In this document: positions 1 through 64,000 of the stretch, one piece after another | Layout: every line of letters begins with the position of its first letter | Position numbering within the stretch: the stretch's first letter is position 1 | Source: an uncultured SAR86 cluster bacterium | GTDB taxonomy: Bacteria > Pseudomonadota > Gammaproteobacteria > Magnimaribacterales > D2472 | Direction: 5' to 3' | Assembly (NCBI GenBank): GCA_902602185.1 | Contig: CACKPV010000002.1 | Location: forward strand, 274,506-338,505 | DNA: 64,000 bases | Notes under the pieces: generated by a model | The model's input: only the letters and a program-made list of their open reading frames with translations | Told to the model about the DNA's origin: nothing | Databases searched by the model: none | Position numbers and translations under genes: made by a program

Positions 1-831
1 ATTGTTGGAGCTTCATCTACTATAAACGCAATCGGAAACCCTGAAAGTAAAGCCTCATATATCCTTTATACTGGTCTAGCCTGTTTTGGAGTCACTTTAT
101 TTTTTTGGTTTCGTGAAGTTGTTAAAGAGAACTATGCTGGATTAGAGAGCAAACAACTCTCTCAGTCCTTTGTCTACGGCATGGCATGGTTTATTTTTTC
201 AGAAGTTATGTTTTTTGCAGCTTTTTTTGGTGCTCTCTTTTATGTGAGAAATTTTGCAGTGCCTTGGTTAGGAGGTGAAGGAGAGAAGGGCTTAGCAAAT
301 ATGTTGTGGCAAAATTTTGAGGCAGCATGGCCACTAATTAATACACCAGACGGTGGAAAAGCATTTGTTATTGCTGCTCATAGTATGAGTTTTCCTGGAT
401 GGGAAAATATTGGTAAGTGGTTGCCACTATATAATACGATAGTTTTATTAAGTTCTAGTGTCACAGTTCACTTTGCTCATTTAGCACTTAAAAAAGGAAA
501 TAAAAAAAGTTTCAACTCTTGGTTAGGAGTTACTGTAACACTTGCTCTGATTTTTGTGGGACTTCAGGCTTTAGAATACTATGAAGCATACGAGCATTTT
601 GATCTTACCTTGAACTCAGGTATTTATGGATCTACTTTCTTTATGTTGACAGGATTTCATGGTTTTCATGTAATGCTAGGAGGACTTATGCTGGGAGTAA
701 TGTTACTTCGGTCTGTTCTCTATGGGCATTTTGATCAACATAAACATTTTGGATTTGAAGCAGCATCTTGGTACTGGCATTTTGTAGATGTTGTTTGGGT
801 AATGCTCTTCTTATTCGTTTATATCTTGTAA
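1..831 (+). CDS. coxC: Cytochrome c oxidase subunit III (5' end outside the window)
   Basis: Reading frame is open from base 1 (IVGASSTINAIGNPESKASYILYTGLACFGVTLFFWFREVVKE...) and runs into the 181..831 ORF. COX3 motifs: FFMLTGFHGFHV, SWYWHFVDVVWVMLF. Confidence 0.95.
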   Translation: MVGASSTINAIGNPESKASYILYTGLACFGVTLFFWFREVVKENYAGLESKQLSQSFVYGMAWFIFSEVMFFAAFFGALFYVRNFAVPWLGGEGEKGLANMLWQNFEAAWPLINTPDGGKAFVIAAHSMSFPGWENIGKWLPLYNTIVLLSSSVTVHFAHLALKKGNKKSFNSWLGVTVTLALIFVGLQALEYYEAYEHFDLTLNSGIYGSTFFMLTGFHGFHVMLGGLMLGVMLLRSVLYGHFDQHKHFGFEAASWYWHFVDVVWVMLFLFVYIL

Positions 832-1044
832 CATTTCAGGGGGCACGTATGAGTTACCTAACTCGCCCGTAGACAAACCATATGCAACTAAAATAATTAA
901 AATGATTGCCAAACTTACTCTAATACCAAGACCATATACAGTTCTTTTTCCTCTTCCTTGGTCCTTAAACAAGAAGAATAGACTGCTTGCAAGGCTGAGT
1001 AAAATACCTGCAATAAGAATACCAATAATAGTTTTTAACGTCAT
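811..1044 (-). CDS. Small two-TM protein, DUF2909-like, convergent with cox3
   Basis: 77 aa with two hydrophobic segments, at the usual position next to the cox cluster. Confidence 0.7.
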   Translation of the reverse strand: MTLKTIIGILIAGILLSLASSLFFLFKDQGRGKRTVYGLGIRVSLAIILIILVAYGLSTGELGNSYVPPEMLQDINE

Positions 1045-1065
1045 GAGTAAGCAATTATAACTAAT

Positions 1066-1764
1066 TTGAAGATGATTATTACTAAATCAAGAGTTGCAAT
1101 GTCATTATTCTATATAATTTTTGGCGGAATTTTTGTCTTGCTAGGATTTTGGCAAATAGAAAGAGGTCAGGAAAAACAATCTATAGTTGATGATTACAAT
1201 GTTGCACAAATGAAATCATCGGTAGCATATTCAAGAGACAGCAAAACCTGGGACTACGTATATCTGAAAGGCTATATAGATCAGAGTAGACTGATACTAA
1301 TAGATAATTCCTTAGTTGATGGTATGTTGGGCTTTAAAGTCATTGCCCCTTTTATTACAAACACGGGAACAATACTAATGACAGATTTTGGATGGATCCA
1401 ACAAACAAAAAACAGGTCGATACTACCAGAAATAAAACTGCCGATTGGTGAAATTAGCATTAGTGGAATTCTAGAAAATCCAGAGGAGGGCCTTATACTT
1501 GGTGAACAAGTAATATCAGGCAACTGGCCAAAAGTTTCACAAAGTAGAGCGCTTGAAACTATTGCTAAAGAATTTTCAGAAAATCTCGAACCATTTTTAT
1601 TAGTTGCAAACTTTCAAGATAAATCAAATTTGCGTTATGTTCCTCCTGTGGTAACAAACATGCCTCCTGTGAAGCATTTTGGATACGCTGGTCAGTGGTT
1701 TGCAATGTTTATTGCTCTTACAATTATGTATATTTACAGTTGGAGAAAATTCGGAAATGAATAA
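1066..1764 (+). CDS. SURF1 family cytochrome oxidase biogenesis protein
   Basis: N- and C-terminal TM segments, GFWQIERGQEKQ, HFGYAGQWFAMF typical of SURF1. Confidence 0.85.
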   Translation: MKMIITKSRVAMSLFYIIFGGIFVLLGFWQIERGQEKQSIVDDYNVAQMKSSVAYSRDSKTWDYVYLKGYIDQSRLILIDNSLVDGMLGFKVIAPFITNTGTILMTDFGWIQQTKNRSILPEIKLPIGEISISGILENPEEGLILGEQVISGNWPKVSQSRALETIAKEFSENLEPFLLVANFQDKSNLRYVPPVVTNMPPVKHFGYAGQWFAMFIALTIMYIYSWRKFGNE

Positions 1765-2308
1765 CAAGCCTTTTTTGCTATTTTTATTATTGACCCCTAT
1801 TGTTGTTATCGTAGCTTCCACACTTGCTTTTAGATTAGGTTGGGGGCCAGAGGAGACGAAGAATAATGGTGAGTTTTTCAAAGTCTATCAAGATATCAGC
1901 AAAGTAAATTTATATGATTCCGAAGATAATTTACTTTCTTTTAACGATGGTAAGTGGGTAATGGGAGTCTATCACTCAAATGAGAGTCAAACTTTGGAGA
2001 ATCTTCGCTTGATGAAACAACTAAATATAGCTCTAAATCGTGAAATTTATAGAGTTAGAAGAGTTGCATTCTTCAATAATGTTGATGATTCAGGGATGCG
2101 TGAGGTATTGGAAAATGATTTTCCTAGAGTTGAGATATTTGAAGATAGAGAGAAGCAACTTCATTTTATGTTAGACAAACTTGGCTCTGAAGAGATTGTT
2201 AATAGAAGTTATATTTTTGTAGTTGATCCATATGGCAGGATGGTTATGTTTTTTCCAAATGGTCTAAATCCAAAGATGATACTTAAAGATTTAAAGGTTT
2301 TGACATGA
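1757..2308 (+). CDS. Hypothetical membrane-anchored protein of the cytochrome oxidase assembly cluster
   Basis: ATG at 1757 (MNNKPFLLFLLLTPIVVIVASTLAFRLGWGPEE) overlaps the SURF1 stop; single N-terminal TM; syntenic. Confidence 0.7.
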   Translation: MNNKPFLLFLLLTPIVVIVASTLAFRLGWGPEETKNNGEFFKVYQDISKVNLYDSEDNLLSFNDGKWVMGVYHSNESQTLENLRLMKQLNIALNREIYRVRRVAFFNNVDDSGMREVLENDFPRVEIFEDREKQLHFMLDKLGSEEIVNRSYIFVVDPYGRMVMFFPNGLNPKMILKDLKVLT

Positions 2309-3279
2309 TATTGCTCAGAAATTTCTCATTATTTGGCGCCCTTTTTTCCGTGGTTGTCATAGCACTTGGAGCATGGACAAGACTTGTCGATGCCGGTTTA
2401 GGCTGCCCAGATTGGCCTGGGTGTTATGGTTTTGTTACATTTCCAACTTCTGAGGCAGATATTGCAATTGCAGAAAGTAGATACCCCAGTTTCCCATATG
2501 AAATTGACAAAGTTATTCCGGAGGTAGTCCATAGATATTTTGCAGCTTCTCTAGGTTTAATTGCAATTGGAATGGTCTTCATAGCTTTTAGAAAAACATC
2601 AGATAAGTTTTTACAGTTTGTATCTGCATTTTTATTATTTTTCATTTGTTGCCAAGGCTTATTTGGTTATTTAACGGTTAGCTTAAAATTGCTTCCAATC
2701 ATTGTCACGGGACATTTATTTGGAGGCTTTATAACTTTAAGTCTCTTCTCTTTTATTTTTTTAAAAGCTGCTAATTTTAAATTTTTGCATTACATTGATA
2801 TCAAAAAGTATCGGGGGCTAGCCTTTATCTGTCTTGTTGTGCTGTTCTTTCAAATATTTTTAGGAGCTTGGACCAGTACTAATTATGCGTCTTTGGCTTG
2901 TCCCGATTTTCCAACATGTCAGGGGACTTATCTACCAGAAATGGACTTTAAATCCGGATTCAATTTAAAACAAGAAATTGGACCAAATTATCTTTTTGGC
3001 TTGCTTGAAAATCCTGCAAGAGTTGCTATTCATTACTCTCACCGGATTACAGCACTGATCTTAACTGCTTTGATGCTAATCTTGATTGGATGTTTATGGT
3101 TCACTAATGCAGCTCCACTTGCATCTACATTAGGATTGGTTTTATTACTTCAGATATCACTTGGTATTATGAATGTTGTTTATGTGCTCCCTTTGTATAT
3201 TGCAATTGCCCATAATCTTATTGCTGCTATGCTTTTACTTGTGACATTGTTAGTAAATTACTTAGCTTGGAAAAAATGA
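2305..3279 (+). CDS. ctaA: Heme A synthase (COX15/CtaA)
   Basis: GAWTRLVDAGLGCPDWPGCYG and GAWTSTNYASLACPDFPTCQG duplicated motifs; 8 TM. Confidence 0.93.
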   Translation: MILLRNFSLFGALFSVVVIALGAWTRLVDAGLGCPDWPGCYGFVTFPTSEADIAIAESRYPSFPYEIDKVIPEVVHRYFAASLGLIAIGMVFIAFRKTSDKFLQFVSAFLLFFICCQGLFGYLTVSLKLLPIIVTGHLFGGFITLSLFSFIFLKAANFKFLHYIDIKKYRGLAFICLVVLFFQIFLGAWTSTNYASLACPDFPTCQGTYLPEMDFKSGFNLKQEIGPNYLFGLLENPARVAIHYSHRITALILTALMLILIGCLWFTNAAPLASTLGLVLLLQISLGIMNVVYVLPLYIAIAHNLIAAMLLLVTLLVNYLAWKK

Positions 3280-4139
3280 GTTTATTCAAAAACTACTTTG
3301 AATTAACAAAACCCAAAGTAGTTTCTATGATGCTGATAACTGCCATAGTAGGGATGTTATTGGCAACACCAAATATTCCATCATTCCAAATAATGATAAT
3401 TGCACTTTTAGGCATAGGATTGTGTGCAGCCTCAGCAGCAACCATAAATCAAATTATAGACCGTAATATTGATGCCGGGATGCAAAGGACTTCTGGAAGA
3501 CCATTGCCACAGGGGGAGATTAGCCTAATTAATGCATCACTATTTGCACTTTTTCTCATGATAATGGGAACAATTATCTTAATCTATTTTGTAAATACAC
3601 TAACTGCATTATTGACAATTTGTTCATTGATTGGATACGCATTCATTTATACAGTTTTTCTTAAAAGGGCAACTCCTCAAAATATTGTAATTGGTGGATT
3701 AGCAGGTGCTGCTCCACCACTTCTTGGATGGACAGCAATTACTAATTCAATTGATCCAAATGCTTTATTGCTCGTGCTTATAATATTTGTTTGGACACCT
3801 CCACACTTTTGGGCATTAGCAATTTATAGAAGAGATGATTATGCTAGAGAGTCTATACCTATGCTTCCGGTAACGCACGGAGTTAAATTCACTAAATTAC
3901 AAATAATTTTATATACCATCCTCCTCTTTATTGTTAGTCTCCTGCCTTATGTTGTTCTCATGTCAGGAGTCATCTACCTTATTGCCTCGTTAGTTCTTGG
4001 GATTATTTACTTATACACATCTTTTAAGATGTATTTTTATGATGATAATGATTATCCAATGGTTTCCTTTCAATATTCGGTTTATTACATTTTCTTAATT
4101 TTTGCTGCTCTCTTGCTCGATCATTTTTTAGTTCAATGA
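3276..4139 (+). CDS. ctaB: Protoheme IX farnesyltransferase
   Basis: UbiA-family motifs NQIIDRNIDAGMQRTSGRPLPQG and RRDDYARESIPMLPV; the ATG at 3276 overlaps the ctaA stop (ATGA). Confidence 0.94.
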   Translation: MSLFKNYFELTKPKVVSMMLITAIVGMLLATPNIPSFQIMIIALLGIGLCAASAATINQIIDRNIDAGMQRTSGRPLPQGEISLINASLFALFLMIMGTIILIYFVNTLTALLTICSLIGYAFIYTVFLKRATPQNIVIGGLAGAAPPLLGWTAITNSIDPNALLLVLIIFVWTPPHFWALAIYRRDDYARESIPMLPVTHGVKFTKLQIILYTILLFIVSLLPYVVLMSGVIYLIASLVLGIIYLYTSFKMYFYDDNDYPMVSFQYSVYYIFLIFAALLLDHFLVQ

Positions 4140-4777
4140 AAAAGAATATAAGCATTTCTTTAGGCCTTATCTTTTTATTTATAACAACTATCCTTTATTT
4201 ATTTATCAATAAACTGACATCACCAAGAATCTTAAGTAATGATGAATTACTAATAAATGGTTTTTATCAGCATGCAGAACCTATTCCAATTTCTAATTTT
4301 GCATTGGAGCGAGCTGACGGATCTTTTTTTACAAAAGATCATTTATTAGATAAATGGACCATTATGTATTTTGGTTTCACAAATTGCCCCGATGAGTGTC
4401 CAATTACCATGAGTGAATTAAGAAAACTTATCACTACCCTTAGAGAAAAGAATTTCCCTTTAGAAGATAAGCAATGGATTTTGGTTAGCATTGATCCAAG
4501 TCGAGATTCTGTAGAAGATATTAATTTGTATGCATCCCGGTTTGATACAAGTTTCGAAGGACTCAGAGCTGATTCTGCTAATCTTCTAAGCCTGACAACA
4601 CAACTGAAGGTGGCAAAAAGTTCACCAATGAATCACATGAAGCATAATGATCAACTCAATAATCATATGAATAACATAATTATGATCAACCCTAATGGTG
4701 ATTATTTTGGATTCTTTAGACCTCCTTTTAATTTAACAAGACTCTCTCTTACATACCAGTCGATTACTTCAAAATAA
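4136..4777 (+). CDS. SCO1/SenC family copper chaperone
   Basis: FGFTNCPDECPITMSEL (CxxxC) and downstream His; thioredoxin fold. Confidence 0.9.
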   Translation: MKKNISISLGLIFLFITTILYLFINKLTSPRILSNDELLINGFYQHAEPIPISNFALERADGSFFTKDHLLDKWTIMYFGFTNCPDECPITMSELRKLITTLREKNFPLEDKQWILVSIDPSRDSVEDINLYASRFDTSFEGLRADSANLLSLTTQLKVAKSSPMNHMKHNDQLNNHMNNIIMINPNGDYFGFFRPPFNLTRLSLTYQSITSK

Positions 4778-4783
4778 AATTGC

Positions 4784-5521
4784 ATGAGTATGATCAGAGA
4801 ATTTCAATTTCTTCTAGATTCTGTATCAAATATAGTTTTTTTGACTGGAGCAGGCATCAGCACAAATTCTGGTTTACCTGACTTTCGTGGAGATGATGGT
4901 TTTTGGAAAACAAATAAACCCATTTTTTTTAAAGACTTTGTAACCAGTAGCTCAAAGAGAAGAGACTCATGGAAACGAAATTTAGCACTTCACCATAAAC
5001 TATCAGAAATAAAACCTAATGATGGACATCATTTTGTCAAAAGAGTACTTGATCAGAAAGAGGGCATAGTGATAACTCAAAATATAGATGCATTGCATGA
5101 GAAATCTGGAATTCTTAAAGAAAAGATTATCGAAATCCATGGAAATGCAACAAAAGCAAATTGTATTGAGTGTGGAGAAATTGCAAATATTAAATTATTC
5201 CATGCTGCTGTTGAAAATAATGAAGTATTCCCAAGTTGTTTGAAATGTGGGGGCTTAGTAAAAGTTGCAACTATATCTTTTGGACAATCACTTAATATGA
5301 AAGATTTTGATAAAGCTAAAGAGTTAGTGCAAAACACTGAATTAATGATAGTTTTAGGGTCTTCGTTGCAGGTGCAACCAGTTGCCTCACTAATTAATTT
5401 TTTAGGGGCTTCTGCTGACCTAGTAATAGTTAATAAAGACCCTACACCTTTTGACACATTAGCTTCCGTTGTTCTTCATGAAGACATTTGCAATGTTGTA
5501 AACCAACTTCAAGTATCTTAA
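4784..5521 (+). CDS. cobB: NAD-dependent protein deacetylase, Sir2 family
   Basis: LTGAGISTNSGLPDFRG, TQNIDALHEKSG, CIEC...CLKC zinc site, GSSLQVQP. Confidence 0.92.
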   Translation: MSMIREFQFLLDSVSNIVFLTGAGISTNSGLPDFRGDDGFWKTNKPIFFKDFVTSSSKRRDSWKRNLALHHKLSEIKPNDGHHFVKRVLDQKEGIVITQNIDALHEKSGILKEKIIEIHGNATKANCIECGEIANIKLFHAAVENNEVFPSCLKCGGLVKVATISFGQSLNMKDFDKAKELVQNTELMIVLGSSLQVQPVASLINFLGASADLVIVNKDPTPFDTLASVVLHEDICNVVNQLQVS

Positions 5522-6925
5522 GTGAAAGATCTCATAATCATACATAGAAATATGAGACTTTTGGATAATGCTGCTTTATTCAATGGCTCGCAAAAGCAAA
5601 ATTACGAAGTTATTTTTATCTTTGATGAAGATTATTGGAGAACATCAGGGCGCTCTCCAAGACAATTAAAATTTGCAATAGATTGTTTGGATGAACTTGA
5701 CACACAGTTACAAAAGTTTAAATGTAATATTAGGGTGTTTTGCGGCAATTTTTCAGAATTTTGTGATTGGAGCAATAAATTTGAATCCATTCAGTTTCAT
5801 GTCAATCATTCTACTGAAACAGAATATTTTAGAAACCATTTTTGTTATTTTAAAAAGAACACCAAACATCATATTTCTGTTTATCAAGATTTTGGAATTC
5901 AATTAGATACTTTTGATAGGGATAACTGGTCTAGCAGTTGGAAGAAGATTATGGAGTCTAAGACTTATGAAGCCCCTCTACTTAACAAAGACAATTTTTC
6001 CATCTTAAACACATTGCCAAATGTAAAAGATTGGACCAAATCCCAAAAAAACCGAAGTGATTATATCCAACCAGGTGGAACTGCAGGAGCAAAAAAATTA
6101 TTACATTCCTTTTTTGATCACAGGGCAAATGGATATAGTAGGAAAATGTCTAATCCCCAAGAAGCTGCTTATGCTTGTTCGAGACTATCACCACATTTTA
6201 GTTTTGGATCGATATCAATTCGCCAGGTATATCAAGCAACTCTGAAGCAAATGGAGCACAATCTTTTTGTAAGAGATCTAGCTTCGTTTAAGAAAAGACT
6301 TTTCTGGCATTGTCACTTTATTCAAAAACTTGAAACAGAACCAGAATTAGAGTTTCAATCAATGCATTATCTTTGTGATAGCTTAAGGGAGAAGGAGAAT
6401 GATGAGTTAATCGAAAAATGGATATTAGGTAAAACTGGATTTCCTTTTTTAGATGCTTGCATGCTTTATCTTAGAAAACATGGCTGGATTAATTTTAGAA
6501 TGCGAGCAATGATTATGTCTTTTGCGTCTTATAATCTTTGGCAACCTTGGCAAAAAACCTCACCTTTACTTGCGGAGTTATTTACTGACTTTGAACCAGG
6601 GATTCATATTTGCCAAGTGCAAATGCAATCAGGAGTGACAGGAATTAATTTACCAAGGATTTACTCAGTAATAAAACAAAGCAAAGACCAAGATCCAAAC
6701 TTAACATGGACCAGATCTCTACTACCTTCACTAAATGAGAGTAATGAGGCAATACATGAAGCTAATTTGGTAAATTACATTAGACCAATTATTGACCTAA
6801 AAGAAACGTCGAAACATGCAAGGGATAAGATTTGGGGGGTGAGAAAAAAGAATGACTTTCAGGAAATTGCCAAAAAGGTTTTCATTAAACATGGAAGTCG
6901 AAGAAATACTAAGCGATCAGTCTAA
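5522..6925 (+). CDS. Photolyase/cryptochrome family flavoprotein (divergent C-terminal core)
   Basis: N-terminal photolyase alpha/beta domain; FAD-binding helices (RLSPHFSFGSISIRQVYQA, WHCHFIQKLE, TGFPFLDACMLYLRKHGWINFRMRAMIMSF). GTG start. Confidence 0.85.
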   Translation: MKDLIIIHRNMRLLDNAALFNGSQKQNYEVIFIFDEDYWRTSGRSPRQLKFAIDCLDELDTQLQKFKCNIRVFCGNFSEFCDWSNKFESIQFHVNHSTETEYFRNHFCYFKKNTKHHISVYQDFGIQLDTFDRDNWSSSWKKIMESKTYEAPLLNKDNFSILNTLPNVKDWTKSQKNRSDYIQPGGTAGAKKLLHSFFDHRANGYSRKMSNPQEAAYACSRLSPHFSFGSISIRQVYQATLKQMEHNLFVRDLASFKKRLFWHCHFIQKLETEPELEFQSMHYLCDSLREKENDELIEKWILGKTGFPFLDACMLYLRKHGWINFRMRAMIMSFASYNLWQPWQKTSPLLAELFTDFEPGIHICQVQMQSGVTGINLPRIYSVIKQSKDQDPNLTWTRSLLPSLNESNEAIHEANLVNYIRPIIDLKETSKHARDKIWGVRKKNDFQEIAKKVFIKHGSRRNTKRSV

Positions 6926-6934
6926 AATATTTTT

Positions 6935-8138
6935 TTAATTCAATCTAAACTGAGGTGGATCATGGTTTTGCAGATATTCTTCCGAAGATTTACCAAAATG
7001 AATATAGTGTCTTGTGTTTCCATGAAGGTTTACTTTACATATGTAAAAACTTTTCAAAGTTTCTTCCACTATTTTTGAATCAACTCCCCCTTGCCATTGG
7101 TGGTCATAAATAGCATTTGATCTGTATCTAGTCTTTGACATTTTTTTTGTAAAAAAAGCTTGGTACCAAGAATCAAGACCTTTAACTTTCTCTAAATTAT
7201 TTAAATTCTCAATATTGTTTTGATTATGAAATATTTCTTCATAAAGTTTCCATAGAATTTTTATGTGATCCTCTTTGTTTTTATCTTTTGAAAGATCTCT
7301 TAAAAATCTTTTCTTTCTGACAAAGTAAAAGTTAGGAAAAAACGGCTCTAAAGTATTCTTCTTGACTGGACTGATTCATTTCAAGTTCTTTTCTCAGAGT
7401 GGAGTTTTCTTTCTGAAATTCGACAGATTCATTTTTGACTTGTTCAAGAATTGATATTTGTTCCTTAAATCTATTTGTTAGATTGTCAGCATGAATTCTT
7501 AACTCAGAATTTTCTGACTTTAACGCTTCGATTGCTTGTATCAATTCTGTCTTTTCATCATCTTTATTTACATTATGGATTTCCCTTTCAAGTATTTTTC
7601 CAAATGCGTCTTTTGCTTCTTTGATAATTTCCACAACCGCATCATTAGAATTAGATTGATCTTCTTTTGATTCAATTCTAATTTGATCTAATTCTTCAAC
7701 AAAATGGTATTTTTTTTTAAGTATTGGTATGTTTTCAATAATTGAATCAATCTTGATTATCTTCTCGATGATAAGATGTTCAATCAATGAAGCAGTAGAG
7801 AACATCCATTGATTAAATCTAAGTGCTGATTTGTAATCCTTGAACCAATTATATTTAATGTACCATTTATATTGGACACCATTCCTTGCTTTTCTGAAGC
7901 TTTCTCGCAAGGCTAGATACTCAAATTCTTCACCATTTTTGTTATCAAAATCAATGCTTACCATTTTATGTGAATCAAAAAGATGATAGGCATTTGGATT
8001 ATTTAAGATTTTTTCAATAATATTTTTAAAATTTTTAGTTCCAAAAAACGCAACAAAGTCACCATACTTCGTTTTTTCATGAAACCATCCACTTTCACCG
8101 TGGCGCAGGGGACTTACAATTAAGTTCATTAATTTCAT
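6935..8138 (-). pseudogene. Unknown-function gene with an apparent one-base frameshift at 7337-7342 (ORF 8138-7332 continued by an open frame to 6935)
   Basis: ORF 7332-8138 (268 aa) stops just after a T6 run (GTTTTTTCCTAA). The frame reached by skipping one T stays open, with no ATG, GTG or TTG start of its own before the internal Met at 7141, and ends at 6935. Confidence 0.55.
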
Positions 8139-8141
8139 AAG

Positions 8142-9140
8142 TTACATTGATATTATAACTTTCCCTTTTGCTTTCCTGTCTTTTAGATGAGCTATTGCTA
8201 AAGCAGCATCATTAAGTGAAAATTTATCTGAAACTTTAGGGTTTATTTTGCCCTCAGCATGAAGCTTAAAAAGTTCTTCAAAATTGTTGAGATTGCCTTC
8301 AGGATCTAATCCAGTCCATGCACCCCAAAAGACACCAACTATCTGACAACCTTTTAGTAATGATAGATTTAGAGGAATTTTGGGTATAGGCCCTGCTGCA
8401 AAACCTATCACTAAATATCTACCTTCCCACGCAATTGCTCTTAATGCGGGCTCTGAGTAAGAGCCACCGACAGGGTCATAAATAACATTGACTCCAAATC
8501 CTCCTGACAACTCTTTGATTTGTTTGGAAAGATTCTTTTGTTGATCTTTATCCATATCTTCAGAAGGATAAATAATAAACTCATCTGCCCCATGCTCAAT
8601 ACAGACATCTGCTTTTTCTTGGGATGAGACAGCAGCAATTACTTTTGCCCCCATAGCTTTACCCAGTTCGACTGCTGCTAAACCAACTCCACCTGCAGCT
8701 CCCAGAACCAATAACGTTTCCCCTGCCTTTAAATTAGCTCGTTGTTTAAGAGCATAAAGACTGGTTCCATAAGTCATTGATAATGCGGCAGCTACTTCAT
8801 GGTCCATTGAGTTAGGAATTTTCATTACAGAATTGTGATTAGCTTTTAATTTTTCAGCAAATGCTCCTGTGCCTGTCATGGCAAAAACATTGTCACCAAC
8901 TGCAAAATTTTTAACTTCATCTCCAATACTACTTATAATTCCAGAACATTCTCCACCAGGAACAAATGGTAAAGGGGGCTGAAACTGATATAACCCTTGA
9001 ATAATCAGCACATCTGGAAAATTCACACTTGCAATTTTTACATCAATGACAACTTCATCCGGACCAGGTTTTGGATCCTCTAGCTCTGTAAGAGTTAGTG
9101 CATCAACACCGGTCAATTCCTTACACTGCAAACCTTTCAT
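8142..9140 (-). CDS. MDR-family NADPH:quinone oxidoreductase / zinc-type alcohol dehydrogenase-like protein
   Basis: PFVPGGECSGII, LLVLGAAGGVGLAAVELGKAMGAKVIA, YDPVGG. Confidence 0.88.
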   Translation of the reverse strand: MKGLQCKELTGVDALTLTELEDPKPGPDEVVIDVKIASVNFPDVLIIQGLYQFQPPLPFVPGGECSGIISSIGDEVKNFAVGDNVFAMTGTGAFAEKLKANHNSVMKIPNSMDHEVAAALSMTYGTSLYALKQRANLKAGETLLVLGAAGGVGLAAVELGKAMGAKVIAAVSSQEKADVCIEHGADEFIIYPSEDMDKDQQKNLSKQIKELSGGFGVNVIYDPVGGSYSEPALRAIAWEGRYLVIGFAAGPIPKIPLNLSLLKGCQIVGVFWGAWTGLDPEGNLNNFEELFKLHAEGKINPKVSDKFSLNDAALAIAHLKDRKAKGKVIISM

Positions 9141-9143
9141 AAA

Positions 9144-10661
9144 TTACTCCACTATTTGAAGATTATATTGCTTTACATATTCTTCAAGATCAATAGTTTT
9201 TTGCGATTCTAACTTCTGTAACTGCTCTTTGGACTTATCCCTCTCATTATTAAGCAGCGTAATCTGCTCTATTTCTTCATTTCTCAATAAATTTGTACTT
9301 TCAATACTTTCTGATAATACATAATCAACGAAAGTTTTATTTGTTTGCATGATCGTATTTAGGAAGCTTTTACTTGGAGAGCCTGTTTGAACCTTTGAGA
9401 GGAGAATACTTTTTGAATTATCACCCATCAAGTCAGCTATAGAACATAACTCTTCCACGATTAAATTTTCAGCTTCAGATATCTTGATTTTTGAGTCACG
9501 AAATATAATTTCTTGATCTCCATCCGCACCATTATGTATTACCTTATTATAGTTTTCTGTAAGTATTTTCTGCTCTTTATCATCTATTTTTTTACTGGGA
9601 TAAAGTAGACAATGTAATAGGAAAATATCTAGACATGTTATGTCCTCTTCCGAAATACCCAGTGGATGAGAAGGTGATAAATCGATACCTCTAATTTCAA
9701 CATATTCAATTCCATTTTTCCGTAAGAGCTCAATAGGTCTCAGTCCTGATGCCCCTTTTCTTTTTGGGCGAATTGAGTCATATAGCTCATTTTCGATTTG
9801 AAGAATACCATCTGAAATTTGTTGCCTTTCATTGTTTTTATCATAAAGACCCAACTCTTGGAATGGCTTAAACCCTTTAGATATTCCTATCCCGAGGGCA
9901 TCAATAAATTCTGTAAGTGAGTTATATTTAATATTAAGATTTGATTGGACAGCACTTTGGTAGCCTATGTTGCTCATTCTTAAAGAAGTAGCATTTTCTT
10001 CATACAAACTATTCATGTAAATCTGAGAAAGTCCATGATCTCTTTTTTCTACAAAAGTTTTATCAATCATTGGGGACGAACCCATAATCCTTAAGATAAA
10101 CCAAAAATTTCTTTTGAAATTTCTGATCAGATCAAGATATAAATCTGATTTTTCATCTTGTGTAAAATCAGGCATAAGAAATGCCAAAGTGCTATCTGCA
10201 AGTGAAAAATTGTAATGGATGCCTGCAACACATTGCATAGTAGCACCATATCTGACTTTCAACCCTTTGCGATAAATATGTTTCAGTCTCCCGATATTAC
10301 TTCTACCATATTGTGCAATGGGTATTTCTTCTTCAGTTAATCTACAAGGCATTGAATTTCCCCACAAAACTTCATTTTCATCAAATGTTTTGACGGAGAA
10401 GACATGTAGATCTTTTAAGAAACTCATCAAAGCTTTTACATCATCAAATTTAGGTGTAACTAGCTCAATTAAGCTCTCGGAGAAATCAGTTGTTATAAAG
10501 CAATTTGTTAATGGTGAACCAAGGCCATCAGGATGAGGCAACTTTGATAATTCACCTGATTTATTAACTCTTAAAGCCTCTTTTTCAATACCCCTAAAGA
10601 TTTTTAGATGGTCAAAGAAACCTTTTTCATTGATTACCTGTAATTGCTTAGAAAAATCCAC
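9144..10661 (-). CDS. gshA: Glutamate-cysteine ligase (type GshA)
   Basis: FRGIEKEALRVN, ITTDFSESLIELVTP, GIHYNFS, YVEIRGIDLSPSHPLGI. Confidence 0.93.
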   Translation of the reverse strand: MDFSKQLQVINEKGFFDHLKIFRGIEKEALRVNKSGELSKLPHPDGLGSPLTNCFITTDFSESLIELVTPKFDDVKALMSFLKDLHVFSVKTFDENEVLWGNSMPCRLTEEEIPIAQYGRSNIGRLKHIYRKGLKVRYGATMQCVAGIHYNFSLADSTLAFLMPDFTQDEKSDLYLDLIRNFKRNFWFILRIMGSSPMIDKTFVEKRDHGLSQIYMNSLYEENATSLRMSNIGYQSAVQSNLNIKYNSLTEFIDALGIGISKGFKPFQELGLYDKNNERQQISDGILQIENELYDSIRPKRKGASGLRPIELLRKNGIEYVEIRGIDLSPSHPLGISEEDITCLDIFLLHCLLYPSKKIDDKEQKILTENYNKVIHNGADGDQEIIFRDSKIKISEAENLIVEELCSIADLMGDNSKSILLSKVQTGSPSKSFLNTIMQTNKTFVDYVLSESIESTNLLRNEEIEQITLLNNERDKSKEQLQKLESQKTIDLEEYVKQYNLQIVE

Positions 10662-10668
10662 AGCAAGA

Positions 10669-12192
10669 TTAAATGGTAGGACCAGCTTTTAAAATTGACT
10701 TACTTACAGAAAACTTTTTGAAGTTTTCATTAAATTTTTTTATAAGATCTAGTTTTGCTCTTTCATAATCTTCAGCATTCCCCCATGTTTTTTTGGGTTC
10801 AAGTAAGTTTGGATCAACACCTTCGATAAATTTGGGCACCCTTAGATTTAATTGATTTAAGAGCACTGTTTCTGCATTATCTAAGTCTCCATCTTGGACA
10901 GCATTTACAATTCTTCGTGTTACTGGAATGCTAAATCTATTACCTACACCGTATGGTCCCCCTGTCCAACCTGTGTTAACTAAGAATACTTTAGAGTCGA
11001 ATGCCTCAATACGTTCCATCAATAGATCTGCATAAATATTTGCAGGTCTTGGAAAGAAGGGAGCTCCAAAACAAGTTGAGAAAGTTGATTCAATATCTGA
11101 TGAAGACCCTACTTCAGTAGAGCCTACTTTTGCTGTATAGCCACTAAGAAAGTGGTAAGCAGCAGCTTCTTTCGATAATAAAGCTACCGGAGGCAGTACG
11201 CCAGTCAGATCGCAAGTAAGAAAAATTATGGTGTCTGGCTCTCCTGCATTATTGGAGGGAATTGCATTTTCAATATGACTTCTTGGGTAACAGCATCGAG
11301 AGTTCTGCGTGAGAGAAGTATCACTGTAATCAGGAGCACCATCTTGTAACACAACATTTTCAAGGATGCTTCCTTTTTTGATGGCATTCCAAATAACGGG
11401 CTCGTTTTCTTCTGATAAATCAATGCATTTGGCATAGCACCCCCCTTCAAAATTAAAAACAGAACCCGGTGCCCATCCATGCTCATCATCCCCTATGAGT
11501 GTACATTTTGGGTCAGCAGAGAGAGTAGTTTTGCCCGTTCCTGAAAGACCAAAGAACAAAGCAACTTTGCCATTGGCATTAATATTTGCAGAACAATGCA
11601 TTGGCAAAACACCTTTCTTTGGAAGTAAGAAATTTTGTGCAGAAAACATAGATTTCTTGATTTCCCCTGCATACTTCATACCCGCAATTAAAATCTTTTT
11701 CTGCTCAAAATTTATAATGACACAACTCTCAGAATTTGTTCCATCTAATTCGGGGTCGCATTCGAAATCGGATGCACACAACATTTCCCACGTAGTTTTT
11801 TGGGCAGGATTAAATATTCCTGGATCAATAAAAATTAATTTAGAAAATAAACTCTGCCATGCTGTCTGGGTTGTGATCTTTATAGGCACATAAAATTCTT
11901 CATGTGCTCCGACATGAACATCACTATGAAACACATCTTTTTTAGATAGGTAGTCAGAAACTTTAACCCAAAGAGCATCAAATTTTACAGGATCGAATGG
12001 TAAATTAATGTCTCCCCAATCTATATCTGCAGCTGTTGATGATTCTTTAACGATGAATCTATCGTTTGGACTTCTTCCGGTTCGTAATCCTGTAGTTACT
12101 GTTAAAGCCCCGTTTTCAGCCAAGACACCCTCATTTTGTTCAAGTGCTTTTATGATTAACTCATCATTTGAGAGCTTTAACTTTTCAACCAT
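10669..12192 (-). CDS. pckA: Phosphoenolpyruvate carboxykinase (ATP)
   Basis: [46 protein letters not shown]. Confidence 0.96.
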
Positions 12193-12212
12193 TTTTTTAA
12201 TTAAGAATTTAG

Positions 12213-12725
12213 TTAATTATAACTTTTTATCAATGCTGTGACATTAATCCCAAGAAAACCAGAAAAGAAGATCAACGCCCATTCTGCAAAGTTGAAAAGA
12301 AATCTCCAATCTTCTGCAGCACAACTGGGCCCACCCATCACTGCCAACTTTATGCCTTCAAAAAAACCAAAATATTCGACCAATGCATTAAGGGGCATTC
12401 CACACCCCGACAAGGCTAAGAGCTCTTCTTGTGAAAGTTGTTGAAGATATATTTGCCTTACGGCAAAAAAAACTCCCAACAGACTTGTTACCACGATTAA
12501 AGTGACCAATGTTTTTTTTATTTTCGGGAATATAAATACAAAAAATGAAAGCAAACCAATACCAACAAATACATACCTTTGTAAAATGCATAATGGGCAT
12601 GCTACCAGTAATAAATAATAGTCCATGAACATTGCTACCAAAACGATCCCAAATGCACCTAGGCTATTTATTAAAAAAAGATTTCTCCAGTACAAATTAA
12701 AAGTAGATAAGATCATTTTTTTCAT
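12213..12725 (-). CDS. dsbB: Disulfide bond formation protein DsbB
   Basis: Four TM segments, CPLCILQR (CxxC) and a second Cys pair in the periplasmic loop. Confidence 0.9.
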
Positions 12726-12786
12726 GCGGCTATTATCATAAAGCTTTTATAGAGATAAAAAAATGGTAGTGTCATAATGTACTTTC

Positions 12787-15462
12787 ATGAAAGACTTAAT
12801 CTACATCATTGATGGCACCTCATATTTATACAGGGCCTTTCATGCAATGCCACCTCTAACTTCCTCTAAAGGCCTTCCCACAGGGGCAATCAAAGGAGTT
12901 TCTAATATGTTGATAAGCACAAAGAAACAAAATCCTGATGTTCCCATTGTGGTAACTTTTGATGCCAAAGGAAAAAATTTTAGGCACCAAATTTTTGAAG
13001 CTTATAAAGCTGCAAGGCCACCTATGCCAGAAGAGTTGAGGCCACAAATCCAACCGGTCAAAGATATTTGTAAAGCAATGGGATTCACTGTACTTAGCAT
13101 TGCAGAGGTTGAAGCAGATGATGTAATTGCAACTCTCACAAAGCAATCATTGCATCAAGGTTTGGATGTAATTATATCAACACTTGATAAGGACCTAATG
13201 CAACTAGTACAAGACCCAAAAGTACGTCTTTATAATTCTCGCGATAATAAATTCTATAATGAACAAAAAGTATTTGAAAAATTTGGGGTCCATCCTAATC
13301 AGATTACAGAGTTATTAGCTCTTGTAGGAGATACTTCAGATGGAATCCCTGGTATTCCCAAAGTTGGACCAAAGACTGCTGCTAAATGGTTAACAAAATA
13401 TCAATCTTTAGAAGAAGTTATTATGAATGCCGAATCAATCAAAGGAGTTGTTGGTCAAAATCTTCGTGACAATATTGATATATTAGATAGGAACTTGCAA
13501 CTGGTGTCTCTAAAGGATGATGTAGATTTGGACATTACTTTTAGTGATATAAATAGTAACAATGAAAATGAAGATGTTTTAAAAGAAATTTTTACTGACT
13601 TGGAGTTTTCGAGTCCAGTTGTAAAGAAGCAAGAACCAACAAACATTTTACCCAAAAATGAATACGAAACTGTTTTAGATCAGCAAAAACTAAAAGAGTT
13701 AATAAGGTATATAAATTCTTGTAAGTATTTTGCTTTAGATACCGAGACAACATCATTGGATGTTATGTCTGCAGAATTAGTTGGTATAGCTATTTCAACA
13801 CAATCCGGATCTGGATTCTATATTCCCATAGGTCATAACTATGAAGATGCTCCTCAACAATTATCTAAAGCTTCAATCATGGAGTTATTAGCACCCTGCT
13901 TAGAAATGAACCAAGACAAGATCATTGGTCAAAACCTTAAATATGATCTTCCCATCTTGAATTCTTTTGGAATCAAGATTAGTAATTTTAAGGCAGACAC
14001 TATGTTGATGTCCTATGTTTTAAATAGCACAGCATCCAGGCATAATTTGGATGCACTTGCAAAATTTTATTTAAATAGGGAGACCATAACTTATGAAACA
14101 GTTGTTGGTTCAGCTTCAAGACAAATCCCTTTTTCAAAAGTTTTTTTAGAGCAAGCTACTGCATATGCTGCAGAGGACGCAGATATAACAATATCTTTGT
14201 ATGAAACTCTACTTGATAAACTTACCACGCAACCAGAACTCTTAAAATTATTGGATAATCTTGAATACCCTCTGCTCAAAGTTTTATCAATTATTGAAAG
14301 AAATGGAGCAAAGATAGATGTTGAAATGCTGGAGGAGTATTCTGCAGAATTGTCAAAAAAGATTAACTCTTTATCTAAAGAAGCTTATGCCTTAGCTGGG
14401 CAAGAATTTAATCTTGATTCTCCTAAGCAATTGGTTGAAATTTTATTTAATAAACAAAAACTTCCAGTTCTTCAAAAGACACCTAAAGGGCAACCTTCAA
14501 CAAATGAAGCTATTCTGCAAAGATTAGCTGAGGAATACCCCCTTCCAAAGATTATTATCCAGTACCGGACACTTGCCAAGTTAAAGTCAACTTATACGGA
14601 TAGCTTAACGAAACTTGAAAATGAAGCAACAAAAAGAATTCATACATCATATCATCAAGCTGTAACTTCAACTGGAAGATTATCCTCTGCTAATCCAAAT
14701 TTACAAAATATACCCATTAAAACCCCCGAAGGAAGAAAAATAAGAGAAGCATTTATACCCGAAGAAGGCAACTCAATATTGTCAGTTGATTATTCGCAGA
14801 TTGAGTTAAGGATAATGGCACACCTCTCAAAAGATTCTAGCTTATGCGATGCATTTTTAGCAAATCTGGATGTTCATTCAGCAACGGCAGCTGATGTTTT
14901 TGATGTTGATCTAAAAGATGTTACTAATGATCAAAGACGAGCAGCTAAAGCAATTAATTTTGGCTTGATGTATGGAATGTCTGCTTTTGGATTGACAAAA
15001 CAGATCAATGTAAGCAGAGTTGAGGCACAAGCTTACCTTGATGAATATTTTAAAAAATATAAAGGTGTTGAGACATATATGCAAAATATCCGTGACCAAG
15101 CAAAAAAAGATTTATTTGTAGAAACTATTATGGGAAGAAAATTGCATGTCGCAGATATTAACTCCTCTAACTTTAGAGTAAGGAGTGCAGCTGAGAGAGC
15201 TGCAATTAATGCACCTTTGCAAGGATCAGCAGCTGACATAATTAAAGTAGCAATGATAAATATTCAAAACTGGATTTTTGCAAAAAAACCCCCAATTAAA
15301 ATGATAATGCAGGTACATGATGAATTAATCTTTGAAGTGCAGGCTGAGAATGCTGACATTTTGACCGAAGAAGTAAAAGACATTATGGAAAATGCAGTTA
15401 AACTTGATGTACCTTTATTAACAGAAGCTGGCATAGGTAAAAACTGGAATGAATCACATTAG
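12787..15462 (+). CDS. polA: DNA polymerase I with 5' nuclease, 3'-5' exonuclease and polymerase domains
   Basis: 5' nuclease N-terminus, exo I motif FALDTETTSLD, polymerase motifs SVDYSQIELRIMAH, RRAAKAINFGLMYGMSAFGL, MQVHDELIFE. Confidence 0.97.
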   Translation: MKDLIYIIDGTSYLYRAFHAMPPLTSSKGLPTGAIKGVSNMLISTKKQNPDVPIVVTFDAKGKNFRHQIFEAYKAARPPMPEELRPQIQPVKDICKAMGFTVLSIAEVEADDVIATLTKQSLHQGLDVIISTLDKDLMQLVQDPKVRLYNSRDNKFYNEQKVFEKFGVHPNQITELLALVGDTSDGIPGIPKVGPKTAAKWLTKYQSLEEVIMNAESIKGVVGQNLRDNIDILDRNLQLVSLKDDVDLDITFSDINSNNENEDVLKEIFTDLEFSSPVVKKQEPTNILPKNEYETVLDQQKLKELIRYINSCKYFALDTETTSLDVMSAELVGIAISTQSGSGFYIPIGHNYEDAPQQLSKASIMELLAPCLEMNQDKIIGQNLKYDLPILNSFGIKISNFKADTMLMSYVLNSTASRHNLDALAKFYLNRETITYETVVGSASRQIPFSKVFLEQATAYAAEDADITISLYETLLDKLTTQPELLKLLDNLEYPLLKVLSIIERNGAKIDVEMLEEYSAELSKKINSLSKEAYALAGQEFNLDSPKQLVEILFNKQKLPVLQKTPKGQPSTNEAILQRLAEEYPLPKIIIQYRTLAKLKSTYTDSLTKLENEATKRIHTSYHQAVTSTGRLSSANPNLQNIPIKTPEGRKIREAFIPEEGNSILSVDYSQIELRIMAHLSKDSSLCDAFLANLDVHSATAADVFDVDLKDVTNDQRRAAKAINFGLMYGMSAFGLTKQINVSRVEAQAYLDEYFKKYKGVETYMQNIRDQAKKDLFVETIMGRKLHVADINSSNFRVRSAAERAAINAPLQGSAADIIKVAMINIQNWIFAKKPPIKMIMQVHDELIFEVQAENADILTEEVKDIMENAVKLDVPLLTEAGIGKNWNESH

Positions 15463-16513
15463 AAGCACAATTTTTTTCTCAATAGCTATTTTGTTTAGCT
15501 CTTCGATGATTGTAAATGCAGATAATTTAGGAGTATCAACCTTTAAAGAATATGCCGGTATTACCAGTTTTTTGGAATCACAAAAAAAAGAAAATCCATT
15601 AGCTGCAACACTATTAACCAACACAAAGCTTTTTTCAATAGATTATAGCCCCTCTCAATACACCAGAACCCGCATACAGGAACCACGTTACCTAAATTCT
15701 TTAGTGAAGAGGGGTATAGAAGGATATGTTGTAGTTGAGTTTGATGTTAACGAAGATGGATCAACAAGCAAACACAGTATTTTAGTTTCTGAACCAGGCA
15801 ATTATTTTGATGCAGAAGCATTGGAGGCATCCAAAAATTTAAGATATAGCTTCGATAATGTCTCACAATTGGGAAAACATAAACATCGTTTTACTTTCAA
15901 CTTATCAGAGTCCTCAAGAAAAATACCCAGCGGATATTGGAGATGTTATGACGATATTAGAGAGTCAAGATTTAATAAAGCTATTGAATGTGCATCCAAT
16001 AGAGGAAATTTTAAAAATGACGTTATAGGAAGTGCCTATGATGTATTAATTGCCGAGGCAAATTTTTACTTGGGCAATACAGCAATAAGCATAAGTTCAT
16101 TAAAAGAAATTGCCACCAATCCAGAAGAGGAAAGTTTTTATCTTCGTGTCTTAGCAACGACTAACTTGGTCCGATTTTTATTTGCTGAGGAACGTTTTTC
16201 TGAAATACTAGAGCTGGAAGATTTAATTAATAGGCTGAGGAGTGTCGGATACAAAGAAGTCTTATCCAGCACATATTATTACTTAGGCATTACAAAATTT
16301 TATAAACAAGAAACAGTTGATGCACTTTTTTACCTCAAACTTAGTTTGCAAGATACTAACTGTAATCAGACTTTCAGAACAGAAAAAGGAGAGTCCTTTA
16401 TAGAGTGGAGAACAAGCTCACTTTACCGATTCTCTTCCGGAAGAATTTGTTATCCGGGTATGTATGAGAGAACGCTTAAGACCATTGAAGCAATCGATAG
16501 ATCATTAAGTTAA
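15449..16513 (+). CDS. Secreted protein with TonB C-terminal-like domain
   Basis: Signal peptide; RYLNSLVKRGIEGYVVVEFDVNEDGSTSKHSIL...FDAEALEASKNLRY resembles the TonB_C fold, followed by a helical repeat-like region. Confidence 0.65.
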   Translation: MNHIRSTIFFSIAILFSSSMIVNADNLGVSTFKEYAGITSFLESQKKENPLAATLLTNTKLFSIDYSPSQYTRTRIQEPRYLNSLVKRGIEGYVVVEFDVNEDGSTSKHSILVSEPGNYFDAEALEASKNLRYSFDNVSQLGKHKHRFTFNLSESSRKIPSGYWRCYDDIRESRFNKAIECASNRGNFKNDVIGSAYDVLIAEANFYLGNTAISISSLKEIATNPEEESFYLRVLATTNLVRFLFAEERFSEILELEDLINRLRSVGYKEVLSSTYYYLGITKFYKQETVDALFYLKLSLQDTNCNQTFRTEKGESFIEWRTSSLYRFSSGRICYPGMYERTLKTIEAIDRSLS

Positions 16514-17035
16514 TCTCTCAATGGGATTATTTATCAATCTCTCTTCGGGACTTAGAATGGTTACACCATATTCAGATCTAATATCGCAAATTCTTTGATT
16601 TAAGTGCTTTTTTGGGAACTTGTATTCCCATTTTTTAGTCATTTTGAAAGTTCGTTTGAAAATTTTCATCTTAATAAAAAGAACCTTAAAATATAGTTTG
16701 ATAATTAATTTTGCTAATCCAAATCTGCCCCCAAACTCTTGACTAAATTTATCTGTCAGGTCTTTAAGTTGATCATTTTTGAAGGTTTCTTTTACTAGAT
16801 CCCAATGTCGCAAAAAGTCTGTGCCCCAAATTGCCCATGTATCAAGCATAGCCTCTTGCTCTAAGCTAGTGTCTAAACCAAAGATAACATGGGTTGCATC
16901 ATGAGCTGCAAAAAACTCCATCTCGTGAGTGTCATCAATATATTTTTCTCCAACATGTTGTTTGTACTCTTCCAGACCCTCAGCTAAAGTTTTTGTACAG
17001 TCTTGATATTGAAATGAGAGATTACTCATCGGCAT
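16505..17035 (-). CDS. Coq4-like protein
   Basis: HDATHVIFGLDTSLEQE matches the Coq4 metal-site pattern HDxxH-x11-E. Confidence 0.5.
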   Translation of the reverse strand: MPMSNLSFQYQDCTKTLAEGLEEYKQHVGEKYIDDTHEMEFFAAHDATHVIFGLDTSLEQEAMLDTWAIWGTDFLRHWDLVKETFKNDQLKDLTDKFSQEFGGRFGLAKLIIKLYFKVLFIKMKIFKRTFKMTKKWEYKFPKKHLNQRICDIRSEYGVTILSPEERLINNPIERLT

Positions 17036-17606
17036 ATTTTAATATTATTTCTCTGAGTTTTTCAATGCCAAGATTTTTAGTACTGGATATAGTGACTATA
17101 GGACAATCATTTATAGCCATTTCTACAAAGTCTTGAGCTTGCTTTTGCTTATGTTTAGTAAGCTTGTCTATCTTAGTAAGCACGACAATAAATGGTATTT
17201 GATAACATTCACACAAGTCTATAAGTTGCATATCTAGAGTTTTTAATGGATGCCTTATATCCATAAAAATTATGACTGCGCAAAGCGATCTTCTACATTC
17301 AAAATATTCTTGTAAAAATTTATTCCAGTCTTTTTGTTTTTGTTTACCAGACTTAGAAAATCCATAGCCTGGCAGATCAAGCAATTTAATTTCTTCATTT
17401 ACTTGAAATAAATTTATTTCTTGTGTGCGTCCAGGCATCTTACTGGTTCTGGCTAATTTTGAGTTAGATGTGAGGCTATTTAAAGCACTGGATTTACCAG
17501 CATTTGAACGCCCTGCCAGTAGGAATTCATATCCTTCATCATGTGGCAAGGAGCTATATTTGATAACACCCTTTAAGAATGTAGTTTCTGAAAAAAAATT
17601 TTTCAT
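17022..17606 (-). CDS. engB: Ribosome biogenesis GTPase EngB/YsxC
   Basis: LAGRSNAGKSSALNSL, PGRTQEINLF, LLDLPGYGFS, VLTKIDKL. Confidence 0.93.
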   Translation of the reverse strand: MKNFFSETTFLKGVIKYSSLPHDEGYEFLLAGRSNAGKSSALNSLTSNSKLARTSKMPGRTQEINLFQVNEEIKLLDLPGYGFSKSGKQKQKDWNKFLQEYFECRRSLCAVIIFMDIRHPLKTLDMQLIDLCECYQIPFIVVLTKIDKLTKHKQKQAQDFVEMAINDCPIVTISSTKNLGIEKLREIILKYADE

Positions 17607-17669
17607 TTTAGTGTTTTAGCAGACAGCAAAAGTTTATAATACAGGTTCAAATTAAGTTCGTATATTTTA

Positions 17670-18326
17670 GTGAAATTAAAAAAGTTTAGCATTATATTCT
17701 TGGTAATCATGGTTGCTTTTCAATCCATGACCAAAGAAGTTGTTATGCCTGAAGAGTTTATAGCTGGTAACCCCAAAAAAGGAGCAGAACTTGTCGCAGA
17801 TTGTGCTGCTTGCCATGGTCAAAACGGCATTGGTTTAAGTTCAGATTGGCCTAACTTAGCTGGACAAAACCAAAAGTATCTTTATGAACAATTGAAGTAT
17901 TTTCAATCTGGTCAAAGAGAGAATGTTTTAATGACAACTGTTATTGATTATTTAAAAATTCTCTCTGATGAGGATATTCGAGATATAGCAGCGTTCTATG
18001 CAGATAAAAGTTCAAATATTGGTGCCGCAAAAAATGATGAAGAACTTTTGGTATTAGGCTCACAATTATATAAAGCTGGAGATTTTAAAAGAGGTATTCC
18101 ATCTTGTTCTGCATGCCACTCTATTTATGGTCAGGGTAATGATCAAGCTGGTTTTCCTGCAGTCAATGGTCAGCAAAAAGGTTATCTAGTCTCAACTTTA
18201 AAAGCTTACAGAAGTGGCCAGAGGAATGCTGGTGAATATAGCAAAGTGATGCAAGCTGTATCTATGAATCTTACTGATCGAGATATTGATGCTCTTGCAA
18301 ATTATATGCATGGATTATATGAATAG
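17670..18326 (+). CDS. Cytochrome c4-type diheme cytochrome
   Basis: Two CxxCH motifs (CAACH, CSACH), signal peptide, duplicated cytochrome domains. Confidence 0.9.
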   Translation: MKLKKFSIIFLVIMVAFQSMTKEVVMPEEFIAGNPKKGAELVADCAACHGQNGIGLSSDWPNLAGQNQKYLYEQLKYFQSGQRENVLMTTVIDYLKILSDEDIRDIAAFYADKSSNIGAAKNDEELLVLGSQLYKAGDFKRGIPSCSACHSIYGQGNDQAGFPAVNGQQKGYLVSTLKAYRSGQRNAGEYSKVMQAVSMNLTDRDIDALANYMHGLYE

Positions 18327-18335
18327 GAGCAACAA

Positions 18336-18944
18336 ATGAGATTATATTTTTCCTTCATTCTCTTTACTTTTTCCATTATAAGTTTTAGTGAACCTCGTCT
18401 TGGTAAAGATTTCTTTTTACTCAATGATCCACTACCTGTAAAACAAGATGGGATTATCGAAGTAACAGAAGTTTTTTGGTATGGTTGCGGACACTGTTAT
18501 GCAATGGAATCAAAATTTAAAAGTTGGAACAAAACTCAACCAGACTATGTAAATTTTCAAAAAATGCCAGTGACATGGGGTCCTGTACATAAAGTGCATG
18601 CAAATATTTTCTATACTATTGAGGCTATGCAACAGAAAAATGATTTACATGCTGCTGTCTTCTCAGCTATTCATAACGAAAGAAATTTTCTATCTAGTGA
18701 TGTTGTAGCAGAGCGATATTTTGCAAAAATGGGAGTCGATATTGATACTTTTCAGAAATATTTCAACTCATTTGGTGTAAAGCAAAGAGTAAGTCGTGCT
18801 GATAAGTTATCAAAACAGTTTGAAGTGACGTCGGTCCCAATGATCATTGTGGACGGCAAGTATAAAATTTTGGCAAAACCCAGTCACGAAGAAACTTTTG
18901 AAGTTTTGGATTATGTGATCAATTTACAAAAGGATAGTTCATAA
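18336..18944 (+). CDS. dsbA: Thiol:disulfide interchange protein DsbA
   Basis: EVFWYGCGHCYAMESKF (CGHC), TSVPMIIVDGKY cis-Pro loop, signal peptide. Confidence 0.9.
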   Translation: MRLYFSFILFTFSIISFSEPRLGKDFFLLNDPLPVKQDGIIEVTEVFWYGCGHCYAMESKFKSWNKTQPDYVNFQKMPVTWGPVHKVHANIFYTIEAMQQKNDLHAAVFSAIHNERNFLSSDVVAERYFAKMGVDIDTFQKYFNSFGVKQRVSRADKLSKQFEVTSVPMIIVDGKYKILAKPSHEETFEVLDYVINLQKDSS

Positions 18945-18945
18945 A

Positions 18946-19563
18946 ATGCAACTTACTTTTCAGAATTCAAACAAAATACTACTACTTATTTTCATGCTAT
19001 CAACTCCATTAATTTGGTCAGGAGATAAATATAATGCCAGAGTAGAGGCAAATATTTCTATGCCCCAACAAATTTGTCTTGAGGGTGAAAATTGTGGACA
19101 AAGCGCTCCTGAAATGGCAACTCCTATGACTACAACGACTCAACAGATAGTTGCATCAGATAAAATTAAATTATCGGAAGGTTCTGAACATGAGATAAAG
19201 ATGTTAAATATGGGTACGGACGGTGCTATGGTTTTTGAACCGGCTGTTATTAAGGTTTCAGTTGGAGATACAATCCATTTTAAAGCAACTGATGCTGCTC
19301 ACAATTCGGTTTCGGTGGAGGGAATGATTCCAGCAGGTGCAGCATCATGGGCAAGTCAATTAAGTCAGGATTTTAGCATCACCCTTGATACTGAGGGGAT
19401 TTATGTCTATCAGTGTGATCCACATCTCGTCATGGCAATGATTGGTGTAATACAAGTAGGTGATGCAGTTAACCAAGCTGAAATATTATCAGCATCTCAA
19501 AATTACAAATCTAAACTTATGATGAACTCTGAGCGGTTGGATAAATACTTAAGTAAACTGTAA
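18946..19563 (+). CDS. Pseudoazurin/plastocyanin-like cupredoxin
   Basis: VFEPAVIKVSVGDTIHF...AAHNS...YQCDPHLVMAMIG: His/Cys/His/Met type-1 copper ligands. Confidence 0.85.
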   Translation: MQLTFQNSNKILLLIFMLSTPLIWSGDKYNARVEANISMPQQICLEGENCGQSAPEMATPMTTTTQQIVASDKIKLSEGSEHEIKMLNMGTDGAMVFEPAVIKVSVGDTIHFKATDAAHNSVSVEGMIPAGAASWASQLSQDFSITLDTEGIYVYQCDPHLVMAMIGVIQVGDAVNQAEILSASQNYKSKLMMNSERLDKYLSKL

Positions 19564-20250
19564 CTTAGAGATTTCTTTTACTAAACTTGGCCATTCTGAA
19601 AATGCTGTTGGTAACGGCATACAATCTACTTCCCAATCAAGGTTATCTGGATTAAACCATAAATGTTTGATACCAAAATTATGAGCAGCTAACATATCAT
19701 TTACTTGATGATCACCGATGTGCAGCATTTCGTTTTTTGTAAACCCAGTTAGCTGCAGTGCTTTTTCAAAATGACCGGAGTTTGGTTTGTTTGATTTCAC
19801 ATCAACTGAAGAAACATTAAACTCAAAGATATTATCTAAACCGATTGTCTTAATACAAGCATTGCCATTGGTCAAAGATGCTAATTTAAACTCAGAAGCT
19901 AATTCAGAGAGAGCCTCTATGACACCTTTAAAAAAATTAACTTTATTTCTTTCAATATAGAAAATCTCGAAAGCATTTTCAGCTAGTTTTTTTGCTTCTT
20001 CAGTAGCTCCCATTTTTTCTTCTATCTTCATTAACAACAGTTTTTTTCTTAATTTCCCAACATCATACCCATACGATGCATCGGTTTTAATTAAATTTTT
20101 TCGAATCTCTTTAAATTCTTCCCAAGACCCCCACTCTAATTTACCCAATTTAGTTTCTATAAATTCCCTTGTTTTTTTCTCAGCATTGATTAAAGTGGGC
20201 CTTACATCCCAAAGAGTATCATCTAAGTCAAAGGTTATTAATTTAAGCAT
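19549..20250 (-). CDS. HAD superfamily hydrolase
   Basis: FDLDDTLWDV, SLTNGN, HIGDHQVNDMLAA; ATG at 20250 (MLKLITFDLDDTLW) preferred to 20280. Confidence 0.85.
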   Translation of the reverse strand: MLKLITFDLDDTLWDVRPTLINAEKKTREFIETKLGKLEWGSWEEFKEIRKNLIKTDASYGYDVGKLRKKLLLMKIEEKMGATEEAKKLAENAFEIFYIERNKVNFFKGVIEALSELASEFKLASLTNGNACIKTIGLDNIFEFNVSSVDVKSNKPNSGHFEKALQLTGFTKNEMLHIGDHQVNDMLAAHNFGIKHLWFNPDNLDWEVDCMPLPTAFSEWPSLVKEISKLQFT

Positions 20251-21145
20251 TTTTTTTTGCGCGAGGATGAGATTTATCATAAACCTTTACTAATTGCTGA
20301 TAATCCATTTTTGTATAAATTTGCGTGGTAGAAATAGAACTATGGCCCAATAACTCTTGGATCGAACGAAGGTCTCCAGAAGATTCAAGCATATGTGTTG
20401 CGAAACTATGTCTAAGCATATGAGGGCTTACAGGTGGTAAGCCCTGCTTTAAGGCCATCTTTTGAAGACGTTGTTGAACTGCTCGAGTTGTTAGCCTTTT
20501 ACCAAATTTATTAATAAAAATTGCACCATCTTTTGTAGTCCATTTTTTTCTTTCATCAAGCCAGTTTTGTATTGCTATTTTGGCAAACTTTCCAATAGGC
20601 ACAAGCCTGGTCTTTGCTCCTTTACCCAAAATTCTTAAGAAATTTAGGCCCTCTTCAAAATCTTCAAAATTTACCCCAGTTGCCTCGGAGACTCTTAAAC
20701 CTGAGGAATAAATTAATTCAATAATTGCTAAATCGCGAACTTCAAAACTATTTTCAGGTTTAAAATTTAATAGGTTGCAAATTTGTTCGGGTGAGAGAAC
20801 ATTTGGAAGACGTTTTTCACTTTTTGGAGGAGTTATTAATTCAAAGGGAGATTGCTTCAATAGGTTATTTTTAACTAAATATAAAAAAAACCCTTTTGCA
20901 GAAGAAAGATTTCTTTGGATACTTTTCGGTTTATTGCCTATTTGAAATAAATAACTTAACCAGGCTAGGCCAATTTCTTCGGTAACCTCAGACAGATCAC
21001 TTATTTTATTGTTAATTAAAAAGTTCTCTAACTTCTTTAAATCTCTTTTATACGATGTAACGGTATTTTGTGAAAGGTTCCTAATAGTTCTCAAAAAATC
21101 AAAATATCTTTCTAAATGGGAACTCAAAAAACTTTTTGTAGCCAT
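20243..21145 (-). CDS. xerC: Tyrosine recombinase XerC
   Basis: SGLRVSEATGV, HMLRHSFATHMLESSGDLRSIQELLGHSSISTTQIYTK. Confidence 0.93.
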   Translation of the reverse strand: MATKSFLSSHLERYFDFLRTIRNLSQNTVTSYKRDLKKLENFLINNKISDLSEVTEEIGLAWLSYLFQIGNKPKSIQRNLSSAKGFFLYLVKNNLLKQSPFELITPPKSEKRLPNVLSPEQICNLLNFKPENSFEVRDLAIIELIYSSGLRVSEATGVNFEDFEEGLNFLRILGKGAKTRLVPIGKFAKIAIQNWLDERKKWTTKDGAIFINKFGKRLTTRAVQQRLQKMALKQGLPPVSPHMLRHSFATHMLESSGDLRSIQELLGHSSISTTQIYTKMDYQQLVKVYDKSHPRAKKNA

Positions 21146-21768
21146 TAGGATAATGAATCTAATTTTGCTTGAATTGCATCTCTGAGAAATTGGAAAAAAG
21201 TTGTATCTTCATCTCCTAAATATTTTTCTCTGCGATTAGACCCAATAAGCAATAATCCGAATTCTTCACCGAGGATAATTGAGCCAATGACAGCAGACTG
21301 AATATCATTAGAGTTAAATAGAAGTTTCAGTTTTTCTTTAGAAAAGCTGCCATGAAAGACTTTTTTACTTTTTAAGTTCAGTTCAGTCTTTCCCTCTAAA
21401 TCCTCGAGTTCATTTACATCAATGATTTTGAGCATGGCACTATCTAAGTTAAATATTGTTGCCAAGTCATGCTCTATAATTTGCTGGATTTCTTTTTGAT
21501 TAGTGCAAGATAAAACAAGCATTACCATCTCATTGAATTTAATCATCAAATCTTCATTCTCACTTGCTACTTCGAGAAAGTGCATAAGATTATCAAGAAG
21601 TTTTGTTTTTTCCTCTCTTAGATGCTCTATTTGTTTTTCTAATAATGAAGAGACTCCATCAGGAGCATCATGGAAATTTAATTCATTAACTAAAGATTGT
21701 TTTTTAAGAAAAAAGTCAGGATTTTCTAATAAGAACAATTCAACATCATCTGCAGAAATTTTTGTCAT
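21145..21768 (-). CDS. DUF484 family protein
   Basis: VELFLLENPDFF N-terminus, GAF-like C-terminus, location immediately upstream of xerC. Confidence 0.8.
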   Translation of the reverse strand: MTKISADDVELFLLENPDFFLKKQSLVNELNFHDAPDGVSSLLEKQIEHLREEKTKLLDNLMHFLEVASENEDLMIKFNEMVMLVLSCTNQKEIQQIIEHDLATIFNLDSAMLKIIDVNELEDLEGKTELNLKSKKVFHGSFSKEKLKLLFNSNDIQSAVIGSIILGEEFGLLLIGSNRREKYLGDEDTTFFQFLRDAIQAKLDSLS

Positions 21769-21811
21769 TTTTTTTTGCTCAGAAGGTTTTTAATCAAAAA
21801 CATTTTGTTGT

Positions 21812-23206
21812 TCAATATTTATATGTATCCTCTTTAAAAGGACCTTCAACAGGAACATTAATATAGTCTGCTTGTTCTGGAGTTAGTTTGGTCACCACAC
21901 CTCCGAAACCAGCAACCATCAATGCAGCAACCTCCTCGTCAAGTTTCTTTGGCAAAACTTCTACCTTCAGTAATTCCTTTTGGGTATCTTCATCATTTAT
22001 ATTTGCGAAACCCTGATCAAACAAATACATTTGGGCAAGAACCTGATTCGCAAAAGAGCCATCCATGATTCTGCTTGGATGCCCAGTAGCATTTCCCAAA
22101 TTAACAAGCCTACCTTCAGCAAGCAATAACAAATAGTTTTTACTCTTAAGATCCGGAGCACCATCCGGAGTACAGTCTCTAAATATCCTATGAACTTGAG
22201 GCTTTACTTCCTCCCAATACCACTTGTCTTTCATGTAAGCAGTATCAATTTCAGTATCAAAATGCCCAATATTACAGACTACAGCACCATTTTTTAGATT
22301 ACTAAGCATTGCTGAATCACACACATTTACATTACCAGTTGTAGTGACCAATACATCAGTATCTTCGAGTATAGATAGATTGATGTCATCATTTTTCCCT
22401 GTTACCACACCATCTTTATAACAAGATACTACAGAGAAACCATCCATACATGCTTGCATAGCACAAATAGGATCTGATTCTGTAACCCTAACAACCATTC
22501 CTTCTTGAGCAAGACTAGCTGCAGATCCTTTTCCGACATCTCCATATCCAATGACCAAAGCTTTTTTACCAGATAAGAGCATATCAGTTCCTCTTTTAAG
22601 AGCATCATTTAAGCTGTGGCGACACCCATACTTATTGTCATTTTTTGCCTTTGTTACAGAATCGTTCACATTTATAGCAGGCACTTTAAGACTGCCATTC
22701 TCTAGCATTTCTTTAAGTCTATGCACCCCGGTGGTTGTTTCTTCTGAGATACCATGAATTTTTTCAAGCATTTGAGGATATTTTTCATGAACCATTGCTG
22801 TAAGATCACCTCCATCATCTAAGATCATATTTGCAGCCCAAGGCACACCATCTTTTAAAATAGTCTGTTCAATACACCACTCAAACTCTTCTTCTGTTTC
22901 TCCTTTCCAGGCAAATACAGGAATATCATTTGCTGCCATGGCTGCGGCTGCATGATCTTGAGTTGAGAAAATATTACATGATGACCATCTGAGCTCGGCA
23001 CCAAGATCAACTAAAGTTTCCATCAATACTGCTGTTTGAATTGTCATATGTATACAACCCATAATCTTTGCGCCTGCTAAAGGCTGATCATCTTTATATT
23101 TTTCTCGTAAAGCCATTAGAGCTGGCATCTCATTTTCAGCCAGAGATATTTCTCTCCTTCCAAAATCAGCAAGTGAGATATCAGCAACTTTGAAATCTTT
23201 ATTCAT
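21812..23206 (-). CDS. ahcY: Adenosylhomocysteinase
   Basis: [55 protein letters not shown]. Confidence 0.97.
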
Positions 23207-23211
23207 ACTTT

Positions 23212-24306
23212 TTAATATAAATCTAACTTCTCGAAAGGCAAGTGACTTTTGCCAAAATGACCATATAAAGTTGTCATTGTCAGATCAAGATTAAATAAAC
23301 CAAATCTGTCAATAATACCTTTTGGGGTTAGATCAACATTATCTATGATCCAATTTGTGAAATCAGTTCTGACCTTTCCATCTGCATAAACATAGACACT
23401 TGTTGGTTCAACAATCCCAATAGCATAACTTAATTGAACTGTGCAATTATCTGCTTTTCCAGAGCTTACAATATTTTTAGCAAGATATCTGGACATATAT
23501 GCTGCACTTCTATCAACTTTGGAGCAGTCTTTGCCACTAAATGCTCCTCCCCCATGCGGTGCATAGCCACCATAAGTATCAACAATTATTTTTCTTCCTG
23601 TGACACCAGTGTCACCATCCGGACCGCCAATCACAAATCTTCCGGTAGGGTTTATCAAGAATTTTGTCTTTGATAGGTCATATTCAGAAATCTCATCTCG
23701 TATAATTTCTTCAACCTGCTCCCTTATCTGTTCAATAGTAATACTCTCTAAATGTTGAGTACTACACACAATTTTTTTTATGTCTTTTGGTTCATTTATC
23801 CCATCATATGACATGGTTACTTGACTTTTGCTATCAGGTTGTAACCAGTGAGTTCCACTATGCCCCCTTTCAATTTGAAGCCTACTAAGAATTTTATGAC
23901 TAAAATGAATTGCACTTGGCATAAAGTCTTCCGTTTCATTGCAGGCATAACCAAACATAAGTCCTTGATCACCAGCCCCAAAATTATCAGTACCAAGAGC
24001 AATATCAGATGACTGTCCATGTAAATAATTTTGAATAACTAGTTTTTCATGATGGAAACCATCTTGCTCATAACCAATTTCACGAACTTTTTTTCTTACT
24101 AGTTCTTCGATTTGATTTTTGTCAAAACAATCACTTTTATATTCTCCGGCAAGAATAACAAGATTTGTTGTTACCAAGGTTTCAATTGCAGCTCTATTCT
24201 CTTCCTTTTGATTTATGAGAAAAGTTGCCACAGCATCAGAGATAAGATCGGCAACTTTATCAGGATGGCCAATGCTGACACTTTCACTTGTGAATTCATA
24301 TTGCAT
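23212..24306 (-). CDS. metK: S-adenosylmethionine synthetase
   Basis: [53 protein letters not shown]. Confidence 0.97.
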
Positions 24307-24400
24307 AGTTATTTAAATTTTACCTTTGTCTTGAAGATATTTATATAAATATAAGAAGATTCGTATTATTATATCTGTACCCTAATTGTGCACGTAAATC

Positions 24401-26383
24401 TTGGAAAATACAGACCTCGCTAATGCTATCAGATTTCTCTCAGTAGATGCTGTCCAGGCTGCTAAATCTGGCCATCCTGGAATGCCTATGGGCATGGCTG
24501 ATATTGCTCTGGTTCTTTGGCGCGACCATTTAAAACATAACCCTGCCGATCCTGATTGGTTTAACAGAGACCGCTTTGTTTTATCTAATGGGCATGGATC
24601 AATGCTTTTGTATAGTTTGCTTCATTTAACAGGATACAAACTTTCTATTGAAGATTTAAAAGATTTTAGGAAATTGAAATCTAAAACACCAGGTCATCCC
24701 GAATATGATCCTGCAATAGGAGTGGAGACTACTACGGGACCCCTTGGACAAGGTTTAGGAAATGCAGTTGGAATTGCACTTGCTGAAAAAAATCTGAGCC
24801 AGACATTTAATAAGGATGGTATGAACCTCATTGATCACTTTACATATACATTTCTTGGAGATGGTTGTCTTATGGAGGGCATCTCTCATGAGGTTTGTTC
24901 TTTTGCTGGCACTCATAAGTTAGGCAAACTAATTTGTTTTTATGATCAAAATGGAATTTCAATTGATGGTGAGATAGACCTTTGGTTTACTGACGATACT
25001 GTCAAAAGATTTGAGAGTTATGGTTGGCATGTTGAACAAATTGATGGACATGATTTTGAACAAATCGATCAGGCAATCCTGAAGGCACAGAAAGAAACTT
25101 CAAAACCTTCTCTCATTTGCTGTAAAACAGTCATTGGTTTTGGTTCTCCAAACAAGTCTGGTACTGCAGGAATTCATGGAAGCCCTCTTGGTGATGACGA
25201 AATAGAGATTACGAGAAAAGCATTGAATTGGATTTATGAGCCTTTTGAAATCCCAGAAGAAATCTATCAAGAATGGAATGCTATTGAGAAAGGTGAGACA
25301 AGTCAAAATGATTGGATAAATGTTTTATCTGAATATCTAGACAAGTTTCCAGAGGACTACAAAGAGTTCATGCGCCGAATAGCAAATTTAACACCGAAGG
25401 ACTTTTCTGAAAGATTTGAATCTTTGATTAATGAATGTTTGCAGAATGAAGCAAGTATGGCCACTAGGAAAGCTTCACAGGTCTGTCTAGATCATTTTTG
25501 TGAGTACTTACCTGAATTATTAGGAGGATCAGCAGATTTAACAGGATCTAACAATACTTTTTCAAAACATAATTCAGAACTAACCCCAGATAATGGAGGA
25601 GGTTCACATATTTACTATGGGGTCAGAGAGTTTGGAATGGTAGCTATGATGAATGGGATGTGTCTTCATGGAGGTATAAGGCCTTATGGCGGCACTTTTC
25701 TAGTTTTCATGGATTATGCCAGAAATGCAGTCCGCTTATCTGCAATGATGCAACTTCCTAACATTTATGTGTTTACTCATGACTCAATTGGTTTAGGCGA
25801 AGATGGGCCTACTCATCAGCCCATTGAGCATTTAGTAACCTTAAGGTCTACCCCCAATCTTTATAACTGGAGACCTGCAGATTTAACTGAAACAGCCGTT
25901 GCTTGGAAGAATGCGATCGTTTGCGATTCCCCAACTTGTTTGATTCTTAGTCGACAATCCTTACCAAAACTGCCTTTAACTAAAGATCACATTTCACAAA
26001 TTGATAATGGAGGCTATGTTTTGCGGGATTCAGATAACCCAAAAATAAATTTGATTGCCACTGGTAGTGAAGTACAACTTGCAATTGAGGCATATGATTT
26101 GCTTGCAGAGAAAGGAATATCTTCAACCGTTATATCTATGCCATGTTTAGATATTTTTTTAGAGCAGTCAGAAGACTTTCAAGAGAGTGTTATCAGACCT
26201 GATACTCCTTGTTTGGTAATTGAAGCTGCTCATCCAAATTCATGGTATCAGTTACTTGGCAAAGATGATGCTGTGATGGGCATGACTACATTTGGTGAAT
26301 CTGCACCTGGAAATATCCTTTTTGAAGAATTTGGATTCACAACAGATGAAGTCGTAAAAAAAGCAACTCAGCTTATTAAATGA
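24401..26383 (+). CDS. tkt: Transketolase
   Basis: Thiamine-PP motif GDGCLMEGISHE, SGHPGMPMGMAD, THDSIGLGEDGPTHQPIEHL; apparent TTG start. Confidence 0.96.
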   Translation: MENTDLANAIRFLSVDAVQAAKSGHPGMPMGMADIALVLWRDHLKHNPADPDWFNRDRFVLSNGHGSMLLYSLLHLTGYKLSIEDLKDFRKLKSKTPGHPEYDPAIGVETTTGPLGQGLGNAVGIALAEKNLSQTFNKDGMNLIDHFTYTFLGDGCLMEGISHEVCSFAGTHKLGKLICFYDQNGISIDGEIDLWFTDDTVKRFESYGWHVEQIDGHDFEQIDQAILKAQKETSKPSLICCKTVIGFGSPNKSGTAGIHGSPLGDDEIEITRKALNWIYEPFEIPEEIYQEWNAIEKGETSQNDWINVLSEYLDKFPEDYKEFMRRIANLTPKDFSERFESLINECLQNEASMATRKASQVCLDHFCEYLPELLGGSADLTGSNNTFSKHNSELTPDNGGGSHIYYGVREFGMVAMMNGMCLHGGIRPYGGTFLVFMDYARNAVRLSAMMQLPNIYVFTHDSIGLGEDGPTHQPIEHLVTLRSTPNLYNWRPADLTETAVAWKNAIVCDSPTCLILSRQSLPKLPLTKDHISQIDNGGYVLRDSDNPKINLIATGSEVQLAIEAYDLLAEKGISSTVISMPCLDIFLEQSEDFQESVIRPDTPCLVIEAAHPNSWYQLLGKDDAVMGMTTFGESAPGNILFEEFGFTTDEVVKKATQLIK

Positions 26384-27516
26384 GAACACTCAAAGATATA
26401 GATCTCAGAAATAAAAGAGCTGTTTTACGTTTAGATCTTAATGTTCCTATTCAGGATAATAAAATTTCCGATGATTCACGAATAATAGCCTCTTTACCAA
26501 CAATACATAGAGTACTTAAAGATGCAAAAAATCTATTGATCATATCTCATCTAGGAAGACCAGAAGAGGGCATTATCCAAAAAGAATTTAGTATGAAGCC
26601 AATTGCAGATTATCTCGAAAGAGTAATTGATGAAAAAATTACAATTATTGATTACTTAGATTCTACAGGACTTTTTCGGGCATCTAAGGTGCAAATCCTT
26701 GAAAATATAAGGTTTTTCAAAGGTGAAAAAGAAAATTGCGAACAGCTCGGTAAGAGTTTAGGAGAATTGGGAGATGTTTATATTTTCGATGCATTTGGCA
26801 CTGCCCATCGGAAACAGGCTTCAACATATTCAGCAATTAAGCATGCAAGTCAGTCGTGTGCGGGACTATTAATGGAAAAAGAAATAACAATGCTTTCCGA
26901 AATACTCAACGAGATCAACTACCCTTTTACTGCAATTATTGGGGGGGCAAAAATTTCAACCAAAATAAATCTAATTTCTAATCTTGCAAATAAGGCATCT
27001 TGCATCGTTGTTGGAGGAGGTATTGCAAATACTTTTTTAAAAGCTGCTGGATTTGAGATAGGAGAATCATTATTTGAAAAAGATTTTATTCAAGTTGCAG
27101 AAAAGCTATTAGAAACCGGCAAGATCCATTTACCAAATCAGGTCTATGTCGGATCACATATAAATACTGATAAATCTATAATCAAAGATTTAGATGAATT
27201 GGAGCCAACTGATAGAATATTTGACCTTAAATTAAACAACAAAATTATTTCTAATTTAAAAGAATCAAAAACTATTTTATGGAATGGACCTTTGGGGGTT
27301 TTTGAAAATAAAGTCTTTGAACAGGGTACGCAAGAATTAGCCAAGATCATTTCTAATTCCAAGGCTTTCAGCGTAGCTGGTGGCGGTGAAACCCTGGCTG
27401 CGATTAATAAATTTATTTCAAAAGATGAGTTATCATATTGTTCATCAGGCGGTGGCTCTTTTTTAGAATTCATGGAGGGTAAAACTCTTCCATCGGTCGA
27501 AGCATTAGGAGGATAG
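26380..27516 (+). CDS. pgk: Phosphoglycerate kinase
   Basis: KRAVLRLDLNVPIQDNKISDDSRI, SHLGRP, ILWNGPLGVFE, GGGETLAA. Confidence 0.96.
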   Translation: MRTLKDIDLRNKRAVLRLDLNVPIQDNKISDDSRIIASLPTIHRVLKDAKNLLIISHLGRPEEGIIQKEFSMKPIADYLERVIDEKITIIDYLDSTGLFRASKVQILENIRFFKGEKENCEQLGKSLGELGDVYIFDAFGTAHRKQASTYSAIKHASQSCAGLLMEKEITMLSEILNEINYPFTAIIGGAKISTKINLISNLANKASCIVVGGGIANTFLKAAGFEIGESLFEKDFIQVAEKLLETGKIHLPNQVYVGSHINTDKSIIKDLDELEPTDRIFDLKLNNKIISNLKESKTILWNGPLGVFENKVFEQGTQELAKIISNSKAFSVAGGGETLAAINKFISKDELSYCSSGGGSFLEFMEGKTLPSVEALGG

Positions 27517-27517
27517 A

Positions 27518-28528
27518 ATGAATTTAAATGAAATAGCAGAATATATTGTCTCTGATGGCAAAGGGATTCTTGCAGCTGATGAAAGTAATCCAACTTGTGG
27601 TAAAAGATTTGATACTATCAATGTTGAAAATACTGAGGATAATAGACGGGATTATAGAGAAATGCTCTTTCGATCTAAGGGAATGAAAGACAATATCGGA
27701 GGTGTTATTTTATTTGATGAAACACTTCGACAAAATGCTATTGATGGTACTCCCCTTAGAAAAATAATCGAAGATCAAGGTGCCCTTCCAGGAATTAAAG
27801 TGGACAAAGGGTTGACTCCTCTCAAAGAAGGTTCTGATGAAGTTGTTACACAAGGGTTAGATGGATTACATGAGAGATGCGCTGATTATGATGCACTTTT
27901 TAATGCTAAATTCACAAAGTGGAGAGCTGTTATTAAAATTGGAGATGGGATTCCTACTGATGAATGTATTGAAGCAAATGCCAAAGCTCTTGCTGATTAT
28001 GCTTGGGTTGCACAAACCAATAACATGGTCCCAATTGTTGAACCAGAAGTGCTTATGGATGGTGACCATACAATAACAGAATGTTTTGATGCTTGTGCAA
28101 GATCTTTTTCGGCATTATTCAATGCATTACAAAAAAGGGAAGTTGATAATTCAGGATTACTTCTGAAACCAAGTATGATTACTCCTGGGTCTTTATGCTC
28201 TCAAAAGGCAACCATCCAAGAAGTTGCAGATTTAACAATTAAGTGTTTAAAAGAGAATGTTCCTTCTGAAGTTCCTGGTATAACTTTTCTTTCAGGAGGT
28301 CAATCAGAACTAGAAGCAACAGCTCATTTAAATGCTATGAATAAAGAAAAAGATTTGCCATGGAAACTCAGTTTTTCATATGGAAGAGCATTACAACAGA
28401 GTGCTTTAAGAGCTTGGGGAGGCTTACAAGAAAATCTTTTCATTGCTCAAGATGAGCTATCACACCGTGCCAACATGAATAAACTTGCTGCACTTGGGGA
28501 GTGGTCAGAGGAACTTGAAGAAAGATAG
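27518..28528 (+). CDS. Fructose-bisphosphate aldolase class I
   Basis: GKGILAADESNPTCGKRF, KPSMITPG, ITFLSGGQSELEAT, PWKLSFSYGRALQ. Confidence 0.95.
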   Translation: MNLNEIAEYIVSDGKGILAADESNPTCGKRFDTINVENTEDNRRDYREMLFRSKGMKDNIGGVILFDETLRQNAIDGTPLRKIIEDQGALPGIKVDKGLTPLKEGSDEVVTQGLDGLHERCADYDALFNAKFTKWRAVIKIGDGIPTDECIEANAKALADYAWVAQTNNMVPIVEPEVLMDGDHTITECFDACARSFSALFNALQKREVDNSGLLLKPSMITPGSLCSQKATIQEVADLTIKCLKENVPSEVPGITFLSGGQSELEATAHLNAMNKEKDLPWKLSFSYGRALQQSALRAWGGLQENLFIAQDELSHRANMNKLAALGEWSEELEER

Positions 28529-28965
28529 TGCTTGCTACTATTCAAAGAGTCAATAAAGCTAGTGTTTTTATTGGCAAGAAACAATATTCATCAATATCAC
28601 AAGGAATTGTCATTTTTTTATGCGCAGAAAGTAGTGATTCAGAGAGAAATGTAAAAAAAATGTTTAAATCAATATTCAATTTTAAGATTTTAGAAGGAGA
28701 TAGCAGCATAATGTCAGCAAGTTTAAAGGAGTTAAAGGAAGATGTATTGATTGTCAGCCAATTTACACTCGCAGCAATCACCAACAAAGGTACCAAAGCC
28801 AGTTTTCATAAAGCTGCCAAAGCATCTGAGGCAAAATTACTTTATGAACAATTTGTGAATCTATTTAAGGGTACAGAGTGTAAAATTGCTACTGGAGTTT
28901 TTGGAGAGAATATGAACGTGGAAATTATCAACAAAGGACCCATTACTTTCAACTTTAAGACATGA
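28528..28965 (+). CDS. dtd: D-aminoacyl-tRNA deacylase
   Basis: IQRVNKASV, SQFTLAA, NKGPITF. Confidence 0.9.
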   Translation: MLATIQRVNKASVFIGKKQYSSISQGIVIFLCAESSDSERNVKKMFKSIFNFKILEGDSSIMSASLKELKEDVLIVSQFTLAAITNKGTKASFHKAAKASEAKLLYEQFVNLFKGTECKIATGVFGENMNVEIINKGPITFNFKT

Positions 28966-29552
28966 CTAAAATTAAAAGTATTTCTATTTTTTGTGGGGCC
29001 CATTCAGGCAAAAACCCTAATTTTGAAAAATCAGCAAAAATATTTACTAAAATTATTGCTGAAAACAATATTGATGTTGTTTTTGGTGGTGGCAGTGTGG
29101 GTCTGATGAACATAATTTCAAATGTTGCCTTAGAAGAGGGTGTAAAAGTTACTGGAATTCTCTTGAAATCACTCAGTGATTTAGAATTAGTAAATCCTAA
29201 TATCCAGGAAAAGATTGAAACAAATTCACTCTTGGAAAGAAAAGATGAATTTATGAAGAGATCAGATGCTTTTGTTGTTCTTCCAGGAGGTGTAGGCTCA
29301 ATGGATGAGTTATTTGAAATTTTAGCTAATAATCAATTGGGGATTATCAATAAACCAATTGGCATTTTAAATACAGACGGTTATTACAATGATTTGATTG
29401 CTTGGTTTGAAAAAGCTATTTTTGAAGGATTTGTATCCAAAAAAAATTTTAATGAAATTATTATTTCAGATGATCCCCAAAAGCTTGTTGACATGATGCT
29501 AGCTTATGAAAGACCTGATGCTGACTCTTGGAAAGACAGACTGGGACTTTAA
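28962..29552 (+). CDS. LOG family (TIGR00730-type) protein
   Basis: FGGGSVGLM, PGGVGSMDELFE. Confidence 0.9.
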   Translation: MTKIKSISIFCGAHSGKNPNFEKSAKIFTKIIAENNIDVVFGGGSVGLMNIISNVALEEGVKVTGILLKSLSDLELVNPNIQEKIETNSLLERKDEFMKRSDAFVVLPGGVGSMDELFEILANNQLGIINKPIGILNTDGYYNDLIAWFEKAIFEGFVSKKNFNEIIISDDPQKLVDMMLAYERPDADSWKDRLGL

Positions 29553-29555
29553 GTC

Positions 29556-30701
29556 ATGCATCAAGGAAGTGGTTTAGGAGCTAAGGGAACAAAACTAAGT
29601 GAATCCTTAACTGCCATAATTTGTGCAATTAGATTCCAATACGATAAGGATTTTAGCTTAGAGGATTTTTATAATCTAAATTTTAATTTGACTGAAATTT
29701 CAAAAAACTTTGAGATTAATTTGGATTTACAAGAAACCATTGAATTTTCTCAAAACGAGGTTGGATGGCTTGAATCTAGTATTTTTGTTGCAAATAAAAT
29801 TTATGGTTATTTAGGCCAAGGTAATTTTAAGTTTTTAAGATGCGATTTTATAAATCATTTAATGCAAAAATGTTTTAACAACTGTAACAGTAAAAATAAT
29901 GAATTTGGAAAAATAGAGAAATGGTGCCCTGCTGATATTTGGATACATGATGCTTCAATTGATATAAGTTTTTTGACCAAATATTCTTCCTTTAAAGATC
30001 TAAACGAGCAGCTTATTCAATTATTTAGAAATAAAAAATTGATAGGAGTTTCTCTCAAAAAGGTTAATCATAATGTACAAATTAAAGAATATAATGATGG
30101 GAAATCTTACCTGCAAAAAAAAACTTCAATTAAATATAGCAAATATATTTTGAAAATGAATACTCTTGATTTTTATTTATGTTATGAAGATAGCAACAGA
30201 AATAATATTAAAATACAAGGTCGTGATTTTGCTGGTGCAAACCCTGATAAAATTAAAAAAGATATTGAAATGGGCAAAGTTCCCAGAGTTGGTGATTTTA
30301 AATTTGAGATCAAGGGTGAATTAGCTAATCATGGCAAAATTCAAGATACTCTTTTTAATAGGATTTTATCTAACAATGGTCATGACACGATCATTTGGCC
30401 AAAATGGGAAGAATGCGATCCGTTTAGTGAAAGTAGCCCTAAAATTACAAACGAAATCTTTGAGTTACTATTTAAATATAAAGCCCAAGGGTTTTCTTAT
30501 ACAACTGAATCTAAAAACATTATTGCAAATCAAACCAATCAATATAGGTTTAGCAAGTTATGCTCTTTAAGGGCACTTGATTTCATAGAAAAAAAAGGAA
30601 GAGATGAAATTGATACAATTCTTCAAATAATTCACAACTATGCTTCTTCGCAATCGGAATTATCAGCACCATTCTTAAAAGTATCCAATCTTTTAATATA
30701 G
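29556..30701 (+). CDS. Hypothetical protein, possibly virus-derived or nuclease-like
   Basis: Complete 381 aa ORF following the LOG gene; no housekeeping family recognised. KWCPADIWI...KKLIGVSLKKV resembles a PD-(D/E)xK-like layout. Confidence 0.6.
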   Translation: MHQGSGLGAKGTKLSESLTAIICAIRFQYDKDFSLEDFYNLNFNLTEISKNFEINLDLQETIEFSQNEVGWLESSIFVANKIYGYLGQGNFKFLRCDFINHLMQKCFNNCNSKNNEFGKIEKWCPADIWIHDASIDISFLTKYSSFKDLNEQLIQLFRNKKLIGVSLKKVNHNVQIKEYNDGKSYLQKKTSIKYSKYILKMNTLDFYLCYEDSNRNNIKIQGRDFAGANPDKIKKDIEMGKVPRVGDFKFEIKGELANHGKIQDTLFNRILSNNGHDTIIWPKWEECDPFSESSPKITNEIFELLFKYKAQGFSYTTESKNIIANQTNQYRFSKLCSLRALDFIEKKGRDEIDTILQIIHNYASSQSELSAPFLKVSNLLI

Positions 30702-30704
30702 TCC

Positions 30705-31412
30705 TTATTTTTTCTTTGATAAATATAAACCAATTTCGAATAGAATCCACATTGGTATTGCTAAAAATAATTGCGATAGAACATCTGGTGGAGTCAATAG
30801 ACTGGCAGTTATAAAAAATAAGATAACTATAAACGGTCTTGTCTTTCTAAGGGCTTCTTTAGAAGTTATTCCAGTCCGTACAAGTAAAAAAGTCAAAACT
30901 GGGACTTGGAATGAAATCCCAAAACCGAAGACTAATTTTAATAAAAATTGTACATATTGACTGATATCAGTCATCACAGTTACTGAACTTGGAGCAGAAC
31001 TTATAAAAAAATTAAGAAGAAGGGGAGCAACAATTAAAAAAGCAAATGCTATTCCAATTATGAAAAGAGATAATGAGCAAGTAATTAATGGCAAAACAAA
31101 GCTTTTCTCCTCTGCATAAAGACCTGGACTTACATATGACCATAACTCAAAAAAAGCATATGGAAGCACAACAAGAAAGCTTAAACTTAATACCAACTTT
31201 AAAGGTACAAAAAATGGTGAAGTTACTCCAGTTGCAATTAAGGAAGAATTCTGCCCGAATGAAGTAATTATTGGCTCTGAGAAAAAATTATAAATTTGCT
31301 CTGAAAAAGGAATTAAGACAATAAAAATAATAAAGAGAACAAAAAATACTCTCAAAACTTTGATTCTTAATTCATGCAAGTGATCAAAAACTGAATTATT
31401 TTTTTCCATCAT
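30705..31412 (-). CDS. tatC: Sec-independent translocase TatC
   Basis: HLHELRIKVLRVF, six TM helices, SPGLYAEEKSFVLP. Confidence 0.94.
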   Translation of the reverse strand: MMEKNNSVFDHLHELRIKVLRVFFVLFIIFIVLIPFSEQIYNFFSEPIITSFGQNSSLIATGVTSPFFVPLKLVLSLSFLVVLPYAFFELWSYVSPGLYAEEKSFVLPLITCSLSLFIIGIAFAFLIVAPLLLNFFISSAPSSVTVMTDISQYVQFLLKLVFGFGISFQVPVLTFLLVRTGITSKEALRKTRPFIVILFFITASLLTPPDVLSQLFLAIPMWILFEIGLYLSKKK

Positions 31413-31635
31413 CTTTTTCTATTTCTCTTAATCTATTTTCATTAAAAACATCTTTTATAATTTCATCCGCATTAATTTCATCTTTGATTTCCGAAGAAAT
31501 ATCTTCAAATTGCCTTTTAATATCAGAAGAAGTTCGAATAAAAAATTTAAATAAATTTGGCCATTGCTCTTTCCTAACTAAAAAAATAGCTAAAAGAACT
31601 ATTAGTAAAATTTCTGGAAGACCTATTTGTAACAA
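31396..31635 (-). CDS. tatB: Sec-independent translocase TatB
   Basis: GLPEILLIVLLAIFLVRKEQWPNLFKFFIR; between tatA and tatC. Confidence 0.85.
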   Translation of the reverse strand: MLQIGLPEILLIVLLAIFLVRKEQWPNLFKFFIRTSSDIKRQFEDISSEIKDEINADEIIKDVFNENRLREIEKDDGKK

Positions 31636-31638
31636 AGT

Positions 31639-31806
31639 TTAGAGATTATTATTTTGGTCATTTGGCTCATCTTCTTTAACTGATTTTTTAAAACCCTTGA
31701 TACCAGCTCCAATATCAGAGCCAAGTGATCTAAGTTTCTTTCCACCAAAGATTAGAACAACTACCAAGAGAATGGCAATGATTTCCCATGGACCTAAATT
31801 AAACAT
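31639..31806 (-). CDS. tatA: Sec-independent translocase TatA (55 aa; absent from the supplied ORF track)
   Basis: Manual translation: MFNLGPWEIIAILLVVVLIFGGKKLRSLGSDIGAGIKGFKKSVKEDEPNDQNNNL, the TatA consensus. Confidence 0.93.
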   Translation of the reverse strand: MFNLGPWEIIAILLVVVLIFGGKKLRSLGSDIGAGIKGFKKSVKEDEPNDQNNNL

Positions 31807-31841
31807 ATGGCTATATTACCCTTTTTATCAGCAATTATAAA

Positions 31842-33341
31842 TTAGATGGTTAGAAAACTAAAAATTGCAACTACAAGTATGGAGATAACAAGAAGGATTT
31901 GCATAAACCTAACTGATTTTATTTTATTTTCTAGATTTATCATTAACTCTTTGTTACTCATAGAAGATTTATTAATATTCCGAATATCATCCACTAATTC
32001 TTGAACCATAATAGGAGCATCTTTAATCTTATTTAAAATTTCATCTTTGTTTTCTAGTACATATTTTTTAATGTTTATAGGATCAAATTGATTCCTTAAC
32101 CATTGCTCAATATAGGGTTCTGCTAACCCCCAAAAATTAAGTTTAGGATAAATCTGTCTACCCATCCCCTCAATATGAATGAGAGTTTTCTGGAGTAGCA
32201 CTAGAGATGGTTGCACTGACAATCCATAAGGTTTAGTGCTTTCGAATAAATAAATTAGAAGACTCCCAAATTCAATCTCAGAAAGAGGTTTTTCTAGGAT
32301 CGGCTCTAAACATGCTCTTAAAGTATTTTCTAGATCGATGGGGTTAGTCGTGACATCAACCCACTCAGCATTAATAAAGAGTTTTGCAAGATTTTGATAT
32401 TTTCTCTTAATTACAGCTTGCAACATTCTTGCAAGAGTATATCTTTCTTCATTACTTAAACTTCCAGCAATAGCACAATCTACTGCTACATAGCCATTAT
32501 TGATAACATTATTTTTATCAACAAAGATATTTCCTGGATGCATGTCAGCATGAAAAAAATTATCTCGAAATACTTGATCTAAAAATATCTGTACTCCGTT
32601 TTCAGCAAGTGCTTTTTTATTAATTCCAGCTTTTTCAAGTTCGTCAATCTCTGTGCAAGGAATTCCATAGATTTCCTCCAGAACTAGTACTTTGGAGGTA
32701 GTAAAATCCCAGTATACCTTTGGAATATACAGAATATCTGAATCTCTAAAGTTTTCTCTGGTTAGATTGGTATTTGCTGCTTCTAGTTTAAGATCGAGCT
32801 CTTTCATGATTGTACTTTCATAATCCTCCACCACTTTGTTAATATTTAGTCTCTCAGAATCCTTAAAAAAGACACTTATTAACTTGGAAACAGATCGCAA
32901 AAGTCTAAGATTCTTTTTGACTTCAGAGTTAATGTTTGGTCTGAGGATTTTGACAATTACTTTTTCTTTATTGTTAATAAGTTTAGCTCTGTGAACTTGT
33001 GCTAAAGATGCCGCAGCAAAAGGTTTTGGTTCAAACTCTGAAAAAACTTCATTCAATTCACATCCAAGCTCTTTTTTAAGAATTTCTGCAGAGAGGTTTG
33101 AGTTAAAAGGTGTACATTGATCAGTGAGTTTTTGTAATTCTTTCGCAACCTTATATGGAATTACATCGGTTCTTGTAGATAATAGTTGACCAAATTTAAT
33201 AAACATTGGACCAAGAGATTCAAGGGTTTTTCTTAATCTTGTTCCATATTCTTGCGAATCTTTTTTCTTTACGAATAGTTTAAACTTAAGACTGTAGAAA
33301 GAAATCTTTAAACTACCAAATATTATATTAATAACAGTCAA
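31842..33341 (-). CDS. ubiB: ABC1/UbiB atypical kinase (ubiquinone biosynthesis)
   Basis: LGPMFIKFGQLLSTRTDVIP, AAASLAQVHRA, FFHADMHPGNIFV. Confidence 0.94.
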   Translation of the reverse strand: MTVINIIFGSLKISFYSLKFKLFVKKKDSQEYGTRLRKTLESLGPMFIKFGQLLSTRTDVIPYKVAKELQKLTDQCTPFNSNLSAEILKKELGCELNEVFSEFEPKPFAAASLAQVHRAKLINNKEKVIVKILRPNINSEVKKNLRLLRSVSKLISVFFKDSERLNINKVVEDYESTIMKELDLKLEAANTNLTRENFRDSDILYIPKVYWDFTTSKVLVLEEIYGIPCTEIDELEKAGINKKALAENGVQIFLDQVFRDNFFHADMHPGNIFVDKNNVINNGYVAVDCAIAGSLSNEERYTLARMLQAVIKRKYQNLAKLFINAEWVDVTTNPIDLENTLRACLEPILEKPLSEIEFGSLLIYLFESTKPYGLSVQPSLVLLQKTLIHIEGMGRQIYPKLNFWGLAEPYIEQWLRNQFDPINIKKYVLENKDEILNKIKDAPIMVQELVDDIRNINKSSMSNKELMINLENKIKSVRFMQILLVISILVVAIFSFLTI

Positions 33342-34081
33342 CTTGCCTTTTCTCCAACATGTATTGCAACAATGCCATTACTTAAATTATAAAAATGGCA
33401 AGATTTAAAACCAGTATCGATCATCATATTTTTTAGAGTCTCTTGATCAGGATGTACCCTGATTGATTCAACTAAATATTTATAACTATCTTTATCAGAG
33501 GCAATAAGCTCTCCCATTTTTGGAAGTATATTAAATGAATACCAGTCATAAACCTGACTAAAAAACTGATTTGTTGGTTTGGAGAATTCCAGAATTAGTA
33601 ATTTTCCATCTGGTTTTAAGCATCTATATATTTCTTTTAAGCCTGAATCTTTGTCTACAAAGTTCCTTAATCCAAAGCCAATCGTTATGACATCAAAATG
33701 ATTATCATTGAACGGTAGCATTTCGCCATTCAAGGAACAGAAGTCTGCATTTTTAAAAAAATTTTCATTTACCGACCTTTTTTTCCCTTCACTCAACATT
33801 TCATAATTAATATCTCCGATGGTAACTGTGGCATTAGGAAAATTACTAAGAATTTCTTTTGCTATATCTCCAGTTCCTCCAGCTAGATCTAGGATTTGAC
33901 TATGCTCTTGAATACCTGCTAGTTCAATTAAAATCTTTTTCCACATTCTATGCAGTCCAAATGACATGACATCATTCATGATGTCATAGTTAGTGGCAAC
34001 GGAAGAAAAAACAGAATTTACACGCCCTTTTTTTTCATCACTAGAAATACTTTCAAAACCAAAATGTGTTTTCTTATTCAT
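33338..34081 (-). CDS. ubiE: Ubiquinone/menaquinone methyltransferase
   Basis: VATNYDIMNDVMSFGLHRMWKK, LDLAGGTGDIA, ITIGFGLRNFVD. Confidence 0.95.
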   Translation of the reverse strand: MNKKTHFGFESISSDEKKGRVNSVFSSVATNYDIMNDVMSFGLHRMWKKILIELAGIQEHSQILDLAGGTGDIAKEILSNFPNATVTIGDINYEMLSEGKKRSVNENFFKNADFCSLNGEMLPFNDNHFDVITIGFGLRNFVDKDSGLKEIYRCLKPDGKLLILEFSKPTNQFFSQVYDWYSFNILPKMGELIASDKDSYKYLVESIRVHPDQETLKNMMIDTGFKSCHFYNLSNGIVAIHVGEKAS

Positions 34082-34958
34082 TATTTATAAAATCTAAAAA
34101 ATTATTGTATCTGCTTGTAGCAATTTTATTTGTTTTCAAACCTAATTGAACTGCACAATTTTTTTCATCAATGTGTTTACAATCAGAAAATTTGCAGTTT
34201 TTAGAGGCTTCGTTTATCTCCCAAAACGCTGAAAGAATATCTATTTTCTTTATGTTTGATATATCAAGATCTCGAGTTCCCGGAGAATCTATTATTTCAA
34301 TATTTTTTTCAACTGAATATAAGGAAGAAATTGAGGTTGTATGAAGACCCCTAGATTTTTTTAAAGATTGTGTTTTTAAACTTTTACCTGTTAGCTTTGA
34401 GGTTATTGTTGATTTACCTGCTCCAGATTTACCTACAAAAATAGTACTTTTCATGGCAATGAAATTTTTTAACTTTTCAATACCACCTCCCTCTTTTGCT
34501 GAAATCTCAACTATGTTTACCCCTAATGTTTCATACAAATCAAGTTTGCCTGAGTAATCTTTGGAATAAGTTTGATCAGATTTGTTTGCTACGATAAAAG
34601 CAGATAAATTTGAAGCATTAGCTAGGACAAGCCATTTATCGATGAACCTTCTTGGTGTTTCTGGTATTGGAGAGCAAATAATGCCAATATGAGTTAAGTT
34701 AGCCGCATAAGTTTTTACAGATCCTTTTAAAAACCTTTTAAGGGCAGATCGTCTCTTATGTCTTTTGACAATTTTACCTTTGATTTCAGAACTATCATTT
34801 ATTACATCAATTTCTACTTCGTCACCAACTACAATATCTAGTTTTTTTGGAGTAAGACAAGGGATATTCATATCTCCTAACCTAACCATGCATGAGTTTG
34901 AGTAAAATTCAATCACTCTAGCAGTTTGAACTTTTTCCATATAGAGCACAAAATACAC
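34074..34958 (-). CDS. rsgA: Ribosome small subunit GTPase RsgA
   Basis: Circularly permuted GTPase: NKSD...FVGKSGAGKSTITSKL, DSPGTRDL, C...DCKHIDEKNC. Start may be the Met at ~34940. Confidence 0.92.
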   Translation of the reverse strand: MYFVLYMEKVQTARVIEFYSNSCMVRLGDMNIPCLTPKKLDIVVGDEVEIDVINDSSEIKGKIVKRHKRRSALKRFLKGSVKTYAANLTHIGIICSPIPETPRRFIDKWLVLANASNLSAFIVANKSDQTYSKDYSGKLDLYETLGVNIVEISAKEGGGIEKLKNFIAMKSTIFVGKSGAGKSTITSKLTGKSLKTQSLKKSRGLHTTSISSLYSVEKNIEIIDSPGTRDLDISNIKKIDILSAFWEINEASKNCKFSDCKHIDEKNCAVQLGLKTNKIATSRYNNFLDFINNE

Positions 34959-34981
34959 TATAGTGATTAATTTACAAAGTT

Positions 34982-35530
34982 ATGAAAGTTAAGAAGTCAA
35001 ATAAAAATCTTGTCTGGATTGATCTGGAAATGACCGGATTAAATCCTAAAGAAGAAAGGATTATTGAAATTGCTACAATTGTTACCGATTCAAACTTAAA
35101 TATTCTCGATGAAGGGCCAAACATCGCAATAAAACAAGACAAAAAGTTCTTAGATGGCATGGACGAGTGGAATACCACGCAACATACTTCGTCAGGACTG
35201 TTAGACTCTGTTCTTCAAAGTGTTGTAAGCACAAGAGAAGCAGAAATTGAAACTCTTGAATTTATTTCCAAATATGTTGGAAGAGGAAAATCTCCAATGT
35301 GTGGAAATACTGTTTCTCATGACAGAAGGTTTTTGATTGAATACATGCCTGAGCTGGAGGCTTATTTTCATTATAGGCACATAGATGTTTCATCTGTAAA
35401 AGAATTGGTTGTAAGGTGGATGAATCAGGCTCAATCTTTTAGTAAGAGCAGCAACCACCGTGCCCTTGATGACATTAAAGACTCAATCAATGAGTTAAAG
35501 CATTACAAGAACCTTATTTTTAAGGAATAA
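34982..35530 (+). CDS. orn: Oligoribonuclease
   Basis: LVWIDLEMTGLNPKEERIIEIATIVTD, GNTVSHDRRFL, HRALDDIKDSI. Confidence 0.95.
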   Translation: MKVKKSNKNLVWIDLEMTGLNPKEERIIEIATIVTDSNLNILDEGPNIAIKQDKKFLDGMDEWNTTQHTSSGLLDSVLQSVVSTREAEIETLEFISKYVGRGKSPMCGNTVSHDRRFLIEYMPELEAYFHYRHIDVSSVKELVVRWMNQAQSFSKSSNHRALDDIKDSINELKHYKNLIFKE

Positions 35531-35574
35531 TATTTAGATTTTCTTCGGCTGGTTATTTTATATAAAATAAAACC

Positions 35575-35721
35575 ATGGGAATATTTAAATTATTTCTGCT
35601 TATTTTATCTATAGTCATAACAATTTACCTTTGTGTGATTTTTATTGCCATGGCAAATGACGTAAGAGCAATAAGAAAGAAATTAGTCTCAAGCTCTGAA
35701 ACATCAAAGCAAAAGAAGTAA
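35575..35721 (+). CDS. Putative 48 aa single-TM small protein
   Basis: Manual translation: MGIFKLFLLILSIVITIYLCVIFIAMANDVRAIRKKLVSSSETSKQKK; TM plus basic tail. No clear ribosome binding site. Confidence 0.45.
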   Translation: MGIFKLFLLILSIVITIYLCVIFIAMANDVRAIRKKLVSSSETSKQKK

Positions 35722-35725
35722 AAAA

Positions 35726-36052
35726 TTAGTCACTCTTTTTTGTTGGTTGAATGTTGAGAGGAAAAGGCTTCACTTCGGTCAAACCTTTTTTGATTTTAGC
35801 TTCTCCATGTTTATCAACTTCATCAATCCGTTGAATTGAAGCTATTGGGATAAAACTTTTTTTCACTTTTTTGAATTCATTCTTAAGTTTCTCTGAACTA
35901 GGATCAACTACTAGTTGGTCATCACTACCAAAGATAAATTCTTCAACTTCCAAGAAGGCATACATATCACTTTGGTAGATATTTTTTGCAAAAATTTCAT
36001 AAACTTCACCCAATTGGATAAATAAAATTTTATAAACTTTTTCTTTTTTCAT
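35726..36052 (-). CDS. DUF1820 family protein
   Basis: YKILFIQLGEVYEIFAKNIYQSDMYAFLEVEEFIFG pattern. Confidence 0.75.
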   Translation of the reverse strand: MKKEKVYKILFIQLGEVYEIFAKNIYQSDMYAFLEVEEFIFGSDDQLVVDPSSEKLKNEFKKVKKSFIPIASIQRIDEVDKHGEAKIKKGLTEVKPFPLNIQPTKKSD

Positions 36053-36102
36053 CTAATGCTATTTATTTTCTTAAGTTTATAATAAACCCCTTAAAATATA
36101 CT

Positions 36103-37428
36103 ATGGCTAAAAAATTATTTATAAAGACACATGGCTGTCAGATGAATGAATATGATTCTGATAAAATTGCCGATTTAATGCAAACAGAAGAAGACTTTGT
36201 ATTAGTAGATAATGAAAAAGATGCAGATCTTCTTGTATTAAACACTTGCTCTATCAGAGAAAAAGCACAAGAAAAAGTCTTTCATCAAATTGGCAGATGG
36301 AGAAAAATAAAAGATGTAAAACCGGATATAAAAATTGCAATTGGTGGATGCGTAGCCTCACAAGAGGGTGAAAATATTATTAAACGTGCACCAGCAGTAG
36401 ATATTGTTTTTGGACCTCAAACACTTCATAAATTGCCATCTCTTTACAAAAAAGAAGATCAGACTTTATCTTCCCAAGTTGATATCTCATTTCCAAAACT
36501 AGAAAAGTTTGAATCAATGCCCTCTCCTGAGACTTCAGAAGCATCTGCGTTTGTTTCAATTATTGAAGGATGTAATAAATATTGTTCGTTTTGTGTGGTT
36601 CCTCATACCCGCGGGCATGAAGTTTCTCGAAGTGTAGAAGATATTCTTAATGAAGTATCAGCATTGGCAGATCAAGGTGTCAGAGAAATTCATTTTTTAG
36701 GCCAGAATGTTAATAATTTTAAGGGAACCTTTAGAGGAGAAAAATCTTCACTCGCAAGACTTATAGAATTAACTGGTAAAGTTGAGAATATTAAAAGAAT
36801 TAGATTTACAACAAGTCACCCCCATGAATTTAAAGATGATTTAGTTGATGTTTATGGCAAAGTACCTGAACTTGTTAGTCATGTACATCTTCCAGTTCAA
36901 AGTGGCTCTGATAGAATTTTAAAATTAATGCGGAGGCGCTATAGTGCAGAAAAATATATGAATCTTGTGGAAAGGATCTTAGATGTAAGACCTGACATGC
37001 GCTTTTCGTCAGACTTCATTGTTGGATTCCCTGGAGAGACAGATCATGATTTTGAACAAACAATGAACCTGATTAATCAGGTTAAGTTCGATGAGTCCTT
37101 CAGTTTTATTTACAGTCCTAGACCTAATACTCCTGCAGCTGAAATGCAAGATGAAATAGATCATGATATAAAAAAAGAGAGACTCAATATTTTACAAAAT
37201 CGTCTCAGTCAGCTTGCCTTTGATTACAGTAGAAAAATGGTCGGCACCAATCAAGAGTGCTTGGTAATGGGTGTTTCAAAAAGAGATCCTGGTCAACTTC
37301 AGGCTAGAACTATTTGTAATAAGGTTGTAAACTTTTCTTCAACAGATACTAGTTTGATAAAACAGATTACAAATATTCACATAGTTGACGCATTACCAAA
37401 TTGTTTAAGAGGAGCATTACAAAATTAA
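36103..37428 (+). CDS. miaB: tRNA-2-methylthio-N6-dimethylallyladenosine synthase
   Basis: KTHGCQMNEYDSDKI, radical SAM CNKYCSFC, TRAM-like C-terminus. Confidence 0.96.
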   Translation: MAKKLFIKTHGCQMNEYDSDKIADLMQTEEDFVLVDNEKDADLLVLNTCSIREKAQEKVFHQIGRWRKIKDVKPDIKIAIGGCVASQEGENIIKRAPAVDIVFGPQTLHKLPSLYKKEDQTLSSQVDISFPKLEKFESMPSPETSEASAFVSIIEGCNKYCSFCVVPHTRGHEVSRSVEDILNEVSALADQGVREIHFLGQNVNNFKGTFRGEKSSLARLIELTGKVENIKRIRFTTSHPHEFKDDLVDVYGKVPELVSHVHLPVQSGSDRILKLMRRRYSAEKYMNLVERILDVRPDMRFSSDFIVGFPGETDHDFEQTMNLINQVKFDESFSFIYSPRPNTPAAEMQDEIDHDIKKERLNILQNRLSQLAFDYSRKMVGTNQECLVMGVSKRDPGQLQARTICNKVVNFSSTDTSLIKQITNIHIVDALPNCLRGALQN

Positions 37429-37443
37429 TGTCAAAAGTTATTA

Positions 37444-38394
37444 ATGTCTAGACAAGACACTTCTCCTTCAAAGTTATCCTTAAACCCCCCAGATGCGAAT
37501 GTAATGGTTCGATTTGTGGGTGAGCTTAATGGAAATTTAAAATTTATTGAAAAAAAACTAAATGTCCAAATTTTTCAAAATGGTAACAATCTTTCCATTC
37601 AGGGAGACGGTTCCAATGTGGAAAAAGCTTATGATGCACTTCAAAAACTTTACACAGAAGCTGGGAAGGGATTAGAAATAACCCAAGAAATATTGCATCT
37701 TTGTTTGCAAGAAGATCAATCTGACGATACAAACCAAATAAAAACCCCAAGAAAAGTCATAAAACCAAGGACTAAGAATCAAAAAGTTTATCTTGAAAAT
37801 ATGAGTAACTATGAAATAAACTTTGGCATTGGTCCAGCAGGAACAGGTAAAACATACCTTGCGATGGCTCAAGCTATTGACTATTTACTTAATAAGAAAG
37901 TAGAAAAGATCATTTTGATAAGACCTGCAGTTGAGGCTGGAGAAAAACTGGGTTTCCTTCCAGGTGATTTGTCTCAAAAGGTCGATCCATATTTGAGACC
38001 ACTTTATGATGCTATGTATGCAATGCTTGGCTTTGATAAAGCTGAAAGGTTGATGGATAGAGAAATTATTGAGATTGCTCCTCTAGCATATATGAGAGGA
38101 AGGACCCTAAGTAATTCATTTATCATTATGGATGAGGGGCAAAATACAACAAAAGAACAAATGAAAATGTTTCTAACAAGAATGGGCTTTAATTCATTTG
38201 CAGTTATAAATGGTGACCTTACACAAATTGATTTACCAAATAGGAACCATTCAGGACTTAGAGATGCCCTAGAAATTCTTAAGGGAACTGAAGGAATTGG
38301 TTTTACTTTATTTAGTTCTAGAGATGTTATCAGGCATCCATTAGTAAAAAAAATAGTAGATGCTTATGATAGACAAGGAGAGAATAAGAGTTGA
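37444..38394 (+). CDS. PhoH-like ATPase
   Basis: FGIGPAGTGKTYLAMAQA, IIMDEGQNTTKEQMKMFLTRMG; syntenic with miaB and ybeY. Confidence 0.94.
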   Translation: MSRQDTSPSKLSLNPPDANVMVRFVGELNGNLKFIEKKLNVQIFQNGNNLSIQGDGSNVEKAYDALQKLYTEAGKGLEITQEILHLCLQEDQSDDTNQIKTPRKVIKPRTKNQKVYLENMSNYEINFGIGPAGTGKTYLAMAQAIDYLLNKKVEKIILIRPAVEAGEKLGFLPGDLSQKVDPYLRPLYDAMYAMLGFDKAERLMDREIIEIAPLAYMRGRTLSNSFIIMDEGQNTTKEQMKMFLTRMGFNSFAVINGDLTQIDLPNRNHSGLRDALEILKGTEGIGFTLFSSRDVIRHPLVKKIVDAYDRQGENKS

Positions 38395-38846
38395 CCTTAA
38401 ATATTTCAGATCCTAATAACTATCTCGACAAGGAAATAGAATCAAAATTAGATCATATAGTGAATTATGTTTTAGAGAGTGAGTCTAAATCTAAAAGTGA
38501 AATAAACTTGATGATATGTTGTGAACAAGAGATGACAAAACTTAACAAAAATTTTCGAAACATAGATGATGCCACAAATGTTCTTGCGTTTGAGAGCCCA
38601 AATGAAAATCATATTTTTCAAACTAAAGAACTGGGAGATTTAGCTATTTGTTATCCATTAGTTGCCAAAGAGGCAAAGCAACAGCTCAAGACTAAAAATG
38701 ATCATCTTTGTCATTTATTGGTGCATGGTATTTTGCATATCTTGGGACTTGACCATAAAGTTGATAAGGATAGACTGATAATGGAAGACACAGAAATAAA
38801 CTACCTAAAAAAATTCAATATTCAAAATCCATATATTATTAAATGA
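38391..38846 (+). CDS. ybeY: rRNA maturation endonuclease YbeY
   Basis: HLLVHGILHILGLDH zinc motif, NFRNIDDATNVLAFE. Confidence 0.93.
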   Translation: MTLNISDPNNYLDKEIESKLDHIVNYVLESESKSKSEINLMICCEQEMTKLNKNFRNIDDATNVLAFESPNENHIFQTKELGDLAICYPLVAKEAKQQLKTKNDHLCHLLVHGILHILGLDHKVDKDRLIMEDTEINYLKKFNIQNPYIIK

Positions 38847-39688
38847 ATAATAACCAAGAAAATAATAGAGATGATTCCCCATCTTTGTTAAAAAGAATCA
38901 GAAGTTTTTTTAGAAATACTTTATTTTTAAGACCTAGAAACTTAGAGGATGTTTCTGAAGTCTTGGAAAACTCTTTATCTTCGGACATTATTGATGATTT
39001 TGCATTTTCAATTGCAGAAAAGGCAATTCATTTGAGGTCTATAACAATCAAAGAAATAATGGTTCCAAGGGTAGAAATGGTTACACTTGATATAAATAGT
39101 GACCCCCAAGAGTTACTAGACCAGGTTATTCAGTCTGGGCATTCAAGATATCCAGTTTTAAATTTAGAAAAGAAATCGGTTGAAGGTTTATTACTTGCAA
39201 AGGATTTACTTCCTATCTTAAGAAAAGATAAACAAATTGAGATTAAAGATTTACTAAGAGAGGCAAAAGTTGTTCCTGAAACTAAAAAAGCTGATTCTTT
39301 ATTGGATGATTTTAAAAGAGACAAATCACATTTAGCAGTTGTAATTGATGAATATGGTGAGATTTGTGGCTTAGTAACAATTGAAGATATTTTAGAGGAG
39401 TTGGTTGGAGAGATTGAAGATGAGCATGACATTGATGAAAATGATTTAGTTCAAGTTTCAGAGACAGAATATATAGCCGATGCAAGAATTGAGATAGATG
39501 AATTTGAAAGAAAATTCGGACTTGATTTGAACGAGAGTGGTGTTGAAACTTTAGGCGGTTTAATTACTAAAAAACTCGATGCACTTCCCAAAGTTGGGAA
39601 TATTGTACATATTGGAGAAATTGAATTAGTTGTCACTGCTGCAGATAAAAGAAAAATTAAAAAAATTGGAATTAATCTCAAAAATTAA
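38843..39688 (+). CDS. CBS-domain CorC/YbeX-type protein
   Basis: TIKEIMVPRVEM, GHSRYPVLN, VIDEYGEICGLVTIEDILEELVGEIEDEHD. Confidence 0.92.
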   Translation: MNNNQENNRDDSPSLLKRIRSFFRNTLFLRPRNLEDVSEVLENSLSSDIIDDFAFSIAEKAIHLRSITIKEIMVPRVEMVTLDINSDPQELLDQVIQSGHSRYPVLNLEKKSVEGLLLAKDLLPILRKDKQIEIKDLLREAKVVPETKKADSLLDDFKRDKSHLAVVIDEYGEICGLVTIEDILEELVGEIEDEHDIDENDLVQVSETEYIADARIEIDEFERKFGLDLNESGVETLGGLITKKLDALPKVGNIVHIGEIELVVTAADKRKIKKIGINLKN

Positions 39689-41150
39689 GAAAGATAATAT
39701 TTTTCTCCCTTTTTTATTTGGACTTATTGGTATTCTAGCTTTTGAACCGTTTGGCATAAAATTTTTATTATTTTTAAGTTACGGTTATTTATTTTATAAA
39801 CTTACTTACCAAGAAAAAAACATAAGTTTCAAAACTAAAATCTCAACCTTAATCTCTTGGTTTATAGGCCACTGGTTGATTGGAACTTCATGGATAATAG
39901 TGAGTATTTACTATTATGGAAATACAGGTTTTGCCGTTTCTATTATTTTATTTTTATTATTATGCTGTGCTTGTTTTGTGTTCTACTTTTCACCCTTTTT
40001 ACTTCTAAAATTTTATAAAAAGAAATATCCTTTTAAAGCATTACTTTTGTTTATATCAGTTCTTACTTTAATTGAATTAGGTAGAAATTTTTTTCTTGGT
40101 GGTTTTCCTTGGCTAAGACCAGGAATTATTTTTAATGAATCCATTTTAAGTTTTTTACTACCAGTTATTGGAACAACTGGAGCTTCGTTTTTGTTTTATT
40201 TTTTATGCTTTATTTTTATTAGATATATAAAAATCAATATCTACTCATTGATTGTTTTAATTCTCTTTGGAACTATGTTTCAAAATAATTATTATACGAA
40301 AATAGATAATGAAAATTTAACTAAAGTAAATTTTTCTTTGGTTCAACCTTCTACAGACCCTTTCACTAAATATGATCCAAAACATTTATTGTCAGTTGAG
40401 GAGACACTGATCAATTTAAGTAAAAGTGTTCCAAGTAACTCAGAATTTATTGTTTGGCCTGAAGCCCCTTTGCCTTATCCTAATTCAGACTTAAGATTTT
40501 TAAACATAATAAAACAACTAAAAAAACCCTTAGTTACTGGAACTTGGACATACAGTGGTGACAATCTACATAATTCAATTCTTTCTACATCGGACAATAA
40601 CCTTTACAACAAGGTAAAACTTGTCCCTTTTGGTGAATATATCCCTTTTGAAAGAATCCTAAGGGGACTAATAGATTTTTTTGATCTTCCTATGTCCCAG
40701 GTAAGACCAGGAAAAAATAACATTACAAGTTTAAAGGTTGGAGATTACATTTTTAGCCCATTTATATGCTTTGATATAAGTTTTGAGAATTTATTTAGAA
40801 AGAATATTGACAAAAGTTCCTTATTTGTAATTAATGCTTCTAATGATTCATGGTTTGGCAATTCAATAGGGCCATATCAACATTTAGAAATTTTAAAAAC
40901 TCGAGCAAATGAAAATAAAATTTTTATACTTAGAGCAACCAACGATGGAATATCAGCTGTTATATCTAATAAAGGAACAATTGTTGATAAAATTGAAAAA
41001 GGTGAAAGTACTGTTTTAAATTCTTATGCGTACACAGGAACAGAGCGCAGCTTTTATAATCTTTTTGGTTATTATATTGTATTTATAGTAATGTTTTTCT
41101 GCTTAATTATAAATTTTGATACAATTAAAAGAATTTATGAAAGTAATTAA
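39630..41150 (+). CDS. lnt: Apolipoprotein N-acyltransferase
   Basis: Multi-TM N-terminus plus nitrilase domain (VWPEAPLP, LVPFGEYIPFE, PFICFDISFE, NASNDSWFG). Start uncertain because it overlaps the preceding CDS. Confidence 0.92.
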   Translation: MSLLQIKEKLKKLELISKIKKDNIFLPFLFGLIGILAFEPFGIKFLLFLSYGYLFYKLTYQEKNISFKTKISTLISWFIGHWLIGTSWIIVSIYYYGNTGFAVSIILFLLLCCACFVFYFSPFLLLKFYKKKYPFKALLLFISVLTLIELGRNFFLGGFPWLRPGIIFNESILSFLLPVIGTTGASFLFYFLCFIFIRYIKINIYSLIVLILFGTMFQNNYYTKIDNENLTKVNFSLVQPSTDPFTKYDPKHLLSVEETLINLSKSVPSNSEFIVWPEAPLPYPNSDLRFLNIIKQLKKPLVTGTWTYSGDNLHNSILSTSDNNLYNKVKLVPFGEYIPFERILRGLIDFFDLPMSQVRPGKNNITSLKVGDYIFSPFICFDISFENLFRKNIDKSSLFVINASNDSWFGNSIGPYQHLEILKTRANENKIFILRATNDGISAVISNKGTIVDKIEKGESTVLNSYAYTGTERSFYNLFGYYIVFIVMFFCLIINFDTIKRIYESN

Positions 41151-41676
41151 GTTTTTTTCTATATTTCTTATATTATATTGCCAGCCAGTCTTTTCATATT
41201 CAATTTTAATTGATATCTCTGAACAAAGATTATATCTAAAAAAGAATGATAGTACCGTTATAAAAAGTTATTCAATATCATCATCATTCTTAGGTGAGGG
41301 TCAAGTTGAGAATTCTTTTAAAACACCCCTAGGAAATCATATTATAGCCAAAAAAATAGGAGAGAATGCTGATATTGGAACAATTTTCAAGGAAAGAGTT
41401 AATACGGGAAGAATAGCTAGCATTATAAAAGAAAAAAAAGACATTGCTGATGATGTTATCACTTCTAGAATTATGTGGCTAGAGGGGATTGATCATGGGT
41501 ACAATAAAGGAGGTAATGTTGACTCATTTAATCGTTTCATTTATATCCATGGCACAGCAGAAGAGGGACTTATAGGATCAAAAGCATCCCACGGCTGTAT
41601 CAGAATGTTCAATGACGATGTGATAGAATTATTTAAATTGGTTAATAAAGGGACAAAAGTCAATATAGTTCTGTGA
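41137..41676 (+). CDS. L,D-transpeptidase (YkuD domain)
   Basis: IYIHGTAEEGLIGSKASHGCIRMFNDDVIELF; signal peptide from the ATG at 41137. Confidence 0.88.
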   Translation: MKVIKFFSIFLILYCQPVFSYSILIDISEQRLYLKKNDSTVIKSYSISSSFLGEGQVENSFKTPLGNHIIAKKIGENADIGTIFKERVNTGRIASIIKEKKDIADDVITSRIMWLEGIDHGYNKGGNVDSFNRFIYIHGTAEEGLIGSKASHGCIRMFNDDVIELFKLVNKGTKVNIVL

Positions 41677-41678
41677 AC

Positions 41679-43844
41679 TTAAAAGTTTTTTGCTACTGAA
41701 GTTTGGTTGAATGAAAGTTTTTCTTTCCTTTCTTCTTTCGTGGGAGCTTCTCCAAATCTACCATTTTCTTTTGATAGTTGCTCAATAATTTCAGCTTTAC
41801 TCCAAAAGTCAGGATCATTTTTTGCAAATTCATCTATTTTATTTGAAACTTTTTCTAATCCTTCCATATTTGCGTATTGCATTGGTCCACCTCTCCAAAT
41901 TGGAAAGCCATAACCATTGATATAAACTACATCCATATCTCCAGATCTTTGCGATACACCCTCTTGTAAAATTTTTGCACCTTCGTTAACTAATGCAAGT
42001 ATGCACCTATCAACTATTTCGGTATCTGATATTTCTCTTCTTTTATAACCATTATCTTCTGATACTTTTTCATATAGTTTTTCATTTTCAGGTGCTGGAT
42101 GTGGAGCCCTTGAACCCTCTTTATAGTTATAAAAGCCTTTATTGGTTTTTTGACCAAATCTGTCTTGCTCACAAAGTGCATCATTTATGAGTGCTGTTAC
42201 TGGAGGATTTGTTTTGCTTAATTTTCTTGCTCTCCAGCCTAAATCAAGGCCAACTAAATCCATCATTCTAAATGGCCCCATGCTCATCCCAAAGTTCTCA
42301 AGTGCTGAATCTATTTGGTGAGGCAACGCACCTTCAAGCAATAACTTATTTGCTTGAGTGGTGTAACCAAATAGCATCCGGTTACCGATAAAGCCCGGAG
42401 CATTTAATGATACAACAGGCGCTTTTTTAAGTTTTTTACCTACACTCATAATCGTTGCTAAAACTTGATCAGATGTTTTTTCAGCTCTAACTACTTCAAG
42501 TAATCTCATTATGTTTGCAGGACTAAAAAAGTGAGTACCCACTACCATCTCTGGCCTATTAGTTACTTTTGCTAGGGCATCAATATCTAATCCAGATGTA
42601 TTAGAAGCTAATATTGCATCCTTTTTAACAACTTCATCTAATTTTTTGAAAATTTCTTTTTTCAAATCAAGGTTTTCATACACAGCCTCAATGACAATGT
42701 CTGCATCTGCAATTTCATCATATTCCAATCCAGACGTTATAAGTCCCATAACTGCATCTTTTTGATTTTCATCGATTCTCCCTTTATTCATCATGAAGTC
42801 ATAGTTATCTTTTATAACAGCAACTCCTCTCTCTAGGTTATTTTCATCTTGATCAATAATATGAACAGGAATACCTGCATTTGCAAAACACATTGCAATT
42901 CCGCCACCCATAGTTCCCGATCCTATAATTGCTGCCTTCTTAATTGGCATTATTTCTGTTTCTTTCGGCACATCCTGAATTTTTGAAGCTGCTCTTTCAC
43001 TAAAGAAAATATGAATCATAGCTTCTCGCTGAGGATTGAGAAGGCATTCAATAAAAAATTCTTGTTCTTTTTTCATTCCTTCATCGAATGAATCTGCATT
43101 AATGGCAGCATCTACACATTGGATTATTTTATTGGGTGCAAATTGTCCTTTTCTGATTTTTGCTGCCAATGCTCGTGCTTCTACTATCACCTTTTCATCA
43201 CCACTAACATCATTCAACTTAGAATTTAAGTCTCTTACTTTAGGAAGAGGATCATTTTTCTTATCATGTAAAAATTTTATTGACTCTTCGATTACATCGG
43301 CATCTGTGATTTTATCTATAATCCCCATTTCTTCTGCTTTTTTTGCTGGTACATGTTTTCCGGTCAACATCATTTTTAAAGCTTCTGAAGGACCTATTAT
43401 CCTTGGAAGTCGTTGAGTGCCACCAGCACCAGGAAGTAGACCAAGATTCACTTCAGGAAGACCGACAAATCCCTTTGAAGAAGATACTCTATAGTTGCAG
43501 CACAAAGCTGTCTCTAAACCTCCGCCCAAGGCAGAGCCATTGATGGCTGCTACTACAGGTTTTTCTGAGGATTCTAGTTTTTCCAGAACTGCATGAATAG
43601 TTGGTATTTCTTCGTTAGGGGGTTTGCCAAACTCACTAATATCTGCGCCAGCAATAAAGGATCTCCCTTTTCCGGTTAAAATTATTCCGTGGATATTACT
43701 ATCTGCTTGAGCTTTTTCCAGACAGTCAACAATGCCTACTCGAACACCTTCACTAAGCGGGTTGACAGGTGGGTTATCTACCTCAAGAATGGCAAAACCA
43801 TCCTTTACCGAATATAAACATTGTCCTTTCAAAATAATCTCCAA
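41679..43844 (-). CDS. Multifunctional 3-hydroxyacyl-CoA dehydrogenase / enoyl-CoA hydratase (FadB/FadJ type)
   Basis: N-terminal crotonase (AAINGSALGGGLETALCCNYRVS), 3HCDH NAD domain (AAIIGSGTMGGGIAMCFANAG), C-terminal 3HCDH. Confidence 0.93.
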   Translation of the reverse strand: MEIILKGQCLYSVKDGFAILEVDNPPVNPLSEGVRVGIVDCLEKAQADSNIHGIILTGKGRSFIAGADISEFGKPPNEEIPTIHAVLEKLESSEKPVVAAINGSALGGGLETALCCNYRVSSSKGFVGLPEVNLGLLPGAGGTQRLPRIIGPSEALKMMLTGKHVPAKKAEEMGIIDKITDADVIEESIKFLHDKKNDPLPKVRDLNSKLNDVSGDEKVIVEARALAAKIRKGQFAPNKIIQCVDAAINADSFDEGMKKEQEFFIECLLNPQREAMIHIFFSERAASKIQDVPKETEIMPIKKAAIIGSGTMGGGIAMCFANAGIPVHIIDQDENNLERGVAVIKDNYDFMMNKGRIDENQKDAVMGLITSGLEYDEIADADIVIEAVYENLDLKKEIFKKLDEVVKKDAILASNTSGLDIDALAKVTNRPEMVVGTHFFSPANIMRLLEVVRAEKTSDQVLATIMSVGKKLKKAPVVSLNAPGFIGNRMLFGYTTQANKLLLEGALPHQIDSALENFGMSMGPFRMMDLVGLDLGWRARKLSKTNPPVTALINDALCEQDRFGQKTNKGFYNYKEGSRAPHPAPENEKLYEKVSEDNGYKRREISDTEIVDRCILALVNEGAKILQEGVSQRSGDMDVVYINGYGFPIWRGGPMQYANMEGLEKVSNKIDEFAKNDPDFWSKAEIIEQLSKENGRFGEAPTKEERKEKLSFNQTSVAKNF

Positions 43845-43898
43845 ATTTGACTTAATTTTATTATACCCAAAAAAACATATAATATTTTATAAAAAGTA

Positions 43899-43928
43899 TT
43901 GATAATGTATTATAAATATGCATAATAA
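43899..43928 (+). promoter_or_regulatory. Putative sigma70-like promoter for the candidate sRNA
   Basis: TTGATA at 43899-43904, 18-nt spacer, TAATAA at 43923-43928; predicted start ~43935 coincides with hairpin 1. Confidence 0.4.
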
Positions 43929-43933
43929 TAGAT

Positions 43934-44007
43934 GTCAGCACTTCTCCCCCTTATTCTGCTGACCAAACCTCTGAATGTTGTGGAGGGTGCAAACCCTCCA
44001 TTTTTAT
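43934..44007 (+). ncRNA. Candidate novel small RNA: C-rich-loop hairpin followed by intrinsic terminator
   Basis: Stem GTCAGCA(43934-43940)/TGCTGAC(43957-43963) around the 16-nt loop CTTCTCCCCCTTATTC; then TGGAGGGT-GCAA-ACCCTCCA (43981-44000) followed by TTTTTATT. Upstream TTGATA (43899) - 18 nt - TAATAA (43923). Confidence 0.55.
43981..44007 (+). terminator. Rho-independent terminator with GCAA tetraloop
   Basis: Perfect 8-bp stem TGGAGGGT/ACCCTCCA, GNRA tetraloop, T-rich tail on the + strand only. Confidence 0.8.
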
Positions 44008-44018
44008 TAGGAAAAAAT

Positions 44019-44093
44019 ATGAAAGACAAATTAGAGTTACTATTTTTGATAACAATTTTTGTTGCTTCTGTTGCTGCGATAACGCCTGTATAA
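44019..44093 (+). CDS. Putative 24 aa hydrophobic small protein upstream of gpx
   Basis: AGGA-spaced ATG; MKDKLELLFLITIFVASVAAITPV, a single TM segment. Confidence 0.35.
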   Translation: MKDKLELLFLITIFVASVAAITPV

Positions 44094-44101
44094 TTCTTTC
44101 G

Positions 44102-44629
44102 ATGAAAAATCTATTACTTGTACTTGTTACATTTACTTCCATTGGCTCATTTGCCTGCGACAATCTTTTGAATGAAGAAATGAGATTGCTTGACTCCACT
44201 GTGAAAGAAAATCTGTGTAAATATGAAGGTAAAGTAATGCTTGTTGTGAATGTTGCCAGCAAATGTGGCTATACTGGACAATATCAAGGACTACAAAGCC
44301 TTTACGAAAGATTCAAGGATCAAGAGTTTGTTGTTATTGGAGTTCCGTCACGTGATTTTTTTAGTCAAGAGTTTTCCGATGAATCTCAGATTGCTGAATT
44401 TTGTGAAACCAATTTTGATGTTTCATTTCCAATGTACTCGACTGTGCCTGTTAAAGGAAAAAATGCTCATCCATTTTACAAGAAACTATCATATCTAACA
44501 GGTAGTGAACCAACCTGGAATTTTAATAAATATTTGATTTCTAAAGATGGTAAATCTGTTAAGTTGTTTAACTCAAAAGTTTTACCAGAATCAAACGAAC
44601 TTACCGAAGCAATTCTAGAACTTTTATAA
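44102..44629 (+). CDS. Glutathione peroxidase family protein with signal peptide
   Basis: VVNVASKCGYTGQYQGLQSLYERFKDQEFVVIGVPSRDF, WNFNKYLI; Cys at the catalytic position. Confidence 0.92.
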   Translation: MKNLLLVLVTFTSIGSFACDNLLNEEMRLLDSTVKENLCKYEGKVMLVVNVASKCGYTGQYQGLQSLYERFKDQEFVVIGVPSRDFFSQEFSDESQIAEFCETNFDVSFPMYSTVPVKGKNAHPFYKKLSYLTGSEPTWNFNKYLISKDGKSVKLFNSKVLPESNELTEAILELL

Positions 44630-44630
44630 A

Positions 44631-45266
44631 CTAATCAGAAAATATCTCATTAGGTTTGTTAATAGAAAATATTCCATTATCTATTACTCCCGGTATTGCA
44701 TTAATTTTAATTTCTAATTCTTTTGGGTTACTAATATCTAATTCTCTGACATCAATTATTTGATTCCCAAGATCTGTTATGAAATTTTGCCTAAACTCTG
44801 GCAAACCTCCCATACCAACAATACGTCTTGAAACATAACTTCTTGCAACTTTTGCTACCTCGATTGGAAGTGGAAATTGACCCAACTGATCTACAAATTT
44901 TGATTGATCAGCAATACAAATAAATGATTCGGATGCAGCTGCAACAATCTTTTCCCTTGTATGTGCTCCACCACCACCTTTAATTAAATCTTTTTCCATG
45001 GAGACCTCATCTGCTCCATCTATATAAAAAGAGACTGAGTTAACATCATTTAACTCAAATTCTTCAATATCATAATTTGCGATCAAATCTGAACTAGCTT
45101 TGGAACTCGAAACAACTCCCTTAAATGTATTTTTATGAGTTGCCAAGAGTTCGATAAAACAATTAACTGTGGACCCAGTTCCAATACCAAGCACTGTCTG
45201 CTGAGTTATTTTTGGCAAAATAAAGTCCAAAGCTTTTTGAGATGCTCTTATCTTTGCTTCGCTCAT
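44631..45266 (-). CDS. rpiA: Ribose-5-phosphate isomerase A
   Basis: LGIGTGSTVNCFIELL, SFYIDGADEVSMEKDLIKGGGGAHTREK; ATG at 45266 (MSEAKIRASQ) preferred to the 45488 ORF start. Confidence 0.94.
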   Translation of the reverse strand: MSEAKIRASQKALDFILPKITQQTVLGIGTGSTVNCFIELLATHKNTFKGVVSSSKASSDLIANYDIEEFELNDVNSVSFYIDGADEVSMEKDLIKGGGGAHTREKIVAAASESFICIADQSKFVDQLGQFPLPIEVAKVARSYVSRRIVGMGGLPEFRQNFITDLGNQIIDVRELDISNPKELEIKINAIPGVIDNGIFSINKPNEIFSD

Positions 45267-45300
45267 GAGTTTATAATACTGTATTCTCCGGAGATATACA

Positions 45301-46839
45301 TTGAGAATTAAAAACAATAAATCTAAACACTTCACAAAATCAAAGAAATATATTTCTTTGATTGAAAAGTCTTTCGTGTATGAAGTTGCTTCGGTGACAC
45401 CGATTACAGAAGCCATAAATCTTTCAAAAAAAACTGGGAACAAAGTTTGTTTGAAAAGAGAAGATTTGCAGCCAATATTTTCTTTCAAAAATAGAGGGTC
45501 CTACAACAAAATAAAGCATTTAAATAATACTGAAAAGGAAAAAGGAGTTATAGCAGCTTCTGCAGGTAATCATGCCCAAGGTGTAGCAAGTGCTTGCCAG
45601 AAATTGAAAATAAAATGCTTAATCGTTATGCCCGAGACAACTCCTGAGATAAAAATTAAAGCTGTAAAAGGTTTTAAAGCAAGCGTAATTTTACATGGAG
45701 ATAATTACGATCAAGCACTAGCTCATGCAAAGAAACTATGCAAAAAGGAGAATAGAACCTTTATTGATCCCTTCGATGACCCATACACAATTGCAGGCCA
45801 GGGCACGGTAGGCAAAGAAATTCTAGATTCAGGAATGGATTTTGATGCAATTTTCGTTCCAGTGGGTGGAGGTGGACTACTTGCGGGTATTTCTGCATGG
45901 ATTTCACAAAAAAATAAAAAAACAAAAATATTTGGAGTTGAGGTTGATGATTCAGCTTGCCTAGCTGCAGCAATGCAAGCAGGAAAGAGAGTTAGATTAA
46001 AAAGCATTGGTATATTTGCAGATGGTGTAGCTGTAGCACAGGTTGGGAAGCACAATCTTGAAGTTATAAAAGAGTGTGTAGATGAGGTCATAACAGTTTC
46101 CATAGATGAAGTTTGTGCAGGAGTGAAAGATATTTTTGAGGATACAAGGGTTTTATCCGAGCCTGCTGGTGCAGTTGCAGTTGCAGGACTAAAAAAATAT
46201 GCTGTAAGGACAAAGAAGAAAAACTTATTAGCAATAAGCAGTGGAGCTAATCTAAATTTTGACAGGATAAGTTATATTGCTGAAAGGTCAGAACTTGGTG
46301 AGGAGTCCGAAAAAATTTTAAGCATACAGATTCCTGAAAAAAGTGGGAGCTTTCTCAGACTTTGTAAGATTTTTGGAAAGTCTCAAATTACAGAATTCAA
46401 TTATAGGATGTCAGATAGCACAATAGCTCAAGTTTTAGTTGGGATAAAGATTAAAGATTTAAAGACATTTACTGGTTTGAAAGAAAGGCTTACTTCGAAA
46501 AAATTTAATTTTAAAGATCTAACTAAAAATGATATTTCAAATGATCATTTGAGATACATGGTTGGAGGTCGCAAGATTTCAACAAATAATGAAAGACTAT
46601 TCAGAGGGGAATTTCCTGAACGACCTGGAGCACTCCTAGATTTCCTTGAGAGTCTTGGAAATAAATGGAACATCTCACTTTTTCATTATCGAAATTTAGG
46701 ATCAGCATTTGGTAAAGTTCTCGTTGGAATAGAGGATAACTCTGCAAATAACAAAAAACTTTTAAAACATTTACACAAAACCGGCTATAACTTCTCAGAA
46801 GAAACAAATAACATTGCCTATAAGCAATATTTAAAATAA
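45301..46839 (+). CDS. ilvA: Threonine ammonia-lyase, biosynthetic
   Basis: PLP-binding SFKNRGSYNKI, GGGGLLAG, tandem C-terminal regulatory domains; TTG start. Confidence 0.94.
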   Translation: MRIKNNKSKHFTKSKKYISLIEKSFVYEVASVTPITEAINLSKKTGNKVCLKREDLQPIFSFKNRGSYNKIKHLNNTEKEKGVIAASAGNHAQGVASACQKLKIKCLIVMPETTPEIKIKAVKGFKASVILHGDNYDQALAHAKKLCKKENRTFIDPFDDPYTIAGQGTVGKEILDSGMDFDAIFVPVGGGGLLAGISAWISQKNKKTKIFGVEVDDSACLAAAMQAGKRVRLKSIGIFADGVAVAQVGKHNLEVIKECVDEVITVSIDEVCAGVKDIFEDTRVLSEPAGAVAVAGLKKYAVRTKKKNLLAISSGANLNFDRISYIAERSELGEESEKILSIQIPEKSGSFLRLCKIFGKSQITEFNYRMSDSTIAQVLVGIKIKDLKTFTGLKERLTSKKFNFKDLTKNDISNDHLRYMVGGRKISTNNERLFRGEFPERPGALLDFLESLGNKWNISLFHYRNLGSAFGKVLVGIEDNSANNKKLLKHLHKTGYNFSEETNNIAYKQYLK

Positions 46840-49146
46840 CTAGAATTTCAAACGAATTTTTGCAGTCAGTATTTCATTCCCAGGATTTTTCCAGGAAGAC
46901 TCTAGTAAACTATCAAAATTACTAAGATCATCATTTGTAAAAAAACTATCTGCACGTGTGTAAACTAAGTAAAAGTAGGACAGTGGGGCAAACTCATATC
47001 TGTACCTAATTTGTAAAGAATTTTCAGATAAGCTAAATGGTTGTAATTCAAAATCAGAAACAAAGATCTCTCCAGTATTTTGTGCTTCAAGAGAAATAGG
47101 GTTATTTGCTTTTATCATGATTATTTGATTTTTTAACCTTAATTCATGTTTATTACCTCTCAAAAAGGTCATTGTAAAATCTAAATTTCTTTGTGATTTT
47201 GTAAAAGCTCCCAACCTGTTAGTCTCAACCCATTTGAGCCATTCTTGCTCTTTAATCTTTTTTGAACCCAGATATAACTGGAATTCTTCATTAGGAAAAT
47301 AACTTACTCCAAATCGGTATGTGTTTCGTTTATTGCCATCAGAGTCCCAAGTTGGATATGCTCCAGTTCTTGAATATCCGATATCTCCACCAAAAGACCA
47401 TTTTTTATAGCGGGGGGAATCAAAATCAAGATTTATAGTCTTTTCATTCATTACATTTATGTATGGAGCAACTTCATTCTTCCTAGTAAATGTGGAATTT
47501 TTCCCTTCATTTTTAATCGACATTGATACTTCAATACTTGCATTTGATTTTAACCACAACTCAGTTCTAGTCCATAAACCCCTTGGTGATTTTTTGCCAT
47601 CTGTTGTCATGGATTGAAAAATACTAATGTGCGATTGTCTGCTCTTGAAGAGGGACTCAATAGGAAAGGAATTCCTATCAAACTCAAATCTATTGTAAGC
47701 TTTTATTTCATCATTTCTTTGCAGATATCCCATATCATTTAGATCGAGCTTTTTATCAAAATATTGGAAACCAAATGTATTTTCATACTCAATTTTAGGG
47801 AAATATTTAATATCGAATCGAAGACCGTTACCTGAACCATTTGCAGTTTTTGAATTGAGAATTGCACCTGAAATTTTTGTTTTATTTATTGCTGTATTTT
47901 CAATATCAAGAGCAATGACATCAGCTTCATTACCAACGAAATTGTTAACTGTTCGGGTTGATAATAGTCCAACTTTATTTACAGGGTTGTTTGATCTAAT
48001 TCGGAACGCATAAAAGTCTCTACCTTTTGTAAAAGGTGAGTCACTTTCACTAGCACTTAAAAACCCGTAATCAAAATTTTTCTGTTGCGATGTATGTCGG
48101 AGTGCTAAATCCAATTCACTATATTCTTGTTGCGAGCTATTACATAAGTCTTCATCATAAGTGCTTTCACATTGATAAGTTGGTTTGGAACCAATTCTTC
48201 GAGTATTAATAACATAAAAATCATCTCTGCCTCCTCTTACTTCAAATAAAGTTTGATTCTCTGTAAAGAATGCACGTTTTTCAGAAAAGAAAGTCTCAAT
48301 AGCACTAAAGTTAATAACTACTTCATCAGTTTCAACCTGACCAAAATCAGGGTTTATTGCTAAGTTGGTTTGATTCCCATCACCTCTGTTTAAAAAAATA
48401 TCAACACCAACTTTCTCAATTTTTTGTTTAGCAGCAAAGTCCTCAGACAATGTTATGTAAGGAAAAAAACTATTTTTTCTTACTGAATAATTATCGATTT
48501 CTAGTGATGGTAAATCATAAATAAAAGTATTTCTCATATAGTTTGTTTTGGCAGTGGCAAAAGAACTCTGTTCTTGTGCATACCACCTCCATGCGATAAA
48601 TCCAATCTTCCTTCTATCACTTTCAACCGACTGCATAGGTGCAATACTCCATGGGATAAAGATTTCAGTAGTCCAAAAATCGTTATTTCGACTGGTAGCA
48701 CTCAACCAATCCCCATCCCAATCTGTATTCTCTCTGTTCCCACTTCGATAGGTAGCATCTGAAATGGAGCCACCCAAAGATACAGTAAATCCGTATGCAA
48801 CTTTGCTATTCCCATCAAAATCGATAGTTACACCATTTTTATCTCCTCTATCATCCCAGTTATCTCTAATGTGATTCTTTTGACGAATTGTTTGTTGATC
48901 TTGTTCATTTATAAATCCAACATAAATTCCTTCAGCATTACTAAAAATTTTAACTGTTGTTTTGAGCTTAGGGTCTTCAAAATTAAAAGGAACAATAGTT
49001 GTAAACTCTTCTAAAACAGTAGCTTTTTGCCACTCCTTTTCATCAAGATTCCCATCAATCACCATGGAGGAAAGGGGTCCTATAAAGGCTAATAAAAATA
49101 GTTTCTTAAAAATGCTGACCTCCCAATTCAGTAAAGACTGTATCAA
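46840..49146 (-). CDS. Outer-membrane DUF5916-type protein with N-terminal carbohydrate-binding family 9-like domain
   Basis: IDGNLDEKEWQKAT..., NPDFGQVETDEVVINFSAIETFFSEKRAFFTENQTLFE, beta-barrel C-terminus ending KIRLKF. Confidence 0.82.
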   Translation of the reverse strand: MIQSLLNWEVSIFKKLFLLAFIGPLSSMVIDGNLDEKEWQKATVLEEFTTIVPFNFEDPKLKTTVKIFSNAEGIYVGFINEQDQQTIRQKNHIRDNWDDRGDKNGVTIDFDGNSKVAYGFTVSLGGSISDATYRSGNRENTDWDGDWLSATSRNNDFWTTEIFIPWSIAPMQSVESDRRKIGFIAWRWYAQEQSSFATAKTNYMRNTFIYDLPSLEIDNYSVRKNSFFPYITLSEDFAAKQKIEKVGVDIFLNRGDGNQTNLAINPDFGQVETDEVVINFSAIETFFSEKRAFFTENQTLFEVRGGRDDFYVINTRRIGSKPTYQCESTYDEDLCNSSQQEYSELDLALRHTSQQKNFDYGFLSASESDSPFTKGRDFYAFRIRSNNPVNKVGLLSTRTVNNFVGNEADVIALDIENTAINKTKISGAILNSKTANGSGNGLRFDIKYFPKIEYENTFGFQYFDKKLDLNDMGYLQRNDEIKAYNRFEFDRNSFPIESLFKSRQSHISIFQSMTTDGKKSPRGLWTRTELWLKSNASIEVSMSIKNEGKNSTFTRKNEVAPYINVMNEKTINLDFDSPRYKKWSFGGDIGYSRTGAYPTWDSDGNKRNTYRFGVSYFPNEEFQLYLGSKKIKEQEWLKWVETNRLGAFTKSQRNLDFTMTFLRGNKHELRLKNQIIMIKANNPISLEAQNTGEIFVSDFELQPFSLSENSLQIRYRYEFAPLSYFYLVYTRADSFFTNDDLSNFDSLLESSWKNPGNEILTAKIRLKF

Positions 49147-49684
49147 ATTTTAAGTCATGATTTTCTGCAAAGTTTTCTGAAGTTAATTGAAAAGCATAAC
49201 CTAACCCTATTATAGTTTTTTTTGGATTATTATTTTTAAAATTACAAAGGAGTTTGTCGAAGTAGCCATTACCAAACCCTAATCTGTAACCTTTTGAATC
49301 AACACCAACAAGAGGCAAAATTACAAGATCAAAGTAATTCAGGCTCATAGCATAATGTGTATTTTCAACAACAAAAGACTTGGCTTCAGAATTATCTTTT
49401 TTCACTTTCTTTATGAAGACCTGATTAACATTCCCAACTTCTTGCTTTGCAAGAAATATATTTAAACCCTTTTTAAGCATAGATACGATCAGTTTTTCAG
49501 TATTGATTTCGTTGTTAATTTGAAGATATGTAAGAATATTTTTATGGTGGTTTAATTCAAGAAAATTAAAACAAAATTCATTGACTTTGTTTGAGCAATC
49601 AATAACTTCATCGGGAGAAAGAGCTTGCCTCCGCTCAATGAGTGATATACGTAATTTGTTTTTCACATTTATGCTCGGAGGCAT
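49106..49684 (-). CDS. ygfA: 5-formyltetrahydrofolate cyclo-ligase
   Basis: FDLVILPLVGVDSKGYRLGFGNGYFDKLL; Met at 49684 (MPPSINVKNKLR) preferred because the 49702 start lies in the 6S RNA. Confidence 0.88.
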   Translation of the reverse strand: MPPSINVKNKLRISLIERRQALSPDEVIDCSNKVNEFCFNFLELNHHKNILTYLQINNEINTEKLIVSMLKKGLNIFLAKQEVGNVNQVFIKKVKKDNSEAKSFVVENTHYAMSLNYFDLVILPLVGVDSKGYRLGFGNGYFDKLLCNFKNNNPKKTIIGLGYAFQLTSENFAENHDLKFDTVFTELGGQHF

Positions 49685-49857
49685 GAACCAATTCACCGTC
49701 ATATGTAATCCCTGAACCCGATGTCCAGGTGGTGAATATCATGTTAAATCAGGCTTCTCTTTGTAGATAATGCACAACATTAACAGAGGAAAATCACCTT
49801 CAGTTTAATTATAGGTTCAAAAATAACTTACATATTAACGAATGAACCAGAATACTC
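49684..49857 (-). ncRNA. ssrS: 6S RNA (boundaries approximate)
   Basis: Minus strand contains GAGAAGCCTGATTTAACATGATATTCACCACCTGGACATCGGGTTCAGGGATTACA, closely matching the E. coli 6S 3' half (GAGAAGCCTTAAAACTG...ATTCACCTTGAACCAAGGGTTCAAGGGTTACA). Closing stem (AATATGTAA/TTACATATG), zapA-ssrS-ygfA synteny, TTATACT -10 upstream. Confidence 0.88.
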
Positions 49858-49889
49858 GATAGTATAAGATAATTACTTAGAAAGTCGAA

Positions 49890-50156
49890 CTAAGTTTGTA
49901 AAGCACGATCAATTTTTTCAATTAAGCTCAGAACTTCTTCTGTTGATGGGATGTCATTACTTTCATCATTCACTAACTGGTTATTGGCTAGACTTAATCC
50001 AGCTAAAATTAATCCATTTTCTTTATCTTTGATGTTGCTTAGTTCTGAATTTAATAATTCAGCTGCAGCTAAAAGCTGTTGCTTTTCATCTGCTGGACAT
50101 GCAAGAGTTATGTCTCTCCCAAAAACCCTCAAGGAAACTTTTTCGATATCACTCAT
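49890..50156 (-). CDS. zapA: Cell division protein ZapA
   Basis: VSLRVFGRDITLACPADEKQQLLAAAELLNSEL. Confidence 0.88.
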   Translation of the reverse strand: MSDIEKVSLRVFGRDITLACPADEKQQLLAAAELLNSELSNIKDKENGLILAGLSLANNQLVNDESNDIPSTEEVLSLIEKIDRALQT

Positions 50157-50346
50157 GAGGATCTTGTTTTAATTTTTTGAGACTATTTTCTAAATCTTTA
50201 ATTCTTCGAAGATTATCTGCTTTATTGGATTTCCACTCCCTTTCTTTTTTGATATATAAATCAATAATACCTTTTTGGTCTGAATACTTTTGGATAAGAG
50301 AATTAATTTTTTGGTTGAGTTTTTCAAAAGCCTCGGTATTATTCAT
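50149..50346 (-). CDS. ZapB-like / TIGR02449-type coiled-coil small protein
   Basis: MNNTEAFEKLNQKINSLIQKYSDQKGII...; adjacent to zapA. Confidence 0.65.
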   Translation of the reverse strand: MNNTEAFEKLNQKINSLIQKYSDQKGIIDLYIKKEREWKSNKADNLRRIKDLENSLKKLKQDPHE

Positions 50347-50400
50347 GACTTTAATTATGAATATAAAACCTAAAACTGACAAGTAAGCATTTAAGATATA

Positions 50401-51699
50401 ATGATTGGTATGTATAGAAAAAGACAAGAAAAGTTAATAAGTTCTCTTCCTGATAATAGTGTTTTGATTATTCCAGGTGCATGTCTGCGTTTACGAAGTC
50501 AAGATACGCATTTTCCTTTTCGGCAAGATAGTAATTTTTACTATTTATCAGGATTCAATGAGCCAGATTCTACACTGATGATTCGTAAAGATAAAAATAA
50601 AATCGAATCTATTATTTTTGTTCCAAAGAAAGACAAAGTAAAAGAAATTTGGGATGGTTATCGAGCAGGACCTGAAGGAGCTAAGAAAGATTATGGATTC
50701 GACAAAGCTTTTGATAATGATCAGATTGATACCATATTGCCAGAATTCCTGCTGAACAAAAATAAAGTCTATTATCCTTTTGGGAATAATGATGGTTTTG
50801 ATAAGAAAGTTGTTGATTGGACACATGCTGCCAATAATCAAGATCGACATTCTGGCAAAATTGATATTGCAGATGCAAATTCTATATTAGGTTCAAATAG
50901 ATTAATAAAAGCTTTTGCAGAGATAGAAGTTATCAGACAAGCTTGCTCAATCTCTGCTTCAGCTCACTCCGCAGCAATGCAATTTGTAAAGCCAGGGCTT
51001 AACGAATCAGATGTTGAAGCCTATTACATGTATGAATTTGCAAAGCGTGGTGGACGATATGCAGCTTACAATCCGATTGTTGCAGGTGGTGTAAATGCAT
51101 GTGTGCTGCACTACAACGATAATAACTGTATGTTAAATGATGGAGACTTAATACTAGTTGATGCTGGGTGTGAATTTAATATGTATGCCTCTGACATTAC
51201 AAGAACGTATCCAATTAATGGTAAGTTTTCAAAAGAGCAATTAGCAGTTTATGAGATTGTGCTTGCTGCACAGCAAGCGTCTATTGAGGCTGTAAGGCCC
51301 GGAAATTCTGTAATTGAACCTCAAAAAGTTTCTGAGAAAATCATAACGCAGGGATTAATTGATATAGGCATACTTGATGGAGAAATTTCTGAATTAATTG
51401 AAATTGGTGCTTTCAGAGAATATTACATGCATAAAGTTGGACATTGGATGGGAATGGATGTTCATGATGTCGGTCCATATATGCAGAATGATAATTACTT
51501 AGAATTTTCAGAGGGGATGATTACCACCATTGAACCTGGAATATATATCAATAATAAAAGTAATGCTGATGCAAAATGGCATGGCATTGGTATAAGGATT
51601 GAAGATGATATTTTAGTTACTAAAAATGATAATGAAAACCTTACATCAGCTGTTCCAACAGACCCAAACGAAATTGAATCTTTAATGAATTCATCTTGA
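50401..51699 (+). CDS. pepP: Xaa-Pro aminopeptidase P-type
   Basis: NPIVAGGVNACVLHY, VDAGCEFNMYASDITRTYP, HKVGHWMGMDVHDVG, TTIEPGIYI. Confidence 0.95.
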   Translation: MIGMYRKRQEKLISSLPDNSVLIIPGACLRLRSQDTHFPFRQDSNFYYLSGFNEPDSTLMIRKDKNKIESIIFVPKKDKVKEIWDGYRAGPEGAKKDYGFDKAFDNDQIDTILPEFLLNKNKVYYPFGNNDGFDKKVVDWTHAANNQDRHSGKIDIADANSILGSNRLIKAFAEIEVIRQACSISASAHSAAMQFVKPGLNESDVEAYYMYEFAKRGGRYAAYNPIVAGGVNACVLHYNDNNCMLNDGDLILVDAGCEFNMYASDITRTYPINGKFSKEQLAVYEIVLAAQQASIEAVRPGNSVIEPQKVSEKIITQGLIDIGILDGEISELIEIGAFREYYMHKVGHWMGMDVHDVGPYMQNDNYLEFSEGMITTIEPGIYINNKSNADAKWHGIGIRIEDDILVTKNDNENLTSAVPTDPNEIESLMNSS

Positions 51700-52901
51700 A
51701 GGAATTTAATAACACTGATATTTTAATTTTTGGTGGTGGCATTCTTGGCTGTTATCTTGGAGCAAAACTTCAAGAATCAGGATATAAAACTCTTATTGTC
51801 GAAAAAAATTCTGGTGAGATCCATGAGTCTCCAAGAACAGTTACTTTGAATAATTTTTCAAAGAATTTACTTATTGATTTTGACTCTACAATTTTTAACT
51901 TAGTTGAAAAACACTCAGTCCAGCAAATGAAAGTTTTTGATTTTGAAGGGACAGGAAAAATACTTTTCGACTGCATTGATGCTAATTTAAAACAATTAAA
52001 TTACGTTATCTCGCATGCAGATTTATTATCCTCACTCAGGAAAAAGGCACATGATTTAATTCTTTTTGAAAACTCCATCCAAAAACTCAATGAAAAGAAT
52101 GATGCGATTGAAGTCCAACTTTCCTCAGATGAATTAATTAGAGCTAAACTAATCATTTCATGTGAAAGCAATAATTTAAAGCTTTTGAAATTCTCTGGCC
52201 TTAATCTTAGAAAACGAGAGTATGAGCAGACTGCTCTAGTTGGATTGGTAGAATCATCTTGTCCTCAAGCAGATCAGACTGCTCATCAAATTTTCTCTGA
52301 CTTTGGCATACTTGCACTTATGCCATTTAGGAAATCTCAAAACCGAAATAAGTTCATTTGTTCAATGGTATGGTCTATACCTAACAACCTCATTAAAGAT
52401 TTTGCAACTGGTGAAGAATTTGTGGATAAATTTCTTCCTGCTATGGAAGAAAAACTGAGTTTTGATATAAAGTTGCTTTCAAAGAGTGGATTACAAAGTT
52501 ACAGTCTATATGCTCATCATGCACAAAATTACTTTGATCACTCCACTTTATTGATTGGAGATGCTGCTCATGCAATTCATCCTCTAGCAGGGCAGGGCAT
52601 AAACTTAGGATTTGCAGACATTGACTCACTGCTTTATCAATTAATCAATAAGGATGATTTTATTGATGCATCTAAATTAAAAATTTTGATGAAGAATTTC
52701 TCAAGAGAGAGACATTTACAAAATGAAATAATGCTTCAATCAATGAATGCTTTTGTTAGCATATTCGAGTCTAAGAATTTATATACTAAATTTTTAAGAA
52801 ATTTTGGGCTTAAACAAGTTAACAAGAAAAAATTTCTTAAAAACTTTTTTGTTGAGCAAGCCTCAGGGCCTAATAAGTTTTTGAATAAACTATTTAGATG
52901 A
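51696..52901 (+). CDS. UbiH/UbiF/COQ6-type FAD monooxygenase
   Basis: IFGGGILGCYLGAKLQ, LLIGDAAHAIHPLAGQGINLGFADIDSL. Confidence 0.88.
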   Translation: MKEFNNTDILIFGGGILGCYLGAKLQESGYKTLIVEKNSGEIHESPRTVTLNNFSKNLLIDFDSTIFNLVEKHSVQQMKVFDFEGTGKILFDCIDANLKQLNYVISHADLLSSLRKKAHDLILFENSIQKLNEKNDAIEVQLSSDELIRAKLIISCESNNLKLLKFSGLNLRKREYEQTALVGLVESSCPQADQTAHQIFSDFGILALMPFRKSQNRNKFICSMVWSIPNNLIKDFATGEEFVDKFLPAMEEKLSFDIKLLSKSGLQSYSLYAHHAQNYFDHSTLLIGDAAHAIHPLAGQGINLGFADIDSLLYQLINKDDFIDASKLKILMKNFSRERHLQNEIMLQSMNAFVSIFESKNLYTKFLRNFGLKQVNKKKFLKNFFVEQASGPNKFLNKLFR

Positions 52902-53944
52902 GAATGACAATTAATTACAATATGATGGTGCCCAGATTTTTTTTATTAACATTAATTTTTCTAGCCTCATGCACTGTTGAAGATATGGACAATGAAGTTG
53001 TCATATTTACCTCGAGACAACCTCAATTAATTGAAGATTTATTAACTAAATTTACTGCAGAAACCGGTATAAAAGTAACCGTTTTGTCTGGAAATGCGCA
53101 ACAGCTTATGGAGAGAATTGTCATTGAGGGATCTTCAACCGAAGCAGATATTTTGATGACAGTAGATGCAGGAGTGCTTTGGCAAGCAGCAATGAATAAT
53201 ATCTTTCAGCCAGTGGAATCTGCAATACTTGATTCTCGCATTCCCATGCACTTGAAGGATGAAAATAATTTATGGTTTGGTTTTTCTAAAAGAGCAAGAA
53301 CAATAGTTGTAAATAAAGACATATTTATTGAAGGGAGTAGTAATCCCTCATTAACTTATGAAGATCTTGCTGCACCTTTGTTTGATTGGGAGTTTCCAGG
53401 ACTATGCTTGAGGACATCAAAAAAAGTTTATAATCAATCTTTGATTGCAAGCATGATTGATAGTTTAGGCATTGAGGAAACAACGGAAATTGTAAGAGGA
53501 TGGGTAAAGAATCTCCAAGGGCGTCAAGTTTATACTAGTGACACTAATGTACTAAAAGCTGTGAACTCAGGAGCATGTGGAATGACTATCGTCAATACTT
53601 ATTATTTGGCAAGACTGGTTGAAAAAGGTGAAGCAGAAAATCTGAGATTGCTCTGGGCAAACCAATATGATCGAGGAGTTCACGTAAACATATCTGGTGC
53701 TGGATTAATCAAGTGGTCTAAAAATCAAACATCAGCAATTAAACTTTTGGAGTGGCTCTCATCAGAATATGCGCAAAATCTGTATGCAAGGGAGAACATG
53801 GAATACCCTGTAGTGCCTGGAGTAGACATACATCCAATCTTGCAAGAGTGGGGCAATTTTAAGGAAGATCTGATACAAGTAGACAAACTAGGATTGCTGC
53901 AAGAGCAAGCAGTCTTTATAGCTCAACAAGCAGGTTACAATTAA
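52898..53944 (+). CDS. Fe(3+) ABC transporter substrate-binding lipoprotein (FbpA/FutA-like)
   Basis: [38 protein letters not shown]; lipobox FLASC. Confidence 0.88.
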
Positions 53945-54177
53945 ATTTTAGTGCCTTTAGCACGAAGATCTTTCAAGACCTCATCAATCCCCTTTTTATC
54001 AATTATTCGCATGCCTTTGGTAGAGACTTTTAAAGTTATGAAACGATTTTCTGATTCAACCCAAAACTTATGTTTATGCAAGTTGGGATAAAATTTTCTT
54101 TTAACTTTATTATTGGCATGGGAGACATGGTTTCCACTTTGCGGGACTTTTCCAGTAACTTGACAGACTTTACTCAT
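53941..54177 (-). CDS. rpmB: 50S ribosomal protein L28
   Basis: [33 protein letters not shown]. Confidence 0.96.
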
Positions 54178-54422
54178 GACTTTTTCCCAAAACGTTTTTC
54201 AAATTTTTGTACTCGACCACCGGTATCAACAATTTTTTGTTTGCCTGTATAGAAGGGGTGCGAAGCAGATGAGATTTCTAAAGTGAAATAAGGATAAGTA
54301 TTTCCATCTTCCCATTTTTTTGTTTTGTCCGTTTGGATAGTAGATCTTACTAAATAATATTCGTCTACACTTATGTCATGGAAGAGAACTTCTCTATATT
54401 CTGGATGTATACCTTTTTTCAT
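54174..54422 (-). CDS. rpmE2: 50S ribosomal protein L31 type B (zinc-free form)
   Basis: [16 protein letters not shown]...[31 protein letters not shown], no Cys residues. Confidence 0.94.
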
Positions 54423-54516
54423 TTTTTAATCAAATTAGGATGATTTGCTAGTTTCATAATAAAATCTAAATTTAGGTTGTGAACTATACCAAATAAGTAA
54501 ATCTTTACAATATACG

Positions 54517-56487
54517 ATGCAAAATTTTTATTATTCAGTTGCTTTACCCACACCTTTAAGACAGCTTTTTACTTATCATTCATCAACAAAAATTGCACCT
54601 GGTTCAAGAGTAGCAGTTTCTTTTAATAGAAGAAATTTAGTTGGATTTATTATCAAGTCATGTCCGAAGCCTAATTTCAAAACTATAGAAATCAAAGAAA
54701 TTTTGGATAAAGAGCCAACATTTGATAATGAATCTTTTCAGACTTTAATTTGGATTGCTAATTATTATCATCATTCTATTGGTGAAGTTTTTAACAATTT
54801 TCTTCCTCCTAAATTACGAAAGATAAACTTTGTCTTAGAGAAAATTGCTAATTCTGAGACTAATACTCAAGTTATTAAAGGCAGTAAAACATATGATCTC
54901 ACCCCAGATCAGAAGAATGTTATTTCTCAAATTCAGCAATCCAAGGGATTTGATCCAACTATACTGCATGGTGTTACAAGTTCAGGTAAAACAGAAGTTT
55001 ACCTTCAATTGACAGAAAAATTTCTTAAGCAAGATACCTCAATTATGATTTTAGTTCCTGAGATAAGTCTTACACCTCAAATATACGAACGTTTTCGATC
55101 AAGATTTAAAGGTAATATTGGTCTTTACCATTCAAAAAGAACTGATAAAGAAAGGTTCGAGTGTTGGCAAGATTGTAAATCTGGAAATACAAGAATACTA
55201 ATTGGTACTCGGTCATCGTTATTTCTTCCTCTTCAAAAACTTGGACTAATTATTTTGGATGAAGAACATGATCCATCATTTAAGCAGCATGAAGGAGTTC
55301 GCTTCTCGTCAAAGAATGTTGCTCTTAAAATTGCTCAAGATAGGGATATCCCTATAGTTTTATCCTCAGCCACACCCTCATTACAAGCATTAGAGTTGGT
55401 GGATTCTAAAAACTATAAGTTTCTATCGATGCCCACAAGGATTAATGGTGATTTGCCCCCATCATTTATTCTGCATGATACGAGGACAGCAACAAAAAAA
55501 GCTGGCATCGATATTAGCCTGTTTCCTATTATTCAAAAAACTATTGATAGAGGGAAAAAAGTTTTAATATTTCTCAATCAAAGAGGCTTTGCTCCTTTGT
55601 TATCTTGCAATGCATGTTCTTGGTCTGCCTTATGCAAAAATTGTTCTGTAAAACTTGTTTTTCACAAAGAAGATAATATTTTGTTATGCCATAAATGCCA
55701 AAAAAAGTATGAAGTTCCAAAAAAATGCCCACAATGTGCAAGTGGCAAGTTTCATTACTATGGTGTTGGCACTGAACAAATTGAGTCTGAATTAAAAAAT
55801 GAGTTTAAAGAAACACCACTGATCAGATTTGACCTCGATACCACTAAGAAAAAGGGCTCTTTAGAAGATGTTTTAAAAAAGATATCAGATTCCAATAGTG
55901 CGATTTTAGTTGGCACTCAAATGATTGCAAAAGGGCATGACTTTTCTGAAGTTGAGCTGGGGATTATTCTCAATTGCGATCAAGGTCTTATTAGTCATGA
56001 ACCCAATGCTATTGAAAAACTCTCACAATTGCTTATTCAAGTGATCGGCAGAGTTGGTAGATCAGGAACATCAAAAGTTATCATTCAAACTGACTATCCT
56101 GATGACAAAAACTTAAATGCTCTCAAAGAAGGGAACTATCTTAGATTTTCTAAATATTTATTAGGAGAATATAAACGTCTGAAGTTACCCCCTTATGTAT
56201 CGATTGCTTTAATACGAACAAAATCCAAAGATTTAAATGCCAGCATGTCATTCCTAAGAGATATTCGTTCAAGTGTAGAAGCTTCAACAAATGCCCATTG
56301 CATCGGCCCTCTTCCAGCTCCATTGAATAAGATTAAAAATCTTTATAGAAACTATCTTTTGATTAAAGATAAGGATCTTATTGAAACGCATAAAACTATT
56401 TCAAAAATCAATGCAGCAATCGGAAAAACAATAGAGGATAAAAAAATCCAATGGTCTATAGACCTTAACCCATCTGATTACAGTTAA
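54517..56487 (+). CDS. priA: Primosomal protein N' (replication restart helicase)
   Basis: LHGVTSSGKTEVYLQL, DEEHDPSFKQ, zinc-binding CNAC...CKNC...CHKC...CPQC. Confidence 0.96.
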   Translation: MQNFYYSVALPTPLRQLFTYHSSTKIAPGSRVAVSFNRRNLVGFIIKSCPKPNFKTIEIKEILDKEPTFDNESFQTLIWIANYYHHSIGEVFNNFLPPKLRKINFVLEKIANSETNTQVIKGSKTYDLTPDQKNVISQIQQSKGFDPTILHGVTSSGKTEVYLQLTEKFLKQDTSIMILVPEISLTPQIYERFRSRFKGNIGLYHSKRTDKERFECWQDCKSGNTRILIGTRSSLFLPLQKLGLIILDEEHDPSFKQHEGVRFSSKNVALKIAQDRDIPIVLSSATPSLQALELVDSKNYKFLSMPTRINGDLPPSFILHDTRTATKKAGIDISLFPIIQKTIDRGKKVLIFLNQRGFAPLLSCNACSWSALCKNCSVKLVFHKEDNILLCHKCQKKYEVPKKCPQCASGKFHYYGVGTEQIESELKNEFKETPLIRFDLDTTKKKGSLEDVLKKISDSNSAILVGTQMIAKGHDFSEVELGIILNCDQGLISHEPNAIEKLSQLLIQVIGRVGRSGTSKVIIQTDYPDDKNLNALKEGNYLRFSKYLLGEYKRLKLPPYVSIALIRTKSKDLNASMSFLRDIRSSVEASTNAHCIGPLPAPLNKIKNLYRNYLLIKDKDLIETHKTISKINAAIGKTIEDKKIQWSIDLNPSDYS

Positions 56488-57872
56488 TTAGAGGGTAGTT
56501 TAATCATTTGACCAACAATGATTTGAGTATTGACTAAATTATTTAAACTTTGGATTTCTTCCAAAGAAGAATTATATTCAAGTGCAATTTCAGATAGGGT
56601 ATCTCCAGGCTTGATCTCATAAAATTGATGGTGAGGTATCTGAATCTTTTGACCCGGAAATATTGCTTCATCTCGAATCATGTTTAGGTTGATGATATCC
56701 ATTACAGGAACACCAAAACGAATTGCAATTTCAGACAGAGTATCTCCAGATTGGATTAGATAAGTAAGGTTGCTATCTTTATTAAAAATAAAAAGATTTT
56801 TATCTTGGACTTCAGCAAAGTACTGATTTATCCCTAAAAATAATGATCTCGCAAGCATCCTTCTTCCAGGCTTACCTTTCAATCTTTTTGCATCCATTGG
56901 ATTAGATATAAAACCGGATTCAAGGAAAATCGAAGGAATATCAACCGATTTCAAAACTCTAAAATCTGCAAATTCAACAGATTTTTTATGTAATTTCGTA
57001 TTTGGATCAAGTTTTAGTTGATGAAGGATTTTTTTGGCTAGGGATAAACTCAGTCTATTTTTTTCTGCATACATCTCTGGATATTTCAACATAGCAGTGT
57101 CCTCATTTAAATCATATTTTTCTAAACGCACAGGACTAACCTTTTTTGAAAGATTTTTTGCCGAAATACTTGAGGGATTGTCTGCCCAAACATAGACAGA
57201 GGCTCCACTTACTGAGGGTAAAGCAAAAGCATCGGCATGAATGGATATAAAAATATCTGCACCAGCTCTTCTGCTTTTTTGGTATCTTTGATCTAAATAT
57301 ATAAATTCATCACTTTCTCTAATTAAGACGGGAACATACCCCTCAGTATTTTGAAGTGTGCGAGCAAGCTCACTTGCAATCAAGAAGGTAATATCTTTTT
57401 CAATCACATTTAATTCACTGCTTATTGCTCCAGGATCTCTACCTCCGTGACCAGCATCAATAGCAACAATCACCTCTCTTTGCATTGTTTTAATATCTTT
57501 TCCAAAAAATAAAGGAACGAATAGCCTTAAATTAGAATTCTCTACAATCTGTTGAGGCTTAGCCCATCTTGCTGCTTCATAAAGTGAAATTTTTATCTTG
57601 ACATCATTTTGATCCTGATAGGCTTCAACAGACTTAATCGGATAATTTTGAATACTACTAAAGTCATTTACAATTGTTGAATCCTTAATTGTGACCAGTA
57701 TCTCAAAAGGGTCATTAGATGATTCAGATAAAATCAAAGCAGTATTTTCAAGCACAAAGTTTACTTCATAATGATTTGAATCAATCTTTATTAAATCTTG
57801 AAATTCAACTTCTCCAGTCTCAGAGTAAACAAAAAAAATAAAGATCAATGGTAAAAAATATTTTTTCATCAT
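56484..57872 (-). CDS. N-acetylmuramoyl-L-alanine amidase with two C-terminal LysM repeats
   Basis: VAIDAGHGGRDPGAIS, SIHADAF, FLESGFISN; YLIQSGDTLSEIAIRFG and YEIKPGDTLSEIALEYN. Confidence 0.94.
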   Translation of the reverse strand: MMKKYFLPLIFIFFVYSETGEVEFQDLIKIDSNHYEVNFVLENTALILSESSNDPFEILVTIKDSTIVNDFSSIQNYPIKSVEAYQDQNDVKIKISLYEAARWAKPQQIVENSNLRLFVPLFFGKDIKTMQREVIVAIDAGHGGRDPGAISSELNVIEKDITFLIASELARTLQNTEGYVPVLIRESDEFIYLDQRYQKSRRAGADIFISIHADAFALPSVSGASVYVWADNPSSISAKNLSKKVSPVRLEKYDLNEDTAMLKYPEMYAEKNRLSLSLAKKILHQLKLDPNTKLHKKSVEFADFRVLKSVDIPSIFLESGFISNPMDAKRLKGKPGRRMLARSLFLGINQYFAEVQDKNLFIFNKDSNLTYLIQSGDTLSEIAIRFGVPVMDIINLNMIRDEAIFPGQKIQIPHHQFYEIKPGDTLSEIALEYNSSLEEIQSLNNLVNTQIIVGQMIKLPSN

Positions 57873-58294
57873 TTTTTTTGTTCAACTTTAACTGATCTTC
57901 CAGAACCTTCATGTTTTAGGTGAATTTCTAAGTTTGGATTTCTTCGAGATGCTACTAGGTTCGGCCACTCAATAATTATAATTTTACGTCTATCTGCTAG
58001 TCGATCGAGATCTAGAACATCAACTTCTTGTGTATTTTCCAAGCGATAAAGATCTGCATGCAAGCATAAAAACTTTGATGTTTCATATTCCTCACACAAA
58101 GTATATGTAGGACTTTTTACAATTTCATGATAACCCAGTGCTTTTAAAACAGCTTTGGTTAAAAAAGTTTTGCCTGTTCCAAGTTCTCCATATAAATGAA
58201 TCTCAAAATCATTATTATCTTTTTGAATTTCTTCAGCTATTTCATAGCCTAATTGAGAAGTTGAAGCTTCATTATCAAGATATTTACTGCTCAT
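57869..58294 (-). CDS. tsaE: tRNA threonylcarbamoyladenosine biosynthesis protein TsaE
   Basis: LYGELGTGKTFLTKAVLKALG, SPTYTLCEEY, HADLYRLE. Confidence 0.93.
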   Translation of the reverse strand: MSSKYLDNEASTSQLGYEIAEEIQKDNNDFEIHLYGELGTGKTFLTKAVLKALGYHEIVKSPTYTLCEEYETSKFLCLHADLYRLENTQEVDVLDLDRLADRRKIIIIEWPNLVASRRNPNLEIHLKHEGSGRSVKVEQKK

Positions 58295-59159
58295 TATTAT
58301 GATTCATATTCAATTCAAAATTAAAAACACTTTGGCAAATTAAAGAGATTAAATCAGAAGCTGTAATGCCTCGATTTTTAAGAGGACCTTCTCTTTTCAG
58401 TTGATCTACTGCATAACCATGTGCTGCCACCGCAAATTTACATGCTTTCATTGCAGAGATGCCTTGAGCAATTAGCCCGCCTATAAATCCTGTTAAAACA
58501 TCCCCGGTTCCTGCTGAAGATAGCAATGGGTTACCATTCATGCAGCGGAACATATTATCTTTGTCTGTGATAAGTGTTTCTTTTCCTTTGAGGACTACTA
58601 TGCCACCAAATTTTTCTTGTAGTTTTTTTGCTGCATGCGTTCTATTATTTTGGATATCATTCACTTCACAATCTAACAGGTTAGCAGCTTCTCCGGGATG
58701 AGGTGTTATGATCAGGTCCTGAGGAAGTTTTGTTTGATTGTGCAAAAACAATAAACTGCCTGCATCCAAAATCAAAGGGAGTTGATCTTTGTTTGCAATT
58801 TCGATTGCTAAGTGTGTTAGCTGTTGAGACCAGGATGAATCTTTCAGACCAGGACCGCAGATAATAATATCTTTATTTGCGCATAAATTTTCAGCATCTT
58901 GCCTATTATTAACACCCGCAACAATGACAGAAGGAAAATGAGCAAGCATTGCAGTGACATAATCTGAACGTGTAGCGACAGTTACTAACCCAGAACCAAT
59001 CCTCAAAGCCATCCCAGCAGCCAATATTATAGCTCCACCGTATGGATGATCACCTCCTAAGAGGAGAGTTGATCCATAAGTTCCTTTATGAGTATCTAAT
59101 GAACTTTCAGAAATCAGAGATTGTTTAACTGCATCAAAATTGAAATCAAATACTTCCAT
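58284..59159 (-). CDS. nnrD: ADP-dependent (S)-NAD(P)H-hydrate dehydratase (NnrD domain only)
   Basis: KGTYGSTLLLGGDHPYGGAIILAA, GNPLLSSAGTGDVLTGFIGG. Confidence 0.9.
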   Translation of the reverse strand: MEVFDFNFDAVKQSLISESSLDTHKGTYGSTLLLGGDHPYGGAIILAAGMALRIGSGLVTVATRSDYVTAMLAHFPSVIVAGVNNRQDAENLCANKDIIICGPGLKDSSWSQQLTHLAIEIANKDQLPLILDAGSLLFLHNQTKLPQDLIITPHPGEAANLLDCEVNDIQNNRTHAAKKLQEKFGGIVVLKGKETLITDKDNMFRCMNGNPLLSSAGTGDVLTGFIGGLIAQGISAMKACKFAVAAHGYAVDQLKREGPLKNRGITASDLISLICQSVFNFELNMNHNNEQ

Positions 59160-59161
59160 TT

Positions 59162-60574
59162 TTACTGTTTAAATCTGACTATGCGATCCATGGTAAATGA
59201 ACCAAGATAGATATATTCATCAACAGGATAGGCAACGGTCGGAAAACCAAAAGCATCCTTTTTAAAATCAAATTCCTTGACTAGAGATAAATCTTTCACA
59301 TCTAACTTAAATACCTTAAATGGGAGTGAACATACCGAAGGTTCCTCTGAGATTCCATCTCCAAGTGAATAACCTGGACAAGTTGCAATAACGTCGAGAG
59401 TTTCATGATCAAAACTTGTTACCCAGATAAAATCATCTTTTAAGATCAGATTATCAGGAGAATTTAATTTAAATTGTGCTATTTCTTCTTGCGTTAAAAG
59501 ATCGAATGCTTTGACTTCATCACTTAGATTATAAGCAACATATAAAATGTTATTTTTCTTTACAATTCCATTAGGCTGACCACCTTTTGTGAAATCTAAA
59601 TTATTAAATTTAACTTTATTCCAAAATAATACTTCACCTGTATCATACTTAAAAAGTGAGGCACTCAACCATTGGCTAATAGTAATATCTTGCGGATACA
59701 TGTGACTTACATAAAAAGTACCATTATTTTGCATAGTGAGATCATTAACATAATACTGTTTAGGTACCTTTACACATCCACGCCAAACTAATTCCCAAGC
59801 TTCCTCCTTTTGTAACTCAAAAAATTCAATACTTTCTTGTGGAAAATGATTGACGACTCCAAGTTGATAGCTGCCATCATATCTTCTAATTAGATCGATT
59901 CCATGCGGATTAAAGTTTATCGAACTTCTTTTACATTGTGGGTCTCCCCAGACATTATCTTCAAAAATTATGGGCAGTTTATTAATCTGCATATTTGATA
60001 AATCAATAATTGCAAAATCTCCAATACCAGGCTCTTCATAGGGCTTTATACCTGCAAACTCACTTGTGATAAGAAATTGCCCATCAGGGGTGATTGTCAT
60101 ATCTTCTGGATTGGAAACAATACAAAAAACTTCGAGGACATTTCCATCCTGGCAAGCCTCTAAGTTTTGAGTCTCTCCAACGTAGTCTCTAGTTGCAGTT
60201 AATATTGCCAGTACAAAAAAGAGAAGTGCACTGATCAATGCAATGCTTACAGGAGTTTTAAATAAATAAAAGGATAATACTTTTTGAATTATTGTTTGTG
60301 CAAATATGAATAGCAGGCCCCTTAAAAAGAATCCAATGCCCAAAGCAAATGTCAAAATACTCCATAATCGCTCTGACCATTCTTTGAACAATAGAGGAGT
60401 TGTTAAAGCAAGTAGAAGACCCAGTGTAAGAAAAAACACTCCCTGTAAAGCAAGTGTTCGTCTATCATTAGCAATCTTTAGGTATTGTTTAAGAATCCAC
60501 TTAAAACCAATAACCGATAGACAAATTAAACCTAAACATAAGAAGAATATTGTATAAAAATAGTTTATAGCCAT
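59162..60574 (-). CDS. Membrane-anchored paraoxonase/SMP-30-like beta-propeller protein
   Basis: About four N-terminal TM helices, then a propeller-like domain with NPHGIDLIRRYDGSYQLGVVNHFPQESIEFFEL and YVNDLTMQNNGTFYVSHMY. Confidence 0.6.
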   Translation of the reverse strand: MAINYFYTIFFLCLGLICLSVIGFKWILKQYLKIANDRRTLALQGVFFLTLGLLLALTTPLLFKEWSERLWSILTFALGIGFFLRGLLFIFAQTIIQKVLSFYLFKTPVSIALISALLFFVLAILTATRDYVGETQNLEACQDGNVLEVFCIVSNPEDMTITPDGQFLITSEFAGIKPYEEPGIGDFAIIDLSNMQINKLPIIFEDNVWGDPQCKRSSINFNPHGIDLIRRYDGSYQLGVVNHFPQESIEFFELQKEEAWELVWRGCVKVPKQYYVNDLTMQNNGTFYVSHMYPQDITISQWLSASLFKYDTGEVLFWNKVKFNNLDFTKGGQPNGIVKKNNILYVAYNLSDEVKAFDLLTQEEIAQFKLNSPDNLILKDDFIWVTSFDHETLDVIATCPGYSLGDGISEEPSVCSLPFKVFKLDVKDLSLVKEFDFKKDAFGFPTVAYPVDEYIYLGSFTMDRIVRFKQ

Positions 60575-61455
60575 TTATCTATTGCTCTTTTGACAATTTT
60601 TGTCATTTCTATTGGAGCATCAATTGGTACATGATGGGCAGCTCCTGCTATTGTTTCAAAATGCATATTATCCTTGAATAAATTTTTCATGTAGTCAAGA
60701 ATTTTTGAGGCCATGAGTAGGCTTTCTTCACCAGCAATAAATAGTGAAGGACATTTAAAAGAATATTCATACCCTTTTGGATACTCTAATTTAAAGAAAA
60801 GCTGATCATCAAATTTCCATCTCCATCCCTCTGAGGTTTCTTTGATTGCATGCTCAGCAATGTATCGTAAGTACCAATCATTTTTACATTCTTGTTTTGG
60901 CATCAATCTAAATCTTTTAAGGATAGTTTTTTTATCGGGATAATATTTAATCATTCGAAGAGGCCCAGTGCCCACACTTTTTTTGTACTCAAAATTTGGT
61001 GGTCGAACTGGAGTATCTATCATAACTAATCCAGCAATTAGTTCAGATCTTTTGGTTGCTACATAGCCCGCAACATGGCCACCCAATGAGTGTCCAACTA
61101 GAACAATATTTTCGGTAAGTTTCTCATTCTTAATGATAGAAAGTACACTATTGCCAAAATTTTCGAAACTGTAGACATCACAGTGATCAGAGTCTCCCAT
61201 TCCTGGTAAGTCAAGAGCAATTACATTAAATTTATCCAATAGAAGGGGTGCAATAGGATCCCACCAGTTCTTACTAGCTCCAGTCCCATGAATTAAGATC
61301 ACCGTGCCTTTTGACTCATTTGCAGACCAAAGTTTGTAGCAAACATTTCCTTGAGGCAACTTAACCTTTTTTTCTGTATATGCTCTCTCAATTGATTTTA
61401 AAAACCATTCGGGAGCTTCTTTAATATCAGTTTCAAGATTGTTTGAGATTACCAT
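60565..61455 (-). CDS. Alpha/beta hydrolase
   Basis: VILIHGTGASKNWW, LVGHSLGGHVAGYVA, GAAHHVPID. Confidence 0.88.
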   Translation of the reverse strand: MVISNNLETDIKEAPEWFLKSIERAYTEKKVKLPQGNVCYKLWSANESKGTVILIHGTGASKNWWDPIAPLLLDKFNVIALDLPGMGDSDHCDVYSFENFGNSVLSIIKNEKLTENIVLVGHSLGGHVAGYVATKRSELIAGLVMIDTPVRPPNFEYKKSVGTGPLRMIKYYPDKKTILKRFRLMPKQECKNDWYLRYIAEHAIKETSEGWRWKFDDQLFFKLEYPKGYEYSFKCPSLFIAGEESLLMASKILDYMKNLFKDNMHFETIAGAAHHVPIDAPIEMTKIVKRAIDKWL

Positions 61456-61499
61456 TGGAGTTATTCTAAGCTAGATTATTAAATTTTGCTTTGACTTTC

Positions 61500-62276
61500 A
61501 TGGAACCTTCTCCTGCCTCAACTATTTTATTACTTCGGCAAAAGCAAGATGTAATTGAAGTCTTGATGGCAAAACGATCTCATAAAACCGATTTTGCAAG
61601 TTTATATGTTTTCCCTGGTGGAAAAGTTGATCAAGATGATATTTCTTTTGGTGCAGAATCAACAGTGTGTGACTTAAATGAAGGTCAACTTTCAAACCGC
61701 ATTAATGTAGAGTCAGGAGGATCCTCTTTTTGGATTGCTGCTGTAAGGGAGTGTTTTGAGGAAGTAGGTGTGTTGTTAACTCACAATTCAGAGGATAAAT
61801 TGCCTAACTTTAAAGAAAATAAAAAAGAAAGATATATAGATTATCGTAATCAATTACTTAGAAAAAAGATTTCATTTAAACAAATTTGCGAAAAAGAAAA
61901 TTTTTTTATTAAATCAACAGAAATAGTACCATTTGCACATTGGATTACTCCAGAATTTGCTACTAGGAGATATGACACACGTTTTTTTATTACAAGGATG
62001 CCTGAAAATCAAGACATTAATCATGATGGTAACGAATTGATTGAGAATATATGGATTTCTCCACAATCTGCTCTTCAAAAAGTACAAGAAGGGAAAATGC
62101 AAATGATACTTCCTACAATAAAATGTTTAGAGCAGTTAATGGAATTTGAATCTATAGACAACCTAATGGCACACTATCAAAGTTTAGATGCAAAGGACAT
62201 CCAGCCCAATTTACCCAAATTTGTTAAAAAAGATGGGCAATGGAAAGAACTGTTGCCAGGAGATGAAGGCTATTAA
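61500..62276 (+). CDS. NUDIX hydrolase
   Basis: Nudix box spread over YVFPGGKVDQDD...AAVRECFEEVGVLL; ATG at 61500. Confidence 0.85.
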   Translation: MEPSPASTILLLRQKQDVIEVLMAKRSHKTDFASLYVFPGGKVDQDDISFGAESTVCDLNEGQLSNRINVESGGSSFWIAAVRECFEEVGVLLTHNSEDKLPNFKENKKERYIDYRNQLLRKKISFKQICEKENFFIKSTEIVPFAHWITPEFATRRYDTRFFITRMPENQDINHDGNELIENIWISPQSALQKVQEGKMQMILPTIKCLEQLMEFESIDNLMAHYQSLDAKDIQPNLPKFVKKDGQWKELLPGDEGY

Positions 62277-62282
62277 ATTACG

Positions 62283-63098
62283 ATGGATGATACAGATTTA
62301 ATTCAAAAAATTACTGCACCTAATGCTGGCATGTTTACCGGTAAAGGGACTAACAGTTATCTAATTGGCAAGAAAGATATAACCCTAGTTGATCCAGGAC
62401 CAAATATTCAATCGCACTTAGAAAATATTATCGAAGCAAGCTCCGGCAATCTTAAAAGAATTTTTGTGACACATACACATACAGATCACTCACCTGGTGC
62501 TGATCCTCTTGCCAAAAGACTTGGAATACCCTGTTACGGAAATTTAGTTGAACATGATTTTGCGATGCAGGATAGAACCTTTAAACCTGATAAGCTCTTT
62601 ACAGATGGATATGTTTTAGAAACTGAAGAGTATACACTCGAGGCCATTTATACACCAGGACATGCATCCAATCATTTTTGTTTTCTTGTTCGAGAACAAC
62701 AATGCTTGCTTAGTGGTGATCATATAATGGATGGATCGACAGTGGTCATAGCTCCTAACGATGGAAGTATGAAAGATTACTTAGATTCCTTAGAAAAACT
62801 TTTTACATACGATATTCAATCTATTGCACCGGGTCATGGGAATTTAATTAATAATCCGCAAGAAGTTATTCAGTGGACAATTGATCACCGTCTTCAGAGA
62901 GAAAAAAAAGTCATCGATGCTATAAAAAAGCTAGGAAAATGCGGATTAACAAGATTGCTTATTTCGGTATACAGTGATGTAAACCCAAAATTATTGCCAA
63001 TAGCTAAATGGAGTCTTGAATCACACTTGGTTAAACTTATAGATGATGGAGTAGTAATTAGAAAGCAAAATCGTTATTCCTTGACTGAGATCAATTAA
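62283..63098 (+). CDS. MBL-fold metallo-hydrolase (LACTB2-like)
   Basis: VTHTHTDHSPGADPLA, YTPGHASNHFCF, LLSGDHIMDGSTVVIAP, winged-helix-like C-terminus. Confidence 0.88.
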   Translation: MDDTDLIQKITAPNAGMFTGKGTNSYLIGKKDITLVDPGPNIQSHLENIIEASSGNLKRIFVTHTHTDHSPGADPLAKRLGIPCYGNLVEHDFAMQDRTFKPDKLFTDGYVLETEEYTLEAIYTPGHASNHFCFLVREQQCLLSGDHIMDGSTVVIAPNDGSMKDYLDSLEKLFTYDIQSIAPGHGNLINNPQEVIQWTIDHRLQREKKVIDAIKKLGKCGLTRLLISVYSDVNPKLLPIAKWSLESHLVKLIDDGVVIRKQNRYSLTEIN

Positions 63099-63468
63099 GA
63101 TTTGAACAGTTATAGTACTTGTCAGTATCAGGATCAATTACACATTTGGGGATATTCACTTTTGTATCTGACTGTTCAACATCAATAGGGTCCTCACTTA
63201 TTTCTTCGTGAAGTGAGATAGTATTCACTTTCTCAATATCAACATTTTTAGAAATTTCATCATCCACACAATCAAAATAATCCTCATAATTAATAACTGG
63301 ATTATTTTTATATGTAATTGGCATTTGAGGAGGGGGTGCTTGCATACAGTTCACTTGAGCTGCCCTAATTTTTTGTGAGGAGAAGTCAGAAGGATTATCT
63401 GTTACTTCAATCGGCGCTAAGCAACTTGTTAGTAATATTATCGTTGGGATTGAAGACAAGATTTTCAT
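63091..63468 (-). CDS. Putative small lipoprotein
   Basis: ATG at 63468: MKILSSIPTIILLTSCLAPIEVTDN, lipobox LLTSC. Confidence 0.55.
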   Translation of the reverse strand: MKILSSIPTIILLTSCLAPIEVTDNPSDFSSQKIRAAQVNCMQAPPPQMPITYKNNPVINYEDYFDCVDDEISKNVDIEKVNTISLHEEISEDPIDVEQSDTKVNIPKCVIDPDTDKYYNCSNLN

Positions 63469-63472
63469 TAAT

Positions 63473-64000
63473 CTACAAGGACTTTGCTCCCTCAACAAGA
63501 GCTTCGACAACGGAAGGATCAGCAAGAGTCGTGGTATCACCTAATTCTTTGATATCTCCTGCTGCAATTTTTCTGAGAATCCTTCGCATAATTTTACCGG
63601 ATCGTGTTTTAGGGAGACCAGGAGCATTTTGAATTAAATCTGGTTTTGCAATGGGGCCAATTTCAGTTGCAACAAAGTTTCTTAATTCTTGTTCGAAACC
63701 ATCATAAAAAACTTCCCCTGACATGAGGGTAATAAAAGCATAGATGCCCTGGCCTTTTATAGGATGCTCAAAACCAACAATTGCAGCTTCGGCAATTTTT
63801 TCATGAAGTACAAGTGCGCTTTCAATTTCAGCAGTGCCCAAACGGTGCCCAGAAACATTGAGAACATCATCTACTCTTCCAGTTATCCAAAAATAGCCAT
63901 CTTCATCTCTCCGTGCACCATCACCTGTAAAATAAACATCAGCATAAGTGGAAAAGTAAGTGTCTATCATTCTCTGATGATCATTGAAAACACTTCGAAT
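63473..64000 (-). CDS. acs: Acetyl-CoA synthetase, C-terminal part (continues beyond the window)
   Basis: [59 protein letters not shown]; frame open to base 64000. Confidence 0.95.

Follow-up and report, generated by a model that had tools for sequence, protein, structure and literature searches.

A conserved two-hairpin RNA gene in SAR86 bacteria with TonB-dependent receptors as candidate targets

Introduction

The enterobacterial small RNAs (sRNAs) MicA, RybB and OmrA/B lower the synthesis of outer-membrane beta-barrel proteins and need Hfq, and the C/U-rich loop of the cuckoo (CcsR) RNAs has been proposed to meet ribosome-binding sites (RBSs). Cuckoo RNAs are stress-linked, are encoded beside a small-protein gene whose product is a DUF1127 RNA-binding protein, and occur as tandem copies processed from one precursor with an RpoH promoter (PMC10253847). 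The sRNA ChvR of Caulobacter crescentus acts independently of Hfq to repress a TonB-dependent receptor, pairing via stem-loops at two sites, one of which lies just upstream of the start codon (PMC6237742). In the Firmicutes RNAs FsrA, RoxS/RsaE and IsrR, short C-rich unpaired stretches meet G-rich Shine-Dalgarno sequences (SDs) with little or no need of Hfq (PMC9410917, PMC8216469).

Here we describe a two-hairpin RNA gene of SAR86 that, as far as could be checked, has not been described before. It lies in a 64-kb stretch of DNA, referred to in full length as the window, from a low-GC genome of 1.09 Mb in 12 contigs (82% complete). ChvR is, by analogy, the closest functional precedent: like the SAR86 RNA as proposed below, it is Hfq-independent and acts on a TonB-dependent receptor, but it is alphaproteobacterial, is under ChvG-ChvI control, has mainly one target (chvT) and needs a long second pairing site, and no sequence relation is claimed (PMC6237742). 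With the cuckoo RNAs the SAR86 RNA shares an adjacent small-protein gene and a hairpin with a C/U-rich, anti-SD-like loop; it differs in its single copies, its operator and its partner, a membrane peptide of 24-33 amino acids, no DUF1127 partner being found at the RNA. The cuckoo analogy drawn in an earlier note on this DNA is fair for the C-rich loop and does not extend to descent, a DUF1127 partner or an Rfam match. Like MicA, RybB and OmrA/B, the SAR86 RNA would lower outer-membrane beta-barrel synthesis, but those RNAs have other seeds and promoters and depend on Hfq, which is not detectable in SAR86. FsrA, RoxS/RsaE and IsrR resemble it in their C-rich unpaired stretches and belong to another phylum, with other regulators and targets and no homology shown.

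A structured RNA upstream of gpx

We refer to the window's family within the order SAR86 as f1 and to other SAR86 families as f2, f3 and f4; R1 denotes the covariance model of the RNA used for genome searches. The plus strand between the leftward fadB-like gene and gpx carries promoter-like sequence, two hairpins and a U-tract (Table 1), and all parts of the two-hairpin element that the earlier note had placed in this gap are present in the sequence. The 5' end of the predicted sRNA was set from the -10 element and the 3' end from the U-tract. Its calculated fold of -25.5 kcal/mol was matched by 0 of 200 shuffled sequences.

Table 1 Features of the RNA locus in the window
Feature	Position	Strand	Evidence or remark
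Promoter/operator: UP-like TATAAAAAG, then TTGATAAT-GT-ATTATAAATATG-CATAATA	43888..43930	+	Consensus of 65 sRNA-type and other sites; -35 TTGATA 43899-43904, -10 CATAAT 43921-43926 (placed from relatives)
Predicted sRNA, ~74 nt	43933..44006	+	R1 match G000:C2:318433-318512, 61.5 bits, E 5.5e-11; fold z = -4.3
Hairpin 1, GTCAGCA/TGCTGAC	43934..43963	+	Arms 43934-43940 and 43957-43963; both-side changes in 7/8 modelled pairs
C-rich loop CTTCTCCCCCTTATTC, proposed seed	43941..43956	+	CCCC in 58/59 copies
Unpaired linker CCTCTGAAT (family form CUCUGGAAU)	43968..43976	+	CTCTG(G)AA in 47/59 copies
Hairpin 2, GTGGAGGGT-GCAA-ACCCTCCAT with U-tract, terminator-like	43980..44008	+	Terminator scan; compensatory change in 4/8 pairs; hairpin proper 43980-44001, GCAA loop, then TTTTTATT
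Membrane micro-peptide, 24 aa, MKDKLELLFLITIFVASVAAITPV	44019..44093	+	SD TAGGA 44008-44012; behind 51/59 copies
gpx, glutathione-peroxidase-like with signal peptide	44102..44629	+	PF00255, Pfam E 7.9e-29

Searches by blastn over 61 genomes recovered the element throughout f1, and 45, then 59, copies were aligned. The 59 copies share an anatomy of operator-promoter, hairpin 1, loop CUCCUCUCCCCCUAU, linker CUCUGGAAU, hairpin 2 (GGAGGG/CCCUCC) and a U-rich tail. Hairpin 1 occurs as GUCAGCA/UGCUGAC, UCAGCAA/UUGCUGA, ACCAACA/UGUUGGU or GCUAGCA/UGCUAGC and hairpin 2 as GGAGGG/CCCUCC, GGAGAG/CUCUCC or GGAGGA/UCCUCC, both stems varying by compensation while the loop core CUCUCCCCCUAU is nearly invariant. 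The earlier note had taken a lack of covariation in relatives as grounds against an sRNA. Covariation is present in both stems, with both-side, pair-keeping changes in 11 of the 16 pairs (58 distinct sequences; a level that none of 500 shuffles reached) and 94.5% of cells paired vs 37-58% in slid controls, counts that lean towards the proposed structure because the alignment was fitted to it. RNAalifold on a MAFFT alignment, which was not structure-fitted, returned the same two helices, with double changes in 8 of 13 pairs. We regard positions 43933-44006 as almost certainly a real, functional structured RNA.

No family in Rfam 15 reaches its gathering cut-off over the element, the best scores being far below, permissive thresholds included, and full-text literature searches, with most subscription journals outside their coverage, turned up no regulatory RNA described from SAR86. 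The suggestion of a novel sRNA is thus supported, with the corrections given below. A scan of the whole window against Rfam 15 found 6S RNA as its sole family. The 6S RNA (RF00013, 58.6 bits; 49681-49856, minus strand) adjoins a 5-formyltetrahydrofolate cyclo-ligase-like gene (49106-49702) and a zapA-like ORF (49890-50156), its usual gammaproteobacterial place.

At least four T residues follow within 8 nt of hairpin 2 in 50 of the 59 copies; at the U-tract position, seven other genomes of the window's genus have AAGTCTAA, AAGTTTAA or AAGTCTTA. The claim that the RNA has its own terminator thus stands for the window genome, which has a good U-tract, and is not valid for every member, since the tract is lost in these seven congeneric genomes. 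The promoter proposed earlier, TTGATA-N18-TAATAA, keeps its -35 element; conservation in relatives, where the f1 consensus is TTGATA-N16-TATAAT, places a spacer of N16 and CATAAT as the -10. Because a sigma-70 promoter scan by itself performed at chance (6 found vs 5.6 expected), the case is carried by conservation.

Taxonomic range

A covariance search in related genomes, as the earlier note had advised, gave R1 matches in about 50 of the 55 listed f1 genomes, covering all ten genera (E <= 1e-9). No match outside f1 was found at E 1e-4 in a class sample of 229 genomes, and the RNA was not found in the gammaproteobacteria sampled outside SAR86. Three weak R1 matches in f4 (G087, G099 and G054) are genuine homologues on reading: they have the promoter CTATTGATATTATAAAATAAAT or a near form, a GUCAGUC/GACUGAC stem, the loop UCUCCUCUCCCCCAU and a GGGGC/GCCCC terminator-like hairpin, followed downstream by the same type of micro-peptide and then gpx. 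An L,D-transpeptidase-like gene lies upstream of the f4 homologues; in the window such a gene is found at 41116-41676, with the fadB-like gene between it and the RNA. As the f4 homologues are syntenic, the RNA arose before f1 and f4 separated, if not earlier. The RNA family is new and, as far as searched, confined to SAR86.

Weak R1 matches in f2 and f3 were set aside on reading: they are either terminators of the ordinary kind or a hairpin of another type, located between polA and engB. This hairpin, which carries a CUCUCUCCCC loop, is possibly an independent C-rich-loop sRNA of f3. In L412-L417 (f3, genus g15) it is strictly conserved as CCCGUCAGCA/UGCUGACGGG with loop UCUCUCUCCCC, between polA and an engB-like gene (for example near 787 on the reverse strand of L412), where E. 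coli has Spot 42.

Flanking genes and stand-alone copies

The micro-peptide ranges from 24 to 33 amino acids among copies, with a hydrophobic second half, invariant Glu, Leu and Phe columns in the alignment and no Pfam match, and it is followed by gpx in families f1 and f4. Eight of the 59 copies are not followed by an ORF. Several of these stand-alone copies lie ~1 kb from a pseudoazurin operon (genus g6; L113-L116) and others elsewhere (L020, L026, L122). The CUCUGGAAU linker is conserved in copies preceding the peptide-gpx operon and absent from nearly all stand-alone copies.

This arrangement bears on whether the element acts in cis on the micro-peptide-gpx operon, as a leader or attenuator with a factor-dependent stop at hairpin 2 and no role in trans. 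Such a leader would account for the 51 of 59 copies placed directly before the peptide ORF, with its SD a few nt after hairpin 2, and for the same arrangement in f4. It does not account for the eight copies that have promoter, hairpins and loop yet no ORF behind, nor for a loop conserved beyond the needs of a spacer, and no conserved pairing in competition with hairpin 2 is apparent. Because stand-alone second copies keep promoter, hairpins and loop, the RNA is not only a gpx leader, a concern voiced in the earlier note; we consider a purely cis-acting element unlikely, and an RNA acting in trans is the reading we hold with good confidence.

A shared operator

The promoter/operator, 29 nt in length, was searched for as the pattern TTGATAWTNNAWTATAANNATNNATAATA with <=2 mismatches; 59 of the 61 genomes contained it one to four times each, and the reversed pattern gave almost no sites. 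In the window's own genome the sRNA is the only site of the full operator. Elsewhere, sites that do not belong to the RNA precede pseudoazurin (copper protein) genes in genera g2, g5 and g9 and an operon of a 60-aa membrane protein followed by pseudoazurin in g6 and g8 (pseudoazurin directly read in L116), and the other sites are extra copies of the RNA. The 60-aa protein under the operator in L105-L107 and L113-L116 is conserved (MITNVQEATAEE...NDYFMAMKFDPLVLFVVIPAVIQIVV...) and has no Pfam match. In genus g5 (L108-L112, L123, L126) the distance from the -10 TATAAT to the start codon of pseudoazurin is just 5-10 nt, which suggests leaderless mRNAs. A box at etfB in genus g9 was not retained, being conserved only in g9 and missing the upstream part; it may be a plain strong promoter. 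From these sites, the operator would define a small regulon of sRNA, micro-peptide, gpx and pseudoazurin.

The operator core, TATTGATAAT-NN-ATTATAAATA, is an even palindrome across the -35 element and spacer. The full box including the -10 is specific, unlike the palindromic half alone, for which (<=2 mismatches, own genome) several of the best sites were read inside coding sequence (glutathione S-transferase, katG). An AT-rich palindromic operator would suit a Fur-controlled, iron-sparing sRNA like RyhB, PrrF or FsrA that acts on metabolic iron-protein targets, as would a co-regulated copper protein that could stand in for an iron protein and the presence of one Fur-family protein at most per genome. 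However, the palindrome does not match the classical 7-1-7 Fur box, fur promoters are without the operator, for which reason an autoregulated Fur was also dropped as owner of the box, and the classic target sdhC does not have a G-rich RBS, its 5' regions in 17 f1 genomes containing no GGGG RBS. We judge an iron-sparing sRNA very unlikely. The sdhC genes of f1 genomes (L261-L286) have no SD, and many have a conserved ACATTTGT(C/T)ACT(T/C) before the start instead. A Fur-family gene was not found in G000, G001, G004, G005, G007 and G008, six of the ten genomes of the window's genus, which are 78-90% complete, so that either loss or an assembly gap is possible; other SAR86 genomes have exactly one such gene each.

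Hfq and candidate targets

A check for hfq, also suggested in the earlier note, found no Hfq (PF17209) in any of 26 SAR86 genomes by a search that was positive in 5 of 14 control genomes, E. coli included. Its absence fits a strong C-rich seed.

Targets were analysed by gene class. Receptors were found by their Plug domain in eight genomes (loci L308-L411). A GGGG run lay <=22 nt from the start in 34 of 70 f1 receptors vs 9 of 202 non-receptor genes (p 6e-16), where control starts were the first ATG, receptor starts drew in part on signal-peptide logic, and the 34/70 receptor count, made before refinement of the starts, rests on a rule nearer that of the controls. Five of the nine control genes with GGGG were misfiled receptors, leaving 4/197 (~2%) after correction, and secreted-like controls had none (0/56). 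Half of the own genome's receptors (7/14) carry the run. The median duplex energy with the loop was -9.9 kcal/mol for receptors vs -3.7 kcal/mol, and the conserved loop beat 200 of 200 permutations in pairing receptor sites. The G-run is followed by A in 31 of the 34 and most often preceded by TA, which fits the UCCCC-UA context of the loop. The best sites include atagggggagttATG in G015, with 10 consecutive pairs to CUCCCCCUAU, catagggggaaactATG in the same genome and tttgggggagataATG in the own genome. The proposal that the C-rich loop meets RBSs thereby gains a concrete candidate target class in the TonB-dependent receptors, with GGGG enrichment and duplex energies behind it. A search of the 61 genomes with a longer loop complement (ATRGGGGGRGRGG, one mismatch) gave no further candidates: the sites fetched, the RNA's own antisense left aside, lie inside genes such as rpsL, lipB and gidA, and no start codon is among them.

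GGGG is a suboptimal SD, and receptors have GGGG rather than AGGAG/GGAGG in a ratio of 34 to 11 vs 4 to 7 in other genes, which hints at a reason other than SD function for the excess. Receptors also pair better with the 16S anti-SD than other genes do, so the receptor G-run may be simply an SD. With refined starts, GGGG occurs in 15 of 29 outgroup SAR86 receptors vs 35 of 68 f1 receptors, and the RNA was not detected in the outgroup genomes whose receptors were counted; family f2 has no known counterpart RNA, unlike f4 (at least three genomes) and f3 (the hairpin). An apparent f1 excess over outgroups (34/70 vs 9/30, p 0.12) was gone with refined starts, and no co-evolution is therefore claimed. 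About half of SAR86 receptor genes carry a GGGG(G)A RBS order-wide, whatever the RNA's role. Since GGGG is equally common in other SAR86 families, we treat receptor targeting as a well-supported hypothesis.

A trans-acting sRNA with other targets, either a few strong-SD mRNAs or another RNA, would make the receptor match a by-product of G-rich SDs. GGGG receptor sites in SAR86 families where the RNA is undetected agree with this, and the target scan went by class and not genome-wide. On the other hand, no other class seen comes near the receptors in enrichment, and of the GGGGAG sites before ATG checked in the own genome, a subset, those at true starts belong to two TonB-dependent receptors and the rpsE-rplR junction. 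Other targets are a less probable reading that we nevertheless take seriously. Far less credible is that the C-rich loop is a protein-binding site of a decoy or sponge RNA and not a pairing seed. C-rich single-stranded loops are able to bind proteins and the UGGA-containing linker is kept in 47 of 59 copies, but each RNA has a single loop where known decoys have repeated motifs, and the complementarity to receptor RBSs would be left unexplained. On balance, we lean towards TonB-dependent receptors as the main targets of the RNA.

Proposed mechanism and significance

The model that we favour, with somewhat more belief than doubt, is of an Hfq-independent base-pairing sRNA that would block receptor translation as part of a small redox- or metal-linked regulon. 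A redox or metal cue would cause the operator's regulator to release or activate the shared promoter, and the sRNA, the peptide, gpx and (in other genera) pseudoazurin would be switched on jointly. At hairpin 2 the transcript would be terminated or processed to give the ~74-nt sRNA, and some transcription would run on into peptide and gpx; processing or read-through would have to be commoner in the seven congeneric genomes, where the U-tract is lost. Without Hfq, the CUCUCCCCCUAU loop would pair with receptor RBSs of the form A/U-A-GGGG(G)-A and so block the start of receptor translation, reducing outer-membrane nutrient uptake. A broader version, in which C-rich-loop RNAs of f1, f4 and possibly f3 form an order-wide Hfq-free switch that acts on the G-rich RBSs of about half of the receptors and shuts off much of outer-membrane uptake while copper protein, peroxidase and micro-peptide are induced, is offered only tentatively.

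The present results yield a covariance model for a new RNA family. SAR86 are among the most abundant uncultured heterotrophs of the surface ocean and take up nutrients via TonB-dependent receptors. If the model is true, this one sRNA would give a major marine carbon uptake route a switch that can be tested, and would exemplify riboregulation in a streamlined genome without Hfq.
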